From an uncultured Bacteroidota bacterium (GTDB lineage Bacteria > Bacteroidota > Bacteroidia > Flavobacteriales > Flavobacteriaceae), in the NCBI GenBank assembly GCA_902546095.1, contig CACCIQ010000001.1, positions 2,501-66,500 of the forward strand: DNA of 64,000 nucleotides. The letters are read 5' to 3'. The position numbers and the translations under genes are program-made. Position 1 is the stretch's first letter. The number at the start of each line of letters is the position of its first letter. Shown one piece after another: positions 1 to 64,000 of the stretch. Below the pieces are notes generated by a model. That model was not told the origin of the DNA. It did no database searches and saw only the letters and a program-made list of their open reading frames with translations.

Positions 1-330
<330 letters not shown>

Positions 331-499
331 GTAACTTTACTTTTCTTTGAAATTGTATTTATTATAATATTGCTCGTACAAATCCACATATAATTGTATA
401 TGTAATTTATACTTTGTAGTGTATCTATAATTACAAACATAAATTGGATAACTGATGTTTGTAATATAAAAATTTTCAATATGTCAATGAACGTTATAG

Positions 500-573
500 T
501 GGAGAATGTGGGAGTCGAACCCACGACCTCTTGAATGCAAATCAAGTGCTCTAGCCAGCTGAGCTAATTCCCC
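500..573 (-). tRNA. tRNA-Ala (anticodon TGC)
   Basis: Cloverleaf on minus strand: GGGGAAT acceptor / ATTCTCC, anticodon loop TTTGCAT between CTTGA/TCAAG, TTCGACT T-loop; rRNA spacer location. Confidence 0.96.
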
Positions 574-633
574 ATTCTGAAAAGAATTCAGTATGGACGA
601 ATTTCCCAACTCTAAATTCCCAAAATCGTATTG

Positions 634-707
634 TAGTCTCGGGCAGACTCGAACTGCCGACCTCTACATTATCAGTGTAGCGCTCTAACCAGCTGAGCTA
701 CGAGACT
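634..707 (-). tRNA. tRNA-Ile (anticodon GAT)
   Basis: Cloverleaf on minus strand: AGTCTCG/CGAGACT acceptor, anticodon loop CTGATAA between CTACA/TGTAG; rRNA spacer. Confidence 0.96.
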
Positions 708-783
708 CAATGATAATTAAAATGACAGCAATAGCAAAACACATACCTCAACAATTCTAAAATTCAGTCGTCATACTTTCTCT

Positions 784-2314
<1,531 letters not shown>

Positions 2315-2472
2315 AAAAAAATTAATAATATTTAACAACTTGAATTGATAAAGGAACTGTCTCGGAATGGTTTTGCTAAATTCAATATATGATTAAAATA
2401 ATCATTATACGCTGTCAATTTCAATACTTTCAATGAACTTAATCATACCCTCTGTTAAACAGAAAAGCCGTG

Positions 2473-2502
2473 CAAATATACACTCCTTTCATATACTACC
2501 AA
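2473..2502 (-). promoter_or_regulatory. Candidate Bacteroidota-type promoter of the rRNA operon (TTG-N19-TATATTTG)
   Basis: Reverse complement reads TTG (2502-2500), 19 nt spacer, TATATTTG (2480-2473), matching the known TTG/TAnnTTTG consensus; about 160 nt upstream of 16S. Confidence 0.75.
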
Positions 2503-2581
2503 ACATTTCTTGATAAAATAAGTGTTTTTTTTCTCACAGATTTATTAACAATCTGGTTTACAGAGGTTTTAATATATTATT

Positions 2582-3160
2582 TTAGAATATAGAATTTCTT
2601 AAAATATCCTCAATAAATAAATCTTCTCTAACATTCAATGGATCATACTCCTCTTTGAGAGAAATTTTAAATACTTTGGCAATAGTATTGTAAGTAAATG
2701 CTCTAAAGCCATTTCTGAGTTCTCTAACCAATGAAAAAGCAGTTATACCTGTTTCTCTATATATCAGTTTAACCAATATTTGACCCTCAGTTCTAGTTAA
2801 TTTTCTAAGCTCAGCAGTTAACTCCTCCTGAAGAAATTTTTCAAGCATTTTAGTGTATTTTTTTTTCTTTCTTTTGGATTTAATTTTATCTAATCTGTCA
2901 TTTAATTTAGCTAACCTTTCAGAAGCCATTTTTGCATATGGATAAACTTTTAAAACCTTTCTTTTGAGAACGAAATAATCTAATCTTTCCTGGTTATCTG
3001 CAAAAATTACTGGTTTATATACTACAACCTCTTTTAAATCAATTTCTTTTTTAAAAACAGAGTCTCCTTCAATTTTAAAGTAGGTTGAATTTTCGTTTTG
3101 AGAAAAAAGCGTTACAAATTGTAAAAAGAAAATTAAAAAAAAACACAAGAAGCGCATCAA
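2582..3160 (-). CDS. DUF4294-like exported protein
   Basis: 192 aa ORF, N-terminal signal peptide, DYFVLKRKVLKVYPYAKMASERL motif typical of DUF4294. Confidence 0.75.
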   Translation of the reverse strand: MMRFLCFFLIFFLQFVTLFSQNENSTYFKIEGDSVFKKEIDLKEVVVYKPVIFADNQERLDYFVLKRKVLKVYPYAKMASERLAKLNDRLDKIKSKRKKKKYTKMLEKFLQEELTAELRKLTRTEGQILVKLIYRETGITAFSLVRELRNGFRAFTYNTIAKVFKISLKEEYDPLNVREDLFIEDILRNSIF

Positions 3161-3212
3161 GCAAATTTATAAATAAAAAAATGGTTAATTTTAACATCCA
3201 AAAATTAATAAA

Positions 3213-4301
3213 ATGGGAAAAAGTATTCTAAATGATAAATCAATTAAATTCCTAGAATCATATTTAAACAATGCCTCCCCGACTGGTTATGAATGGGAAG
3301 GACAAAAAATATGGATGGATTATCTTAAACCTTATGTTGATGAGTTTATAACTGATACATATGGCACTGCAGTAGGTGTAATTAATCCAAAATCTAATTT
3401 CAAAGTTGTGATTGAAGGTCATTCAGATGAAATTTCATGGTATGTTAACTATATTACCGATAAAGGTCTAATATATGTGATTCGAAATGGAGGCAGTGAC
3501 CATCAAATTGCTCCATCGAAATGGGTTAATATTCATACTAAAAAAGGTGTTGTAAAAGGGGTCTTTGGATGGCCTGCAATTCATACGAGAACACCAGGAA
3601 AAGAGGAGCCACCAAAACTTGAAAACATTTCAATTGATGTTGGTGCAAAAGACAAAAAAGAGGTTGAAAAAATGGGAATTCATGTAGGATGTGTAATCAC
3701 ATATCCTGACTCATTCCAAATATTAAACAAAAACAGGTTTGTTTGTAGAGCAATTGACAACAGAATTGGTGGATTTATGATAGCGGAGGTTGCCAGATTA
3801 TTAAAAGAAAATAAAAAAACTCTTCCTTTTTGTTTATATGTAACTAACTCTGTCCAGGAAGAAATTGGACTTAGAGGTGCTCAAATGATCACTGAAACTT
3901 TAAAGCCAAACATTGCTATTGTTACTGATGTTTGTCATGATACATCAACTCCTATGATTGATGTTAAAAAACAAGGTGATAATGTCATTGACAAGGGACC
4001 TGTAATTTCTTACGCTCCCGCCATTCAAAATAATTTACGTGAAAGAATAATTGAAACTGCTGAAAAGAAAAAAATTCCATTCCAAAGACATGCATCATCT
4101 AGGTATACCGGTACTGATACTGATGCATTTGCTTACAGTAATGGTGGAGTTGCTTCTGCCTTAATATCACTTCCACTTCGATACATGCATACTACTGTTG
4201 AGCTTGTAAGCAAGGAAGATGTTGAGAATGTTATTAAATTAATATACGAGACGTTATTGACTATTGGTCCTGATGATGACTTTAGTTATTTTAAAAATTA
4301 G
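3213..4301 (+). CDS. M42 family metallopeptidase
   Basis: NASPTGYEWE, EGHSDEISWYV, VQEEIGLRGA, TGTDTDAFAYSNGGV motifs of M42 aminopeptidases. Confidence 0.88.
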   Translation: MGKSILNDKSIKFLESYLNNASPTGYEWEGQKIWMDYLKPYVDEFITDTYGTAVGVINPKSNFKVVIEGHSDEISWYVNYITDKGLIYVIRNGGSDHQIAPSKWVNIHTKKGVVKGVFGWPAIHTRTPGKEEPPKLENISIDVGAKDKKEVEKMGIHVGCVITYPDSFQILNKNRFVCRAIDNRIGGFMIAEVARLLKENKKTLPFCLYVTNSVQEEIGLRGAQMITETLKPNIAIVTDVCHDTSTPMIDVKKQGDNVIDKGPVISYAPAIQNNLRERIIETAEKKKIPFQRHASSRYTGTDTDAFAYSNGGVASALISLPLRYMHTTVELVSKEDVENVIKLIYETLLTIGPDDDFSYFKN

Positions 4302-4312
4302 GAGTTATTTTA

Positions 4313-6211
4313 TTAAGATCCTTTAACTATTTCACTAACGATTTCTGGGTTAAGTAATGTAGAAATATCTCCAAATTCGCTTTTTTCTCCACAGGCAATT
4401 TTTCTTAAAATTCTTCTCATAATTTTACCACTTCGTGTCTTAGGTAAACCAGGAACTAATTGTATTTTTTCAGGTTTAGCAATCGGTCCAATTGTCTTTG
4501 ATATTAATTGATTTATTTCAACTCTAATATCATCTTTTTTAGAATCATCTTTTAATATTACATAAGCATAAAGTGCATTTCCTTTTATATCATGTGGATA
4601 GCCTACAAGAGCGCTTTCCACAACATTGTCATGCATGTTAATTACATCCTCAATTGGTGCTGTACCTAAATTATGACCTGATACAATAACAACATCATCT
4701 ACCCTTCCCGTAATTCTATAATTTCCTTCTTCATCTCTAAATGCTCCATCACCAGGGAAATAGTAGCCAGGATACGCTGAAAAGTAAACATTTTTATAGC
4801 GTTCATGATCACCATAAATTGTTCGAGCTATTGACGGCCAAGGATATTTAATTCCAAGAATTCCATTTTTGTTGTTATCATCAAATTCATTACCATTCTC
4901 ATCAAATAAAACAGGCTGAATTCCCATCATTGGTTTAGTTGCAAAAGTTGCTTTTCCAACAGTTACATTAGCCAGTGAAGTGATCATAATCCCACCTGTT
5001 TCAGTTTGCCACCATGTATCAACAATTGGGCATTTTCTCTTACCTATATTTTCATTATACCAATTCCATGCTTCCTCATTTATTGGCTCTCCAACGGTTC
5101 CTAAAACTTTTAAAGATGATAGATCGTATTTATTTACAAAATCCAGGGGGTGTTTTGCTAGTGCTCTAATAGCAGTTGGTGCAGTATAAAATTGGTTAAC
5201 CTTGTGCTTCTCGCAAATCTCCCAAAATCTTCCAAAATCTGGATATGATGGAACACCTTCAAACATAATGGTTGTAGCACCATTTAAAAGTGGTCCATAA
5301 ACAATATAGCTATGTCCGGTAATCCAACCAATATCGGCAGTACACCAATATATATCGTTATCAATATAATTAAATACATTTTTAAATGAATAAGCTGAAT
5401 AAACCATATAACCCCCAGATGAATGAACCATACCTTTGGGTTTTCCAGTTGAGCCTGATGTATATAAAATAAATAAAGGATCTTCAGAATCCATTATTTC
5501 AGCTGGAAAATTATCATCAGCTTTATCTAACTCATAGTGCCACCATTTTTCATTCTCATTTAACGTAATTCCACTATTTATTCGATTTAATACTATTACT
5601 GAATCAACACAATCACAATCTTTTAAAGCCTCGTCAACTATTGATTTTAAATCAATTGTTTTATTTCCTCTAAAGCTTCCATCGGATGTTAGGACCATCT
5701 TACATGATGCATCATTAATTCTAGCTGATAAGGCAGATGAAGAAAAACCTGCAAATACAACGGAATGTATAGCTCCTACTCTTGCACAGGCTAAGACAGC
5801 AATAGCAAGTTCAAGAACCATTGGTAAATAAATACAAACCCGATCCCCTTTTTGAACATTGTTGTTTTTTAAAACATTAGAAAACTTACACACTCTAATA
5901 TGTAATTCTTTGTATGAGATATGCTCTGCTGGTTGATTTGGATCATTTGGCTCAAAAATAATGGCTGTTTTTTCAGGGTGAGCTTCAACATGTCTATCAA
6001 GACAGTTTTCAGTAATATTCAATTTTGCATCTGTAAACCATTTAAAACTTGGTTTTGAAAAATCAAAGTCAACTACTTTTGACCACTTACTTTTCCAAAT
6101 AAATGATTCAGCAACATTAGTCCAAAACAGTTCTGGATTATCTACGCTTTGTTTATAAAGTTTGTTGTATTCTTCAAAATTTTTAGGTACGAGATTGTTT
6201 TTAAATATCAT
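4313..6211 (-). CDS. acs: Acetyl-CoA synthetase
   Basis: 632 aa; YTSGSTGKPKG, WWQTETGG, SGHNLGTAPIE, KTRSGKIMRRILRKIA motifs. Confidence 0.95.
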   Translation of the reverse strand: MIFKNNLVPKNFEEYNKLYKQSVDNPELFWTNVAESFIWKSKWSKVVDFDFSKPSFKWFTDAKLNITENCLDRHVEAHPEKTAIIFEPNDPNQPAEHISYKELHIRVCKFSNVLKNNNVQKGDRVCIYLPMVLELAIAVLACARVGAIHSVVFAGFSSSALSARINDASCKMVLTSDGSFRGNKTIDLKSIVDEALKDCDCVDSVIVLNRINSGITLNENEKWWHYELDKADDNFPAEIMDSEDPLFILYTSGSTGKPKGMVHSSGGYMVYSAYSFKNVFNYIDNDIYWCTADIGWITGHSYIVYGPLLNGATTIMFEGVPSYPDFGRFWEICEKHKVNQFYTAPTAIRALAKHPLDFVNKYDLSSLKVLGTVGEPINEEAWNWYNENIGKRKCPIVDTWWQTETGGIMITSLANVTVGKATFATKPMMGIQPVLFDENGNEFDDNNKNGILGIKYPWPSIARTIYGDHERYKNVYFSAYPGYYFPGDGAFRDEEGNYRITGRVDDVVIVSGHNLGTAPIEDVINMHDNVVESALVGYPHDIKGNALYAYVILKDDSKKDDIRVEINQLISKTIGPIAKPEKIQLVPGLPKTRSGKIMRRILRKIACGEKSEFGDISTLLNPEIVSEIVKGS

Positions 6212-6226
6212 ACTTAAATCTAAAAA

Positions 6227-7300
6227 TTAATTTAAAGATTTAATAATTTCTTTATTAATATTTCTAGCAAAGGATGGCCCATTATAAATAAAGCCTGTGT
6301 ATAGTTGTATTAAGCTTGCCCCAGCCTTGAGTTTGTCTAAAGCATCTTGTGTTGACATAATTCCTCCGACCCCAATAATTGGAAGCTTTTTATTAGAATA
6401 TTGATGAATCAATCTGATAATATCAGTACTCCGTTTATTTAAAGGCTCACCACTTAAACCTCCACTTTCAATTGCTAGTTTTTTCTTAGATTTTAAATTA
6501 TTTCTATCTAGTGTTGTGTTGGACGTTATTATGCCATCTATTTTGAGATCAAATGACAAATCAACTATTTTTTTTATGTCACTATCATTCAAGTCAGGTG
6601 AAATTTTAATTAGAATAGGTTTAGTTTCTCTTTTTTTATTCTCCTTAATCAAAGGAAATAATATTTCACGTAAATCATTTATATTTTGAAGATCTCTTAA
6701 ATTTGGTGTGTTTGGTGAACTCACATTTACGGCAAAGTAATCAACGTGATCGTATAAAGCTTTAAAACATATTAGATAATCATCCTTTGCGTTTTCATTA
6801 GGTGTAACTTTATTTTTACCAATATTACCACCAATTATAACATCACCCCTATTTCTTAATCTATCAACAATTTTATCAACTCCATCATTATTAAATCCCA
6901 GCCTATTAATTAAAGCGTTATCATTAACTAATCTAAAAATTCTTTTTTTTGGATTCCCATCTTGAGCTACTGGCGTAACAGTACCAATTTCAATAAAACC
7001 AAAACCCAATGAAGACATTTGTTTATAAACTTCAGCATTTTTATCAAAACCTGCTGCTAAACCTACTGGGTTTGGAAATTTTATACCAAAAACTTCTTTT
7101 TCTAGGGAGGGATGATTTTTTCCACTTAGTTTAAAATGATAAAACGATTTTCTTAGATAAAAAATAGGTGAAAACAGTTTCATTGCACCTACTACAAAAT
7201 GATGGACTTTTTCAGGGTCAAATGAAAAGAAGAATGGCTTTAGAAAAGCACTCCACAAAATTTGTTCAGTTTTGTGAAAAAGTTCCTTAAAAAAACTCAT
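6227..7300 (-). CDS. pyrD: Quinone-dependent dihydroorotate dehydrogenase
   Basis: [36 protein letters not shown] motifs. Confidence 0.93.
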
Positions 7301-7310
7301 TAATTATTTT

Positions 7311-7592
7311 TTAATCTTTCTTACTTAATGATTCAGACAATTCAAAAGAAATTGCAGATTTATCAAATTTTATTTTACCTGCCATAGTTACTAAAACACA
7401 CGTGTTGTTACTATCATTAATCTCAACAATCTTTCCATGCATGCCGCTCTTAGTTACAACCCTGTCACCAGTTTTTACATTTTTAATAAAATTTTTCTCT
7501 TTTTTTGCCTTCTTACTTTGAGGAAGTATAAACAAGAAATACATTGCTAAAAACAGCAAAATTATTGGCATAAACTGTCCAAATCCTTCCAT
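7311..7592 (-). CDS. yajC: Preprotein translocase subunit YajC
   Basis: One TM then LPQSKKAKKEKNF..VKTGDRVVTKSGMHGKI typical of YajC. Confidence 0.9.
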   Translation of the reverse strand: MEGFGQFMPIILLFLAMYFLFILPQSKKAKKEKNFIKNVKTGDRVVTKSGMHGKIVEINDSNNTCVLVTMAGKIKFDKSAISFELSESLSKKD

Positions 7593-7593
7593 A

Positions 7594-8058
7594 CTAATTA
7601 TTTAAAACAAACCCTGTCAATCTAATAATCTTCTTACCAGTATTAGTGTTAGTTGTTAAAGTAACTGATTTCATTTGTTTTCCAGGTTTATTTGATGTAT
7701 CAAACCTTACTTTTAATTTATTTTTTTGACCTGGCTCAATATTGATATTCTGTGGATATTCAGGAACAGTACAACCGCAACTAGCAGAAGCATCGAATAT
7801 TATTAAGTCTGATTTTCCAGTGTTTGTAAAATTAAAGTCAACTTCAACTACCTCACCGTCTTTTACTTCTCCAAAATCGTATGTGTCAAAATCAAATTGG
7901 ATTTCAGGTGAATCATATGATTTGTCTAATCTTTCATTTGCAGCTGCAACATTTTCCTCTTTGATTTTCTTTGAAGGATCATTACTACAAGATATAGTAG
8001 TTATCAAAAAAAACGCAATTAATGAGTAATTAAGTATTGAATGCAATTGATTTTTCAT
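7594..8058 (-). CDS. DUF1573 domain lipoprotein
   Basis: Lipobox TTISC; FDFGEVKDGEVVEVDFNFTNTGKSDLIIFDASASCGCTVPEYP typical of DUF1573. Confidence 0.85.
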   Translation of the reverse strand: MKNQLHSILNYSLIAFFLITTISCSNDPSKKIKEENVAAANERLDKSYDSPEIQFDFDTYDFGEVKDGEVVEVDFNFTNTGKSDLIIFDASASCGCTVPEYPQNINIEPGQKNKLKVRFDTSNKPGKQMKSVTLTTNTNTGKKIIRLTGFVLNN

Positions 8059-8076
8059 ATCTGTAAAATTAAAAAA

Positions 8077-9000
8077 TTATTGTAAACCTCTTTCATTTTT
8101 TTTAATCAAATCTTTTTCTAAAAGATTTTTATAAATATTATTGATAACTCCGTTTACAAATGTACTGCTGTTAGGGCTTGAATATTCCTTAGAAATTTCA
8201 ACGTACTCATTTATACTAACTTTAACTGGGATAGATGGAAAAGTTGTAAATTCATAAATACACATTTTTAATATTATTTTATCAATTACAGCTATTCTAT
8301 CATTGTCCCACTCAGGTGTATAATCGTTAATTATCTTTTCTGTTTCGTCTTTATCTTTAACAACAACTTTAAATAAGTCTTTTCCAAATTTTTTATCAGA
8401 TCTATCCTTAAATATTTTTCTTGGAATCTTCAAAGATTGGTCAATGCTAAAATTAGTTAACCAGCTCAAAATTAATGTATTTACAAGTGGAAAATCATCT
8501 GACCATCCTAACTCGTTATCCTCATAAAAATTAAAAAGTTCTTCATTACAAACAATTATATTTTTGTACATGTCATGAACCAATTGATAGCTATTTATTT
8601 TCTTGTTTGAATATTTACTAATTACTTCATGTTCAAGGATTATCTTAAATATATTTTGAACTTTGTTGACATTTAATTTCCAATAGTTTAATTTAAATTG
8701 CTCCTCAGCTTTAATTAAAAATTTATTAGAGTTAAGAAATAGTAACAATTCATTTTTTAAGAACAAATCTTCAATTAAATTATCTTCATTTTTAAAATAT
8801 TTATTCTTATTAATATTGAAAATCCTTTTAGATTCAATAAAGATTTCCTTAAAAAGTAAAAGCTGAGTTAAAAAAAATTTATAAAAATTTGTAGATGCTA
8901 AATCAAATTGTTTTAACAAAGAAACATTATCAATATTACCTGTCTTTTTTGCATACAACAATTGTAATATTTTTATTCTAATATGTCTTCTATTTAGCAT
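8077..9000 (-). CDS. nusB: Transcription antitermination factor NusB (Bacteroidota-type long form)
   Basis: MLNRRHIRIKILQLLYA start and C-terminal INEYVEISKEYSSPNSSTFVNGVINNI typical of NusB. Confidence 0.9.
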   Translation of the reverse strand: MLNRRHIRIKILQLLYAKKTGNIDNVSLLKQFDLASTNFYKFFLTQLLLFKEIFIESKRIFNINKNKYFKNEDNLIEDLFLKNELLLFLNSNKFLIKAEEQFKLNYWKLNVNKVQNIFKIILEHEVISKYSNKKINSYQLVHDMYKNIIVCNEELFNFYEDNELGWSDDFPLVNTLILSWLTNFSIDQSLKIPRKIFKDRSDKKFGKDLFKVVVKDKDETEKIINDYTPEWDNDRIAVIDKIILKMCIYEFTTFPSIPVKVSINEYVEISKEYSSPNSSTFVNGVINNIYKNLLEKDLIKKNERGLQ

Positions 9001-9077
9001 TTTAATGAACTTGGTAGCAAATGTAAATATTTTTAAAGTATGAACATCAATTAAGTGTATATTTGATTTTGATTTTT

Positions 9078-10826
9078 ATGGGTGAATTAAAGTACCTAAA
9101 TAAGTTTTTTTACCACTACAGAAAAAGAATAATTACAGGGATTATTATAACAATAGTTGCTAGAATTTTTGCTTTAGTAGCCCCAAATCTAGTTGGTGAC
9201 TCAATAACTTTAATTGAAGAATACTCTTTAAAGAATTCTATTGATATGGATGTTTTAAAAAAAGGACTTTTAAAAAATATAATTTTTATTGTCTTATCAG
9301 CTCTGGCCTCTGGTATCTTAACTTTTATCATGAGGCAAACACTAATTAATGTTTCAAGATATATTGAATTTGATTTGAAAAATGAAATATTTCAAAAATA
9401 TCAAGAACTAAACATTAGTTTTTATAAAAACAATCGAATTGGTGATTTGATGAATAGAATAAGTGAGGACGTAAGTAAGGTTAGAATGTATGTTGGGCCA
9501 GCGTTGATGTACACAATAAATACAATTTCATTATTTGTTATCATAATAACCTACATGCTCAGCATTGATATTAAGCTTACCCTTTACACAATAATTCCGC
9601 TACCAATTTTATCATTACTGATCTATAAGTTAAGTAGGCAGATTAATATAAAAAGCAAAAGTGTTCAGGAATCTTTATCGAGACTTACAACTTTCTCACA
9701 AGAATCATTTAGTGGAATTTCAATTATTAAATCAAATACTATTGAAGATAAAGTAAATGATTTTATGTCTGATTTTTCTAAGGATACAAAGTTGAAAAGT
9801 ATAGATTTAGCAAAATTTCAGTCTTGGTTTTTCCCAATGATGCTGTTATTAATTGGTTTGAGTAATATTATAGTAATTTTTATTGGCGGAAATCAATATA
9901 TTAATGGATCAATTCCACTTGGTGTACTTGCAGAATTTATAATATATGTGAATATGTTGACTTGGCCTGTAGCAACTGTAGGTTGGGTAACTTCAATTGT
10001 GCAACAAGCTGATGCATCTCAAAAAAGAATAAATGAATTTCTTTCCGAAAAGAATGATATCGTTGCAAATAATTACGAAGAATATGATTTCAAAGGAGAA
10101 ATTTCATTCAAAGACGTATGTCTAACATACAAAGAAACTAATGTAAAGGCACTTGATAAAATCAATTTCAAAATAGAGAGAGGTCAATCACTTGGTATAA
10201 TAGGCTCAGTTGGTTCAGGAAAATCGACATTGCTTGAACTAATTTTAAGAAATTATGATGTTGATAAAGGTGAAGTTCTTTTAGATAATAAAAATATAAA
10301 AAACCATAATCTTAGTCTTGTAAGAGAAAACATTGGATACGTTCCTCAGAGCACATTTTTGTTCTCAGATACAATCTATAACAATATTAAGTTTGGAGAT
10401 GTAAATGCAACTGAGAAAGAGATTAAATATTACTCAGAAATTGCCTGTCTTCAAAATGAAATTCTCTCTTTTCCAGAGAAATATTTTTCTGTTTTAGGTG
10501 AAAGAGGAATCAACTTATCTGGAGGTCAAAAACAAAGATTAGCAATAGCTAGAGCACTATTAAAAAAACCAAAAATTTTGATGTTAGATGATAGTCTTTC
10601 TGCACTTGATACAGAAACAGAAAGAAATGTAATACGTAATTTAAGAGAAGAAACCAATAGTATTACTAAAATAATCGTAAGTCATAGGATATCCACAATC
10701 GAAAAATGTGACTTGATTTTGGTTTTAGATAAGGGAAAGGTTATTCAAGCTGGAAAACATGAAAATTTATATTTAGAAAGTGGTTATTACAGAGAGACAT
10801 ACGACAAGCAGAAAAGAAAAAAATAA
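9078..10826 (+). CDS. ABC transporter, fused permease/ATPase (MsbA-like exporter)
   Basis: N-terminal TM domain, Walker A GSVGSGKST, signature LSGGQKQRLAIARALL, H-loop VSHRIS; start chosen at ATG 9078 within the TTG-initiated ORF. Confidence 0.9.
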   Translation: MGELKYLNKFFYHYRKRIITGIIITIVARIFALVAPNLVGDSITLIEEYSLKNSIDMDVLKKGLLKNIIFIVLSALASGILTFIMRQTLINVSRYIEFDLKNEIFQKYQELNISFYKNNRIGDLMNRISEDVSKVRMYVGPALMYTINTISLFVIIITYMLSIDIKLTLYTIIPLPILSLLIYKLSRQINIKSKSVQESLSRLTTFSQESFSGISIIKSNTIEDKVNDFMSDFSKDTKLKSIDLAKFQSWFFPMMLLLIGLSNIIVIFIGGNQYINGSIPLGVLAEFIIYVNMLTWPVATVGWVTSIVQQADASQKRINEFLSEKNDIVANNYEEYDFKGEISFKDVCLTYKETNVKALDKINFKIERGQSLGIIGSVGSGKSTLLELILRNYDVDKGEVLLDNKNIKNHNLSLVRENIGYVPQSTFLFSDTIYNNIKFGDVNATEKEIKYYSEIACLQNEILSFPEKYFSVLGERGINLSGGQKQRLAIARALLKKPKILMLDDSLSALDTETERNVIRNLREETNSITKIIVSHRISTIEKCDLILVLDKGKVIQAGKHENLYLESGYYRETYDKQKRKK

Positions 10827-10883
10827 TATTAATTTTTGTTAATACTACTTTTTTAACCATTTTTGGACTTTATAATTATTGAA

Positions 10884-11291
10884 ATGGAAGAAAATAAACA
10901 ACATGTAAATGAAGACATTTATTCAAAAGTCTTAAGAGCAGGTAGAAGAACTTATTTTTTTGATGTAAGATCTACTAAAGCTGGTGATTATTATTTAACA
11001 ATCTCTGAAAGTAAAAAATTCACCAATGAGGATGGAACTTTTTATTTTAAAAAGCATAAAATATACTTATACAAGGAGGATTTTGAAAACTTCACAAATA
11101 TTTTAGGAGAAATGACTAAATACATCATTGATGAGAAAGGTTTAGAGGTTATTAGTGAAATTCATGACAAGGACTTCGTTGCCAAGAAAGATAAAGAAGC
11201 TGAAAGCAGCGACGAAGATGCTGAAACTAAAGAAGAGACTGATGAGAATAAAGAAGAAAAATCTGATGAAGTAGAATTTGAAGATATCTAA
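10884..11291 (+). CDS. DUF3276 (PUR-alpha-like) family protein
   Basis: KVLRAGRRTYFFDVRSTKAGDYYLTISESKK motif with acidic tail; internal ATG at 10884 chosen as start. Confidence 0.83.
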   Translation: MEENKQHVNEDIYSKVLRAGRRTYFFDVRSTKAGDYYLTISESKKFTNEDGTFYFKKHKIYLYKEDFENFTNILGEMTKYIIDEKGLEVISEIHDKDFVAKKDKEAESSDEDAETKEETDENKEEKSDEVEFEDI

Positions 11292-12097
11292 GATTTTCTA
11301 AAAGGTCTTTTTAAAATTTTTAAGAAATTATTTTTATCATCATAGTTGTCATCAATTCCAAAAATAATTTTTTCTCGATCTAATTCCATATAGGTTCCAA
11401 ATAACCTGTCCCAAACGGAAAATATGTTTCCATAGTTTGAATCAGTATATGGCATAAATGAATGGTGATGAACCTTGTGCATGTTTGGAGATACGATCAC
11501 ATATGAAAGCATCTTATCAATTTTATCATTAAGCCTAATGTTGGCATGATTAAACTGAGAAAAAGCAACTGAGAGAGATTGATACAAAAAAACAATTTCA
11601 ATTGATGACTCTGAGATAATGATTGCAAGAAGTGTAAACAAAAATCTAATTACACTTTCAATTGGATGATGTCGATTTGCAGTGGTTGTATCAACATGTT
11701 TATCAGAGTGATGCACAGCATGAATTTTCCACAATATTTTAATCTTGTGCTGAAAATAATGGGCAGAGTATGCTCCAATTAAATCTAATATCATAATTGA
11801 AACTAACAGTGACAATATTGGATAGGCTGTAATGTTAAAAAATGATAAGATACCAATTTCAGAGGCGGAAATAAAGTCACATGTTAAAACAATCATGAAT
11901 GCCAATGAAAAGTTGACCAATATTGTTGTTAGCGTTAATAAGATGTTAGTTGAGGCATGTTTAAACTTATTATAATTTAAGTATCTATAAGGAAGAAATC
12001 CTTCAATGATCCAAAAAAACATTAAACCAAGAGCAAGTAATCCTCCTCTTTGTAAAGAAGTTATTTCAGAAAAAAATTCTAATATAGGGTCAAACAT
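11288..12097 (-). CDS. Sterol desaturase / fatty acid hydroxylase family protein
   Basis: Histidine motifs HYFQHK, HAVHHSD, HKVHHH in a TM-rich protein. Confidence 0.88.
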   Translation of the reverse strand: MFDPILEFFSEITSLQRGGLLALGLMFFWIIEGFLPYRYLNYNKFKHASTNILLTLTTILVNFSLAFMIVLTCDFISASEIGILSFFNITAYPILSLLVSIMILDLIGAYSAHYFQHKIKILWKIHAVHHSDKHVDTTTANRHHPIESVIRFLFTLLAIIISESSIEIVFLYQSLSVAFSQFNHANIRLNDKIDKMLSYVIVSPNMHKVHHHSFMPYTDSNYGNIFSVWDRLFGTYMELDREKIIFGIDDNYDDKNNFLKILKRPFRKS

Positions 12098-12132
12098 TGT
12101 ACAAAATTATAAATTTGTTTTAAAATTACACT

Positions 12133-12684
12133 ATGGCTAGAACACCATCAAACATGGTTACACTTGGAACTAAAGCTCCTAAGTTTGAACTACATAACAC
12201 TGTTGATGATATTTTATACTCATCTGAACAATTATTTAGCAAAAATGGTACCGTTGTCATGTTTATTTGCAATCACTGTCCATTTGTAATTCACGTAATT
12301 GATGAAATTGTATCAATTTCAGAAAATTACAAAGAGAATATTTCTTTTGTTGCAATATCAAGTAACGATGTTATTAATTATCCAGATGACTCACCAGAGC
12401 TCATGAAAAAATTTGCTGTAAATAAAAATTTTTCATTTCCATATTTATTTGATGAAACTCAAGAAGTTGCTAAGAGTTTTGATGCAGCATGTACCCCTGA
12501 TTTTTTCCTATACAACAACGAAAGTAAACTTGTTTACAGAGGTCAGATGGATGACTCAAGACCAGGAAATGGGATTCCGGTTACAGGAAATGATTTAAAA
12601 TCTGCTTTAGATAATTTAATAAAAAACAAAGAAATTAGTGCTGATCAAAAGCCTAGCATTGGGTGTAATATTAAGTGGAAGTAA
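12133..12684 (+). CDS. Thioredoxin-like (AhpC/TSA redoxin) protein
   Basis: CNHCPFVIHV motif and redoxin layout. Confidence 0.85.
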   Translation: MARTPSNMVTLGTKAPKFELHNTVDDILYSSEQLFSKNGTVVMFICNHCPFVIHVIDEIVSISENYKENISFVAISSNDVINYPDDSPELMKKFAVNKNFSFPYLFDETQEVAKSFDAACTPDFFLYNNESKLVYRGQMDDSRPGNGIPVTGNDLKSALDNLIKNKEISADQKPSIGCNIKWK

Positions 12685-14868
12685 CTAAAATGCTACTTTA
12701 CAATAAAAATATAACATAAATAATCTTAAATCTTCATCCTCAAAATCATCATTAAACTCATTGAATAAGAAGTCCTTCAAATTATCAGATTTAGTTTCAA
12801 TTAAATATTCATGAAGCTCTTCCTTTGACTCTTCATCAAAAATATCATCAATTATATATGTTAAATCTAGTTTTGTACCTGAATAAACTATTGCTTCAAT
12901 CTCATTTAAAATTTCTAAATATGTTAAATTTTTTGATTCTGCTATTTCATTAATTGTTAGTTTTTTATCAATTGATTGAATTACAAATAACTTTAATCCT
13001 GACTTAGATCCTGAGGATTTAACTAAAAAGTCCTGTTCCCTATTAATATTATTGTCCTTACAATAAGTTGAAATTAGCGTAATGAAACTTTCTCCAAATT
13101 TTTTTGACTTTCCTTCACCAACACCCGTAATCATCGATAGTTCATCAAAGTTCATTGGATATTTGAAAGTCATTTCATTAATTGATGATTCTTGAAAAAT
13201 TGCAAATGGAGGAATATTTAACTTATTAGACAACTTTAATCTTTCTTCTATTAAAATTTTATATAATTTTTCATCAATTACATCATTTTGTGATTTGTGA
13301 TTTAGATGTATTTCTTCATTATCAAAATCCTTATCAATTGAAATCATGTATGATTTTGGATTTTTCAAAAAATCTCTTCCCTTGTCAGTGACTTTAAGAA
13401 CACCGTATTCTTCAATTTTTTTTAATAAAAAACCACTAACCATTAAATTTCTAATTAAAGATTTCCAAAAAATCAATTCAAATCGATTATTATTTTCATT
13501 TTTCTGCTTATCGTCAATTAATGGAAATTTGTAGCCAATTTTAGAAATAACCTTTGTGAGCTCATTTATTTTTTTTGATTCTTTATTATTTAATATTTCG
13601 TTTATTATTATTATAGCTTGGTCTTTAACTTCAATTTTTTCTTTTGGATTAACAGAATTATCATCCATTTTACATCCTTCACCATTTAATTCGTCAAATG
13701 ATTCTCCGAAATAATTAAGTAAAATCTTTCTCCTATTTGAGGATGTTTCAGCATAAGATGCAACGTCCTCTAATAAAGCTAAGCCCTTTTCCTTTTCTGC
13801 AACAGGTTTTGATGAAAGAAACTTCTCTAACTTTTCAATATCATCATAAGAATAAAAAGCTAAACAATGACCTTCACCACCATCACGACCAGCCCTCCCA
13901 GTCTCTTGGTAATAAGATTCTAGTGACTTAGGAATATCGTGATGAATTACATATCTAATATCTGGTTTGTCAATACCCATTCCAAATGCAATTGTTGCTA
14001 CAATAACATCACACCTTTGCATTAGGAAATGTTCCTGATTAGTTGATCTTATTTTTAGTTCGAGACCTGCATGATAAGGCAATGCTTTGATATCATTAAT
14101 TTGTAAAAGATGAGCAAATTCATCAACCTTTTTTCTTGATAAACAATAAATAATTCCTGATTTACCTGCATTTTTTTTAATAAAAGAAACAATATCTCTT
14201 TCAATTTTATCTGTTTTATGTTTAACCTCATAAAAAAGATTAGGCCTATTAAATGATGACTTGAATACACTAGCATTTGACATTGAAAGATTTTTAATAA
14301 TGTCATCTTGCACTTTCGGCGTAGCAGTTGCTGTTAATGCTATCATCTTTAAATTTGAGTCTATTTGTTTAATAGATTCATTTATTTTTCTGTAATCTGG
14401 TCTAAAATCATGCCCCCACTCGGATATGCAATGTGCTTCGTCAACGGCAACAAACGATATATCTTGCTTTTTTAAAAAATCGATATTTTTTTGTTTAGTT
14501 AAAGACTCAGGAGCCATGTAAAGAAGCTTAGTTACACCTTTTTCTATTTGCTCCTTCACTAAATTAATTTCAGAATTGTTAAGTGTTGAGTTTAAGACAT
14601 TAGCAACACCGTCTTCCTCAAAGAGACCTCTCAAAACATCAACCTGATTTTTCATTAAAGCAATTAGTGGTGAAATGATGATTGCAGTTCCCTGTGAAGC
14701 AATAGCTGATAATTGATAACATAAGGATTTACCACCACCAGTTGGCATTATTACTAATGTATTTTTTTTATCTATAATTGAGTTTATAATGTCAAATTGA
14801 TTCTCACGAAATTCTGAGTAACCAAAATGTTTATGGAGAAGCGATAATAGATTATTTTTTAAATTCAT
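12685..14868 (-). CDS. recQ: ATP-dependent DNA helicase RecQ
   Basis: MPTGGGKSLCYQLSA, DEAHC, QETGRAGRDG motifs, C-terminal HRDC-like region. Confidence 0.94.
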   Translation of the reverse strand: MNLKNNLLSLLHKHFGYSEFRENQFDIINSIIDKKNTLVIMPTGGGKSLCYQLSAIASQGTAIIISPLIALMKNQVDVLRGLFEEDGVANVLNSTLNNSEINLVKEQIEKGVTKLLYMAPESLTKQKNIDFLKKQDISFVAVDEAHCISEWGHDFRPDYRKINESIKQIDSNLKMIALTATATPKVQDDIIKNLSMSNASVFKSSFNRPNLFYEVKHKTDKIERDIVSFIKKNAGKSGIIYCLSRKKVDEFAHLLQINDIKALPYHAGLELKIRSTNQEHFLMQRCDVIVATIAFGMGIDKPDIRYVIHHDIPKSLESYYQETGRAGRDGGEGHCLAFYSYDDIEKLEKFLSSKPVAEKEKGLALLEDVASYAETSSNRRKILLNYFGESFDELNGEGCKMDDNSVNPKEKIEVKDQAIIIINEILNNKESKKINELTKVISKIGYKFPLIDDKQKNENNNRFELIFWKSLIRNLMVSGFLLKKIEEYGVLKVTDKGRDFLKNPKSYMISIDKDFDNEEIHLNHKSQNDVIDEKLYKILIEERLKLSNKLNIPPFAIFQESSINEMTFKYPMNFDELSMITGVGEGKSKKFGESFITLISTYCKDNNINREQDFLVKSSGSKSGLKLFVIQSIDKKLTINEIAESKNLTYLEILNEIEAIVYSGTKLDLTYIIDDIFDEESKEELHEYLIETKSDNLKDFLFNEFNDDFEDEDLRLFMLYFYCKVAF

Positions 14869-14953
14869 TCCTTAAAAGGAATTAAGGTATATTTGTTGTT
14901 ATTAATAAATATAACTTAATTTTAAATCCATTCTTAATTAAACCAAATAAGTT

Positions 14954-15913
14954 TTGAACAATAAAAATATAAATCAAATTGTTAATCAAGTGGTTGATAT
15001 TCAGCTAGATGCAATTGAAAAACTAAAAGAGACTTTCGACAACAATTTTGATGATATTATTAAATTTTTATCAAAAATTAATGGAAGAATAGTAGTTTCT
15101 GGAATTGGAAAAAGTGCAATAATTGGGATGAAAATATCCTCTACTTTAAATTCAACTGGAACTCCATCAATTTTTATGCATGGTTCTGATGCTTTACACG
15201 GCGACTTAGGAGCTATTACCAAAGATGATGTCTTGATATATATTTCTAAAAGCGGAAGCAATTCTGATACTGTAGATCTAGTTAATAGCCTTAAGAAGAA
15301 TGGTGTCGACATTGTTAGCATCACCGCTAATAAAGATTCATATCTAGCAAAAAATTCAAGACATATCATCTATACGCCGATACATGTTGAGGCTTGTCCA
15401 AATAATTTGGCGCCAACCACTAGTACAGGAATACAGTTATTAGTAGGTGACATTATTGCAATTTGCCTTATGAGTTTAAAAAACTTTGATAAAATATCAT
15501 TTGCCAAACTTCACCCATCTGGTTCATTAGGAAAAAAATTAACAACTACTGTTGAAGATTTAATAGATACTCAACATGCACCATTTATTGATTTACAATC
15601 TAAATTCAGTGATGCAATAAATGAAATTTCAAATAAAATGCTGGGTGCAACTGCGGTAATTGAAAACAACAAGGTTGTTGGAATTATCACAGATGGTGAT
15701 GTGAGAAGGATATTAGAAAAAAATAATGACCCACTAAATATAATTGTTTCAAATATAATTTCTAGAAATCCAAAAACTGTTAAGCATTCACTTTTAGCTA
15801 TTGATGCTTTACAAATAATGAATAAGAATAAGATTACAAATTTAATCGTAACTAAGGACAACAATTACATTGGGATGTTGCATATACATGATTTAATAAA
15901 TGCAGGGTTATGA
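14954..15913 (+). CDS. kdsD: KpsF/GutQ family sugar-phosphate isomerase (arabinose-5-phosphate isomerase)
   Basis: SIS domain GIGKSAIIGMKISSTLNSTGTPSIFMH, YISKSGSNSDT; two CBS repeats; TTG start. Confidence 0.9.
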   Translation: MNNKNINQIVNQVVDIQLDAIEKLKETFDNNFDDIIKFLSKINGRIVVSGIGKSAIIGMKISSTLNSTGTPSIFMHGSDALHGDLGAITKDDVLIYISKSGSNSDTVDLVNSLKKNGVDIVSITANKDSYLAKNSRHIIYTPIHVEACPNNLAPTTSTGIQLLVGDIIAICLMSLKNFDKISFAKLHPSGSLGKKLTTTVEDLIDTQHAPFIDLQSKFSDAINEISNKMLGATAVIENNKVVGIITDGDVRRILEKNNDPLNIIVSNIISRNPKTVKHSLLAIDALQIMNKNKITNLIVTKDNNYIGMLHIHDLINAGL

Positions 15914-16719
15914 GTAAAATGAGATTAGACCCTAATGAAATGTCATTTTTGGATCATCTTGAGGATCTTAGATGGCATATATTAAGGTCTTTTATTGCAA
16001 TTTTTATAGTAGGAATCGGAGCATTTATTTTTAAGGACTTCATTTTTGATAAAATAATTTTTGGTCCAAAGGATATTAATTTTCCAACCTATAAGATCTT
16101 GTGCACAATATCAAATTTTATTGGACTTGATGATAGTTTTTGCATAACTGAATTACCTTTTCGTGTTCAAAGCAGAACTGTCTCAGGTCAATTTTCAGCG
16201 CACATATGGACCTCAATAGCTGCTGGATTCGTAATCGCTTTTCCTTACGTCTTATATCAATTTTGGAGTTTCATAAGCCCTGGACTTTATCAAAATGAAA
16301 AAAAATATGCTCGAGGATTTATTTTTGTTTCTAGTCTTTTATTTTTTATTGGGGTTGTTTTTGGTTATTACGTAATCTGTCCATTATCGATTAATTTTTT
16401 GGGAAATTATTCTGTTAGTAATGAAGTTTTTAATGATTTTGATTTAAATAGTTATATTGGATTAGTTCGTGCTTCAGTATTGGCTTCAGGATTAATTTTT
16501 GAACTGCCAATAATTATTTATTTTCTTACGAAAGTTGGATTGGTTAATCCAGAAATTTTAATTAAGTATAGAAAATTTGCTTTAGTTGGTGTCTTGATTT
16601 TAGCAGCAGTTATAACTCCTCCTGATGTAGCTAGTCAAATAATTGTTGCTATACCAATTGTTATTTTATACCAAATAAGTATATATATATCCAGAATCGT
16701 AACAAATAATAATAAATGA
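15910..16719 (+). CDS. tatC: Sec-independent translocase subunit TatC
   Basis: SFLDHLEDLRWHILRS, FPYVLYQFWSFISPGLYQNEKKY motifs; 4-nt overlap with kdsD. Confidence 0.94.
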   Translation: MSKMRLDPNEMSFLDHLEDLRWHILRSFIAIFIVGIGAFIFKDFIFDKIIFGPKDINFPTYKILCTISNFIGLDDSFCITELPFRVQSRTVSGQFSAHIWTSIAAGFVIAFPYVLYQFWSFISPGLYQNEKKYARGFIFVSSLLFFIGVVFGYYVICPLSINFLGNYSVSNEVFNDFDLNSYIGLVRASVLASGLIFELPIIIYFLTKVGLVNPEILIKYRKFALVGVLILAAVITPPDVASQIIVAIPIVILYQISIYISRIVTNNNK

Positions 16720-17450
16720 AACTTCAAGCAATCAAAATAGAAAAATCATACCAATCAAGAAAAGTTGTTGATGGTGTTGATCTTGAATTAAGTCAGGGCG
16801 AGATTGTAGGTTTATTGGGACCTAATGGAGCAGGAAAAACGACATGTTTTTACATGATTGTCGGTCTAATAAAGTCTGATTCAGGAAAAATAATGATTGA
16901 TAAAATTGAAGTTTCAAAAGAACCAATGTATAAAAGAGCTATTAACGGAATTGGATATCTAGCACAGGAAGCTTCGGTTTTCAGGAAACTTAGCGTTGAA
17001 GATAATATAAAGGCAGTTTTAGAGCTTGGAGATTTAACTGAAGATGAACAAAAATCAAAACTAGAAAGTCTTATTGACGAATTTAGCTTGAATAAGGTCA
17101 GAAAGAACAGAGGTGATTTACTTTCTGGTGGTGAAAGAAGAAGGACTGAAATTGCAAGAGCATTAGCTACCGATCCTAAGTTTTTATTACTTGATGAGCC
17201 TTTTGCTGGTGTTGATCCAATAGCAGTTGAAGAAATTCAGAAAATAATCGCTCATCTTAAAACTAAAAACATTGGTGTTCTAATAACAGATCATAATGTT
17301 CAAGAAACACTAGCAATTACTGATAGAACATATTTAATGTTTGAAGGGAAAATATTAAAAAGTGGAAAGCCTGAGCTATTGGCTAAAGATGAAATAGTTA
17401 GAAAGCTATATTTGGGAAAAAACTTTGTTTTCAGAAAAAAGAACGTATGA
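16716..17450 (+). CDS. lptB: LPS export ABC transporter ATP-binding protein
   Basis: GPNGAGKTTCFYMIVGL, YLAQEASVFRKLSV, LSGGERRRTEIARALA typical of LptB. Confidence 0.94.
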   Translation: MKLQAIKIEKSYQSRKVVDGVDLELSQGEIVGLLGPNGAGKTTCFYMIVGLIKSDSGKIMIDKIEVSKEPMYKRAINGIGYLAQEASVFRKLSVEDNIKAVLELGDLTEDEQKSKLESLIDEFSLNKVRKNRGDLLSGGERRRTEIARALATDPKFLLLDEPFAGVDPIAVEEIQKIIAHLKTKNIGVLITDHNVQETLAITDRTYLMFEGKILKSGKPELLAKDEIVRKLYLGKNFVFRKKNV

Positions 17451-17659
17451 GTAATTACGTTCATCTCTTTTCTGGTTCATTTGTTGAATCAAATGCTCTT
17501 ACACACGAACTTTCAAAATTAGGGATACAGTTTATAATAAAGGATCAACAAAATTCAGCAAATCTTGCTGGATTTGGAATACCTAATTATTTATTTTCAT
17601 GTGAAGTTTTTGTTAAGTCAATCGATTATGAAAAAGCTAGAATGCTTTGTAAAGATTAA
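17447..17659 (+). CDS. DUF2007-like small protein
   Basis: 70 aa ORF, 4-nt overlap with lptB; HLFSGSFVESNALTHELSKLGIQFIIKDQ pattern. Confidence 0.65.
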   Translation: MSNYVHLFSGSFVESNALTHELSKLGIQFIIKDQQNSANLAGFGIPNYLFSCEVFVKSIDYEKARMLCKD

Positions 17660-18341
17660 AAGCTAAAGAAGAAATAACATAAACTACGACTGAGATACTC
17701 ACTAAATTTAAATAACTGTAGTTGTTAACATATATAAAAGTAATAACACCTACCATTATTAAAACGAAAAACAAGAAAAAAACTTTCTTAATATTTGTTT
17801 CAATGGATTTAAAAGACTCAAATTTTATGTTAGAGATTAGCAAAATGCATGATAAAAAAATGATGATACTAAACAAGTAAATAGGGACTTCAAATGTTAA
17901 AAAGGGAATTCCCATAAAGAAAATTCCATTTGCAGGTGAAGGCAAACCTAGAAAATAAGTCTTTGAGGGCAAAGTATTAAACCTAGCTAATCTAATCATT
18001 GAAAATGGAACAATTAAAAAAGAGATTAATGCAAAAAATTCAATTTCCTCAGACTTAGATTGAAAAAAATGGAATAAAAGCAATGAGGGTGTTACTGAAA
18101 ATGTTATAAGATCTGAAAAAGAATCTAATTGAACACCAATTTTTGTTTTTGCATCTAATATTTTTGCTAAATACCCATCAAAAAAATCAAAAAGGGAGCC
18201 TAACAAAACTAAAATCAAGGCTAATTTATATCCACTCAGATTTAAAAAATCAACATCCATGAAAATAAAAATAATAGCGAGACAACCACACAATCCGTTA
18301 AGAATTGTTAGTAAATTTGGAAGTATTTTGATTAGTTTCAA
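17637..18341 (-). CDS. pssA: CDP-diacylglycerol--serine O-phosphatidyltransferase
   Basis: LGSLFDFFDGYLAKILDAKTKIGVQLDSFSDLITF = CDP-alcohol phosphatidyltransferase motif. Confidence 0.88.
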   Translation of the reverse strand: MKLIKILPNLLTILNGLCGCLAIIFIFMDVDFLNLSGYKLALILVLLGSLFDFFDGYLAKILDAKTKIGVQLDSFSDLITFSVTPSLLLFHFFQSKSEEIEFFALISFLIVPFSMIRLARFNTLPSKTYFLGLPSPANGIFFMGIPFLTFEVPIYLFSIIIFLSCILLISNIKFESFKSIETNIKKVFFLFFVLIMVGVITFIYVNNYSYLNLVSISVVVYVISSLAFNLYKAF

Positions 18342-18386
18342 TTGATAGATTAAGTTTATACTTTTACAAAGTTAATTATTAATAAT

Positions 18387-19946
18387 TTGAATTTTTTAAA
18401 ATCTATTCTTTTAAGTATTATTTCAGGATTATTGTTAGGATTAGCATGGCCAACATATGGAATAACTGCTTTTATTTTTATAGCATTCATTCCTCTGTTA
18501 CATGTAGCTAAATACAATAACAAATTTTCAATTAAAATATTTTTATGTTTTTACTTAACATTTTTAATATGGAATATAATCGCAACAAGTTGGTTATACT
18601 ATGCATCTTTAGGTGGTGTATTATTTGCTGTTTTAGTAAACTCACTACTAATGACAATAGTATTTAGCCTATTTTTTATTGTTTCTAAAAAAATTAACTC
18701 AAAACTAAGTTTGATATTTTTCGTTAGTTTTTGGTTATGTTTTGAAAAATTTCATTTAATGTGGGATTTTTCATGGCCGTGGCTCAATATTGGCAATGTT
18801 TTTTCTGAGAAAACTGAATGGATTCAATGGTATGAGTATACAGGATCATTCGGTGGGACGTTATGGGTCCTGCTAACTAATATTTTAATTTATAAAGTTT
18901 TTTTATCTACGATATACAATGAAAAACCTCGATTACTAATTGTATCAGTAATTTTAGTGATAATTATACCAATTACTATTTCTAAAATCATACTATATAA
19001 TCTTGATTTAGATGAGGAACCGATTGATGTTTTTATAATTCAACCTAATATTGACCCGTACTCTGAAAAATATACCAGAACTGATAAAGATAATTATCAT
19101 TATGTACATGATTTATTAGAAGAAAATTCAATTAAAAACTCAACCATTATTCTTCCCGAAACATTTTTTTCAGATGGAACGCAAATTAACGGATACAGTG
19201 GAAATGAATTTATTAAACAACTCGAGTTTTTAAAAAATAAATTTAATTCTGAAATTTTGACTGGAATTGAGCTTTTTGAAATTGTTAAGGATTCAATTAA
19301 AATAAAAAATTATTCAAATAATTTAAATGATGGAAGATGGCTAAACTTATATAATAGTTCTGTTTTTATATCAAATGAAAATCAATTTTACAATAAATCA
19401 AAACTTGTTGTTGGTATCGAAAAAATGCCTTATAAAAAGTTAATTGAACCTATCCTAGGAAACCTTTTAATGGATTTTGGTGGATTAACATATTCTAGAG
19501 GTTATGATAATGAAAGAAAAAACTTTAAATCTTTTAATAATTTTTATTTATCTCCAATAATATGTTATGAATCTGTTTATGGCGAATATGTAACTGAATA
19601 CACAAGATCTGGTTCGAAATTATTTGCAATTATAACAAATGATGGTTGGTGGGATGTTAGCGAGGGACATAAACAACACTTATCATATGCAAAATTAAGA
19701 GCTATTGAAAACAGGAGGAATATTGTCAGATCAGCAAATACAGGTGTGTCAGCAATTATAAATTATAGAGGAGAAATTGAAGATTCAATTGAATACGGCG
19801 AAGAAGGATTTATAAATACAAATGTTGGTTTGATTGAAGAAAAAACTTTTTATGTAAATTATGGTGATTACATTTTTAGAATATCATTATTTTTTTTCAT
19901 TATCATTGGTTTACATTTTCTTGCTACCATCGTTAAAATCAAATAA
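18387..19946 (+). CDS. lnt: Apolipoprotein N-acyltransferase
   Basis: TM N-terminus plus nitrilase domain (ILPETFF, PIICYESVYGEY, SYAKLRAIENRRNIVRSANTGVSAIINYRG); TTG start. Confidence 0.92.
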   Translation: MNFLKSILLSIISGLLLGLAWPTYGITAFIFIAFIPLLHVAKYNNKFSIKIFLCFYLTFLIWNIIATSWLYYASLGGVLFAVLVNSLLMTIVFSLFFIVSKKINSKLSLIFFVSFWLCFEKFHLMWDFSWPWLNIGNVFSEKTEWIQWYEYTGSFGGTLWVLLTNILIYKVFLSTIYNEKPRLLIVSVILVIIIPITISKIILYNLDLDEEPIDVFIIQPNIDPYSEKYTRTDKDNYHYVHDLLEENSIKNSTIILPETFFSDGTQINGYSGNEFIKQLEFLKNKFNSEILTGIELFEIVKDSIKIKNYSNNLNDGRWLNLYNSSVFISNENQFYNKSKLVVGIEKMPYKKLIEPILGNLLMDFGGLTYSRGYDNERKNFKSFNNFYLSPIICYESVYGEYVTEYTRSGSKLFAIITNDGWWDVSEGHKQHLSYAKLRAIENRRNIVRSANTGVSAIINYRGEIEDSIEYGEEGFINTNVGLIEEKTFYVNYGDYIFRISLFFFIIIGLHFLATIVKIK

Positions 19947-20027
19947 TTAATAATTGTTTATTATTTTTTTTTTAAAAACTTGCCTAAGTCAATTATTCAT
20001 TTATTTTTGCAAAAAAAAAAGTAAAAT

Positions 20028-20252
20028 ATGTATTGGACTCTAGAATTAGCCTCTTATTTAAGCGATGCACCATGGCCTGCGAATAAAGATGAATTAATTG
20101 ATTATTCAATAAGAACAGGTGCTCCTCTTGAAGTTGTTGAAAATTTGCAAGCAATTGAGGATGAGGATGGTGAAATCTACGAGTCAATTCAAGAAATTTG
20201 GCCTGATTTTCCAACAGAAGAGGATTATCTATGGAATGAAGAGGAGTATTAA
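20028..20252 (+). CDS. DUF2795-like small acidic protein
   Basis: ASYLSDAPWPANKDELIDYSIRTGAPLEVVENLQAIEDEDGEIYESIQEIWPDFPTEEDYLW. Confidence 0.8.
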   Translation: MYWTLELASYLSDAPWPANKDELIDYSIRTGAPLEVVENLQAIEDEDGEIYESIQEIWPDFPTEEDYLWNEEEY

Positions 20253-20282
20253 CTTTTTTATTAATGCAACAAAAACCGTTAC

Positions 20283-20308
20283 AAGTCTCTATTGAGGCTT
20301 TTTTTTTG
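20283..20308 (+). terminator. Rho-independent terminator downstream of the DUF2795 gene
   Basis: AAGTCTC-TATT-GAGGCTT stem followed by eight T. Confidence 0.75.
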
Positions 20309-20328
20309 CTTAAATTTGAGATATATAT

Positions 20329-23300
20329 ATGAGTATAATTGATTCAATACTAAATGTTTTTCTTGGTGACAAAGGAAAAAAGGATGTCAAAGAGGTAACT
20401 CCAATAGTTAATTCAGTTATTAAGTTTGAAGAAGAACTCTCTAAAATTAGTAATGATCAGCTAAGGTCGATTACTCAAGAATTCAAAGATGAAATTAAAC
20501 AACTAAATGATCCATTCTTGAGAGAAATTGAAGATATCAACAAAATTATTGAGAAATCTGAAAATATTGATGAGAATAATGCTAGTTACAAACAAATCAA
20601 AAAAATTCAAGACCAATATTTAGATAAAGTAGATGATTACTTAAATTCAATTTTACCAAAGGCTTTTGCTGTTGTTAAGGAAACAACTAAAAGATTTAAG
20701 AACAATAAAGAAATTAGTGTAAAAGCAACACCATTTGATGAAAATTTGTCATCAATTAAATCATATGTAAAATTAAATGGAAATAGTGCTATTTGGTCAA
20801 ACTCATGGGATGCTGCCGGAAAAAGTATTACATGGGATATGATTCACTACGATGTTCAATTAATAGGTGGTATTGCCTTACACCAAGGAAAAATAGCAGA
20901 AATGCAAACTGGTGAGGGAAAAACACTTGTTGCTACACTACCTGTCTATTTAAATGCTCTTTCAGGAAATGGTGTTCATTTAATTACCGTAAATGATTAT
21001 TTGGCAAAAAGAGATTGTGCATGGATGGCTCCAATATTTGAGTTTCATGGTTTAAGTGTAGATTGTATTGATAATTACAAGCCTCACTCGGAGGAAAGAA
21101 AGAAAGCCTATCTATGTGACATCACATACGGAACAAATAATGAATTTGGATTCGATTACCTTCGAGACAATATGGCTCATAAAAATGAAGATAGAGTTCA
21201 AAGAGAACATTCATACGCAATTGTTGATGAGGTAGATTCTGTACTTATAGATGATGCTAGAACTCCATTAATAATTTCTGGCCCAATTCCTCAAGGTGGA
21301 AATCATGAGTTTAATGAATTAAAATCAAAAATTTCATCTCTTGTACAAATTCAAAAACAGCTCGTAACAAAGATCTTATCAGAATCTAAAAAATTATACA
21401 GTGATGGAAATATCGAAGATGGAAGCTTCAAGTTATTACAAGCATTTAGAGGATTACCTAAAAATAAGGCTCTTATAAAATTTTTGAGTGAGGAAGGTAT
21501 AAAACAATCTTTATTAAAAACTGAAAATTTTTACATGCAGGACAATAATAGAGAAATGCCTAAAGTTGATGCTGATTTATACTTTACAATTGATGAAAAA
21601 AATAATCAAATTGAATTAACAGATAAAGGAGTAGAACAATTGTCAAAAGATATTAATGATCCAGGTTTCTTTGTTTTACCTGATGTTTCAATTGAAATAG
21701 CAAATATTGAATCAAAAGAATTAGAAATTGAAAAAGAAGCTGAGGAAAAAGAAAAATTATATTCCGATTTTAGTGAGAAAAGTGAAAGGATACACACTTT
21801 AAACCAATTATTAAAAGCATATACACTATTTGAAAAAGATATTGAATATGTTGTAATGGATAACAAGGTCAAGATTGTGGATGAACAAACCGGAAGAATT
21901 ATGGATGGAAGACGATACTCTGACGGTCTTCATCAAGCAATAGAGGCTAAAGAAAATGTAAAAATTGAAGATGCAACACAAACTTTTGCTACCATAACGC
22001 TTCAAAATTATTTTAGAAAATATAGAAAGCTTTCAGGAATGACAGGTACAGCTGTAACTGAAGCTGGTGAATTTTTAAATATTTATAAGCTAGATGTAAT
22101 GGTTATTCCAACTAATAAGCCTATTGCTAGAGATGATAGAAATGATTTAATATATAAAACAAAAAGAGAAAAGTATAACGCTGTCATAAACAATGTTATA
22201 AAATTAACTGAACAAGGACGACCAGTATTAATAGGAACAACATCAGTAGAAATATCAGAGCTACTTTCAAGAATGTTGGACAGAAAAAATATAAAACATA
22301 ATGTTCTTAACGCTAAACTTCACAAAAGAGAAGCTGATGTTGTTGCAGAGGCTGGAAAAGCTGGAGTTGTTACTATTGCTACAAACATGGCTGGTAGGGG
22401 TACTGACATAAAAATAAATGAAGAAATTAAAAATAAAGGGGGTCTCGCAATAATTGGAACTGAAAGACATGATTCAAGAAGAGTTGATAGACAATTAAGG
22501 GGAAGATCTGGAAGACAAGGTGACCCAGGAAGTTCACAATTCTATGTTTCACTTGAGGACAACCTAATGAGACTTTTTGGATCTGAAAGAGTTTCAAAAT
22601 TAATGGATAGAATGGGTCACAAAGAGGGTGAGGTCATACAACACTCGATGATGACAAAAACTATTGAGAGAGCTCAAAAGAAAGTAGAAGAAAATAACTT
22701 TGGTATAAGAAAAAGACTTCTTGAATATGATGATGTCATGAATGTCCAACGTGAAGCTATATATGAAAGGAGAAAAAATGCACTAGATGTAAATAAATTA
22801 AAGATTGATGTTGCTGATATGATTTATGACACGATAGCAAAAATTTATGATAATGCTAAAGTTGATAACGATTTTAAAGCCTTCGAATTCGAAATTATTA
22901 AGTGTTTCTCTACAACTTCACCTGTTACTAAAACTGAATTTGAAAATGAAAATGATGCCAAAGTAATTAATAAAACTTATGAAATTGTATTGAATTTTTA
23001 CAAAGAAAAAAACAAAGAGAATTCTGTAAAGGTATTTCCAATTGTAAAAAATGTTTATGAAAATCCTCAAAATAAATTTGAAAGAATTGTTGTCCCCTTC
23101 TCCGATGGTAAAAAAACCATGAATATTGTAACTAATCTTAAAGATGCGTACGAATCTAATGGTCAGGAATTAATTAATGATTTTGAAAAAAATATATCAC
23201 TAGCCATAATTGATGATACATGGAAAACTCATTTAAGAAAAATGGATGAACTAAAACAAGCTGTACAACTTGCAGTACATGAACAAAAGGATCCATTAGT

Positions 23301-23691
23301 TATTTACAAAAATGAAGCTTATAATTTATTTGAATCAATGATATTACAATTGAACACTGATATCTTATCATTTTTATTTAAAGGAACTTTACCTACAAGT
23401 AATCCAAATGAAATCAAAGAAGATAGACAAACTAGAAGAAGAGAAAAATATAACACCTCAAAAGAAGAGGTACTTAACAGTGATGAGCTAGCTAATAGGA
23501 ATCGTCAAGTAGGATCAAGTGTTTCGAACAATCAAAATGTAGTTGAAACTATTGTTCGCGAAAAACGTAAAATTGGAAGAAATGAGAGAATAAAAATTAA
23601 AAACTCTCAATCGGGTGAAATCAAAGAATTAAAATATAAACAAGCTGAACCTCTTTTACGATCCGGAAATTGGAGTATAATTGAAAATTAA
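20329..23691 (+). CDS. secA: Preprotein translocase subunit SecA
   Basis: 1120 aa; MQTGEGKTLVATLPVYLNAL, DEVDSVLIDDARTPLIISG, NMAGRGTDIKI, LRGRSGRQGDPG motifs. Confidence 0.97.
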   Translation: MSIIDSILNVFLGDKGKKDVKEVTPIVNSVIKFEEELSKISNDQLRSITQEFKDEIKQLNDPFLREIEDINKIIEKSENIDENNASYKQIKKIQDQYLDKVDDYLNSILPKAFAVVKETTKRFKNNKEISVKATPFDENLSSIKSYVKLNGNSAIWSNSWDAAGKSITWDMIHYDVQLIGGIALHQGKIAEMQTGEGKTLVATLPVYLNALSGNGVHLITVNDYLAKRDCAWMAPIFEFHGLSVDCIDNYKPHSEERKKAYLCDITYGTNNEFGFDYLRDNMAHKNEDRVQREHSYAIVDEVDSVLIDDARTPLIISGPIPQGGNHEFNELKSKISSLVQIQKQLVTKILSESKKLYSDGNIEDGSFKLLQAFRGLPKNKALIKFLSEEGIKQSLLKTENFYMQDNNREMPKVDADLYFTIDEKNNQIELTDKGVEQLSKDINDPGFFVLPDVSIEIANIESKELEIEKEAEEKEKLYSDFSEKSERIHTLNQLLKAYTLFEKDIEYVVMDNKVKIVDEQTGRIMDGRRYSDGLHQAIEAKENVKIEDATQTFATITLQNYFRKYRKLSGMTGTAVTEAGEFLNIYKLDVMVIPTNKPIARDDRNDLIYKTKREKYNAVINNVIKLTEQGRPVLIGTTSVEISELLSRMLDRKNIKHNVLNAKLHKREADVVAEAGKAGVVTIATNMAGRGTDIKINEEIKNKGGLAIIGTERHDSRRVDRQLRGRSGRQGDPGSSQFYVSLEDNLMRLFGSERVSKLMDRMGHKEGEVIQHSMMTKTIERAQKKVEENNFGIRKRLLEYDDVMNVQREAIYERRKNALDVNKLKIDVADMIYDTIAKIYDNAKVDNDFKAFEFEIIKCFSTTSPVTKTEFENENDAKVINKTYEIVLNFYKEKNKENSVKVFPIVKNVYENPQNKFERIVVPFSDGKKTMNIVTNLKDAYESNGQELINDFEKNISLAIIDDTWKTHLRKMDELKQAVQLAVHEQKDPLVIYKNEAYNLFESMILQLNTDILSFLFKGTLPTSNPNEIKEDRQTRRREKYNTSKEEVLNSDELANRNRQVGSSVSNNQNVVETIVREKRKIGRNERIKIKNSQSGEIKELKYKQAEPLLRSGNWSIIEN

Positions 23692-23696
23692 AATTA

Positions 23697-24788
23697 ATGA
23701 ATATCTTAGTTGTAGGTCCTGTTCCACCACTCAGAGGAGGTATTTCAGACTTCAATAATGAATTAATTTCCACTATAAATAAAAAACATAATATTTCTAT
23801 TTTATCATTTTCAATCCTTTACCCAAGATTTTTTTTTCCTGGAAAAAATCAATTTCACAACAAATCAGCTAATTTTAAAAAAATAAAAACGATAAATCCT
23901 TATAATCCATTTTCCTATCTGATTGTTAATAAATACTTAAAACATATAAATCCAGATGTAATATTATCGACTCATTGGAATCCTTTTTTTTCAATAACAT
24001 ATTCAATAATAAACAAAATTGTACCTAAACGAATTTTAAAAATTGGTTTATTACATAATATTAACAGTCATGAAAACAGAACATTAGATAGGTTTTTTAC
24101 CAATATTTATTTAAATAGCCTGAATAAATTTGTGACCCTATCAAAACATACATTAGATCAGATTTCTAACAAAAATGGGATTTCTTTATTCCATCCAATT
24201 CCTAATTTGAAACAAAAACTAATTAATAAAGATGAAATTATTAAAGATTTAAACATAAAATCAAGTAAAAAAATCTTTTTACACTTCGGAATAGTAAGAA
24301 AATACAAGGGATTAGAACTACTAATTAAATCTTTTAAGTTAGCATTCGAAAAAGATAATAATATTCATTTAGTTATTGTTGGTGAGTTTTATGATAACTT
24401 AAGAAATTATCAGGAATTACTTAAAAAATTAGATTTAGAAGAACATGTAACAATACACAATAAATTTGTAGCTGAATCTGAAATTAAAAAATGGTTTTCA
24501 ATTGCAGATTTTGTAATTCAAACAAACCTTAATGCTACTCAAAGCGGAATAATATCCATTGCAATATATTTTGAAAAAATTATTATTACTACTGCACAAG
24601 GTGGAATTAAAGAAATACTTAATGATGGTAATTCATTTATCTGTGAGAAAAACTCAAAATCAATAAGTGATAATATTTTAAATGCAATTGATTCAGATTT
24701 GAAAGAAAAAACTGAACAAATAAAAATTTTAAAGAAAAAATTAAATTGGGATAGTTTTTCTAAGCAACTTTTAGACTTTATAAAATGA
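23697..24788 (+). CDS. Glycosyltransferase (GT4-like)
   Basis: VVGPVPPLRGGISDFN N-terminus; LHFGIVRKYKGLELLIKSF and QSGIISIAIYFEK..ITTAQGGIKEIL C-terminal pattern. Confidence 0.83.
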   Translation: MNILVVGPVPPLRGGISDFNNELISTINKKHNISILSFSILYPRFFFPGKNQFHNKSANFKKIKTINPYNPFSYLIVNKYLKHINPDVILSTHWNPFFSITYSIINKIVPKRILKIGLLHNINSHENRTLDRFFTNIYLNSLNKFVTLSKHTLDQISNKNGISLFHPIPNLKQKLINKDEIIKDLNIKSSKKIFLHFGIVRKYKGLELLIKSFKLAFEKDNNIHLVIVGEFYDNLRNYQELLKKLDLEEHVTIHNKFVAESEIKKWFSIADFVIQTNLNATQSGIISIAIYFEKIIITTAQGGIKEILNDGNSFICEKNSKSISDNILNAIDSDLKEKTEQIKILKKKLNWDSFSKQLLDFIK

Positions 24789-26533
24789 TAAGAAGAATTT
24801 TTTACATAATATTTTTTTCTTTTTTGTTTTTTTCATGTGAAAAGAATTTAAATCCTAATGTTTTGATATTCATGACAGATGACCAAGGTTGGGGAGATTT
24901 AAGTATTCATGGAAATACAAATCTAAAAACACCAAATATTGATAGTTTCGCTAAAAATGGAGCATCCTTTTCAAGATTTTATGTTAGTCCAGTTTGTGCT
25001 CCGACAAGAGCGGAACTACTAACTGGAAAATATTTTGTTAGGACAGGAGTTAACGGAGTTACAAGAGGATATGAAAGAATGAATACTAACGAAAAAATTA
25101 TTTCCAATTATTTTAAAGAGAAAAGTTATTCTACTGGGCTATTTGGAAAATGGCATAATGGATCTCAACCTCCGTATCATCCAAATTCAAGGGGATTTGA
25201 CGAGTTTTATGGTTTTACATCGGGCCACTGGGGTAATTATTTTGATCCTATTTTGGAGAGAAATGGTGAATTAGTTAGAGGAAAGGGTTATATAAATGAT
25301 GATATTACAAATAATGCTATTTCGTATATAAAAAATTCATCTAAACCCTTCTTCACTTTTGTTTCATATAACACACCCCACTCGCCTATGCAAGTGCCCG
25401 ATAAGTATTCAAAGGAAAAAAAAGTTATTCTTAAAGGAAGATATTCTAAGAGAGAAAATGTAGAAAAAACAAAAGCAGCATTAGGAATGATTGAAAATAT
25501 TGATGAAAATGTTGGAAAAATTATTAAAACGCTTAAGGAAATTGGTAAATATGAAGACACAATCATTATTTTTTTGAGTGATAATGGACCAAATGGGAAT
25601 AGATGGAATAATGAGTTAAAAGAAAGAAAAGGAAGTACTAATGAAGGTGGTGTAAGAGTTCCATTTTTTATTCAATGGCCAAATAAAATTAAACCAGGTA
25701 TCAAAATTAAACAAGTTACAAGTGCACTGGATGTGTTTCCAACACTAACAGATCTAATTGATAGTCCAACTGGGATAAATTTTGATGGGAAAAGTTTCAA
25801 AAAATATATTAAAAATCCTGATTTATTAGATAATCAAAGAAAGATATTTTCATTCTGGAATAATAGATTGAGTGTAAGAAATAATGAATATATCTTAGAC
25901 TACAATGATAAACTATATGACCTGAGTAATGACCATAGCCAATATTATGCTATTAATGAAGAAAAAGTATATGAATATGAGGAATTAAAAGAGGCTAAGA
26001 GAATTTGGAGAGAATCAATTAATGAAATAATTAAAAAAAATAAACGAAGACCATTCACAATTAATTACAAGAATTCCAATTATACTCATTTACCAGCAAG
26101 AGATGCTGAGATAACAGGTAAATTACAAAGATCTTCAATACATGCAAACTGTTCATTTATAGAAAATTGGAAAAGTTCTGATGATTACATTTATTGGGAT
26201 GTTGATGTGTTAGAAAATGGTACTAAATCTGTTGAATTATATTACACATTGCCTGAAGAAAGTGTTGGCACTGAAATTGCACTAGAATTTGAAGATCAAA
26301 TAATTAAGAAAACTATTGATGATTTTCATGATCCAAGCCTAGAAGGATTTGACGAGGATAAGATAAAAAGAATAGAATCCTATACCAAGGATTTTAAAAA
26401 AATAAATATTGGAGAACTAAGTTTTAAAAAAGGAATAAGTAGACTGAAACTCAAAACAACAATAATAAAAGGAAACAAATCTATAGACTTTAGGTTATTA
26501 ATTTTAAAAAATAAAAATGAAAAAAGCTCTTAG
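24785..26533 (+). CDS. Sulfatase (Cys-type, arylsulfatase-like) lipoprotein
   Basis: MTDDQGWGDLSIHGN, formylglycine motif CAPTR in SPVCAPTRAELLTGKY, FGKWHNG, LSDNGPNG; lipobox FFSCEK. Confidence 0.92.
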   Translation: MIRRIFYIIFFSFLFFSCEKNLNPNVLIFMTDDQGWGDLSIHGNTNLKTPNIDSFAKNGASFSRFYVSPVCAPTRAELLTGKYFVRTGVNGVTRGYERMNTNEKIISNYFKEKSYSTGLFGKWHNGSQPPYHPNSRGFDEFYGFTSGHWGNYFDPILERNGELVRGKGYINDDITNNAISYIKNSSKPFFTFVSYNTPHSPMQVPDKYSKEKKVILKGRYSKRENVEKTKAALGMIENIDENVGKIIKTLKEIGKYEDTIIIFLSDNGPNGNRWNNELKERKGSTNEGGVRVPFFIQWPNKIKPGIKIKQVTSALDVFPTLTDLIDSPTGINFDGKSFKKYIKNPDLLDNQRKIFSFWNNRLSVRNNEYILDYNDKLYDLSNDHSQYYAINEEKVYEYEELKEAKRIWRESINEIIKKNKRRPFTINYKNSNYTHLPARDAEITGKLQRSSIHANCSFIENWKSSDDYIYWDVDVLENGTKSVELYYTLPEESVGTEIALEFEDQIIKKTIDDFHDPSLEGFDEDKIKRIESYTKDFKKINIGELSFKKGISRLKLKTTIIKGNKSIDFRLLILKNKNEKSS

Positions 26534-27101
26534 TGTTATATTAATGATATTTTTTATTCAGTCTAATGCTCAAGACATGAAAGAGGCATATTTTGCATCT
26601 GGTTGTTTTTGGTGTGTTGAATCTATTTATGAAAGTTTAATTGGTGTTGATAAAGTAGAATCAGGCTATTCTGGTGGTTATACTAAAAATCCCACTTATT
26701 ACACAGTTTTAACAGGGAGAACAGGACATGCTGAAGCCATAAAGGTTTATTATGATTCAAATAAAATTAGTTTTAATGAATTAGTTAAAGTTTTTTTTGG
26801 ATCACATGACCCAACTACTCTAAATAGGCAAGGACCAGATAGAGGAACACACTACAGATCCATTGCATTTTATAGCAATGAGAATGAAAAAAAGATTATA
26901 AATGAAGAAATTAAGCGTTTACTAAAAAATAAAACCTACCCAAAAATTGTTACAGAAGTTAAAAAGTTTGATGTGTTTTATATAGCTGAAGATTATCACC
27001 AAGACTACAAAGAAAAAAACCCTAACAATGCTTATATATGGAATGTTTCTGTTCCTAGAATTAATAAGTTTAAATCAAAGTTTTCTGAATTGTTGAAATA
27101 A
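26517..27101 (+). CDS. msrA: Peptide-methionine (S)-S-oxide reductase MsrA, with signal peptide
   Basis: FASGCFWCVESIYE..VESGYSGGY, SHDPTTLNRQGPDRGTHYRS, AEDYHQDY; N-terminal signal sequence. Confidence 0.93.
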   Translation: MKKALSVILMIFFIQSNAQDMKEAYFASGCFWCVESIYESLIGVDKVESGYSGGYTKNPTYYTVLTGRTGHAEAIKVYYDSNKISFNELVKVFFGSHDPTTLNRQGPDRGTHYRSIAFYSNENEKKIINEEIKRLLKNKTYPKIVTEVKKFDVFYIAEDYHQDYKEKNPNNAYIWNVSVPRINKFKSKFSELLK

Positions 27102-27103
27102 AA

Positions 27104-27718
27104 TTAACCTTTAAGCTTTGCCAATCCAAAAAAATATAATTTGTAAAATAAATAACCTGACAATAGTCCGTATACAGCCCCAAAAATGATATCCGTGGGA
27201 AAATGGACACCTAAGTAAATTCTGCTGTAAGAAATAATGGTTGCCCAAATAAATAAAAAAGACATATATAATCTGTAATTCTTTTTTGTATTTAGATAAA
27301 TAAAGATTGCAAATGCAAATGTGTTAGCAGAATGAGCTGAAAAAAAACCGTAAAGACCACCACATCCCTCCTTGACAATTCTTATAAAATGAGATATGTC
27401 AGGATTATGACAGGGTCTTAATCTTTCAAAATAATCTTTAAAAAAATTACTTGACTGATCTGTAAATATTATTAGAATAGTTGCAATTAATATAAAAAAA
27501 ATTCGATTTCTATTTTTAGGTTTAGACTCATAAAAAGATAAAAATCCAAGTAAAGAATTATTTACTCTTCCCGGTAAGTAAAATAACATTATAATCAGAT
27601 ATAAAATATACCATGTTTCCTTGTTAGATATAGTGAGCCAAATTTTATCAAAATTATCGGAACCTAATGAATTTAAAAAAATGAATAGTGACTGATCTAG
27701 TTCTAAAATAAAGTCCAT
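27104..27718 (-). CDS. PAP2-family phosphatase
   Basis: RLRPCHNP, FFSAHSANTFAFA, SRIYLGVHFPTDIIFGA motifs. Confidence 0.88.
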   Translation of the reverse strand: MDFILELDQSLFIFLNSLGSDNFDKIWLTISNKETWYILYLIIMLFYLPGRVNNSLLGFLSFYESKPKNRNRIFFILIATILIIFTDQSSNFFKDYFERLRPCHNPDISHFIRIVKEGCGGLYGFFSAHSANTFAFAIFIYLNTKKNYRLYMSFLFIWATIISYSRIYLGVHFPTDIIFGAVYGLLSGYLFYKLYFFGLAKLKG

Positions 27719-27721
27719 TAA

Positions 27722-29095
27722 TCAATCATTTAAGCCATATTTGTCAAAAAGATAAACCAAAGATGCAACTGCTGATGAACCCATTTCTAATTCTCTTTTA
27801 TTTATGGCGTCGAATGTATCAATTTCAGTGTGATGGTAATCAAAGTATCTTTGTGAGTTAGGTCTTAAGCCTGATAAAACGTTATAATCCGTTCTTAAAT
27901 TAGAAATATCTGCTCCACTCCCACCTTTAATGAATACGTTAATAAAATATGGGGCAAATAATTTTTTCCATTCTAAGATTCTTAAAAAATTTGAATCATT
28001 ACATGTAAAAGAAAAACCTAAAGGTCTAAATCCACCTGCATCAGACTCAATTGCAAAAATATGATTTAAACCCTCTTTATCAGCAATTTCTTTATACTTG
28101 AGTGATCCTCTTAATCCATTTTCTTCATTCATAAACAAAACAACTCTTATTGTTCTTTTAGGTTTATAATCTATTTTACTAAATAAATTAATGAGATCCA
28201 TTGAATGTACTACTCCTGCTCCATCATCATGACTTCCATCTCCAATATCCCACGAATCTAAATGTCCTCCAACTAAAATAACTTCATCAGGGTACATTGT
28301 TCCTTTTTTTTCAGCAATTACATTGTATGATTGAGCATCAGGGAGTTGTTTGCATTGTTGTCTTAGTAAGAATTTTAGGTTAGGGTTAATTTTTAATAAA
28401 CTACTCAATTTATCAGCACCATTTGTACTTATTGCTGCTGCAGGAATTCTTTTGCTAATTGGAAGAGTACCGTATGTTAAACCTCCAGTGTGAGGAAAAT
28501 CATCATTTCTTAATGTCATTGATCTAACAATAACTCCAATAGCACCATATTTTGAAGCCTCTAGTGCACCAAGTGCTCGTTGATCAACAGCAGTTCCATA
28601 AGCTGTAAATGTTGTAATAAACTTTGGATCCATAGGACGGTTAAAGAAAACTATTTTACCATCAATTTTTTCTTTACCTAATAATTTTAGTTCATCAATT
28701 GACTTAACTTCTATTACATTTGATTTGATTCCAACAGAAGGTGTTGCAACAGAACCGCCCAAGGCAGCTACTGGGACATTAAAAGTAACACCCGGTTCGG
28801 TTTCGATTAAAGCAAACTCTTTCGGTCCCCTAACCCATCTTGGTACCATTACAGGTTGCAACCACACTTTATCAAAATTTAATTTATCTAATTCCTTTTT
28901 TGACCATTCCACAGCTAATTGCGCCTCATATGATCCAGAAAGCCTACCTCCAATTTCATTTGATAGGTAATCTAACCATGAATAAGCTTTACTTTCTGTA
29001 AAGCCAGCTTCGAATATATCTTTGATTACTTTTTCGTCTTGCCCAAAATTATTAAGAGAAATAAAGAAAAATAGAATGATAAATATTTTTTTCAT
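27722..29095 (-). CDS. M28-type Zn-peptidase, exported
   Basis: GGHLDSWDIGDGSHDDGAG, FMNEENGLRGS, signal peptide. Confidence 0.87.
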   Translation of the reverse strand: MKKIFIILFFFISLNNFGQDEKVIKDIFEAGFTESKAYSWLDYLSNEIGGRLSGSYEAQLAVEWSKKELDKLNFDKVWLQPVMVPRWVRGPKEFALIETEPGVTFNVPVAALGGSVATPSVGIKSNVIEVKSIDELKLLGKEKIDGKIVFFNRPMDPKFITTFTAYGTAVDQRALGALEASKYGAIGVIVRSMTLRNDDFPHTGGLTYGTLPISKRIPAAAISTNGADKLSSLLKINPNLKFLLRQQCKQLPDAQSYNVIAEKKGTMYPDEVILVGGHLDSWDIGDGSHDDGAGVVHSMDLINLFSKIDYKPKRTIRVVLFMNEENGLRGSLKYKEIADKEGLNHIFAIESDAGGFRPLGFSFTCNDSNFLRILEWKKLFAPYFINVFIKGGSGADISNLRTDYNVLSGLRPNSQRYFDYHHTEIDTFDAINKRELEMGSSAVASLVYLFDKYGLND

Positions 29096-29099
29096 AAAC

Positions 29100-30263
29100 T
29101 TATTTACCTGAGAATTTAATAACGTCCTTTTCAGTTATATTATCAGATTCAACTAAAATAATAAGTCTTTCAACAACATTTCTTAATTCACGAACATTAC
29201 CTGGCCAACTGTAGCTAGCAAGCTTTTTCAATGCTTTATTATCAATTGTAATTAAATTCTTGTCATATTGAACGGAGATTTGGTCCAAAAAGAAACTAAC
29301 AAGTTCGGGAATGTCATCTTTTCTATCATCAAGTTTCGGGACATTAAGTTCAATGACTGAAATTCTATGGTATAAATCTTCCCTAAACTTATTAGATGAA
29401 ATTAAATTCTTAACATTTTTATTAGTAGCAGCTATTACTCTTGTATCTACAAAAATATCTTTTTCACTTCCAACTTTTTGAATCTTATTTTCTTGAATAG
29501 CTCTTAAAACTTTTGATTGGGCAGATAAACTCATGTCTCCAATTTCATCAAGGAATAAAGTACCGTTATTTGCTGCTTCAAACTTTCCTGTTCTATCTTT
29601 GTGAGCAGAAGTAAAAGAACCTTTAAGGTGACCAAAAAGTTCACTTTCAATTAGCTCTGATGGTATTGCAGCACAATTTACTTCAACAAAAGGCCCATCA
29701 TTTCTTAAACTATTCAAATGAATTTGACGAGCAACTAATTCTTTACCTGCTCCATTTGGACCAAGAATAAGTACTTTAGCATTTGTTGGTGATATTTTTA
29801 CGATTAGATCTTTTAATTCTACAATTTTTTTAGACTCTCCGACAATTTCAAACTTACCAGTCTTGATAGTTTTTTTAACTTTTTTTCCTCCTCCAGATTT
29901 TGATTTTAATGCACCTCTTACAGAATTTAATAAGTTATTTAGGTCAGGTGGTTTCTCGATGTAATCAAATGCACCAATTCTCATCGCCTTGACTGCAGTT
30001 TTTAGGTCACCGTGACCAGATATCATTATTACATTCGTTTCTTGATTATATTTTTTTGTAAAATTGAGTACATCAATTCCATCTTTTTTGGGCATCTTGA
30101 TATCACAAATAACTAAATCATAATTATCTGATTTAATTTTTTTTTCGGCATCTACACCATCAATTGCTTCATCAATAATGAATTTAGAATTTTCTTCGGA
30201 AAGAACTTTTTTTAAAACCCTTCTTATTGCATCTTCATCCTCAACTATTAAAATTTTTGACAT
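29100..30263 (-). CDS. NtrC-like response regulator (REC + sigma-54 AAA+), no C-terminal HTH
   Basis: REC domain (VEDEDAIRR, VICDIKMPKKDG), AAA+ (GPNGAGKELVARQIH, GSFTSAHKDRTGKFEAANNGTLFLDEIGD, YSWPGNVRELRN); ORF stops just after the AAA+ module. Confidence 0.92.
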   Translation of the reverse strand: MSKILIVEDEDAIRRVLKKVLSEENSKFIIDEAIDGVDAEKKIKSDNYDLVICDIKMPKKDGIDVLNFTKKYNQETNVIMISGHGDLKTAVKAMRIGAFDYIEKPPDLNNLLNSVRGALKSKSGGGKKVKKTIKTGKFEIVGESKKIVELKDLIVKISPTNAKVLILGPNGAGKELVARQIHLNSLRNDGPFVEVNCAAIPSELIESELFGHLKGSFTSAHKDRTGKFEAANNGTLFLDEIGDMSLSAQSKVLRAIQENKIQKVGSEKDIFVDTRVIAATNKNVKNLISSNKFREDLYHRISVIELNVPKLDDRKDDIPELVSFFLDQISVQYDKNLITIDNKALKKLASYSWPGNVRELRNVVERLIILVESDNITEKDVIKFSGK

Positions 30264-30284
30264 ATATTATATTGAATTGTAAAG

Positions 30285-31391
30285 TTAAGAAAACATATCT
30301 TTTACCTTCTCAAAGAAAGATTTGTCATTTTTATCAGGGTTTGGTTTAAAATGGTCACTATCTTTCATTTCTTCAAAAAACTGCCTTTGATCTTTATTAA
30401 CAGTCTTTGGTGTCCAAACATTTACATGAACTAATAAATCACCTGTTCCATAACCATTTACAGATTTTAAACCTTTACCTCTTAGCCTTAAAATTTTACC
30501 TGATTGTATGCCTGCATCCAATTTAATTCTTACTTTTCCGTTAACAGTATCTATTTCTTTGGATACACCCAAGACAGCTTCTGAAATACTGACGTATAAA
30601 TCAAAATGCAGATTGTTACCTTCTCTTTTAAAATTTTCATCATCTAGTTCACTAATTAGAACTAATAAATCACCAGAAATACCATCTGATATTGCATCAT
30701 TTCCTTTTCCACTAACTCTAAGTTGCATACCATCCTCAACACCAGCAGGTATTTTAACTTCGACTGTTTCCTCAGTTAAAATTTGACCATTTGCATCTGA
30801 ACCTGGAGCCTTTTTAGTTACAATTTTACCAGTTCCAGAACATGCATTACATGTTGTTGTAGACTGCATTCTTCCTAAAATTGTATTTGTTATTTGTGTT
30901 ACTTGTCCAGATCCTCCACATTGAGGACAAGTGGAAAATTCAGTACCAGGTGCTTGAACTTTTCTTTTGACTTTTATTTTTTTATTAACTCCATTGGCAA
31001 TTTCATTTATAGTTAAAGAAACTTTTATTCTAAGATTTGTTCCTTTTGATCTTCTTTGTGAAGATCCTCCAAAACCTCCAAAACCTCCAAATGCACCTCC
31101 GAATATATCACCAAACTGACTAAATATGTCATCCATATTCATTCCTCCTGCACCAAATCCACCAGATCCATCAAAGGCAGCATGACCAAATTGATCATAT
31201 TTAGCTCTTTTTTCTGAATTTCCTAAAACCTCATAAGCTTCGGCAGCTTGTTTAAACTTAGTTTCAGCTTCTTTATCTCCAGGATTTTTATCAGGATGAT
31301 ATTTTATAGCAGATTTTCTATAGGCTTTCTTAATATCTGATTCAGAGGCATTTTTTTCAACACCTAAAATTTTATAATAATCCTCTTTCAT
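30285..31391 (-). CDS. dnaJ: Chaperone DnaJ
   Basis: J domain [38 protein letters not shown]-rich region, two CxxCxGxG motifs, C-terminal domain. Confidence 0.95.
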
Positions 31392-31396
31392 TAAAA

Positions 31397-31903
31397 TTAG
31401 TTAGCTACTACAACTTTTGGATATCTTAAAATTTTTTCTCCTAAACTATAACCAGTCTCAATAACATCTACAACTTTTCCAACCATTTTTTTATCAGTTG
31501 CTTTAATTTGTGTAATTGCTTCATGTTTTTCAGAATCGAAAACATCTCCCTTATTTACAACAATCACTGTTAATCCATTTGCCTTTAGTGTGTCATTCAG
31601 CTTATTATAAATCAGTTCAAATCCCTTTATTAAATTTTCGTTTTCTGACTTTTTAAATTCAGTAAAGGCTCTATCCATATCATCAGCAACAGGGATTAAC
31701 GCAGTCATTAGTTCACTAGATGCTGATTTAAATAGGTCAAGTCTTTCTTTAGCTGTTCTTTTTCTAAAGTTTTCAAACTCTGCAAAAAGTCTTAAAAACT
31801 TATCTTTTTCATCCTTTAATTCGTCATTCAATGATTTGATTTGATTCTTAAGTGTTGGAGACTTAGGTTTTGTTGATTTTTTTTTTCTATTTGTCATATC
31901 CAT
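31397..31903 (-). CDS. grpE: Nucleotide exchange factor GrpE
   Basis: [49 protein letters not shown] motifs. Confidence 0.94.
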
Positions 31904-31958
31904 TAAATAAAAGACAAATTTACTGCCAACATTTTAATTTTGACAAAATGTCAGAGAA

Positions 31959-32867
31959 TTATTTTATTTTTTCCAGTGATGGATAATTAAAATGGTATCC
32001 ACTATTAACTATTTTCTTAGCGGATACATTTTTATCAGAAGCAATTACATCGTAGTAAAAATCTAGAATTCCAATTAGTTTGAATGGGATTATAACTAAA
32101 CTTTTTGGGATATTAAAATTTAATAATGATTTGTGACCTAACTCACATGCAAGTTCTTGTAATTTTAAAAAGGTTGATGGATTTGGTGATACAGCATTAT
32201 AAGTACCTTCTAATTTATTTTCAACAGCATGATAAAAAATATTTACTAAATCGTCAATATGAATCCATGATTGGCACTGCTTTCCCCCGTCAATTACATT
32301 CGAAATTCTTAATTTATTAATTTGAATTAGTTTTTTTAGGATACCACCATCTTTAGACAAAACAAGACCTATTCTAAATATTGTAACACAAATATTAAGT
32401 TTATTGAATTCTTTAACTTTTTTCTCCCATTCTCTAACAACATTTGTTAAAAACAACCCGTCTTTGGATTGGAATGATTCATCGTACTGTAAGGTTTTAC
32501 TATTTGGATAAATACCGATAGCAGAGGCAGATATTAGTTGAGATACATTATGGTTTTTTTCCCTTTTCATTATCTGGTACAGAGTTGTCAATGAATCTAT
32601 CCTTGAATTAAGAATCTTTTTTTTATTGTTATTTGTCCAAAAAGAAAAAACACTGGAGCCAGCTAAATTGATAACAACATCAACTCCTTTGATTGAGGAT
32701 TTATCTATCACTTTTTCGGATGGTTTCCAAATAAAATATTCAATTCTAGGATTATTTGATTTTCGGTACTTCCTTGACAAAATATTAACTGAGTGACCAT
32801 TATCAATTAAATGAGACGTCAACTTAGAACCAATTAAGCCTGTACCCCCGCTTATCAAGAACTTCAT
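31959..32867 (-). CDS. TIGR01777-like epimerase (NAD-dependent)
   Basis: MKFLISGGTGLIGSKLTSHL, INLAGSSVF, SASAIGIYP, WIHIDDLV, YNAVSPNP. Confidence 0.88.
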   Translation of the reverse strand: MKFLISGGTGLIGSKLTSHLIDNGHSVNILSRKYRKSNNPRIEYFIWKPSEKVIDKSSIKGVDVVINLAGSSVFSFWTNNNKKKILNSRIDSLTTLYQIMKREKNHNVSQLISASAIGIYPNSKTLQYDESFQSKDGLFLTNVVREWEKKVKEFNKLNICVTIFRIGLVLSKDGGILKKLIQINKLRISNVIDGGKQCQSWIHIDDLVNIFYHAVENKLEGTYNAVSPNPSTFLKLQELACELGHKSLLNFNIPKSLVIIPFKLIGILDFYYDVIASDKNVSAKKIVNSGYHFNYPSLEKIK

Positions 32868-32931
32868 TTTTATAATTTATTACTAATATCATCAAAGTTA
32901 ATTTGTAATTTTACATTATAAAAATTTAGTT

Positions 32932-33981
32932 GTGAAAATCACATTGTCTAAAAAATCTAAAATCGGAAACGTTGATTTTGAAAATCTTGAATTTGGAAAA
33001 ATATTTACTGATCATATTTTTGTCAGTAAATATTCAAATGGACAATGGAGCGAAGGTGAAATAATGCCTTATGGTGATTTCCTGATTAGTCCTTCAGCTA
33101 GAGTATTTCATTATGGTCAAGCAATTTTTGAAGGAATGAAATGTTACAAAAGTGAAAATAATTCCTTAATCCTGTTCAGACCATTTGAAAATTTCAAAAG
33201 ATTTAATAAATCATCCGCCAGAATGGCTATTCCTGAAATTGATAAAGAAATTTTTTTTAATGGACTAACTCATTTATTAAAATTAGACAGTGAATGGGTA
33301 AAAAAAGGTGATGGAAATGCTTTATATATACGCCCATTTGTTTTTGCATCTGAACCCTCTATTAATGCAAGCGAAGCAAATGAATATATTTTTATGATTA
33401 TATGTTGTGCATCAAAATCTTACTATGGTGATCAAAAAATAAAAGTTAAAATTGAAGAAAAGTATAGCCGTGCTGCTAAGGGCGGTGTTGGTTATGCTAA
33501 GGCTGCGGGCAATTATGCAGCACAATTTTACCCAACTTTACTTGCAAAAAATGAAGGATATCAACAAATAATATGGACAGATTCTAATAACCATAAATCA
33601 ATTGAGGAAGCAGGCACTATGAATTTATTTTTTAGAATTAAAGACAAGTTAATAACATCCCCTACCAGTGATAGTATCTTGGACGGTATTACACGAAAAA
33701 GTATTATTGAGTTAGCTCAAAGTTTTAATATTGATGTTGAAGAAAGACCAATCACAATTGACGAACTTATAAGTTCTTTTGAAAATGGTGATCTTAAAGA
33801 AATATTTGGAACAGGCACTGCAGTTGTTGTATTACCTATTGAATCCTTTGGATACCAAAATAAAGATTATAATATTCCTGAAATTGAAAATCCATTTTCA
33901 ATTAAACTTAAAAAGAAACTCAATGATATACAATACGACAGATCTTTGGATTTTGATGATTGGAAATTAAAAATTACTTAA
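32932..33981 (+). CDS. ilvE: Branched-chain amino acid aminotransferase
   Basis: LEFGKIFTDHIF, FEGMKCYK, KAAGNYAAQFYPTLLAKNEGYQQIIWTD, EAGTMNLFF, FGTGTAVVV; GTG start. Confidence 0.92.
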   Translation: MKITLSKKSKIGNVDFENLEFGKIFTDHIFVSKYSNGQWSEGEIMPYGDFLISPSARVFHYGQAIFEGMKCYKSENNSLILFRPFENFKRFNKSSARMAIPEIDKEIFFNGLTHLLKLDSEWVKKGDGNALYIRPFVFASEPSINASEANEYIFMIICCASKSYYGDQKIKVKIEEKYSRAAKGGVGYAKAAGNYAAQFYPTLLAKNEGYQQIIWTDSNNHKSIEEAGTMNLFFRIKDKLITSPTSDSILDGITRKSIIELAQSFNIDVEERPITIDELISSFENGDLKEIFGTGTAVVVLPIESFGYQNKDYNIPEIENPFSIKLKKKLNDIQYDRSLDFDDWKLKIT

Positions 33982-34357
33982 AAAATTTATCAAAGTTTGG
34001 TTTAACATAATTTGGACCTTTTAAAACTTTTCCATCTTCTCTATATATAGGATTTCCATCTAAACCTAATTTACTCATATTGCTTTTTTGTATTTCATCA
34101 AAGATGGGTTCAATTATATCTTGCATTCCATGTTCAATTATAGTACCGCATAAAATATACAGCATATCACCTAAAGCATCTGCAACCTCGATAATGTCAT
34201 TATTATTAGCAGCATTGATGTATTCATTATTTTCTTCAGCCATTAAATCAAATCTTAATTTATTTTTATTAGAGCCAAGGTCTGCAACAGGATTGATGTT
34301 ATATGATAGCTGGTAAGTTTCGTGAAAATGTTTTACAGAATCTAATTGTTTTTTCAT
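33974..34357 (-). CDS. MazG-like nucleotide pyrophosphohydrolase
   Basis: EENNEYINAANNNDIIEVADALGDMLYILCGTIIEHG motif; start at internal ATG 34357. Confidence 0.78.
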   Translation of the reverse strand: MKKQLDSVKHFHETYQLSYNINPVADLGSNKNKLRFDLMAEENNEYINAANNNDIIEVADALGDMLYILCGTIIEHGMQDIIEPIFDEIQKSNMSKLGLDGNPIYREDGKVLKGPNYVKPNFDKFFK

Positions 34358-34394
34358 GAGAAATTTAATTTGAATTATATTTATAAAAATAAAT

Positions 34395-34583
34395 ATGTTT
34401 ACACAAGGACAGCTAATTTTTGCAATTTTTTTTCTGATTGCTTTCACTATTATTATAACAATTAGTTATAAGAAAGATTTAATTTTCTTAAAAAACACTT
34501 ACAAAGGGGTTAAATGGGTTTTAGTTGGATTCATTATATTTTTTTTGATCCTCGTATTATTAAAAAAACTTGTTAATGCTTAA
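34395..34583 (+). CDS. Small membrane protein, 62 aa, unknown function
   Basis: Two predicted TM segments; overlaps crcB start. Confidence 0.65.
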   Translation: MFTQGQLIFAIFFLIAFTIIITISYKKDLIFLKNTYKGVKWVLVGFIIFFLILVLLKKLVNA

Positions 34584-34944
34584 AGAAATTATAGCAGTTT
34601 TTATTGGAGGTGGAATAGGAAGCTCACTGAGATATTTAATTAGTAAATTCAGTTTTACTACTATAACCAGTTTTCCCTACTCAACTTTCATTACAAATAT
34701 TATTGGATGTTTTATTCTTGGTTTGACGCTTGGATATTTTTTGAAAAGTAACAATCAAAATTCTTTAATATTTGTTTTTTTAACAATAGGTGTTTGTGGC
34801 GGTTTTACAACATTCTCAACTTTCTCAAATGAAGGATTAACATTGATTAACAATGGCAATTATTTAACATTTTTAATTTATACTATGATTAGTATTATCC
34901 TCGGATTACTTGCTGTTTATTTTGGTACTATTATATATAAATAG
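34576..34944 (+). CDS. crcB: Fluoride ion transporter CrcB
   Basis: GGGIGSSLRYLIS, STFITNIIGCFILG, GVCGGFTTFSTFSNE motifs. Confidence 0.92.
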   Translation: MLKEIIAVFIGGGIGSSLRYLISKFSFTTITSFPYSTFITNIIGCFILGLTLGYFLKSNNQNSLIFVFLTIGVCGGFTTFSTFSNEGLTLINNGNYLTFLIYTMISIILGLLAVYFGTIIYK

Positions 34945-35147
34945 CTGATTATTAAATATTTATAGTTTCTAAATTTAAGATTTCCGAAAATATGATATTA
35001 TTTATTATCATATTCTAAATTTTATTGGTCTGATATTTTATTATCCTTAAAAATATCATGTTTACATCTTAATTAGTTGATAGCCAGATTAAATATGACA
35101 TACATTTATGTACAACTAATAACTATAAATAACTATAAATTTAAAAC

Positions 35148-35798
35148 ATGAAAAAATTTAAAACATTAATATTATTAATGAGTTCTGCATTTTTCTTTTT
35201 TACAAATCAGAATGTGCAGTCTCAAGATTTTGGTGCTGATGTGGTTAGCTCTTACGTATGGAGAGGTACTCAATTTGGCCAAGGTATGCATATCCAACCA
35301 TGGATGACAGTCGGAAACGGTGGATTCGAAGGTGGTATTTGGGGAAGTTTTCCTACAACTGCTGGAGGTGGTGGTGATGAATTAGACTTGTATGTTGCAT
35401 ATGATTTTGGTCCATTAGCTATTACAATTACAAACTATACATTCCCTGATGGAACAGGAAATTATGGTGATGGTTCAGGTCTATTTGAAGGTGATATGGA
35501 AATATCATTATCAACTGAAGTTGGTGGTGTTTCTCTATTAGGAGGTTACTTCCCTGATTTAGAAGCTCTATACATTGAGGCTGGATTCCCATTAGGACCA
35601 GTTGATTTTGCTATTGGTTATGGAAGTGATGGTAAAGATGCCTTTTATGCTGGTGGTGATAGCGGAATAGTCAACCTATCATTTGGAGGTTCAAAAGACA
35701 TAAAGATTACTGATGATTATTCATTACCTGTTTTTGGATCATTTATATATAACCCTGATGCAGATGCTGCATTTTTGGTTTTTGGAGCTAGTTTTTAA
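35148..35798 (+). CDS. TorF-like outer-membrane beta-barrel protein
   Basis: Signal peptide; ADVVSSYVWRGTQFGQGMHIQPW start, alternating strands, C-terminal Phe. Confidence 0.75.
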   Translation: MKKFKTLILLMSSAFFFFTNQNVQSQDFGADVVSSYVWRGTQFGQGMHIQPWMTVGNGGFEGGIWGSFPTTAGGGGDELDLYVAYDFGPLAITITNYTFPDGTGNYGDGSGLFEGDMEISLSTEVGGVSLLGGYFPDLEALYIEAGFPLGPVDFAIGYGSDGKDAFYAGGDSGIVNLSFGGSKDIKITDDYSLPVFGSFIYNPDADAAFLVFGASF

Positions 35799-35818
35799 CT
35801 TAATTAATATTTAGAATT

Positions 35819-37051
35819 ATGGAATTATTAACAACAAATAATGTATGGATGATGGTCTGTACCTTTTTAGTTTTCTTTATGCACTTAGGCTTTACTTTTC
35901 TAGAGGTTGGTGCAACTAGACAGAAGAATTCAATTAATATTTTATTTAAAAATTTCTTTGTAATCACAGCAGGTCTAGTTATTTACTGTGCTATTGGATT
36001 TAATCTAATGTACCCTAGTGAATGGCTAATCGAAGGTTATTTGGGATCCCCAGTTTTTGGGCTAGATGCTGAAACTGCTGCTGATCTTTCATATAATGAA
36101 GGTTACACTTACTGGACGGATTTTCTATTCCAAGGTATGTTTGCTGCAACTGCTGCAACAATTATTTCTGGTGCAGTTGCTGAAAGAATTAAGATTAGTT
36201 CTTTTATGTTAATAGCAAGTTTATATGTTGCAATCGTTTATCCCATAGTAGGTGCTTGGAAATGGGGTGGTGGCTTCATGGATGCTGCTGGTTTTTATGA
36301 TTTTGCAGGTTCTACTTTAGTGCATGCTGTTGGAGGATGGGGTGCTCTAGTTGTAATTTATTTCCTTGGAGCTAGAAAAGGAAGATTCGGAAAAGATGGA
36401 GCTGTAATTCCAGGATCAAATGTACCATTATCAGCTGCAGGGGTTGTAATACTCTGGTTAGGCTGGTTTGGATTTAATGGTGGCTCTGTTCTTTCAGCAG
36501 ATCCTTCTTTAACTTCGGTCACTTTAGTTAATACTTGTTTAGCAGCTGCTGCAGGTGGATTATCTTGTGCAGGTTTTTATAAATTATTTTATGGAAAGGC
36601 TGATATCATGATGTTTATGAATGGTGTCCTTGGAGGCTTAGTAGGAATTACTGCCGGTGCTGACTTAATGTTACCAGGAAGCTCAATTCTTATTGGAATT
36701 ATCTCAGGTCCTATTGTATTTTTAAGTTCCAGTCTTCTTGAAAATGCAAAACTTGATGACCCAGTAGGAGCAATTCCAGTTCACCTTTTCTGCGGTATTT
36801 GGGGAACATTAGCAGTTGGTATTTTTGGAAGTATGGCTAGTTTTGATCAATTTATGATTCAACTTGCGTGTGTTGGATTAACTGGAATATTCTGCATTGT
36901 TGCAGGAACTATTATTGTGCAACTCGTTAAAGCTGTTAAAGGCTTAAGGGTTACAGAAGAAGCTGAAGAAGTTGGATTAGATATTTCTGAACATGATGGT
37001 AGTTTAGCTTATGCTCAATTCCAAATCACAAGTAAAAAATATCACAAGTAA
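35819..37051 (+). CDS. amt: Ammonium transporter
   Basis: FFMHLGFTFLEVGATRQKNSINILFKN, AGSTLVHAVGGWGALV, WLGWFGFNGGS, VHLFCGIWGTLAVG. Confidence 0.95.
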   Translation: MELLTTNNVWMMVCTFLVFFMHLGFTFLEVGATRQKNSINILFKNFFVITAGLVIYCAIGFNLMYPSEWLIEGYLGSPVFGLDAETAADLSYNEGYTYWTDFLFQGMFAATAATIISGAVAERIKISSFMLIASLYVAIVYPIVGAWKWGGGFMDAAGFYDFAGSTLVHAVGGWGALVVIYFLGARKGRFGKDGAVIPGSNVPLSAAGVVILWLGWFGFNGGSVLSADPSLTSVTLVNTCLAAAAGGLSCAGFYKLFYGKADIMMFMNGVLGGLVGITAGADLMLPGSSILIGIISGPIVFLSSSLLENAKLDDPVGAIPVHLFCGIWGTLAVGIFGSMASFDQFMIQLACVGLTGIFCIVAGTIIVQLVKAVKGLRVTEEAEEVGLDISEHDGSLAYAQFQITSKKYHK

Positions 37052-37127
37052 TATATTTTACAAATTTTATTAGATAATAATATCCATAATAGTTTGTTAG
37101 TTGTTTAAAATTATTGTCTAATTCTTT

Positions 37128-37162
37128 GAAAGGTTGTCACATGGGGCAACCTTTCTTTTTTT
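37128..37162 (+). terminator. Rho-independent terminator downstream of amt
   Basis: GAAAGGTTG...CAACCTTTC stem followed by T tract. Confidence 0.85.
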
Positions 37163-37964
37163 AAAAAGATTTTAAATTAAAATCATCAACAACCTTCTCT
37201 GCAGAGTCAAGATAATTGACATCATTGCTAGCATAAATAATGGACCGAGACATATTAATTAATATTCTTTTATTATGCTTAGTTGAGTTTGCAATTGTTT
37301 GTTGAAGATTACCCCCTTGTTTTCCAATACCTGGTATAAGTAAAAAATTATCTTTTGCTATATCCCTAATTTTCTCAAGATAATCAGATTTTGTAGCTCC
37401 AACAACATACATTAATTTTTGAGAATTATTCCATTTATGAGATTTAGATATGACATCTAAATATAAACCATTAGGTAGTTGGAAATCATTTGCCCCATCA
37501 TTGGATGTAAGTGCTAGTAAAATTGCGTATTTATCATCATATTTCAAAAACTCTTTAACTGAATCTTCACCCATGTATGGTGAAAGAGTTATTGAGTCAA
37601 AATTCATTTTTTCAAAAAAAGCTTTTGCATACATTTCAGATGTATTTCCTATATCAGCTCGTTTTGCATCTGCAATTGTAAATAAATCTGGATGATTTGA
37701 TTTAATGTAATCAATAGATTTTTCAAGTGATGACCATCCATCTTTTCCTCTTGACTCATAAAAAGCTGTATTGATTTTTACGGCAACTATTTTTGATGAG
37801 AGTCGATCAACTAATGATTTATTAAAGTCAAAAACAGGATCCTGTGAGTTTAATAAGTGCTTAGGGATTTTATCTATATCAGTATCTAATCCTAAACATA
37901 AAAAAGTTTTTTTTGAAATTATATTTTGCTCTAATTGAATTGAATCCATTTTATATTTCTTCAT
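37161..37964 (-). CDS. pyrF: Orotidine-5'-phosphate decarboxylase
   Basis: [51 protein letters not shown]. Confidence 0.92.
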
Positions 37965-39033
37965 TTTTAATCAACTCTGAATCCTGAACTATTTTAAGCT
38001 CCTCTACTAATTTATCAATGTCACCATTAACAATATTTTGTAAATCGTATAAAGTTAAATTAATTCTATGATCGGTGACACGTCCCTGTGGATAGTTGTA
38101 TGTCCTAATTTTTGCTGATCGATCTCCAGATGAAACCATAGAATTTCTTTTCGCCGAATCTGCTTCTTCTCTTTTTTTCATTTCAAGCTCATAAAGTCTT
38201 GATCTAAGAACCTTCAAAGCTTTATCTAAATTCTTGTGCTGTGATTTTTGGTCTTGACAGCTAACGATAATACCTGTTGGTTCGTGGTGAAGTTTAATAG
38301 CCGAATAGGTAGTATTAACAGATTGACCGCCAGGTCCAGTAGAGGTTGTTCTTTCAATTCTAACATCCTGCATATTTAAGTCAACATCAAATTCTTCTGC
38401 TTCAGGTAAAACGATTACTGTAGCTGCAGAAGTATGTACCCTTCCTTGAGTTTCAGTTTGAGGAACACGTTGAACTCTATGAACTCCTGATTCAAACTTC
38501 ATGGTGCCATAAACGTCCTCCCCGTTAACTTCAAAAATAATTTCTTTATAACCTCCTGCTGTACCTTCATTAAAATCAACAAGGTTAACATTCCATCCCT
38601 TTTTTTCAGCATACTTAGTATACATTCTAAACAAATCACCAGCAAATATACTAGCCTCATCTCCTCCAGTTCCTGCTCTTAATTCCATTACTATGTTCTT
38701 TGGGTCATCAGGATCTTTTGGAATTAACATCTTCCTTAAATCATCCTCAATTGTTGAAACTTTAATTTTTGCATCATTAAGTTCTTGATTAGCTAAATCA
38801 ATCATTTCTTTATCACTCTCATTTTTGATAATTTCTTTTGCCTCCTCAATATTTGCTAATACATTTTCATATTCATTTTTCTTATCAACTACAGTTTTTA
38901 GATCCTTATACTCCTTGGATATTTTAATGTATTTTGATTGGTCTGAAATAATATCAGGTTGAATCAGCATTTTAGATAATTCATTAAATCTTTCCTCTAA
39001 TATTTTTAACTTTTCTAACATTTTAATACTCAA
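37951..39033 (-). CDS. prfA: Peptide chain release factor 1
   Basis: [58 protein letters not shown]. Confidence 0.94.
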
Positions 39034-40195
39034 AGTTTCCTTTATCTCCAGAAATCGAAAGCTTATTAGATTTAGAATCTTCTACCCTTCCTATTATTTT
39101 AGCTTCTAAATTGAATGAAGCACTTATATCAATTATTTTCTGAGCAGAAAGTTTATCTGTATAAATTTCTAGTCTATGCCCCATGTTAAAAACCTGGTAC
39201 ATTTCTTTCCAGGATGTTTTAGATTCATCTTGGATTAAATCAAAAACAATTGGTGTATTGAATAAGTTATCTTTAATAATGTGTTTATTTTCAACAAAAT
39301 GCAGAACCTTAGTTTGTGCTCCACCACTACAATGAATCATTCCATCAATATTAGATACACCAACTTTAGAAATAATTTCTTTTACTACTGGAGCATAGGT
39401 TCTTGTTGGAGATAAAACTAACTTGCCAACATCATGATTATATCCTTCAATTTTATCAGTAAGCTTTTTTGAACCAGTGTAAACAAGGCTATCATCCAGT
39501 GAATTGTCATAAGTTTCTGGATACTTTTCTTTTAAATACTTTTGAAATACATCATGCCTAGCTGAAGTCAATCCATTACTTCCAATTCCACTATTATATT
39601 CATCTTCATAGTTTGTTTTACCAAATGATGCTAAGCCAACAATTACATTTCCAGATTTAATTTTAGAGTTGTCAATTACATCGCTTTTTTTAAGTCGCGA
39701 TACCACAGTTGAATCAACAATAATTGTTTTTACCAAATCACCAACATCAGCTGTTTCACCACCTGAAGATTTTATATTAATACCAAAGGAATTTAATTTT
39801 GAAATAACTAGTTCATTGCCTTCAATAATTGCTTTTAATACATCGCCAGTTATAAGTTTTTTATTTCTACCAATAGTTGAGGAAACAACTATATTGTCAA
39901 CAGCACCAACGCAGATTAAATCATCAATATTCATAATTAATGAGTCTTGAGCAATACCTTTCCAAACACTAATGTCTCCCGTCTCTTTCCAGTAGGCATA
40001 AGCTAAAGATGACTTTGTACCTGCTCCATCAGCGTGCATTACAATACAATAATCATCATTACCAGATATTAAATCAGGAATGATTTTACAGAAAGCTTTT
40101 GGGAAAAGACCTTTATCAACATTTTTGATTGCTTCATGAACCTCTTTCTTATCAAATGAAACTCCTCTGCTGTCATATTTTGATAAATTATCCAA
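39023..40195 (-). CDS. purM: Phosphoribosylformylglycinamidine cyclo-ligase (AIR synthase)
   Basis: [59 protein letters not shown]. Confidence 0.88.
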
Positions 40196-40439
40196 CTAAT
40201 TTTTAAATATTTATTCAAAGATACGGCTTAAAAAAGATTAGAAAAAAATATAGAATTATAATTAAAATAATTTTTTAAATAATATTGAATTTTAAAGGCT
40301 GATAATTATTAAAAACTAAAAAAAAATAAGTAAAAAATGTGATGTTAATAAAAAGAAATAAAATTGATTTTTCTAGTAATTATATTTCCCAAATTAATTA
40401 TACTTTTAGTTCCCTATAAACACGTAAATGTAAATTGTT

Positions 40440-41447
40440 ATGGGCAAATCAAAACTAGAATATTTATGGTTGGATGGATACAAACCAACCCAGAGCTTAC
40501 GCGGAAAAACAAAAGTTGTATCAGATTTTAGTGGTAAACTTGAAGACTGTCCAATCTGGGCTTTTGATGGAAGTTCTACCCAGCAGGCACCAGGCGGCTC
40601 ATCTGACTGTTTGTTAAAACCTGTTGCTATTTATCCAGATCCAGTCAGAAAGGATGGATGGATTGTTATGAACGAAGTATTAAACTCAGACGGATCTCCT
40701 CACGAATCAAATGGTAGAGCTACTATCGATGATGATGATGATGATTTCTGGTTTGGATTTGAACAAGAGTATTTCTTGTGGGATCCAGAAACAAACCTTC
40801 CATTGGGCTTTCCAAAAGACCAGACACCACAAGGCCAATTTTATTGCTCAGTTGGTGGTAAAAATGCATTTGGAAGAGAAATAATGGATAGACACCTAGA
40901 TATTTGCATTGATGCTGGAATAAATATAGAAGGTACCAATGCTGAGGTTGCTGCAGGTCAATGGGAATTCCAAATTTTTGCTAAAGGCGCTGCTAAAGCT
41001 GGAGACGAAATTTGGGTTGCTAGATATTTTCTAGAAAGATTAGCTGAAGAATATGGTTTAGCTATTGAGTATCATCCAAAACCACTTGGAGCAACAGACT
41101 GGAATGGATCAGGAATGCATGCAAACTTCTCAAATACAACGCTAAGAACATGTGGATCTAAAGAAACATATGAGGCAATTTGTGAAGCTTTCAGACCCGT
41201 TGTAAATGAGCATATTGCTGTCTATGGAGCTTATAATGATCAAAGACTTACTGGTGATCATGAAACGCAATCAATAACAGAGTTTAGTTATGGTGTTTCA
41301 GATAGAGGAGCTTCTATTAGAATTCCAATTATAACAGTTGAAAAAGGTTATAAAGGTTGGCTAGAAGATAGAAGACCAGCATCTAATGGTGATCCATATA
41401 AAATTGCAGCTAGAATTATTAAGACAGTTAAGTCTGCAAAAGTTTAA
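40440..41447 (+). CDS. Glutamine synthetase, eukaryotic-like GSII type
   Basis: LEYLWLDGYKPTQSLRGKTKV, WAFDGSSTQQAPGGSSDCLLKP, EQEYFLWD, DWNGSGMHANFSN, SDRGASIRIP; about 335 aa as for GSII. Confidence 0.92.
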   Translation: MGKSKLEYLWLDGYKPTQSLRGKTKVVSDFSGKLEDCPIWAFDGSSTQQAPGGSSDCLLKPVAIYPDPVRKDGWIVMNEVLNSDGSPHESNGRATIDDDDDDFWFGFEQEYFLWDPETNLPLGFPKDQTPQGQFYCSVGGKNAFGREIMDRHLDICIDAGINIEGTNAEVAAGQWEFQIFAKGAAKAGDEIWVARYFLERLAEEYGLAIEYHPKPLGATDWNGSGMHANFSNTTLRTCGSKETYEAICEAFRPVVNEHIAVYGAYNDQRLTGDHETQSITEFSYGVSDRGASIRIPIITVEKGYKGWLEDRRPASNGDPYKIAARIIKTVKSAKV

Positions 41448-41469
41448 TTATTAAGTTAAATTTTAATTC

Positions 41470-41498
41470 AAAAAACACCTCTTTTAGGGGTGTTTTTT
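41470..41498. terminator. Bidirectional-type terminator between convergent genes
   Basis: AAAAAACACCTC-TTTTA-GGGGTGTTTTTTT; symmetric A/T flanks between convergent GSII and antiporter genes. Confidence 0.8.
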
Positions 41499-42430
41499 TA
41501 TATTATATAAATATAATATGCTATAAAGCATATAAAATAGATTAGACCATGATATGTATTTAGTAATCTCTTTTTTGTTGAAAGGTAAAAGAGTAATAAA
41601 ACGAAACTAAATAGTATCATTACATAGATATCAAACTCCAAAATTCCATCACTTAAAATATTTAAATCAGTTATTATTGAGGTAATACCTATCACTGCAA
41701 GAATATTAAAAATATTAGATCCAATTATGTTACCAATTGAAATGTCTAATTCTGATTTATAAATAGCAACAAGAGTTGTTACAAGCTCTGGCAAGCTAGT
41801 TCCAATTGCAACCAAAGTTAATCCGATGACTCTTTCAGAAACACCAAAATACTTTGCAAAATATATAGAACTATTCACAAAAAGTTCAGAACCAACATAA
41901 AGCACAAAACTCGATATGATAATATAAACTAAAATATTTAGGTTTGACAAGGTAACTTCATCTGAAATATCATCATTACTATCATCTTTTCTAATTTTTA
42001 CTATAAAAAAAAGAAAAAGAATTAATCCTGTAAATAAAATTATTCCCTCCACTCTATTTACAGTATAATCTTTAAGAAAAAAATAAAAAACAAAACTAAT
42101 AATCATCAAGAATGTCCAATCATAGACCATATTAGATTTAGGAATTATAATGCTTGTGAAAAACAAAGCTGAGCCTAGGACCAAACCTATATTTGCAATA
42201 TTTGATCCTATTACATTTGAGATTGCAATATCAGCTGAGCCTTTGAGGGCAGAACTAATACTTATCAATAATTCTGGTGCTGATGTAGCAAAAGAAACAA
42301 CTGTTAAGCCAATAACAACTTTTGATAATTTTAATTTTACTGAAAGTTCAACTGCTGATTTTAAAAGATAATTACTTCCACCAATTAGCAAAATCAATCC
42401 AGAAATTAGTAATAGAATTTGAGTTGTCAT
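41498..42430 (-). CDS. Calcium/sodium antiporter (YrbG-like)
   Basis: Duplicated alpha-repeats: VSFATSAPELLISISSALKGSADIAISNVIGSNIANIGLVLG and VAIGTSLPELVTTLVAIYKSELDISIGNIIGSNIFNILAVIG. Confidence 0.92.
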   Translation of the reverse strand: MTTQILLLISGLILLIGGSNYLLKSAVELSVKLKLSKVVIGLTVVSFATSAPELLISISSALKGSADIAISNVIGSNIANIGLVLGSALFFTSIIIPKSNMVYDWTFLMIISFVFYFFLKDYTVNRVEGIILFTGLILFLFFIVKIRKDDSNDDISDEVTLSNLNILVYIIISSFVLYVGSELFVNSSIYFAKYFGVSERVIGLTLVAIGTSLPELVTTLVAIYKSELDISIGNIIGSNIFNILAVIGITSIITDLNILSDGILEFDIYVMILFSFVLLLFYLSTKKRLLNTYHGLIYFICFIAYYIYII

Positions 42431-42472
42431 TATATTTTGCTAAGATAAGACATGTATTGTATATTGCATTAA

Positions 42473-42625
42473 ATGAAAACTAAAGTTATTTTTCAATTTC
42501 TAGCAAAAATTAACAAGTTGATTTTCCCTAGTTTCGCAAAAAAAGGATTAGATCTTAAAAAAGTTAATAAAATACAAATGCTTATAATAGCATACAGATA
42601 CTACATAACAAAAAATGCACTCTAA
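42473..42625 (+). CDS. Small basic protein, 50 aa (MKTKVIFQFLAKINKLIFPSFAKKGLDLKKVNKIQMLIIAYRYYITKNAL)
   Basis: Complete ORF not in the supplied track; stop overlaps the next start (TAATG); protein-like composition. Confidence 0.7.
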   Translation: MKTKVIFQFLAKINKLIFPSFAKKGLDLKKVNKIQMLIIAYRYYITKNAL

Positions 42626-43593
42626 TGTTTAGACTTACTTTTATAGTTTTTCTTATTTCAATCTTGTTTAGCTGTGAAAATAGTAGAGAAATTGATTTTG
42701 CAATTGTCATTCATGGTGGGGCTGGAACTATTCTAAAAAAGAATATGAGTAAAAAAATGGAATCAGCGTATGATCAAAAAATGAGAGAGGCCTTAAACAT
42801 TGGATACAAAATACTTGAAGATGGAGGCTCAAGTGTTGATGCTGTTGAATCAACAATTAAAGTGCTTGAAAACTCAGAATTATTTAATGCCGGTAAAGGC
42901 TCTGTCTTATCAAATGATGAGATTGTTGAAATGGATGCATCTATAATGTTTGGAGGAAATTTAAATGCAGGTGCAATTGCAGGTGTTAAAACCATAAAAA
43001 ATCCAATATCAGCTGCAAGATCTGTTATGGAAAAATCTGAGCATGTATTTCTTTCTGGAAGTGGAGCAGAATTATTTGCAAAAAGTCAAGGTTTAGAAAT
43101 TACCGATAATGAATATTTTATAACTGAAAGAAGATTGAATTCATTACTAAATGCAAAAAAGAGAGATTCGTTAAAGGAAAATAAATTTGGCACTGTTGGC
43201 TGTGTTGCATTAGACAAACTTGGTAATATAACATCAGGTACATCGACAGGTGGAATGACCAATAAAAAATGGAATAGAATTGGGGATGTTCCAATAATTG
43301 GTGCAGGAACCTACGCTAACAATAACACCTGTGGTATTTCATCCACAGGATGGGGAGAATACTTTATTAGAAATGTAGTTGCTTATGATATATCCTCACA
43401 AATTGAATACAAAAATATTTCTATAAATTCAGCGGCACGAAATACTTTGAAAAAAGTGAAAGATTTAGGTGGCAGTGGTGGTGTAATTGGTATTGATAAG
43501 AATGGAAATATTTTAATGGATTTTAATACTGAGGGGATGTACAGAGGATACAGGAAATCAAACGGCGAATCTGTGATAAAAATCTATAAATAA
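42625..43593 (+). CDS. Isoaspartyl peptidase / L-asparaginase (Ntn hydrolase) lipoprotein
   Basis: IVIHGGAGTI, NAGKGSVLSNDEIVEMDASIM, catalytic KFGTVGCVALDKLGNITSGTSTGGMTNKKWNRIGDVPIIGAGTYA; lipobox LFSCEN. Confidence 0.92.
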   Translation: MFRLTFIVFLISILFSCENSREIDFAIVIHGGAGTILKKNMSKKMESAYDQKMREALNIGYKILEDGGSSVDAVESTIKVLENSELFNAGKGSVLSNDEIVEMDASIMFGGNLNAGAIAGVKTIKNPISAARSVMEKSEHVFLSGSGAELFAKSQGLEITDNEYFITERRLNSLLNAKKRDSLKENKFGTVGCVALDKLGNITSGTSTGGMTNKKWNRIGDVPIIGAGTYANNNTCGISSTGWGEYFIRNVVAYDISSQIEYKNISINSAARNTLKKVKDLGGSGGVIGIDKNGNILMDFNTEGMYRGYRKSNGESVIKIYK

Positions 43594-44744
43594 GTCGATA
43601 TTATCCGGGGGATATTTTTTAGGAATGATTTAATAAACATCAACTTAGGAAAAGAATTAATAATTCTTAAATCGTCCCAGTAACTTCCTTCATTATCAAG
43701 AAAACGGAATATTGAACTAAAGCTATTTTTCTTGAACATTGTTTCAAAAAGTACAGATCCTACTGAATTCTTATTAAACAGCACATCAAGAAAAATCAAG
43801 TCATAAAACCAATATCTATTTCTAAATTTAAAATTTTTGAAACTTCTCCCTGAAATAAGAAATGAAATTAATTTATCAGAAAATTTATCGATAAATCTAA
43901 ATGTGTAACCACTTGATGGTTTAGTCCATCCCCCAGCAGTTCCAATATTAATTAAATTGGATGAATTGTACTTATCATATGGATAACATGTCATTGGAAT
44001 AACACCTTTTTCTTTTGAAATTATCTCATAATCTTTAATGTTCAAGGAGGAGATATATTTTTTGATTTCAGACTCATACTCTTTCTCTTCGATTAAATTT
44101 TTTGTAAATAAAGTAAATTCAATAAGTGCCTCATTATTTTTCTTAGGTAGTAAATAAAAAAAACGAGTCTCATTCTTCTGATCTATTGAAAAATCCATAA
44201 TTGTAGCAATGCTAGGATCAAAACAACTTGTATTTGTTTTAATTGTCCATCCTTTAAAATGCTGCAATAATTTGGGAAATTTTTTGTGATTATCATATGG
44301 TGTAAATTTTGGTATACTATTAAAAACTTTATTAGCAGTGTATTGACCGTTTTTAGACCTTACATTTACCGTTTCATTTTCATCTGATATATTTAAAACA
44401 TCATCATAAACTAAACTAATTTTTAATTTTGATTCTACTATTTTTTTAATTTTCTTAAAAAATTTAGAACTACTAATCATATTATACCTTAGTTGTTTCA
44501 GGTCATAATCAATTTCAGTGTCAATATTTTTGAACCTAATGTCAGACCATTTTTTGTCAATAAAATCACTCCAAATTGAATCTTTATTGTCCCAAAAGCA
44601 CCATGTTTTATTTATCTCAACACTGCTATTTTCAATTACTAGAATTGATTTATTTCTAAAAAAATTATAAGATGACATTTTATAAAGAATGATACATGTT
44701 GAAAGACCATATCCACAGAATATATAATCAAATTTATTTTTCAA
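43584..44744 (-). CDS. crtY: Lycopene beta-cyclase
   Basis: NKTWCFWDN, LLQHFKGWTIKT, IMDFSIDQ, FFYLLPKKNNEALIEFTLF, INIGTAGGWTKPSSGYTF typical of CrtY. Confidence 0.87.
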   Translation of the reverse strand: MKNKFDYIFCGYGLSTCIILYKMSSYNFFRNKSILVIENSSVEINKTWCFWDNKDSIWSDFIDKKWSDIRFKNIDTEIDYDLKQLRYNMISSSKFFKKIKKIVESKLKISLVYDDVLNISDENETVNVRSKNGQYTANKVFNSIPKFTPYDNHKKFPKLLQHFKGWTIKTNTSCFDPSIATIMDFSIDQKNETRFFYLLPKKNNEALIEFTLFTKNLIEEKEYESEIKKYISSLNIKDYEIISKEKGVIPMTCYPYDKYNSSNLINIGTAGGWTKPSSGYTFRFIDKFSDKLISFLISGRSFKNFKFRNRYWFYDLIFLDVLFNKNSVGSVLFETMFKKNSFSSIFRFLDNEGSYWDDLRIINSFPKLMFIKSFLKNIPRIISTYL

Positions 44745-44821
44745 TTTAATTTATTTAAACGAATCTAAATATATCATTAATTATTTTAATTTAATGGAAC
44801 GAATTTTGATAATTAAGATTT

Positions 44822-45490
44822 GTGTTTGTTTCCATATCATTTTTTTATTTTAAGTCAAATAAATTTTGGGCTTTTAAACAAATGGTTGAAGCCAGAAAGT
44901 TCCTAAATAAATTAAAAAATATTACATTTTACAAAATGCTTGGAACCGGTGCTGAGGGAGGTTTTATAAAACCCGATTTTGGAGTATACTCCTTACTCTG
45001 TGTGTGGAAAAATAAAAAAAGTGCATTAAAATTTTTAAACGCTAGTGAACATGCCTATGAAATTAGTAGAAAAGCTGAAAAAAGAGTTGATTATTTGATG
45101 ACTCCCATTATGTCAAATGGTCTTTGGGATAAAATAAATCCTTTTCAAATTAATGAAAAAGTCGTTACTAATTCAGAAAATAAAATTGGAGTAATAACAA
45201 GAGGGAAGATAAAACTTTCCAAACAGATTGATTTTTGGGCTAATGTGCCAGCTGCTGCAAAATCAATTCGCAATGCTGATGGCGTTGAATTCTATAAAGG
45301 TATTGGGGAGCTTCCTTTTCTTACCCAAGCTACTTTTAGTGTTTGGAAAGATTTTAGTTCAATTACAGATTTTGCATATAAAAATAAAGCACATTCAGAA
45401 ATAATTAAAAAAACTAAAGAGCGAGGATGGTATAGTGAGGATTTATTTGCAAGATTTAATATAATCAGTCAAAAAACTAAAATATTTTAA
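44822..45490 (+). CDS. CrtA-like protein (spheroidene monooxygenase family)
   Basis: FYKMLGTGAEGGFIKPDFGVYSLLCVWK, GVITRGKI, FWANVPAAAKSI, GIGELPFLTQATFSVWKD typical of CrtA; GTG start. Confidence 0.8.
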   Translation: MFVSISFFYFKSNKFWAFKQMVEARKFLNKLKNITFYKMLGTGAEGGFIKPDFGVYSLLCVWKNKKSALKFLNASEHAYEISRKAEKRVDYLMTPIMSNGLWDKINPFQINEKVVTNSENKIGVITRGKIKLSKQIDFWANVPAAAKSIRNADGVEFYKGIGELPFLTQATFSVWKDFSSITDFAYKNKAHSEIIKKTKERGWYSEDLFARFNIISQKTKIF

Positions 45491-45492
45491 TA

Positions 45493-46962
45493 ATGAAAGC
45501 AAATGTCATTGGATCAGGAATTGGAGGAATAAGCGCAGCAATTAGATTAAGAAATATGGGCTTTAATGTTAATGTGTTTGAAAAAAACAAAAACCCAGGC
45601 GGAAAACTAAATACATTTAAACTAGGTGATTATAGATTTGATGCAGGCCCCTCACTTTTTACCATGCCAAATCTTGTGGATGAATTATTTACAATGTCAG
45701 GTGAAAATCCAAGAAATTTTTTTAAGTACAAAAAAAAAGATATTCATTGTAAATATTATTGGGATGACGGAACTAAATTTACCGCTTTTTCAGACAAACA
45801 AAAATTTTTAAATGAGGTTAAAGAAAAATTTAAAGTAGAAAATAAAGTGTTAACTAACTATTTTTTAAAAGCAAGAAAAAAATATGAATTAACTAAAAAT
45901 ATATTTTTAAATAAATCACTACACAAGCTATCGACTTATACGAATATTAAAACAATCAAAGCATTGTTTAAGTTCAATATTTATCAAATAAATCAGACTT
46001 TGAATCAGGTTAATTCTAAAGAATTAAAAAATGATTATTTAATTCAAATTTTTAACAGATATGCAACTTATAATGGATCATCACCATACAAAACACCAGG
46101 AATGATGACACTAATCCAGCATCTTGAAAATAATTATGGCACATATATCCCTGAAAAAGGGATGTATGATATTACAAACAGTCTTTATGAATTAGCAAAA
46201 AGAATTGGTGTTAATTTTTACTTTAATAAATGTGTCACAGGTTTAAACGTAAAAAATAATATTGTTGACTCAATTGAACTTAATGACGGTAAGATTTTTA
46301 AATCGGATTATATAATTTCAAATGTAGATACCAATTACTTCTACAAAAACATAATTAAAAATCAAACTAAAAATATATTTACAGAACAAGAAAGATCAAG
46401 TTCTGCTGTAATTTATTACTGGGGCATGAATAAAAAATTTGAAAATTTAGATCTTCATAACATATTATTTTCATCCGATTACAAAACTGAATTTGAATAC
46501 ATTTTTAAAAAAAGTAAATTATTTAATGACCCTACTATTTACATAAACATAACATCCAAAGATGTTAAAAATGATGCGCCTAAAAATTGTGAAAATTGGT
46601 TTGTAATGGTTAATGCTCCACACAATAAAAATCAAAACTGGGAAAATGAACTGGTTGAATTAAAAAAAAATATTTTGGAAAAAATTGAGAGAATATTGGA
46701 ATGTGATGTTGAAAAACACATACAAGAGGAGAGAATATATAGCCCTAAAAATCTCGAAAATAATACCAATTCCTATCAAGGATCATTGTACGGTACATCA
46801 AGTAACAATATATTATCATCATTTTTAAGGCATCCAAATTTTTCAAGAAAATTTAAAAATCTATTTTTCTGTGGAGGGAGCGTACACCCAGGTGGAGGTA
46901 TTCCATTATGTCTATTATCATCAAAGATTGCATGTGATTTAATTGAAAATTCTAAATATTAA
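45493..46962 (+). CDS. Phytoene desaturase-family FAD protein, CrtD-like
   Basis: VIGSGIGGISAAIRLRNMGFNVNVFEKNKNPGGKLNTF; FNRYATYNGSSPYKTPG; C-terminal FFCGGSVHPGGGIPLCLLSSKIA. Confidence 0.88.
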   Translation: MKANVIGSGIGGISAAIRLRNMGFNVNVFEKNKNPGGKLNTFKLGDYRFDAGPSLFTMPNLVDELFTMSGENPRNFFKYKKKDIHCKYYWDDGTKFTAFSDKQKFLNEVKEKFKVENKVLTNYFLKARKKYELTKNIFLNKSLHKLSTYTNIKTIKALFKFNIYQINQTLNQVNSKELKNDYLIQIFNRYATYNGSSPYKTPGMMTLIQHLENNYGTYIPEKGMYDITNSLYELAKRIGVNFYFNKCVTGLNVKNNIVDSIELNDGKIFKSDYIISNVDTNYFYKNIIKNQTKNIFTEQERSSSAVIYYWGMNKKFENLDLHNILFSSDYKTEFEYIFKKSKLFNDPTIYINITSKDVKNDAPKNCENWFVMVNAPHNKNQNWENELVELKKNILEKIERILECDVEKHIQEERIYSPKNLENNTNSYQGSLYGTSSNNILSSFLRHPNFSRKFKNLFFCGGSVHPGGGIPLCLLSSKIACDLIENSKY

Positions 46963-47575
46963 AATATCAATTTTTCTTATATGGCTAATTCATATTTCAG
47001 GTGCCCTAGGGCTCTTATATTATGATATCATATTTTTTGCTGCTCTAACTCCAATAAATCTATATCTGACAGCTCTACTCCTAATAATTAACCAAAAAAA
47101 ACCTGGTTTCAGGGAATTATTAGGGATTTTTCTAATATTTTTTGTTGGAATTTTTGTTGAGTTTTTAGGTGTTAATTATGGTTTAATTTTTGGAAATTAT
47201 GAATATGGTCAGAATATGGGGCCAAAATCCTTAGGTGTACCCTTTCTGATTGGTATTAATTGGATAATAATTACTTTAATTTCGGGTGGAATTGCTCATA
47301 ATTTATGGATAAAAAATAAATATTTTTCAATAATATTAGCCTCGATTCTAATGGTTTTTATAGATCTTTTCATTGAACCTGTTGCACCTATTTTAGATTT
47401 TTGGGAATTTAAAGATAATATTGTTCCAGCATCTAATTATATGGGGTGGTTTTTAACTGGCATTATAACACAGACTATTTATTATAATTCATTTAAAAAT
47501 AAAGAGTTCAATTTTTCAATTAATCTTTACTCAGCTATGCTCATATTCTTTTTACTTTTAAATTTATTAGGTTAA
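46943..47575 (+). CDS. Carotenoid biosynthesis protein (CruF/DUF422-like)
   Basis: TM-rich; EFLGVNYGLIFGNYEYGQNMGPKSLGVPFLIGINWIIIT and DLFIEPVAPILDFWEF motifs; overlaps crtD-like 3' end. Confidence 0.83.
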   Translation: MKILNIKISIFLIWLIHISGALGLLYYDIIFFAALTPINLYLTALLLIINQKKPGFRELLGIFLIFFVGIFVEFLGVNYGLIFGNYEYGQNMGPKSLGVPFLIGINWIIITLISGGIAHNLWIKNKYFSIILASILMVFIDLFIEPVAPILDFWEFKDNIVPASNYMGWFLTGIITQTIYYNSFKNKEFNFSINLYSAMLIFFLLLNLLG

Positions 47576-47591
47576 TTTGCAAATAATTATT

Positions 47592-47665
47592 GGCCTCGTA
47601 GCATAACTGAATAGTGCATCTGATTACGGCTCAGAAGGTTGTAGGTTTGAATCCTGCCGAGGTCA
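47592..47665 (+). tRNA. tRNA-Arg (anticodon ACG)
   Basis: Acceptor GGCCTCG/CGAGGTC, anticodon stem TCTGA/TCAGA with loop TTACGGC, T-stem GTAGG/CCTGC. Confidence 0.93.
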
Positions 47666-47674
47666 CATAAAAAA

Positions 47675-47704
47675 GGGGGAATCACACTTGATTCCCTTTT
47701 TTTT
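47675..47704 (+). terminator. Rho-independent terminator after tRNA-Arg
   Basis: GGGAATCA-CACT-TGATTCCC followed by eight T. Confidence 0.87.
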
Positions 47705-47736
47705 ATTCATTATATTAATAGAATAATTTATTACTT

Positions 47737-49779
47737 ATGAATAAGAGATTTTTGATACCAATTCTTTTCTTGTTTACAATAACATTAGTTGCACAAGAAA
47801 AAAGTGTAATATCTGATTTAGATGAATTGAAGTTAGATATAGGACAAACTTATAAACCAACTACATATTCTGTTGATAATCAAGGAAAAAAATATGATTG
47901 CGAAAGGGTTATATATTACTATAAAAAAGGTGCATTCAGCATGACTGGAAAGGTCATGGAATTTAACAGAGCCAAAGGAACAATTAAAGCCGTTGAGCCA
48001 GGATATCATGAGGTTGTTGCAATATGCTATGGAAGTGGAAAAAGTATTCGAAGAACTTTTAATGTCACAATAAATTATCCTAAAGTTAAAAGCATTGAAA
48101 TATTAACAGGAAGTGAAACAATTTACACTGATACCTATATACCACTCTCATATAAAATCACTGATCAAATGGATGTTGTTAGAGATATTGATTATTGGAA
48201 ATCTGATAATGCTGAAAGATATTTTTCAAACCTTGAATTTTCAATTTCCTCATCTAATGATAAATTAGAAATTGATGATTCTAACAATGTATTAGCTGTA
48301 AGATCTGGATCTGCAACAATTAATGTAGTTTTTGATGGTGTGAAATCTTCAAAAACTATTAATGTTAAGAAGAATAATGTTAACAATATTGATTTAAGTA
48401 TAGCAGAAAAACCAGAAAAAATTAGAACTGGTGATGTTATAAACTTAAAAGCTGATGCATATGATAAAAGAGGAAACCTATTAAATGATGTAAACATTAA
48501 ATTTTCATTTACCGGAAAATCTTTTGATAAGAGTAATACAGCATCTGGACTAATTCTTCAAGATGGTAGATTTGTTGGAGATGTTCCTGGGAAATATATT
48601 TTAACCGCATCATTTGGAAATGCATCAAAATCAAAAGTTGTTAATGTCTTCCAAAGGAAAGTTCAAAGAGAGGTAAAAAAAATAGGTGCGGGGTCGGTTA
48701 ACGATAAACATACATCTGATTTCTGGGTCTTTGAAGGAGTTGATAAAAGAGATTATGCTGTAACTGGAACATGGGGTGCGGATGGTACTGCATACTTTTG
48801 GGATGTTACAAATCCGTCAGATATTAAAAAAATTGATAGCGTTCAAGTTGATGCAAGAACAGTGAATGATGTTAAAGTATCACCAAATGGTAAAATTGCT
48901 ATTATTAGTAGAGAGGGTGCTTCAAACAGAAAAAATGGAATTATAATAATAGATGTAACAAATCCTTATGACGTTAAAATTATTAAAGAATATACAAAGA
49001 ATTTGACTGGTGGTGTTCATAATTTATTTATTGACGAAAAACATGTTTATGCACTTAGTGCTGGTCAAAAATATTATATTCTCAACATAGAGGATCCAGC
49101 TAATCCATATGAGGTCGGTATGTTTGAAATAGGAAAAGAAGGTCAATCGATACACGATGTCTGGGTTGAGGATGGAATAGCATACTCTTCTAACTGGAGA
49201 GATGGAGTTTATCTTGTTGATGTGGGAAATGGAATAGCAGGAGGAACACCAGAAAATCCTGTAGCGTTCGGAAACTACACTTATGACAGTGGGGCAAATC
49301 ACGCAACCTTTCCATTTAAAAGTAAATCAACAGGAAAATTCTATGCCGTAATGGGTGATGAAATATTTCCTAATGGTGTAAATCCAAATGGTACAAATGA
49401 AACTGCTGGATTTTTACATTTTGTTGACTTTTCTGATCTAAAAAATCCAATTGAAATAGCTCGATATGAGCTTCCTGGACATGGATCTCATAATTATTGG
49501 ATAGATAACGATATACTTTATGTCGGCATGTATACTGGTGGTGTAAGAATTGTTGACATTAGCGGCGATTTACTTGGCGATCTTTACAAGCAAGGAAGAG
49601 AAATTGGGTATATTTTAACTGGAACATCGGATGGATATATCCCTAATGATACAATGGTTTGGGGTGCTCAACTTTACAAAGGTCATGTATTTTACTCTGA
49701 TTTTAATACAGGAATTGGTGTTGCAAAAGTTTCTGACTTAAAGCCAAATAACTCTATGACAAATCAATATGTTGATTAA
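47737..49779 (+). CDS. Exported Ig-like + LVIVD-repeat beta-propeller protein (copy 1)
   Basis: Signal peptide; N-terminal Ig/BIG2-like repeats; C-terminal LVIVD-type repeats (GIIIIDVTNPYDVKII, GVYLVDVGNG, GVRIVDISGD). Confidence 0.83.
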   Translation: MNKRFLIPILFLFTITLVAQEKSVISDLDELKLDIGQTYKPTTYSVDNQGKKYDCERVIYYYKKGAFSMTGKVMEFNRAKGTIKAVEPGYHEVVAICYGSGKSIRRTFNVTINYPKVKSIEILTGSETIYTDTYIPLSYKITDQMDVVRDIDYWKSDNAERYFSNLEFSISSSNDKLEIDDSNNVLAVRSGSATINVVFDGVKSSKTINVKKNNVNNIDLSIAEKPEKIRTGDVINLKADAYDKRGNLLNDVNIKFSFTGKSFDKSNTASGLILQDGRFVGDVPGKYILTASFGNASKSKVVNVFQRKVQREVKKIGAGSVNDKHTSDFWVFEGVDKRDYAVTGTWGADGTAYFWDVTNPSDIKKIDSVQVDARTVNDVKVSPNGKIAIISREGASNRKNGIIIIDVTNPYDVKIIKEYTKNLTGGVHNLFIDEKHVYALSAGQKYYILNIEDPANPYEVGMFEIGKEGQSIHDVWVEDGIAYSSNWRDGVYLVDVGNGIAGGTPENPVAFGNYTYDSGANHATFPFKSKSTGKFYAVMGDEIFPNGVNPNGTNETAGFLHFVDFSDLKNPIEIARYELPGHGSHNYWIDNDILYVGMYTGGVRIVDISGDLLGDLYKQGREIGYILTGTSDGYIPNDTMVWGAQLYKGHVFYSDFNTGIGVAKVSDLKPNNSMTNQYVD

Positions 49780-49803
49780 TATTAATTACTAAAACTTAAA
49801 AAA

Positions 49804-51882
49804 ATGAAAAAATTGATACTTATTATTATAGCTATTTTTAGCTTACAACTAAATCACTCTCAAAATCTTAGTATAGAATCCAATTTAGATGGTTTGATTT
49901 TAAATATTGGGGACACTTTTCAAGCTGAATCTTATATTTCTGATTTAGACGGAAATAAAACCACTTGTGAACGACTGATTTATTATCAAAAAGATGGGGC
50001 TTTCAATGTAGGTGCAGCAATAGATCCAACTGGACTTTTTGTTGCAAGTGAGCCAGGTATATTTGAAATTGTTGCAGTTTGTGTTGGAATGGAAGGTGGT
50101 AAAAGATTGAGTCAAACATTTTTGGTTGGAGTTAAATTTCCTAAAGCTTCAAGTATAGACTTTAATGTAAATGGTGAGCTTTATGTAGGTAATTTTGCTG
50201 AAGTTAATTCGGTTGCAAAATATGCTGACGGTAAAGAAAAATCTGATTTAAATTTTAAATATGAGTCATCTGATCCGGCAATAATTAAAGTTGATGATTT
50301 GGGCAACTTAAAGGCAATCAAAAAAGGTAGTTCTGTAATAAGTGCATCTTTTGATGGACAAAGTGTATCCAAAAAAATTAATGTTTTAAATAACCCAGTT
50401 GTATCAATTGATTTAAGTTCTGACTCTGAAGGTGTAATTAAAACTGGGGATGTCATCAATCTTTCAGCGCAACTTAAAGATAAAAAAGGGAATATATTGA
50501 TTGGAATAGAACCAAAATTTTCTTTTTCTGGAGTTTCCACTAACAAAAGTACAACTGCTTCAGGACTTATTTCAGGTAAAGGTAAATTTGTAGCTGATAT
50601 AGCTGGAGAATATGTAATCAATGCATCATTCGGTAATACCAACTCATCTATTAAAGTTAAAGCAGTTAACAGAGACATTCAAAAAGAAATCGTTAAACTT
50701 GGTTTGGGGGAGGTATTTGATAGAAGAACCTCTGACGCTTGGTTTTTTGAGGGCACAGATGGAAAGGATTATGGTGTCTCTGGAACATGGGGATCTGATG
50801 GCACTGCATATTTTTGGGATGTAACAGATCCAACAGATATCAAAAAAATTGATAGTATTCAAGTAGATGCTAGAATTGTTAATGATGTGAAAGTTTCGAA
50901 AGATGGGAAATTATGCGTTATTTCAAGAGAGGCATCTTCAAAAAGGAAAAATGGAATTATACTGATTGATGTTACTGATCCATCAAATGCTGAAATTATT
51001 TCTGAGTATACAACAAATTTAACTGGTGGTGTTCACAATATTTTTATATATGAAAATCATGTATATGCATTAAACGCATTTGCGAACCCAGCCAAATACT
51101 ACGTAATTAATATTGAAGATCCAAAAAACCCGAAAGAAGTTGGATTTTTTGAAGTTGATGAACCTGGTTCTGCAATACATGATGTTTGGATTGAAGATGG
51201 AATAGCATATTCCTCAAACTGGAAACAAGGTGTTTATTTAGTTGATGTTGGAAATGGTATTGCAGGAGGATCTCCATCTAATCCAGTAGAAATTGGAAAC
51301 TACAGATATGATTCAGGTGGAAACCATGCTGCTTTTCCTTTTAAAAGTAAATCAACTGGAAAATTTTATGTGATAATGGGAGATGAAATATTTCCTGAGG
51401 GTGTTGATGGAAACACCTTCAATGAGACTGCAGGTTATTTACACTTTATTGACTTCACGGATTTAAAAAACCCAGTTGAAGTAGCAAGATATGAAGTCCC
51501 CGGTCATGGATCCCACAATTATTGGGTTGAGGATGATGTGCTTTACATTGGTATGTACACAGCTGGAGTGAGGGTTGTTGATATAAGTGGTGATTTAATG
51601 GGTGACTTATACAAACAAGGAAGAGAAATAGCTAAATATGGGACAGGACATCCAGATGGATATGTTCCTAATTCAACGATGCTTTGGGGTGCTCAATACT
51701 TTAAAGGAAATATCTTTTATTCTGACTTTTATACTGGTATTGGTGCTTTAAAGTTGTTAGATAAGAAAAAGGATAATTCAAACACAAATCAGTTTGCAAG
51801 TGATCAGACTTTGAAAGAAGCATTGGGTGCTGAAGATCTATTAGATTTCTTTCAAATATTAGCTAGTCCACCAATTGAATAG
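49804..51882 (+). CDS. Exported Ig-like + LVIVD-repeat beta-propeller protein (copy 2)
   Basis: Collinear and strongly similar to the preceding ORF, especially over the propeller half. Confidence 0.83.
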   Translation: MKKLILIIIAIFSLQLNHSQNLSIESNLDGLILNIGDTFQAESYISDLDGNKTTCERLIYYQKDGAFNVGAAIDPTGLFVASEPGIFEIVAVCVGMEGGKRLSQTFLVGVKFPKASSIDFNVNGELYVGNFAEVNSVAKYADGKEKSDLNFKYESSDPAIIKVDDLGNLKAIKKGSSVISASFDGQSVSKKINVLNNPVVSIDLSSDSEGVIKTGDVINLSAQLKDKKGNILIGIEPKFSFSGVSTNKSTTASGLISGKGKFVADIAGEYVINASFGNTNSSIKVKAVNRDIQKEIVKLGLGEVFDRRTSDAWFFEGTDGKDYGVSGTWGSDGTAYFWDVTDPTDIKKIDSIQVDARIVNDVKVSKDGKLCVISREASSKRKNGIILIDVTDPSNAEIISEYTTNLTGGVHNIFIYENHVYALNAFANPAKYYVINIEDPKNPKEVGFFEVDEPGSAIHDVWIEDGIAYSSNWKQGVYLVDVGNGIAGGSPSNPVEIGNYRYDSGGNHAAFPFKSKSTGKFYVIMGDEIFPEGVDGNTFNETAGYLHFIDFTDLKNPVEVARYEVPGHGSHNYWVEDDVLYIGMYTAGVRVVDISGDLMGDLYKQGREIAKYGTGHPDGYVPNSTMLWGAQYFKGNIFYSDFYTGIGALKLLDKKKDNSNTNQFASDQTLKEALGAEDLLDFFQILASPPIE

Positions 51883-51884
51883 TT

Positions 51885-53024
51885 ATGAATCAAAAATTAT
51901 TATTATTAATATTAATTCCATTTTTTAGTCTAGGCCAGAATTATTATGCTTATGTTGCTTCTGAATCTGAAGATACAGTTTCCCTCATAAAATTTGATGG
52001 AAAAGAAGCAGTTGAAGCAGAGAGAATTGATGTAGGATTTATGTTTGCTGAAATTGAAGGCCCTCACGGAATTACAGTTGATCCAAGCGGAGATTTTTGG
52101 TATATATCTTTGGCTCATGGAAATCCATTTGGAACCTTGGTTAAATACTCAACTGAGACCAACCAAGCAGTAGCAAGAACCACATTAGGATTATTTCCTG
52201 CTACAATGGAAATTTCAACCATCACTGGATTTTTATATTGTGTGAATTTTAATTTACACGGAAGCATGAAACCATCCAATGTTTCTGTAGTAGATCCAGA
52301 AACAATGACTGAGATAACTAAGATTACCACAGGTTCTATGCCCCATGGCTCAAGATTATCACCTGATGGATTATTCCAATATTCTGTTGCGATGATGTCA
52401 GGTGAACTTTTTGAAATTGATGCACTTGATCTTAAAGTGAGTAGGGTTTTAAATTTAGAAAATAAGATAATGAATGATAAAAAAATGGTTGGAAAAATGA
52501 TGAATCATGATAATATGAAAGGAAAAATGATGACAGACGATAAAAAAGAAAACATGATGAATACCATGGGCGATATGAAACATTCAATGGTTAAACCAAC
52601 ATGGGTTATCCCCCATCCTAAGGAAAATGTTGCATATATAGCTGGTAATGGATCTGATGAGGTTATTGAGGTTAATTTAGATAAATGGGAGGTTTCTGAT
52701 CGATTTAAAACTGGTAAAGGCCCTTATAATTTAGAAATAACGCCAAATGGAAAATTACTGATTGGAACTATAAAAAGTGAAGGTAAAACTGCTATTTGGA
52801 ATCTCGAAAATAAAGAAGAGCTAGCAATCATAAAAAATACAACAAGTGTCTCTCATGGAATTGCTATTTCACCTGATAGCAAATATGCATTTATTTCTGT
52901 TGAGGGAATTGGTGGTGAACCTGGCATTGTTGATGTCATAGACCTAGATTCTTATGAGCTGGTAAGTTCAGTTAAAGTTGGTAAGCAAGCAGGTGGCATT
53001 GCATTTTGGAAGAAAGAAATTTAA
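51885..53024 (+). CDS. Exported YVTN-type beta-propeller protein with Met-rich insert
   Basis: Propeller repeats (GPHGITVDPSGDFWYISLAHG, MPHGSRLSPDGLFQYSV, GPYNLEITPNGKLLIGT, SHGIAISPDSKYAFISVEG); signal peptide; insert with 12 Met. Confidence 0.82.
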   Translation: MNQKLLLLILIPFFSLGQNYYAYVASESEDTVSLIKFDGKEAVEAERIDVGFMFAEIEGPHGITVDPSGDFWYISLAHGNPFGTLVKYSTETNQAVARTTLGLFPATMEISTITGFLYCVNFNLHGSMKPSNVSVVDPETMTEITKITTGSMPHGSRLSPDGLFQYSVAMMSGELFEIDALDLKVSRVLNLENKIMNDKKMVGKMMNHDNMKGKMMTDDKKENMMNTMGDMKHSMVKPTWVIPHPKENVAYIAGNGSDEVIEVNLDKWEVSDRFKTGKGPYNLEITPNGKLLIGTIKSEGKTAIWNLENKEELAIIKNTTSVSHGIAISPDSKYAFISVEGIGGEPGIVDVIDLDSYELVSSVKVGKQAGGIAFWKKEI

Positions 53025-53029
53025 TTTGA

Positions 53030-54124
53030 TTAGTTTTCTTTAATATTGTTAACCATCACTTTTAACAAACCATCTTTCTTTTTATCATTCATTAATTGCC
53101 AAAACATTATTCCATGCAGTTTGTTGTCTTTAACATATTTTGATTTTAGTTCAATAGATTTTTGATTGTCATATGTAAGAAAAAGCTGATTTTCTTTATC
53201 GTATGCGTATGGGGCTTTTGCAGTTTCGTCCCAAAAAAACTCAAAATCTTTTGTTACTTCATTGAAATTATTTTGATTTACTCCACCTTTAAAATTTGCA
53301 GCTTGATACAATCCATTATTAACATTAGCAACATCTTTGTAAATTCTTCCATAAAACGCTGCACCTAGTACAATTTTGCTTGCTGGAACTCCTTTTGATT
53401 TTAAATATTGTATAGCATAATCTCCCGATCTTTCTTGGTTCTCTGTAGAGTAAAGTGAAGTATGATGTCCGGTTACTTTTGAATAACCACCTATTAAATC
53501 ATAGGTCATTAGATTAACATTATCTATGAGTGGTGTAACTTGATCCCAGTCAACTGATTTATCGATAAAACTTTTAAATCCACCTGCAGCAAAGCTGAGA
53601 ATGTCATCTGGTTTCATATATTCTCTAAGTAGCTTAATTAAATCAGTAAAATTATCTCTGTCATCATCTCTAAAAGCATGACCTGGAGGTCCTGGAATTG
53701 CAGGATATTCCCAATCTAAATCGATTCCATCTGCATTGTATTCTTCAATTATTTTAGCAGTAGATTTTGCAAAATCAATTCTTCCTTCCTTAGTATTAAA
53801 TACATCTGAACAGGTCTTACATCCACCCCATCCACCAAGTGAGATCAAGACTTTTAGGCTTGGATACTTTTTTTTCTGATCAACAATACCTAATAAACTA
53901 ATACTATCAGCTTCGTTATCGATAGCTAATTTATTTCCTTTAAGATGTAAAAAACTATATATAATTTGATCCACACCACTCAGATCAAATTCATTTATGG
54001 TTTCTCCATTACCAGTATAGTAGGCAATGACTTTTGGATTTACTTCATTATTTGAAATGTTATTACAAGAAATAACAACTAAAAAAATGATTATGTATAA
54101 TTTAAAATTCATGCCTGTTTTCAA
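53030..54124 (-). CDS. GH18 family glycoside hydrolase (chitinase-like) lipoprotein
   Basis: VLISLGGWGGCKTC, active site DGIDLDWEYP, NLMTYDLIGGY, LHGIMFWQLMND; lipobox VISCNN. Confidence 0.9.
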   Translation of the reverse strand: MKTGMNFKLYIIIFLVVISCNNISNNEVNPKVIAYYTGNGETINEFDLSGVDQIIYSFLHLKGNKLAIDNEADSISLLGIVDQKKKYPSLKVLISLGGWGGCKTCSDVFNTKEGRIDFAKSTAKIIEEYNADGIDLDWEYPAIPGPPGHAFRDDDRDNFTDLIKLLREYMKPDDILSFAAGGFKSFIDKSVDWDQVTPLIDNVNLMTYDLIGGYSKVTGHHTSLYSTENQERSGDYAIQYLKSKGVPASKIVLGAAFYGRIYKDVANVNNGLYQAANFKGGVNQNNFNEVTKDFEFFWDETAKAPYAYDKENQLFLTYDNQKSIELKSKYVKDNKLHGIMFWQLMNDKKKDGLLKVMVNNIKEN

Positions 54125-56414
54125 TTTTAATTGACTTTTTTAAATGAAATTTAGAATCTGATGATCCTCCGACCATGAATTCAAATTCTCCTTCTTCAAC
54201 ACAATAAACCATGTTAATATCATAAAATGCTAAATTTTCAATAGGGACATTTAAATTGACAGTCTTCGTTTCACCTGCTTCTATGAAAACTCTTTCATAT
54301 GAAACTAATTCTTTTACAGGTCTAGTTACTGAACTAAAACTATCATTAAAGTAAAGTTGAACTACTTCATCACCTGCAATATTACTATCATTTTTAATTT
54401 GGACACTTACGTTAATCAAATCCTCATTCTCATTTTTTGATAGCTCAAAATTTGAATAAATAAATTTTGAATAACTCAGCCCATGACCAAAAGGATATAA
54501 AGGTGTTACTTTTTCAAAAGCGTATTTATGAAAATATTGAGAAGGTTTATGATTATATATCATTTGTAACTGACCAACACTCCTAGGAAATGTCAAAGGA
54601 AGTTTACCCCCAGGATTAACATCACCAAAAACAACCTCTGCTACTGCCTGTCCAGCCATACTACCTAATTCCCATGACTCAATTACACCACTAATATTAT
54701 TGTCAATCCAAGGCTCTGCGATTGGTTTACCATTCACATATATCACTATTACGTTTTTATTGATTTTCTTTAATTTTTGTACCAACTCGAGTTGCTTTCC
54801 TGCCAAATTTAAATTTGCTCTTCCCATATTTTCACCAGCAGTTCTTTTTGATTTTAATATTCTTTGTGAATTGTCTCCAACTACGACAATGATTTGATCA
54901 TAATTTTTAGCCTTATTTACAGTTTTAATTATATCGCTTTGTGAAATAGATCTAATATCACTATTCGAATCATAAAAATCAATCTGAAAACCTTTAGAGT
55001 CTCCAAGTGTTTTAATTCCCTCATAAATGGTTATTACATTTTCTACAGGCTGAGCAAAAACCCAATCACCTAAAACTGAATGATTATTTGCATTGGGACC
55101 AGTAACTAATATTTTTTTTCCTCTTTTTTGATTTATTGGAAGAATTCCATCATTTTTTAATAAAACTATAGATTTTCTCGCGGCATCAAGCGCAGTGCTT
55201 TTGTGTTCTTCAGTAAAGACGTTTTCATCTAAATCATCTGGACTTACAAACGGATTCTCAAAAAGGCCTAATTTAAATTTAGCATACAAAATTTTTCTAG
55301 CAGAATAATTAATTCTTTCAATATCTAGTTTTCCTTCCTCCACTAATTCAATTACATTTTCTAAAAAGTTTGGACCATGCATATTCATATCCATTCCAGC
55401 GTCAACTGCATAATAAATTGCTTCCTTGAAGTCCTTAGCAATTTTGTGTAGGACATTTATTCGATTAATATCAAGCCAATCGCTAACATAAAATCCTTCA
55501 AAATCAAATTCATTTCTCATAACATCTGTAAGGAGCTCCTTATGCATGTGAGCTGGGATGCCATTTATTTCATTATGCGCAGCCATAACGGAATAGACAC
55601 CAGCATCAACAGCTCTTTTAAAAGGCTTTAAATAAATTTCTCTTAGAGACCTTTCAGAAATATCCATTGGGGAAACATTCAATCCATTGACTGGTTCAGA
55701 ACCAGCTACAAAATGTTTAGCACATGCTATTACATTATCAAAACCACTGAAATCATCCGATTGCAAGCCTTTTATCATTTGGACACCAAAATTTCCAACT
55801 AGATACGGATCTTCACCAAACGTTTCACCAACTCTACCCCATCTTGGATCTCTTAATACATCAACATTGGGTGTAAATGCCCAATGAGATCCATGAGCTC
55901 TAACTTCTTTTGCAGTTTCTTGTCCAATTTTAAAAACAATATTTTCATTAAATGTAGATGCCAAAGATATTGGTGAGGGATAAACTGTTGTTCCAGCTAC
56001 CATCCCATTTCCATGTATTGCATCAATACCTATTAGTAGAGGAATTTTTAGTCTAGATTTTTGCGCTAATTCTTGAAGCCTGTTAGCTTCCCTCATTGTT
56101 AAAACATGTAAAAATGAACCTATTTTACCATCTGCAACCATTTGAGCAATATCCTTTTTTAATAAACCCCTGTAAGATGCTCTACTATCGCTATTTAAAA
56201 TTTCCTCTGCAGTCATATTTCTATCTGCATCAGTGATATAATTTAAACCAACAAATTGTGTCATTTGAGCAACTTTTTCTTCAAGAGTCATTCTTGACAT
56301 CAAATCATTTAATCTAACTTCGATAGAATATTCTTGATTTAAATACTTAACTTCTTTGTCCATGGTACATGAACTTAGAGTTAAAACAATAATTAATAAA
56401 ATAATTTTTTTCAT
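54102..56414 (-). CDS. bglX: GH3 beta-glucosidase lipoprotein (BglX-like)
   Basis: MTLEEKVAQMTQ, FTPNVDVLRDPRWGRVGETFGEDP, EGFYVSDWLDI, PLYPFGHGLSYSKF; C-terminal FnIII-like domain; lipobox SSCTM. Confidence 0.93.
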   Translation of the reverse strand: MKKIILLIIVLTLSSCTMDKEVKYLNQEYSIEVRLNDLMSRMTLEEKVAQMTQFVGLNYITDADRNMTAEEILNSDSRASYRGLLKKDIAQMVADGKIGSFLHVLTMREANRLQELAQKSRLKIPLLIGIDAIHGNGMVAGTTVYPSPISLASTFNENIVFKIGQETAKEVRAHGSHWAFTPNVDVLRDPRWGRVGETFGEDPYLVGNFGVQMIKGLQSDDFSGFDNVIACAKHFVAGSEPVNGLNVSPMDISERSLREIYLKPFKRAVDAGVYSVMAAHNEINGIPAHMHKELLTDVMRNEFDFEGFYVSDWLDINRINVLHKIAKDFKEAIYYAVDAGMDMNMHGPNFLENVIELVEEGKLDIERINYSARKILYAKFKLGLFENPFVSPDDLDENVFTEEHKSTALDAARKSIVLLKNDGILPINQKRGKKILVTGPNANNHSVLGDWVFAQPVENVITIYEGIKTLGDSKGFQIDFYDSNSDIRSISQSDIIKTVNKAKNYDQIIVVVGDNSQRILKSKRTAGENMGRANLNLAGKQLELVQKLKKINKNVIVIYVNGKPIAEPWIDNNISGVIESWELGSMAGQAVAEVVFGDVNPGGKLPLTFPRSVGQLQMIYNHKPSQYFHKYAFEKVTPLYPFGHGLSYSKFIYSNFELSKNENEDLINVSVQIKNDSNIAGDEVVQLYFNDSFSSVTRPVKELVSYERVFIEAGETKTVNLNVPIENLAFYDINMVYCVEEGEFEFMVGGSSDSKFHLKKSIKIENRHEF

Positions 56415-56417
56415 AAT

Positions 56418-56558
56418 TTATTTTTCTCCAATAATTTTTTTAATTACATGAACTGTTGTCATAAAAGTTATTTTATGAACAGAATTTTTATAGTCTCCCA
56501 TTTTAATACGATTTTCAATGTAAATTAAAAATTCATCAATTGTACTTTTTCTATTCAT
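56418..56558 (-). CDS. Possible 46 aa small protein upstream of the GH3 gene (MNRKSTIDEFLIYIENRIKMGDYKNSVHKITFMTTVHVIKKIIGEK)
   Basis: Complete ORF below the track length cutoff, ending 3 nt before the GH3 start; protein-like composition. Confidence 0.4.
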   Translation of the reverse strand: MNRKSTIDEFLIYIENRIKMGDYKNSVHKITFMTTVHVIKKIIGEK

Positions 56559-56571
56559 TTTAAAAAATTAC

Positions 56572-56603
56572 AAAAAAAAAGGGAGTTAAAACAACTCCCT
56601 TTT
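56572..56603 (-). terminator. Rho-independent terminator of the lipoprotein operon
   Basis: Minus strand AAAAGGGAGTT-GTTTT-AACTCCCTTTT followed by T tract. Confidence 0.9.
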
Positions 56604-56625
56604 AATCGATTTAAAATTATTATTT

Positions 56626-57153
56626 TTATTGTTGAGGTTCTGCTCTAGTAAATACCCAAAAAGCACCAATCTTTCCTTCTTCTATGTATGCATCAATAAT
56701 ATCATATGATGTGACTTCTTCTCCATTAACAGTCTTTTTTACTTGTGCACCAGAAATAACCCACTCTCCAGGCTGATTTTCAACCTTCATTGTGTATGAG
56801 AACCATGTATTCCAAGTCGGATTTTCAGTTTCAAACCAACCTTTCAGAAATTCAATATGAGTATCAGACCCATCGATTACAGATCCATCAGGACCAATAA
56901 TTTTAAAACTTCCCATCTGTTGGGTTGAATCAATATTCATTTCGGCAATTGCATCGAGATCTCTGTTATTATGAGCTTCAATATATTTATCCCATAAATC
57001 TAAATTTTCAGGATTAGCATCATCAGCAGGAATATCTCCATCAGGTGTTCTTAGAAACCCTGGGGCTCTCTCTGCTTCCTTTTCAGCGGGAGCAGGTGAT
57101 TCACATGAAAATGTGAAGATTGTTAAAAATGTGATTATAAATATTTTTTTCAT
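56626..57153 (-). CDS. NTF2/SnoaL-like lipoprotein (array member 6)
   Basis: Lipobox TFSCES; DLWDKYIEAHNNRDLDAIAEMNIDSTQQMGSFKIIGPDG; divergent relative of the neighbours. Confidence 0.72.
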   Translation of the reverse strand: MKKIFIITFLTIFTFSCESPAPAEKEAERAPGFLRTPDGDIPADDANPENLDLWDKYIEAHNNRDLDAIAEMNIDSTQQMGSFKIIGPDGSVIDGSDTHIEFLKGWFETENPTWNTWFSYTMKVENQPGEWVISGAQVKKTVNGEEVTSYDIIDAYIEEGKIGAFWVFTRAEPQQ

Positions 57154-57164
57154 ATTAATTGTTT

Positions 57165-57671
57165 TTAATCTAATTCAGATGACCATTTGTTAACACGAGT
57201 TATTTTTCCATCTGAATTAAAAATAAATCTTTCAAAAACTCTATCTCTCTCAACCGAACCATCCTTAGCATACCTAACTTCGGTGAATGGCACTGATATA
57301 ATAGTATAGCTATCCTCAAGTCCTGAGGATACTGAAGTTACATTGTAAGGATTCCTGGATATTGAATCATATGGTTCCTGCATAGAGGATAAAAAATCAT
57401 TAAATGGATTAACTAATGATATTAATTCTCCTCCTTTATCAGGAAAAAAGCTTACAGTGTCAGCCATTTTTTCCATAATAAAATCAAAGTCTCCATCAGC
57501 ATATGCTTGTAAAACATCAAGTGTAGTTTTGGCATAATCCATAGAACCTGCATACAATTTTGTTTGGCTTCCTCTAAGCCCCTCTCCAACCTGTGAATTA
57601 ACTTCAATAGTTTTGGTTTCACAACTTAAAAAAAGTGGCAAAACTAATAACAACAATAATAATTTTTTCAT
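57165..57671 (-). CDS. NTF2-like lipoprotein (array member 5)
   Basis: Lipobox FLSCETKT; shared AYADGDFD, EPYDSI, ERFIFNSDGKITRVNKW. Confidence 0.75.
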   Translation of the reverse strand: MKKLLLLLLVLPLFLSCETKTIEVNSQVGEGLRGSQTKLYAGSMDYAKTTLDVLQAYADGDFDFIMEKMADTVSFFPDKGGELISLVNPFNDFLSSMQEPYDSISRNPYNVTSVSSGLEDSYTIISVPFTEVRYAKDGSVERDRVFERFIFNSDGKITRVNKWSSELD

Positions 57672-57698
57672 AATAAAATTTTTATAAAATTAATAAAT

Positions 57699-58205
57699 TT
57701 AATCAACAATTCCTTTCCATTGATTAACTCTAAAAAATTTACCATCTCTAATAAATATTCTATCTACGAGCCTCAGTTTTTCGACTTCACCAGTCTTGTA
57801 ATATCTATTTTCTCTAAAAGAAACAGTTACTGTTTCATAATCAGCGCCAACAGCTTTTATTGGAATAGCATTCCAAATGAACCTTTGGATTGAATCATAA
57901 GGAGATTGAATTTCTTTTAAGAAAGTATAATTTGGGTCACGAACAACAGGAATAGGTTTACCAATACTTGGCTCAAAAAACATCACAGTATCAGCGGACA
58001 TTTCGTTCATTAGCTCAAAATTACCATCAGCATAGGCTAAAACAAGGTCAACTGCAATTTTTGTACTTTCATCAGAACCAAATTCAAAGGTTCCTCCTTT
58101 GTTTTGTCCATTGTAAACCATACCAGCTGTTTTTTCAACCTCAACTGTTTTAGTTTCACAGCCTAAAAAAACTGCTGTAGTAATAATTAATAGTATTTTT
58201 TTCAT
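57699..58205 (-). CDS. NTF2-like lipoprotein (array member 4)
   Basis: Real start likely ATG at 58205 (MKKILLIITTAVFLGCETKT); track ORF 57699..58346 overextends into the upstream gene. Shared AYADGNFE, SPYDSI, RIFIRDGKFFRVNQW. Confidence 0.78.
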   Translation of the reverse strand: MKKILLIITTAVFLGCETKTVEVEKTAGMVYNGQNKGGTFEFGSDESTKIAVDLVLAYADGNFELMNEMSADTVMFFEPSIGKPIPVVRDPNYTFLKEIQSPYDSIQRFIWNAIPIKAVGADYETVTVSFRENRYYKTGEVEKLRLVDRIFIRDGKFFRVNQWKGIVD

Positions 58206-58215
58206 AATTAAAATT

Positions 58216-58716
58216 TTAGTTAGTGTTCCATTTGGCAGACCAAGCCATAACACGAAAAATCTTTCCATTGCGTATAAAAAATCTTTCGAATAAACGGTCA
58301 TCCTCAACTGTTCCGTCTTTTTTAAATTTTGTTTCTCTGGATGCAACAGAAACTACATTTGCTGATTGACCTTCATATTGATGAGGAATATATCCTTGAA
58401 CCACTTGACTTATAGAATCATATGCTGACATATATTCAACAATAAATTTTTTGTCTGCAACAATAGGTTTTTTTTCAGAAGCAACAAACCAAGTAATTGT
58501 ATCTTCAAGTACTTCAAACATTCCATCAGGATCCATATTATTCCATGATTCAAGTAATTTTTTAACAATATCTACATTGTCATCAGATGTCAAATAAAAT
58601 TTGCTTCCAGTATTTGGACCTAAAGCAATTTCACCGGCTTTAAGAGGTGTCTCAACAACTTTTGTCTCACAGCTTATTAAAGCTGCTATGACAAAAAATA
58701 ATAATGTTTTTTTCAT
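58216..58716 (-). CDS. NTF2-like lipoprotein (array member 3)
   Basis: Lipobox LISCETKV; SAYDSI, ERFFIRNGKIFRVMAW. Confidence 0.75.
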   Translation of the reverse strand: MKKTLLFFVIAALISCETKVVETPLKAGEIALGPNTGSKFYLTSDDNVDIVKKLLESWNNMDPDGMFEVLEDTITWFVASEKKPIVADKKFIVEYMSAYDSISQVVQGYIPHQYEGQSANVVSVASRETKFKKDGTVEDDRLFERFFIRNGKIFRVMAWSAKWNTN

Positions 58717-58731
58717 ATAAAAAGTTTTAAA

Positions 58732-59238
58732 TTAATTAGGTCTCATCCACTGGACTACCCTACTTATTTTATCTTCATTATTAAACCAAATTTTTTCATA
58801 GAAGAGTATGGATTCTGTACTACCATCTTTATAAAATCTTTTTTCAGATATTCCAGCGTGAACTACATTATAATTAGTTTCCTCTAGCTTTAATGGGATA
58901 ATGAAATTATAATTTCTGTTAATAGAATCCCATTCTGATTGCCTTTGAACAATAAAATCAGTATTGCTCATATCTACATCGAAAACACCCGCAACATCGC
59001 CGGGGTGGAATTTTGCCATATCAGTAGTCATATCAACCATTGTTTGAGGATCAAAATCAGCATATGCCTCCATAAAAGTCATTGCTAAATCTGTATACTT
59101 ATCATCACCGAGCATATATTTTTTTCCATTCCAGTTTCCATCCATAAGCCACTCCCCAGCTGTTTTTTCAATTTCAACTGTTTTTGTCTCACAGCTTAAT
59201 AAAGTTGAAATAGTAAATAATAGTAATATTTTTTTCAT
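58732..59238 (-). CDS. NTF2-like lipoprotein (array member 2)
   Basis: Lipobox LLSCETKTVEIEKTAGE; EAYADFD, SEWDSI, KIWFNNEDKISRVVQW. Confidence 0.75.
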   Translation of the reverse strand: MKKILLLFTISTLLSCETKTVEIEKTAGEWLMDGNWNGKKYMLGDDKYTDLAMTFMEAYADFDPQTMVDMTTDMAKFHPGDVAGVFDVDMSNTDFIVQRQSEWDSINRNYNFIIPLKLEETNYNVVHAGISEKRFYKDGSTESILFYEKIWFNNEDKISRVVQWMRPN

Positions 59239-59255
59239 TGCATTAAATTTATTTA

Positions 59256-59744
59256 TTAATCATCAATCTCCTGAGTTACAAAAGCAATATTAACTATTTT
59301 TCCTGTTTCATGACTAATCCAATATCTTTCAAAATTTCTTGATCTTGAAACTTCTGATTCGTCATAAACTGATTGAGAAAAGAGAGCATCTACATATGAT
59401 ACATTGTCATTGACTTTTACAGCCATAACAGACGTAAGAGATCTTGTTATTGAATCATAATTTGATCTAAAACCTTCCCATCTTTCTATGCTTGGAGCAA
59501 CCTTGAAAACATTTCCAGGCTCACGTCTTGTAACTGAATCTGAAAAATTTTCAATAATCTCTTCAAAATTACCATCAGCATATCCCAATACAACATCTTT
59601 TATCATTGATGCGTATTCACTTGAACCTTGTTGAAGTTCATAGTTATTATCACCGCCTGTAAACATTCCTCCATATTTTAATTCAGGGGTTGTTTCGCAG
59701 CTGATAAAAAACGTTGTAAAAATAATTAAGTATAAATTTTTCAT
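59256..59744 (-). CDS. NTF2-like lipoprotein (array member 1)
   Basis: Start at ATG 59744 (MKNLYLIIFTTFFISCETT); GYADGNFEEIIENFSDSV, SNYDSI, FERYWISHETGKIV. Confidence 0.73.
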   Translation of the reverse strand: MKNLYLIIFTTFFISCETTPELKYGGMFTGGDNNYELQQGSSEYASMIKDVVLGYADGNFEEIIENFSDSVTRREPGNVFKVAPSIERWEGFRSNYDSITRSLTSVMAVKVNDNVSYVDALFSQSVYDESEVSRSRNFERYWISHETGKIVNIAFVTQEIDD

Positions 59745-59754
59745 AATTTTGATA

Positions 59755-60519
59755 TTAATAAGTGTATTCTTCAAGTAAGTTTAAATTCCATTCATCAACA
59801 ACTGAGCTAACTGGCGATTTCTGAGTTTTATCATAGTTGGATTGAAAATCTGCATCGGAAAATCTTTTTTCCATTCTATCTTCCCAGTTTTTGTGATAAT
59901 CGAACCTTGATTTGTCTAGCAATACAAGCATATAGTCTGAATCAGTAGCAAACACAGGCTTCATTAATGCATATAAATAATCCACTCCTAACTTTTTATC
60001 AGCATCAATCCAAAATTTTTGATTTGCTAAAAATGCTTGTTCACCGGCATCGGTTAAATCATAAAAAACAACTCTTCTATACTTGTATTGCTTTTTTTCG
60101 TCTGTCGACATCGCAAAGTATGGAGCCATATTACTATATTCAGGAAGCAATTCAAATAATCTTGCACCTTTGAAATCTGTTGCAGCTTGCATTGCCATAA
60201 ACTTCTCTTGAATACCTTCAACAACACTCAACTTCTGAAAGATTTGAGCTCCCAGCTCCTCTGAAGCATTGTCTTCATCTACCCACTGTTGTAGGCTTTC
60301 ATAAGTTCTTACAAAAAGATGTGTGTTAGATAATTCTTTTTGAAATGTGACCATATTTAAATCTTCACCAACAATCTCTTTTGTTGTAGACATCCACAAG
60401 TCAAGCATCTCCATGGTATCACTTTGATTTTCAGATTCAAGCTCACCAATAAAGAAGTATTGAGAAAAGGAAATTGTAGTAGAGAAAAAAAGTATCAATG
60501 TGTATGTAAATTTTTTCAT
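59755..60519 (-). CDS. Exported protein of unknown function, 254 aa
   Basis: Signal peptide ending near TTISFSQ; complete ORF 10 nt upstream of the lipoprotein array; no family recognised. Confidence 0.7.
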   Translation of the reverse strand: MKKFTYTLILFFSTTISFSQYFFIGELESENQSDTMEMLDLWMSTTKEIVGEDLNMVTFQKELSNTHLFVRTYESLQQWVDEDNASEELGAQIFQKLSVVEGIQEKFMAMQAATDFKGARLFELLPEYSNMAPYFAMSTDEKKQYKYRRVVFYDLTDAGEQAFLANQKFWIDADKKLGVDYLYALMKPVFATDSDYMLVLLDKSRFDYHKNWEDRMEKRFSDADFQSNYDKTQKSPVSSVVDEWNLNLLEEYTY

Positions 60520-60667
60520 ATTAACAGTTTTTGTAAAATTAATTTTTTTCAGATTTAAGTATATTACCTAATCATTAAGAAGTTCATAATTTTAAAAAAT
60601 TTTCAAAAACATCAATAATATGTTATAATATTTTTAAAAAATTGATATTAAAATTATCATATCATAA

Positions 60668-61141
60668 TTATTCATATCCTACAGCTAGGAATTCTGCTAC
60701 ACAAACAGGTTTGTTTTGACCTTTCTGTTCAAATGTAATAGACATTTTATATTTGACGGACTCAGCACTGATTTCTGCATCAACAAGTGAAATTAACGCT
60801 CTAATATACCCTCCAGAAAAAGTTGGGCTCATAAATCTAACCCTATCTAAACCATAGTTTACACCCATTTTTACACTTTTAATATTGAAGGTTTCATAAA
60901 TAAATTTTATAGATAATGATAATATAAAAAAACCGTGAGCTACAGTTGTTTTATAGGGTGAATATTTCTTTGATTTTTCAATATCAATATGAATCCACTG
61001 TTGGTCATGTGTTAATTTTGCAAACGCATTAATATCATCTTGAGTAATTTGGAACCAATCAGTAATTCCAATTTCTTTTCCAATATATTTTTCTAAATCT
61101 TTGATATTATTAAGCTCCGTTTTTAATTTTTTATTATCCAT
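60668..61141 (-). CDS. MaoC-like dehydratase (hotdog fold)
   Basis: DWFQITQDDINAFAKLTHDQQWIHID, TTVAHGFFILSLS, NYGLDRVRFMSPTF. Confidence 0.9.
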   Translation of the reverse strand: MDNKKLKTELNNIKDLEKYIGKEIGITDWFQITQDDINAFAKLTHDQQWIHIDIEKSKKYSPYKTTVAHGFFILSLSIKFIYETFNIKSVKMGVNYGLDRVRFMSPTFSGGYIRALISLVDAEISAESVKYKMSITFEQKGQNKPVCVAEFLAVGYE

Positions 61142-61202
61142 TTGTAAAGAATTAATTTGATATTAATATAGTCATTTAATGTATTTTTTTTAAATTGTCA
61201 AC

Positions 61203-62876
61203 ATGACTAACAAACATTTTGATTTTCCATTCTATGAATGTGAATCTAAACTTAAAAACGAGCCTTTTTTAAGACAGCCTGTTGGAGACAAATGGAAAGA
61301 ATATACATGGGGAGAAGCTGGATTAACAGCAAGAAAACTAGCTACTGGACTAAAAAGTCTAGGACTCAAAGAGAAAAGCCATGTTGGTTTAGTTTCAAAA
61401 AATTGTAGTGAATGGATTATTGCTGATCTTGCAATAACCATGGCAGGATTTATTTCAGTTCCATTTTTTCCTACTCTCAAATCTCATGAAATGAAGCATC
61501 TAATCAAATTTGGTGATGTTGAAGCTTTATTTGTAGGGAAATTGGAGAATAATTGGGATGAAATGAAAAAGGGAATTGACACTGATAACCTACCCATAAT
61601 TGCATTTCCACATTACGAGGGTAATTCTAAAGTTGAAGAAGGTTATCAGTGGGAAGAATTTATTAATAAGTTTGAACCCCAAACTGAGAATTATTATCCT
61701 TTAAAAGAGGATGTTTGGACTATAATTTTTACCTCTGGAACAACTGGTGACTCAAAAGGTGCTGTTATCAAGTATGAATCACTCATGAATACAAAAGAAA
61801 TTCATGAAGCCTATAATCCACTTGGTGTTAGTACATTTGGTGATAATAGGTTTATTTCATATTTACCACTTAATCATATTTTTGAGAGAATTTGTATAGA
61901 ATGGTCATGTCTTCGATATGGTGGAAACATAAACTTTGTAGAATCCTTGGATACATTTGGAAAAAACTTGGCTGAAGTTCAGCCAACAACTTTTCAGGGT
62001 GTCCCCAGGATTTATACAAAATTTAAAGAAAAGGTACTTGAAAAGATGTCACAGAAAAAGCTTAATATTCTTTTGAAGATTCCAATAATTTCGTCAATAA
62101 TAAAGAAAAAATTAAGAGCAGCCTTAGGTTGGTCAAAAGTTAGAGTTATTGTTTCAGGCGCTGCTGCCATGCCTGTCCCATTACTTGAATGGTATAAAAC
62201 TATTGGCGTATACATTGTCAATGGCTATGGCATGACCGAAAATTGCTGTGTATGCACAAATTTAGATCCTTTTCAGCCATTGGGAGTTGGTTCAGTGGGT
62301 AAAAAAAGTAGTCCTAGTGTTAAGTTAAAAATTACGGATGAGGGAGAAGTTTGTATGTCTGGTCCTTTTTTACTTGATTCTTATTACAAGAATGAAAAAA
62401 TGACTAATCAGACATTAGTTGATGGTTGGTTACACACAGGAGATATGGGCTATATTGATGAAGATGGTTTTTTATATATTACTGGAAGGGTAAAAGATAT
62501 TTTTAAAACTAGCAAAGGAAAATATATTGAACCTAGCATTTTAGAATCATATTTCGGGAAAGTAACAGAGTTTCAACAGCTTTGCATAGTCGGTCTCGGA
62601 CTAGATCAACCAATTTTACTTGCAGTTCCAACTGAAATTGCAAAAAATGATAAAAATGCAGTCAATAAAAAACTTTCTGAACTACTTAAAGAAGTAAATT
62701 CAGATTTAGATGGTTATAAAAAAATCAAAAAAATTGTAATGGTTAAAGATGAATGGCTTCCTGATAATGGATTGGCAACACCGACTTTAAAAATAAAAAG
62801 AGCAAAAATAGATGAGAGATTTTCTCAGAGCTATAATGATTGGTATTCATCAGAAAATGATATAATCTGGGAATAA
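61203..62876 (+). CDS. AMP-binding long-chain acyl-CoA synthetase-like protein
   Basis: IIFTSGTTGDSKGAV, VNGYGMTENCCVCT, GWLHTGDMGYIDEDGFLYITGRVKDIFKTSKGKYIEP. Confidence 0.92.
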   Translation: MTNKHFDFPFYECESKLKNEPFLRQPVGDKWKEYTWGEAGLTARKLATGLKSLGLKEKSHVGLVSKNCSEWIIADLAITMAGFISVPFFPTLKSHEMKHLIKFGDVEALFVGKLENNWDEMKKGIDTDNLPIIAFPHYEGNSKVEEGYQWEEFINKFEPQTENYYPLKEDVWTIIFTSGTTGDSKGAVIKYESLMNTKEIHEAYNPLGVSTFGDNRFISYLPLNHIFERICIEWSCLRYGGNINFVESLDTFGKNLAEVQPTTFQGVPRIYTKFKEKVLEKMSQKKLNILLKIPIISSIIKKKLRAALGWSKVRVIVSGAAAMPVPLLEWYKTIGVYIVNGYGMTENCCVCTNLDPFQPLGVGSVGKKSSPSVKLKITDEGEVCMSGPFLLDSYYKNEKMTNQTLVDGWLHTGDMGYIDEDGFLYITGRVKDIFKTSKGKYIEPSILESYFGKVTEFQQLCIVGLGLDQPILLAVPTEIAKNDKNAVNKKLSELLKEVNSDLDGYKKIKKIVMVKDEWLPDNGLATPTLKIKRAKIDERFSQSYNDWYSSENDIIWE

Positions 62877-62923
62877 AATATAGTCACTTCCAATAATCAG
62901 GTTTACAATTTCCAATTTTTGTG

Positions 62924-62931
62924 TAAATTTG
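62924..62931 (+). promoter_or_regulatory. Possible -7 element (TAAATTTG) upstream of the TonB-dependent receptor
   Basis: Matches TAnnTTTG; no clear TTG at the usual distance, so weak. Confidence 0.3.
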
Positions 62932-63000
62932 CAGAAAACAAGATTAGAATTGAAAATATTCTTAAATTAGACCAAGAAAATAATTAACAAACTATATATT

Positions 63001-64000
63001 ATGAAACTTAAATTCTATTTATCAAGCTTTCTTTTTATTCTATCGGGTATTTTATTTGTAAATGCTCAGGAAAAAGGAGAGATGGTTTTTTCTGCATCTA
63101 AAAAAACTGAAAAAGCTGTGGATGCTCCTTCATCTACAACAGTGATTGATGCAAAAACAATCGAAAATAGACCTACCACAAATGTTACTCAACTGCTCGA
63201 TAATGTTGTTGGGCTTACATTAGACAGACAAGGTGCAAATAGATATAACGTAACTCTAAGGGATGGTGCAAGTGTTTTTAATACAACATCAGTAGTGCTT
63301 TTGGATGGTAGACAAATTTCTACCTTTGGGCTACAAGTATTTGATGCTGCAAACACAAATCTCTCTGGACTTGACCTGGAAAAAATTGAAGTTGTTCGAG
63401 GTTCGGGGTCATCTGCATATGGTGCCTACACAAATTCAGGTGTTATTCACTTTATGTCAAAAGATCCTTTTAAACATCCAGGAACATCGATAGAAATATC
63501 TTCTGGTGGCCTTGCAAACCAGGAATCTATGCTTGGTAAAGGAAACTGGGATATTTTTCAAGCTTCTTTAAGACATGCCGCTGCAAATGATAGTGGTACG
63601 TTTGGATATAAAATTAATGCAAGATATAGTGAAAATGGAGAGTATGAAATTGATGAAGCAACAGCTTTACAGACCGGAGGCCAATTATTAGAAAAAGCAA
63701 ATGGTTATAATGTAGATGCTACACTATACTTCAGACCATCATCTGGCTTAGAAATTACTGCTCAAGCTGGTATTTCAGCGAGAGAGGGTCTTTCCTGGAG
63801 TGAATTTTATGCAGAAGCATTTGAAAATAATGAAAATAATTTCTTAAATCTTAAGATGAAAACCGGTAATCTGACTGCACAATACTCTGTTAGTAAGAGT
63901 GAATCACCATTTGATACTGCTGATCAAGGTTATTACTACAGAACAACTCAAACAAATACATTTAAAAATACTAATGATATTACTGAGAGTCAAGCTCAAA
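63001..64000 (+). CDS. TonB-dependent receptor, N-terminal part (truncated by window end)
   Basis: MKLKFYLSSFLFILSGILFVNAQEKG signal; plug domain NRPTTNVTQLLDNVVGLTLDRQGANRYNVTLRDG, LDGRQIS, LEKIEVVRGSGSSAYGAYTNSGVIHFMSKDP; open to window end. Confidence 0.9.
   Translation, partial: MKLKFYLSSFLFILSGILFVNAQEKGEMVFSASKKTEKAVDAPSSTTVIDAKTIENRPTTNVTQLLDNVVGLTLDRQGANRYNVTLRDGASVFNTTSVVLLDGRQISTFGLQVFDAANTNLSGLDLEKIEVVRGSGSSAYGAYTNSGVIHFMSKDPFKHPGTSIEISSGGLANQESMLGKGNWDIFQASLRHAAANDSGTFGYKINARYSENGEYEIDEATALQTGGQLLEKANGYNVDATLYFRPSSGLEITAQAGISAREGLSWSEFYAEAFENNENNFLNLKMKTGNLTAQYSVSKSESPFDTADQGYYYRTTQTNTFKNTNDITESQAQ

Follow-up and report, generated by a model that had tools for sequence, protein, structure and literature searches.

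The window, a 64 kb stretch from a 1.07 Mb genome assembly that is 60% complete, carries seven genes on the minus strand that together span positions 60519 to 56626 in the ORF calls. The first encodes an exported protein, EXP (254 aa; 59755–60519). Six predicted lipoproteins follow: LP1 (162 aa; 59256–59744), LP2 (168 aa; 58732–59238), LP3 (166 aa; 58216–58716), LP4 (168 aa, starting at an internal ATG; 57699–58205), LP5 (168 aa; 57165–57671) and LP6 (175 aa; 56626–57153). Each of the six has a Cys behind a hydrophobic N-terminus. From EXP to LP6, the intergenic gaps are 10, 17, 15, 10, 27 and 11 nt, and an intrinsic terminator with a 12-bp stem and a T run follows on the same strand (56577–56603; fold z-score −2.85). 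Upstream lies a MaoC-like hydratase (60668–61141, minus strand; Pfam MaoC, 4.6e-19) that is 91–92% identical in close relatives, and downstream a GH3 lipoprotein (54102–56414, minus strand; Pfam GH3) that is syntenic in relatives. Both flanking genes fall outside a variable island of which LP6 forms the edge. ORF calling and terminator folding reproduced the sequence-only reading of this locus in its six lipobox ORFs, their coordinates, spacing and terminator, and also in its operon-like layout of one strand, gaps of 10–27 nt and a clear terminal stop signal. A single operon of EXP and LP1–LP6 would be the best explanation of this layout. The Bacteroidota promoter pattern was not enriched, and none was found upstream of EXP.

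LP1–LP5 are 26–41% identical in pairwise comparisons, with BLASTP E-values down to 6e-35, far beyond chance. LP1 is a paralogue of LP2, LP4 and LP5 and has no direct BLASTP match to LP3; LP2 was likewise placed as a paralogue by BLASTP. LP6 reaches a BLASTP value of 0.014 and, in a mature-only profile comparison with the LP family, 94% probability (E 8e-8 over 124 columns), and lacks both the YDSI and the ERxFxRxGKIxRVxxW landmark. Of the six lipoproteins first proposed as related, LP1–LP5 are true paralogues, and LP6 is only a remote, though real, homologue; the array is best described as five plus one.

All-against-all alignment and a tree of 53 sequences recovered LP1–LP5 as mutual paralogues, each clustering with orthologues from other species in a clade of its own. 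For example, the LP1 clade includes MED-G65, G016 and G017, and the LP2 clade extends into other genera. The tree and identities also define LP5, which is replaced by an alternative group, LP5b, in some relatives. The same group was never seen twice in one array among ∼18 arrays inspected gene by gene. Because the groups cross species and are never doubled in an array, recent serial duplication is not the array's origin, and these comparisons strongly support LP1–LP5 as old, separate orthologous groups.

The array has syntenic counterparts in relatives and occupies two main chromosomal sites. Here the order is acyl-CoA synthetase-MaoC-[array]-LP6-GH3-GH18; the second site is used in other species. 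The relatives include the marine single-cell genomes and MAGs AG-461-P01, AG-349-C04, AG-916-G20, MED-G65 and MED-G14, many of them partial, and array content ranges from one LP in G013 to five in the window. More widely, an LP profile at E≤1e-10 finds members in 28 genomes from 20 genera among 400 genomes of the family. The family-wide matches often take the form of a tandem protein some 300 aa long. At loci in three other genera, HxlR-type regulators adjoin EXP or LP homologues; in other bacteria, such regulators often sense reactive small molecules.

The exported protein, originally taken as the head of the array, does stand 10 nt before LP1 here. Elsewhere it is dispensable: besides the window's own genome, it occurs in three of the 22 other genomes of the genus (all incomplete), and G020 lacks it on an intact locus. 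Its relatives are spread over nine genera, this one and eight further. By this gene content, the EXP family is optional and need not head the array. Searches of Pfam and NCBIfam with EXP gave no match above cut-off, and a PDB profile search was empty; a weak Imm75 match (E 0.13) was taken as chance. In the database searches on the locus, matches to HAMP_N3, Csm2, SigX5 and PHROG fell below credibility. Other arrays begin with different exported proteins of 240–260 aa (R239, R253, R257), in which no kinship to EXP is detectable after signal peptide removal. A link among EXP, these three proteins and the LPs in full-length profiles vanished without the signal peptides and was discarded as an artefact.

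Many relatives' arrays also contain R263, a lipoprotein of 260–263 aa with SnoaL_2 and ABM domains that is absent from the window. All 11 members of this family match both domains at E≤0.01, and one member, examined in full, exceeds both cut-offs. An iterated search linked R263 to the LPs, a match with the same signal-peptide weakness, for which mature-only support is indirect, via S175. Two R263 members, L106 and L107, are 99% identical in the SnoaL half and 45% identical in the ABM half; the latter half of L107 is instead 73–74% identical to the ABM halves of L099 and L100. Judged by these identities, the ABM half exists in two types and is swapped.

Gene content and alleles turn over quickly within the array. 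When the 64 kb were compared gene by gene with G017 and G020, flank genes had a median identity of about 97%, whereas array genes were missing, replaced by another group, or 70–93% identical (0–93% overall). Array and flank identities differ with Mann-Whitney p-values of 7e-4 (G017) and 9e-5 (G020), for an island that was picked after being noticed. LP6 is the most conserved member, at 92–97% identity in the three nearest relatives. Between the window and G017, dS is 0.06 for secA, 0.90 for LP1, 1.37 for LP3, 0.88 for LP4 and 1.69 for EXP. Faster protein evolution does not explain such high values, so imported alleles are the simplest reading. LP3 in particular is an allele common to distant lineages: it is 89–91% identical to its counterparts in G011 and G016, although SecA identity to these two is only 76%, and its dS against them (0.79–0.86) is below that of secA (1.42–1.43, dS above 1 being near saturation). 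For LP3 and LP4, an AU test rejected grouping by species at p of about 0.001 or less, with groups named after the identities had been seen. Contamination is possible for G016, whose array sits on a 5 kb single-cell contig; it is unlikely for G011, because that contig has its own lineage's second-site flanks. The neighbouring GH3 gene is replaced too in G020 (dS 1.37), so exchange tracts can reach beyond the array. These comparisons strongly support rapid turnover of groups and alleles by recombination between species. A diversified set, as first proposed, is thereby upheld, but not its proposed source: in place of serial duplication with strong divergence, species have gained and lost genes and replaced alleles with those of others. 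The gene-wide dN/dS check gave 0.06–0.22 over all pairs tested, with no gene-wide sign of positive selection in them, and strongly supports purifying selection on each LP group.

The NTF2/SnoaL-like cone guessed from the landmarks proved right. An AlphaFold (AF2) model of LP4, built with 50 sequences, has a pLDDT of 89.2, and nearly all its Foldseek matches in the PDB are NTF2-like, with E of about 1e-5. CaMKII hub domains rank first by E-value, limonene-1,2-epoxide hydrolase reaches a TM-score of 0.73–0.74 (target length), and the polyketide cyclases IdmH and AclR are also matched; NTF2-like matches of differing functions score alike against the model. A profile search of PDB sequences also returned NTF2 and ketosteroid isomerase entries, weakly. 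SnoaL_2 (PF12680) is matched at E≤0.01 by 14 of the 50 family members, and array neighbours in relatives pass its cut-off of 27 bits with 35.2 and 30.4 bits; LP1–LP6 themselves fall under that cut-off, and LP1–LP5 under every Pfam cut-off. Taken together, model and profiles strongly support a predicted cone fold for the array lipoproteins, LP1 being assigned to it by homology to LP4. The same approach did not extend to EXP, whose AF2 model with three orthologues was unusable (pLDDT 39).

Putative pocket positions can be read from the alignment. G28, D72, D104-S105-I106, E132, K137, G139, E/D148 and K156 are conserved across the LP groups, and of these D72, D104-S105-I106, E132, E/D148 and K156 are near-invariant. 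Position 78 is group-specific: LP1 and LP4 have Glu, LP2 and LP5 have Pro, and LP3 has Val or Ala. Aligned by hand with ketosteroid isomerase, E/D148 corresponds to the second catalytic acid and position 78 to the first. In this partly manual alignment the isomerase signature of a Tyr plus two acidic catalytic residues is incomplete: the Tyr is not conserved, and the first acid is present in some groups only, while the second is conserved in all. E132, R149 and E/D148 are conserved, and limonene-1,2-epoxide hydrolase has an Asp-Arg-Asp triad in its cavity (a comparison by sequence); a full known catalytic triad was not found in the LP family. With neither the isomerase Tyr conserved nor a full triad found, an enzymatic role is unproven. 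The conserved residues and variable position 78 suggest a conserved polar site with a variable lining.

In the mature LPs, residues +2 to +6 read E-T-K-T-V/I. Surface export of Bacteroidota lipoproteins follows consensus signals such as QKDDE, SDDDD and SDDFE (PMC5080379). Only 9 of 52 sequences carry two or more acidic residues at +2 to +6, measured against a consensus that comes from other Bacteroidota and may not be this lineage's. As the acidic export signal is missing, the LPs are probably anchored in the outer membrane and more likely face the periplasm than the outside.

We tentatively favour, at a little under even confidence, binding or conversion of small molecules by the LP cones, because of the fold, the ABM fusion and the HxlR neighbours. 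One operon would encode outer-membrane-anchored, probably periplasmic cones together with exported EXP. The cavity of each cone would bind, or slowly convert, a different small and probably hydrophobic molecule from the environment. Recombination would shuffle the repertoire of cones, with members exchanged between species to match the compounds encountered.

The main and serious rival, which we nonetheless consider rather unlikely, is a polyimmunity-type array in which each periplasmic LP neutralises a different toxin received from competitors, with no toxin gene nearby. Published polyimmunity loci consist of tandem, same-strand, divergent paralogues with short gaps and no interrupting toxin gene, and differ strongly between close strains (PMC3482391). 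In the gene lists, the array likewise has same-strand tandem paralogues, close-strain variability and no internal toxin gene. Its domain swapping is compatible with such a role, and NTF2-fold immunity families exist, one lipobox-bearing family, Imm65, being known (PMC3482391). However, Imm-NTF2 models were unmatched in the 50 family members (E≤0.01) and in the window members (E≤1), and no Rhs-type toxin core was found in 23 genomes of the genus, all incomplete. Layout and turnover fit this rival and the small-molecule reading equally; SnoaL-ABM fusions and HxlR neighbours indicate small molecules instead.

Two other roles rank below both of these. Surface variation, with LPs exposed outside the cell and varying to escape phages or grazers, would suit a hypervariable locus whose alleles are exchanged between species, but it is improbable given the missing surface export signal of the published type and the low dN/dS without diversifying selection. 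More improbable still is a hetero-oligomeric scaffold in which the cones form a ring of mixed membership, similar to the CaMKII hub, and present other partners: the hub is the top Foldseek match by E-value and the members are co-encoded at short spacing, yet matches of varied function score alike, and an LP number varying from one to five leaves no fixed stoichiometry. Recent local duplication with neutral divergence and no special selection on content, suggested by adjacent paralogous members, is very improbable, being already contradicted by the tree, by groups common to several species and undoubled in any inspected array, and by purifying selection in every pair tested.

The array is a real, conserved and fast-reassorting set of NTF2/SnoaL-like lipoproteins. 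Building on the small-molecule and toxin readings, we can only conjecture that it forms a combinatorial recognition locus, a possible but speculative picture: in streamlined ocean bacteria, ordered slots would hold ancient cone lipoproteins together with a SnoaL-ABM fusion whose second half can be swapped. Recombination would re-assort these members between species and so adjust the repertoire in the periplasm to small molecules or toxins. SnoaL/NTF2-like lipoproteins recur in these flavobacterial genomes without a known role. Here, small-genome marine cells retain an entire set of these proteins, whose exchange between species far outpaces change in the rest of the region; the repertoire is possibly tuned to changing chemicals or attackers. 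The locus is thus a natural experiment, in which comparing swapped alleles for their ligands or for toxin resistance would directly reveal what this protein class is for.

Several known systems bear comparison. The window proteins resemble the SnoaL_2/NTF2-like superfamily in modelled fold, PDB matches and the above-threshold array members of relatives; they differ in scoring below Pfam cut-offs, in being tandem lipoproteins and in lacking the isomerase tyrosine. DUF3828, DUF3887 and DUF4878 are non-catalytic NTF2-like domains of bacterial proteins with a proposed ligand-binding role (PMC3924330); they share the fold and are other families, whose models the window proteins do not match. No paper on such lipoprotein arrays was found in the literature searched. 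Nonetheless, the initial statement that no described system has this layout was too strong, since two are similar. Polyimmunity loci (PMC3482391) are one, from which the array differs by the missing Imm matches and Rhs core and by its SnoaL/ABM partners. The other is the lpl cluster of Staphylococcus aureus, in which lipoprotein paralogues lie in tandem within a genomic island and have a reported host-directed role (PMC4470592). That organism is unrelated, the likeness is one of layout between protein families taken to be different, and no host-directed role is implied for these plankton bacteria. Against this background, gene turnover is the unusual feature of the array.

Gene-by-gene comparison with two close relatives, G017 and G020, whose flank genes are a median ~97% identical to those of the window, delineated a second accessory block at window 43584-47575. 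G020 retains this block at 94-97% identity. By the same identity comparison, the G017 stretch lacks a counterpart of window 44882-47575, and it matches window 43584-44678 at only 56% identity. Judged by eye, the genes of the block are candidate carotenoid-type genes. Elsewhere, divergence is mosaic: the gene at 35148 is 98% identical to G020 versus 77% to G017, while the adjoining gene at 35819, possibly encoding an ammonium transporter, is 98% identical to G017 versus 81% to G020. This opposite pattern of sequence identity suggests recombination at window 35148-37051.

Lipoproteins resembling the small NTF2/SnoaL-like members (LP) of the array also occur outside it in the window's own genome, on contigs C3 (L089:2994-4027) and C5 (L090:2701-3198). 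They include a tandem pair, 171 aa each, with extra Cys following the lipobox. R263, the SnoaL_2 and ABM lipoprotein of relatives' arrays (L106:3111-3899, L107:4102-4890, L099:3631-4422 and L100:1868-2659), has had its second half swapped, as close relatives are 99% identical in the first half versus 45% in the second.

Many other genera encode an exported protein of ~300 aa in which two LP/SnoaL-like stretches are fused (loci L142, L143, L144, L145, L146, L154, L155, L157 and L158). In other Flavobacteriaceae genera, an HxlR-type regulator and SnoaL proteins adjoin homologues of LP or of the exported proteins that can begin such arrays (EXP, R253 or R257), as at L146:5179-8279, L147:4771-6102 and L138:3437-6725.
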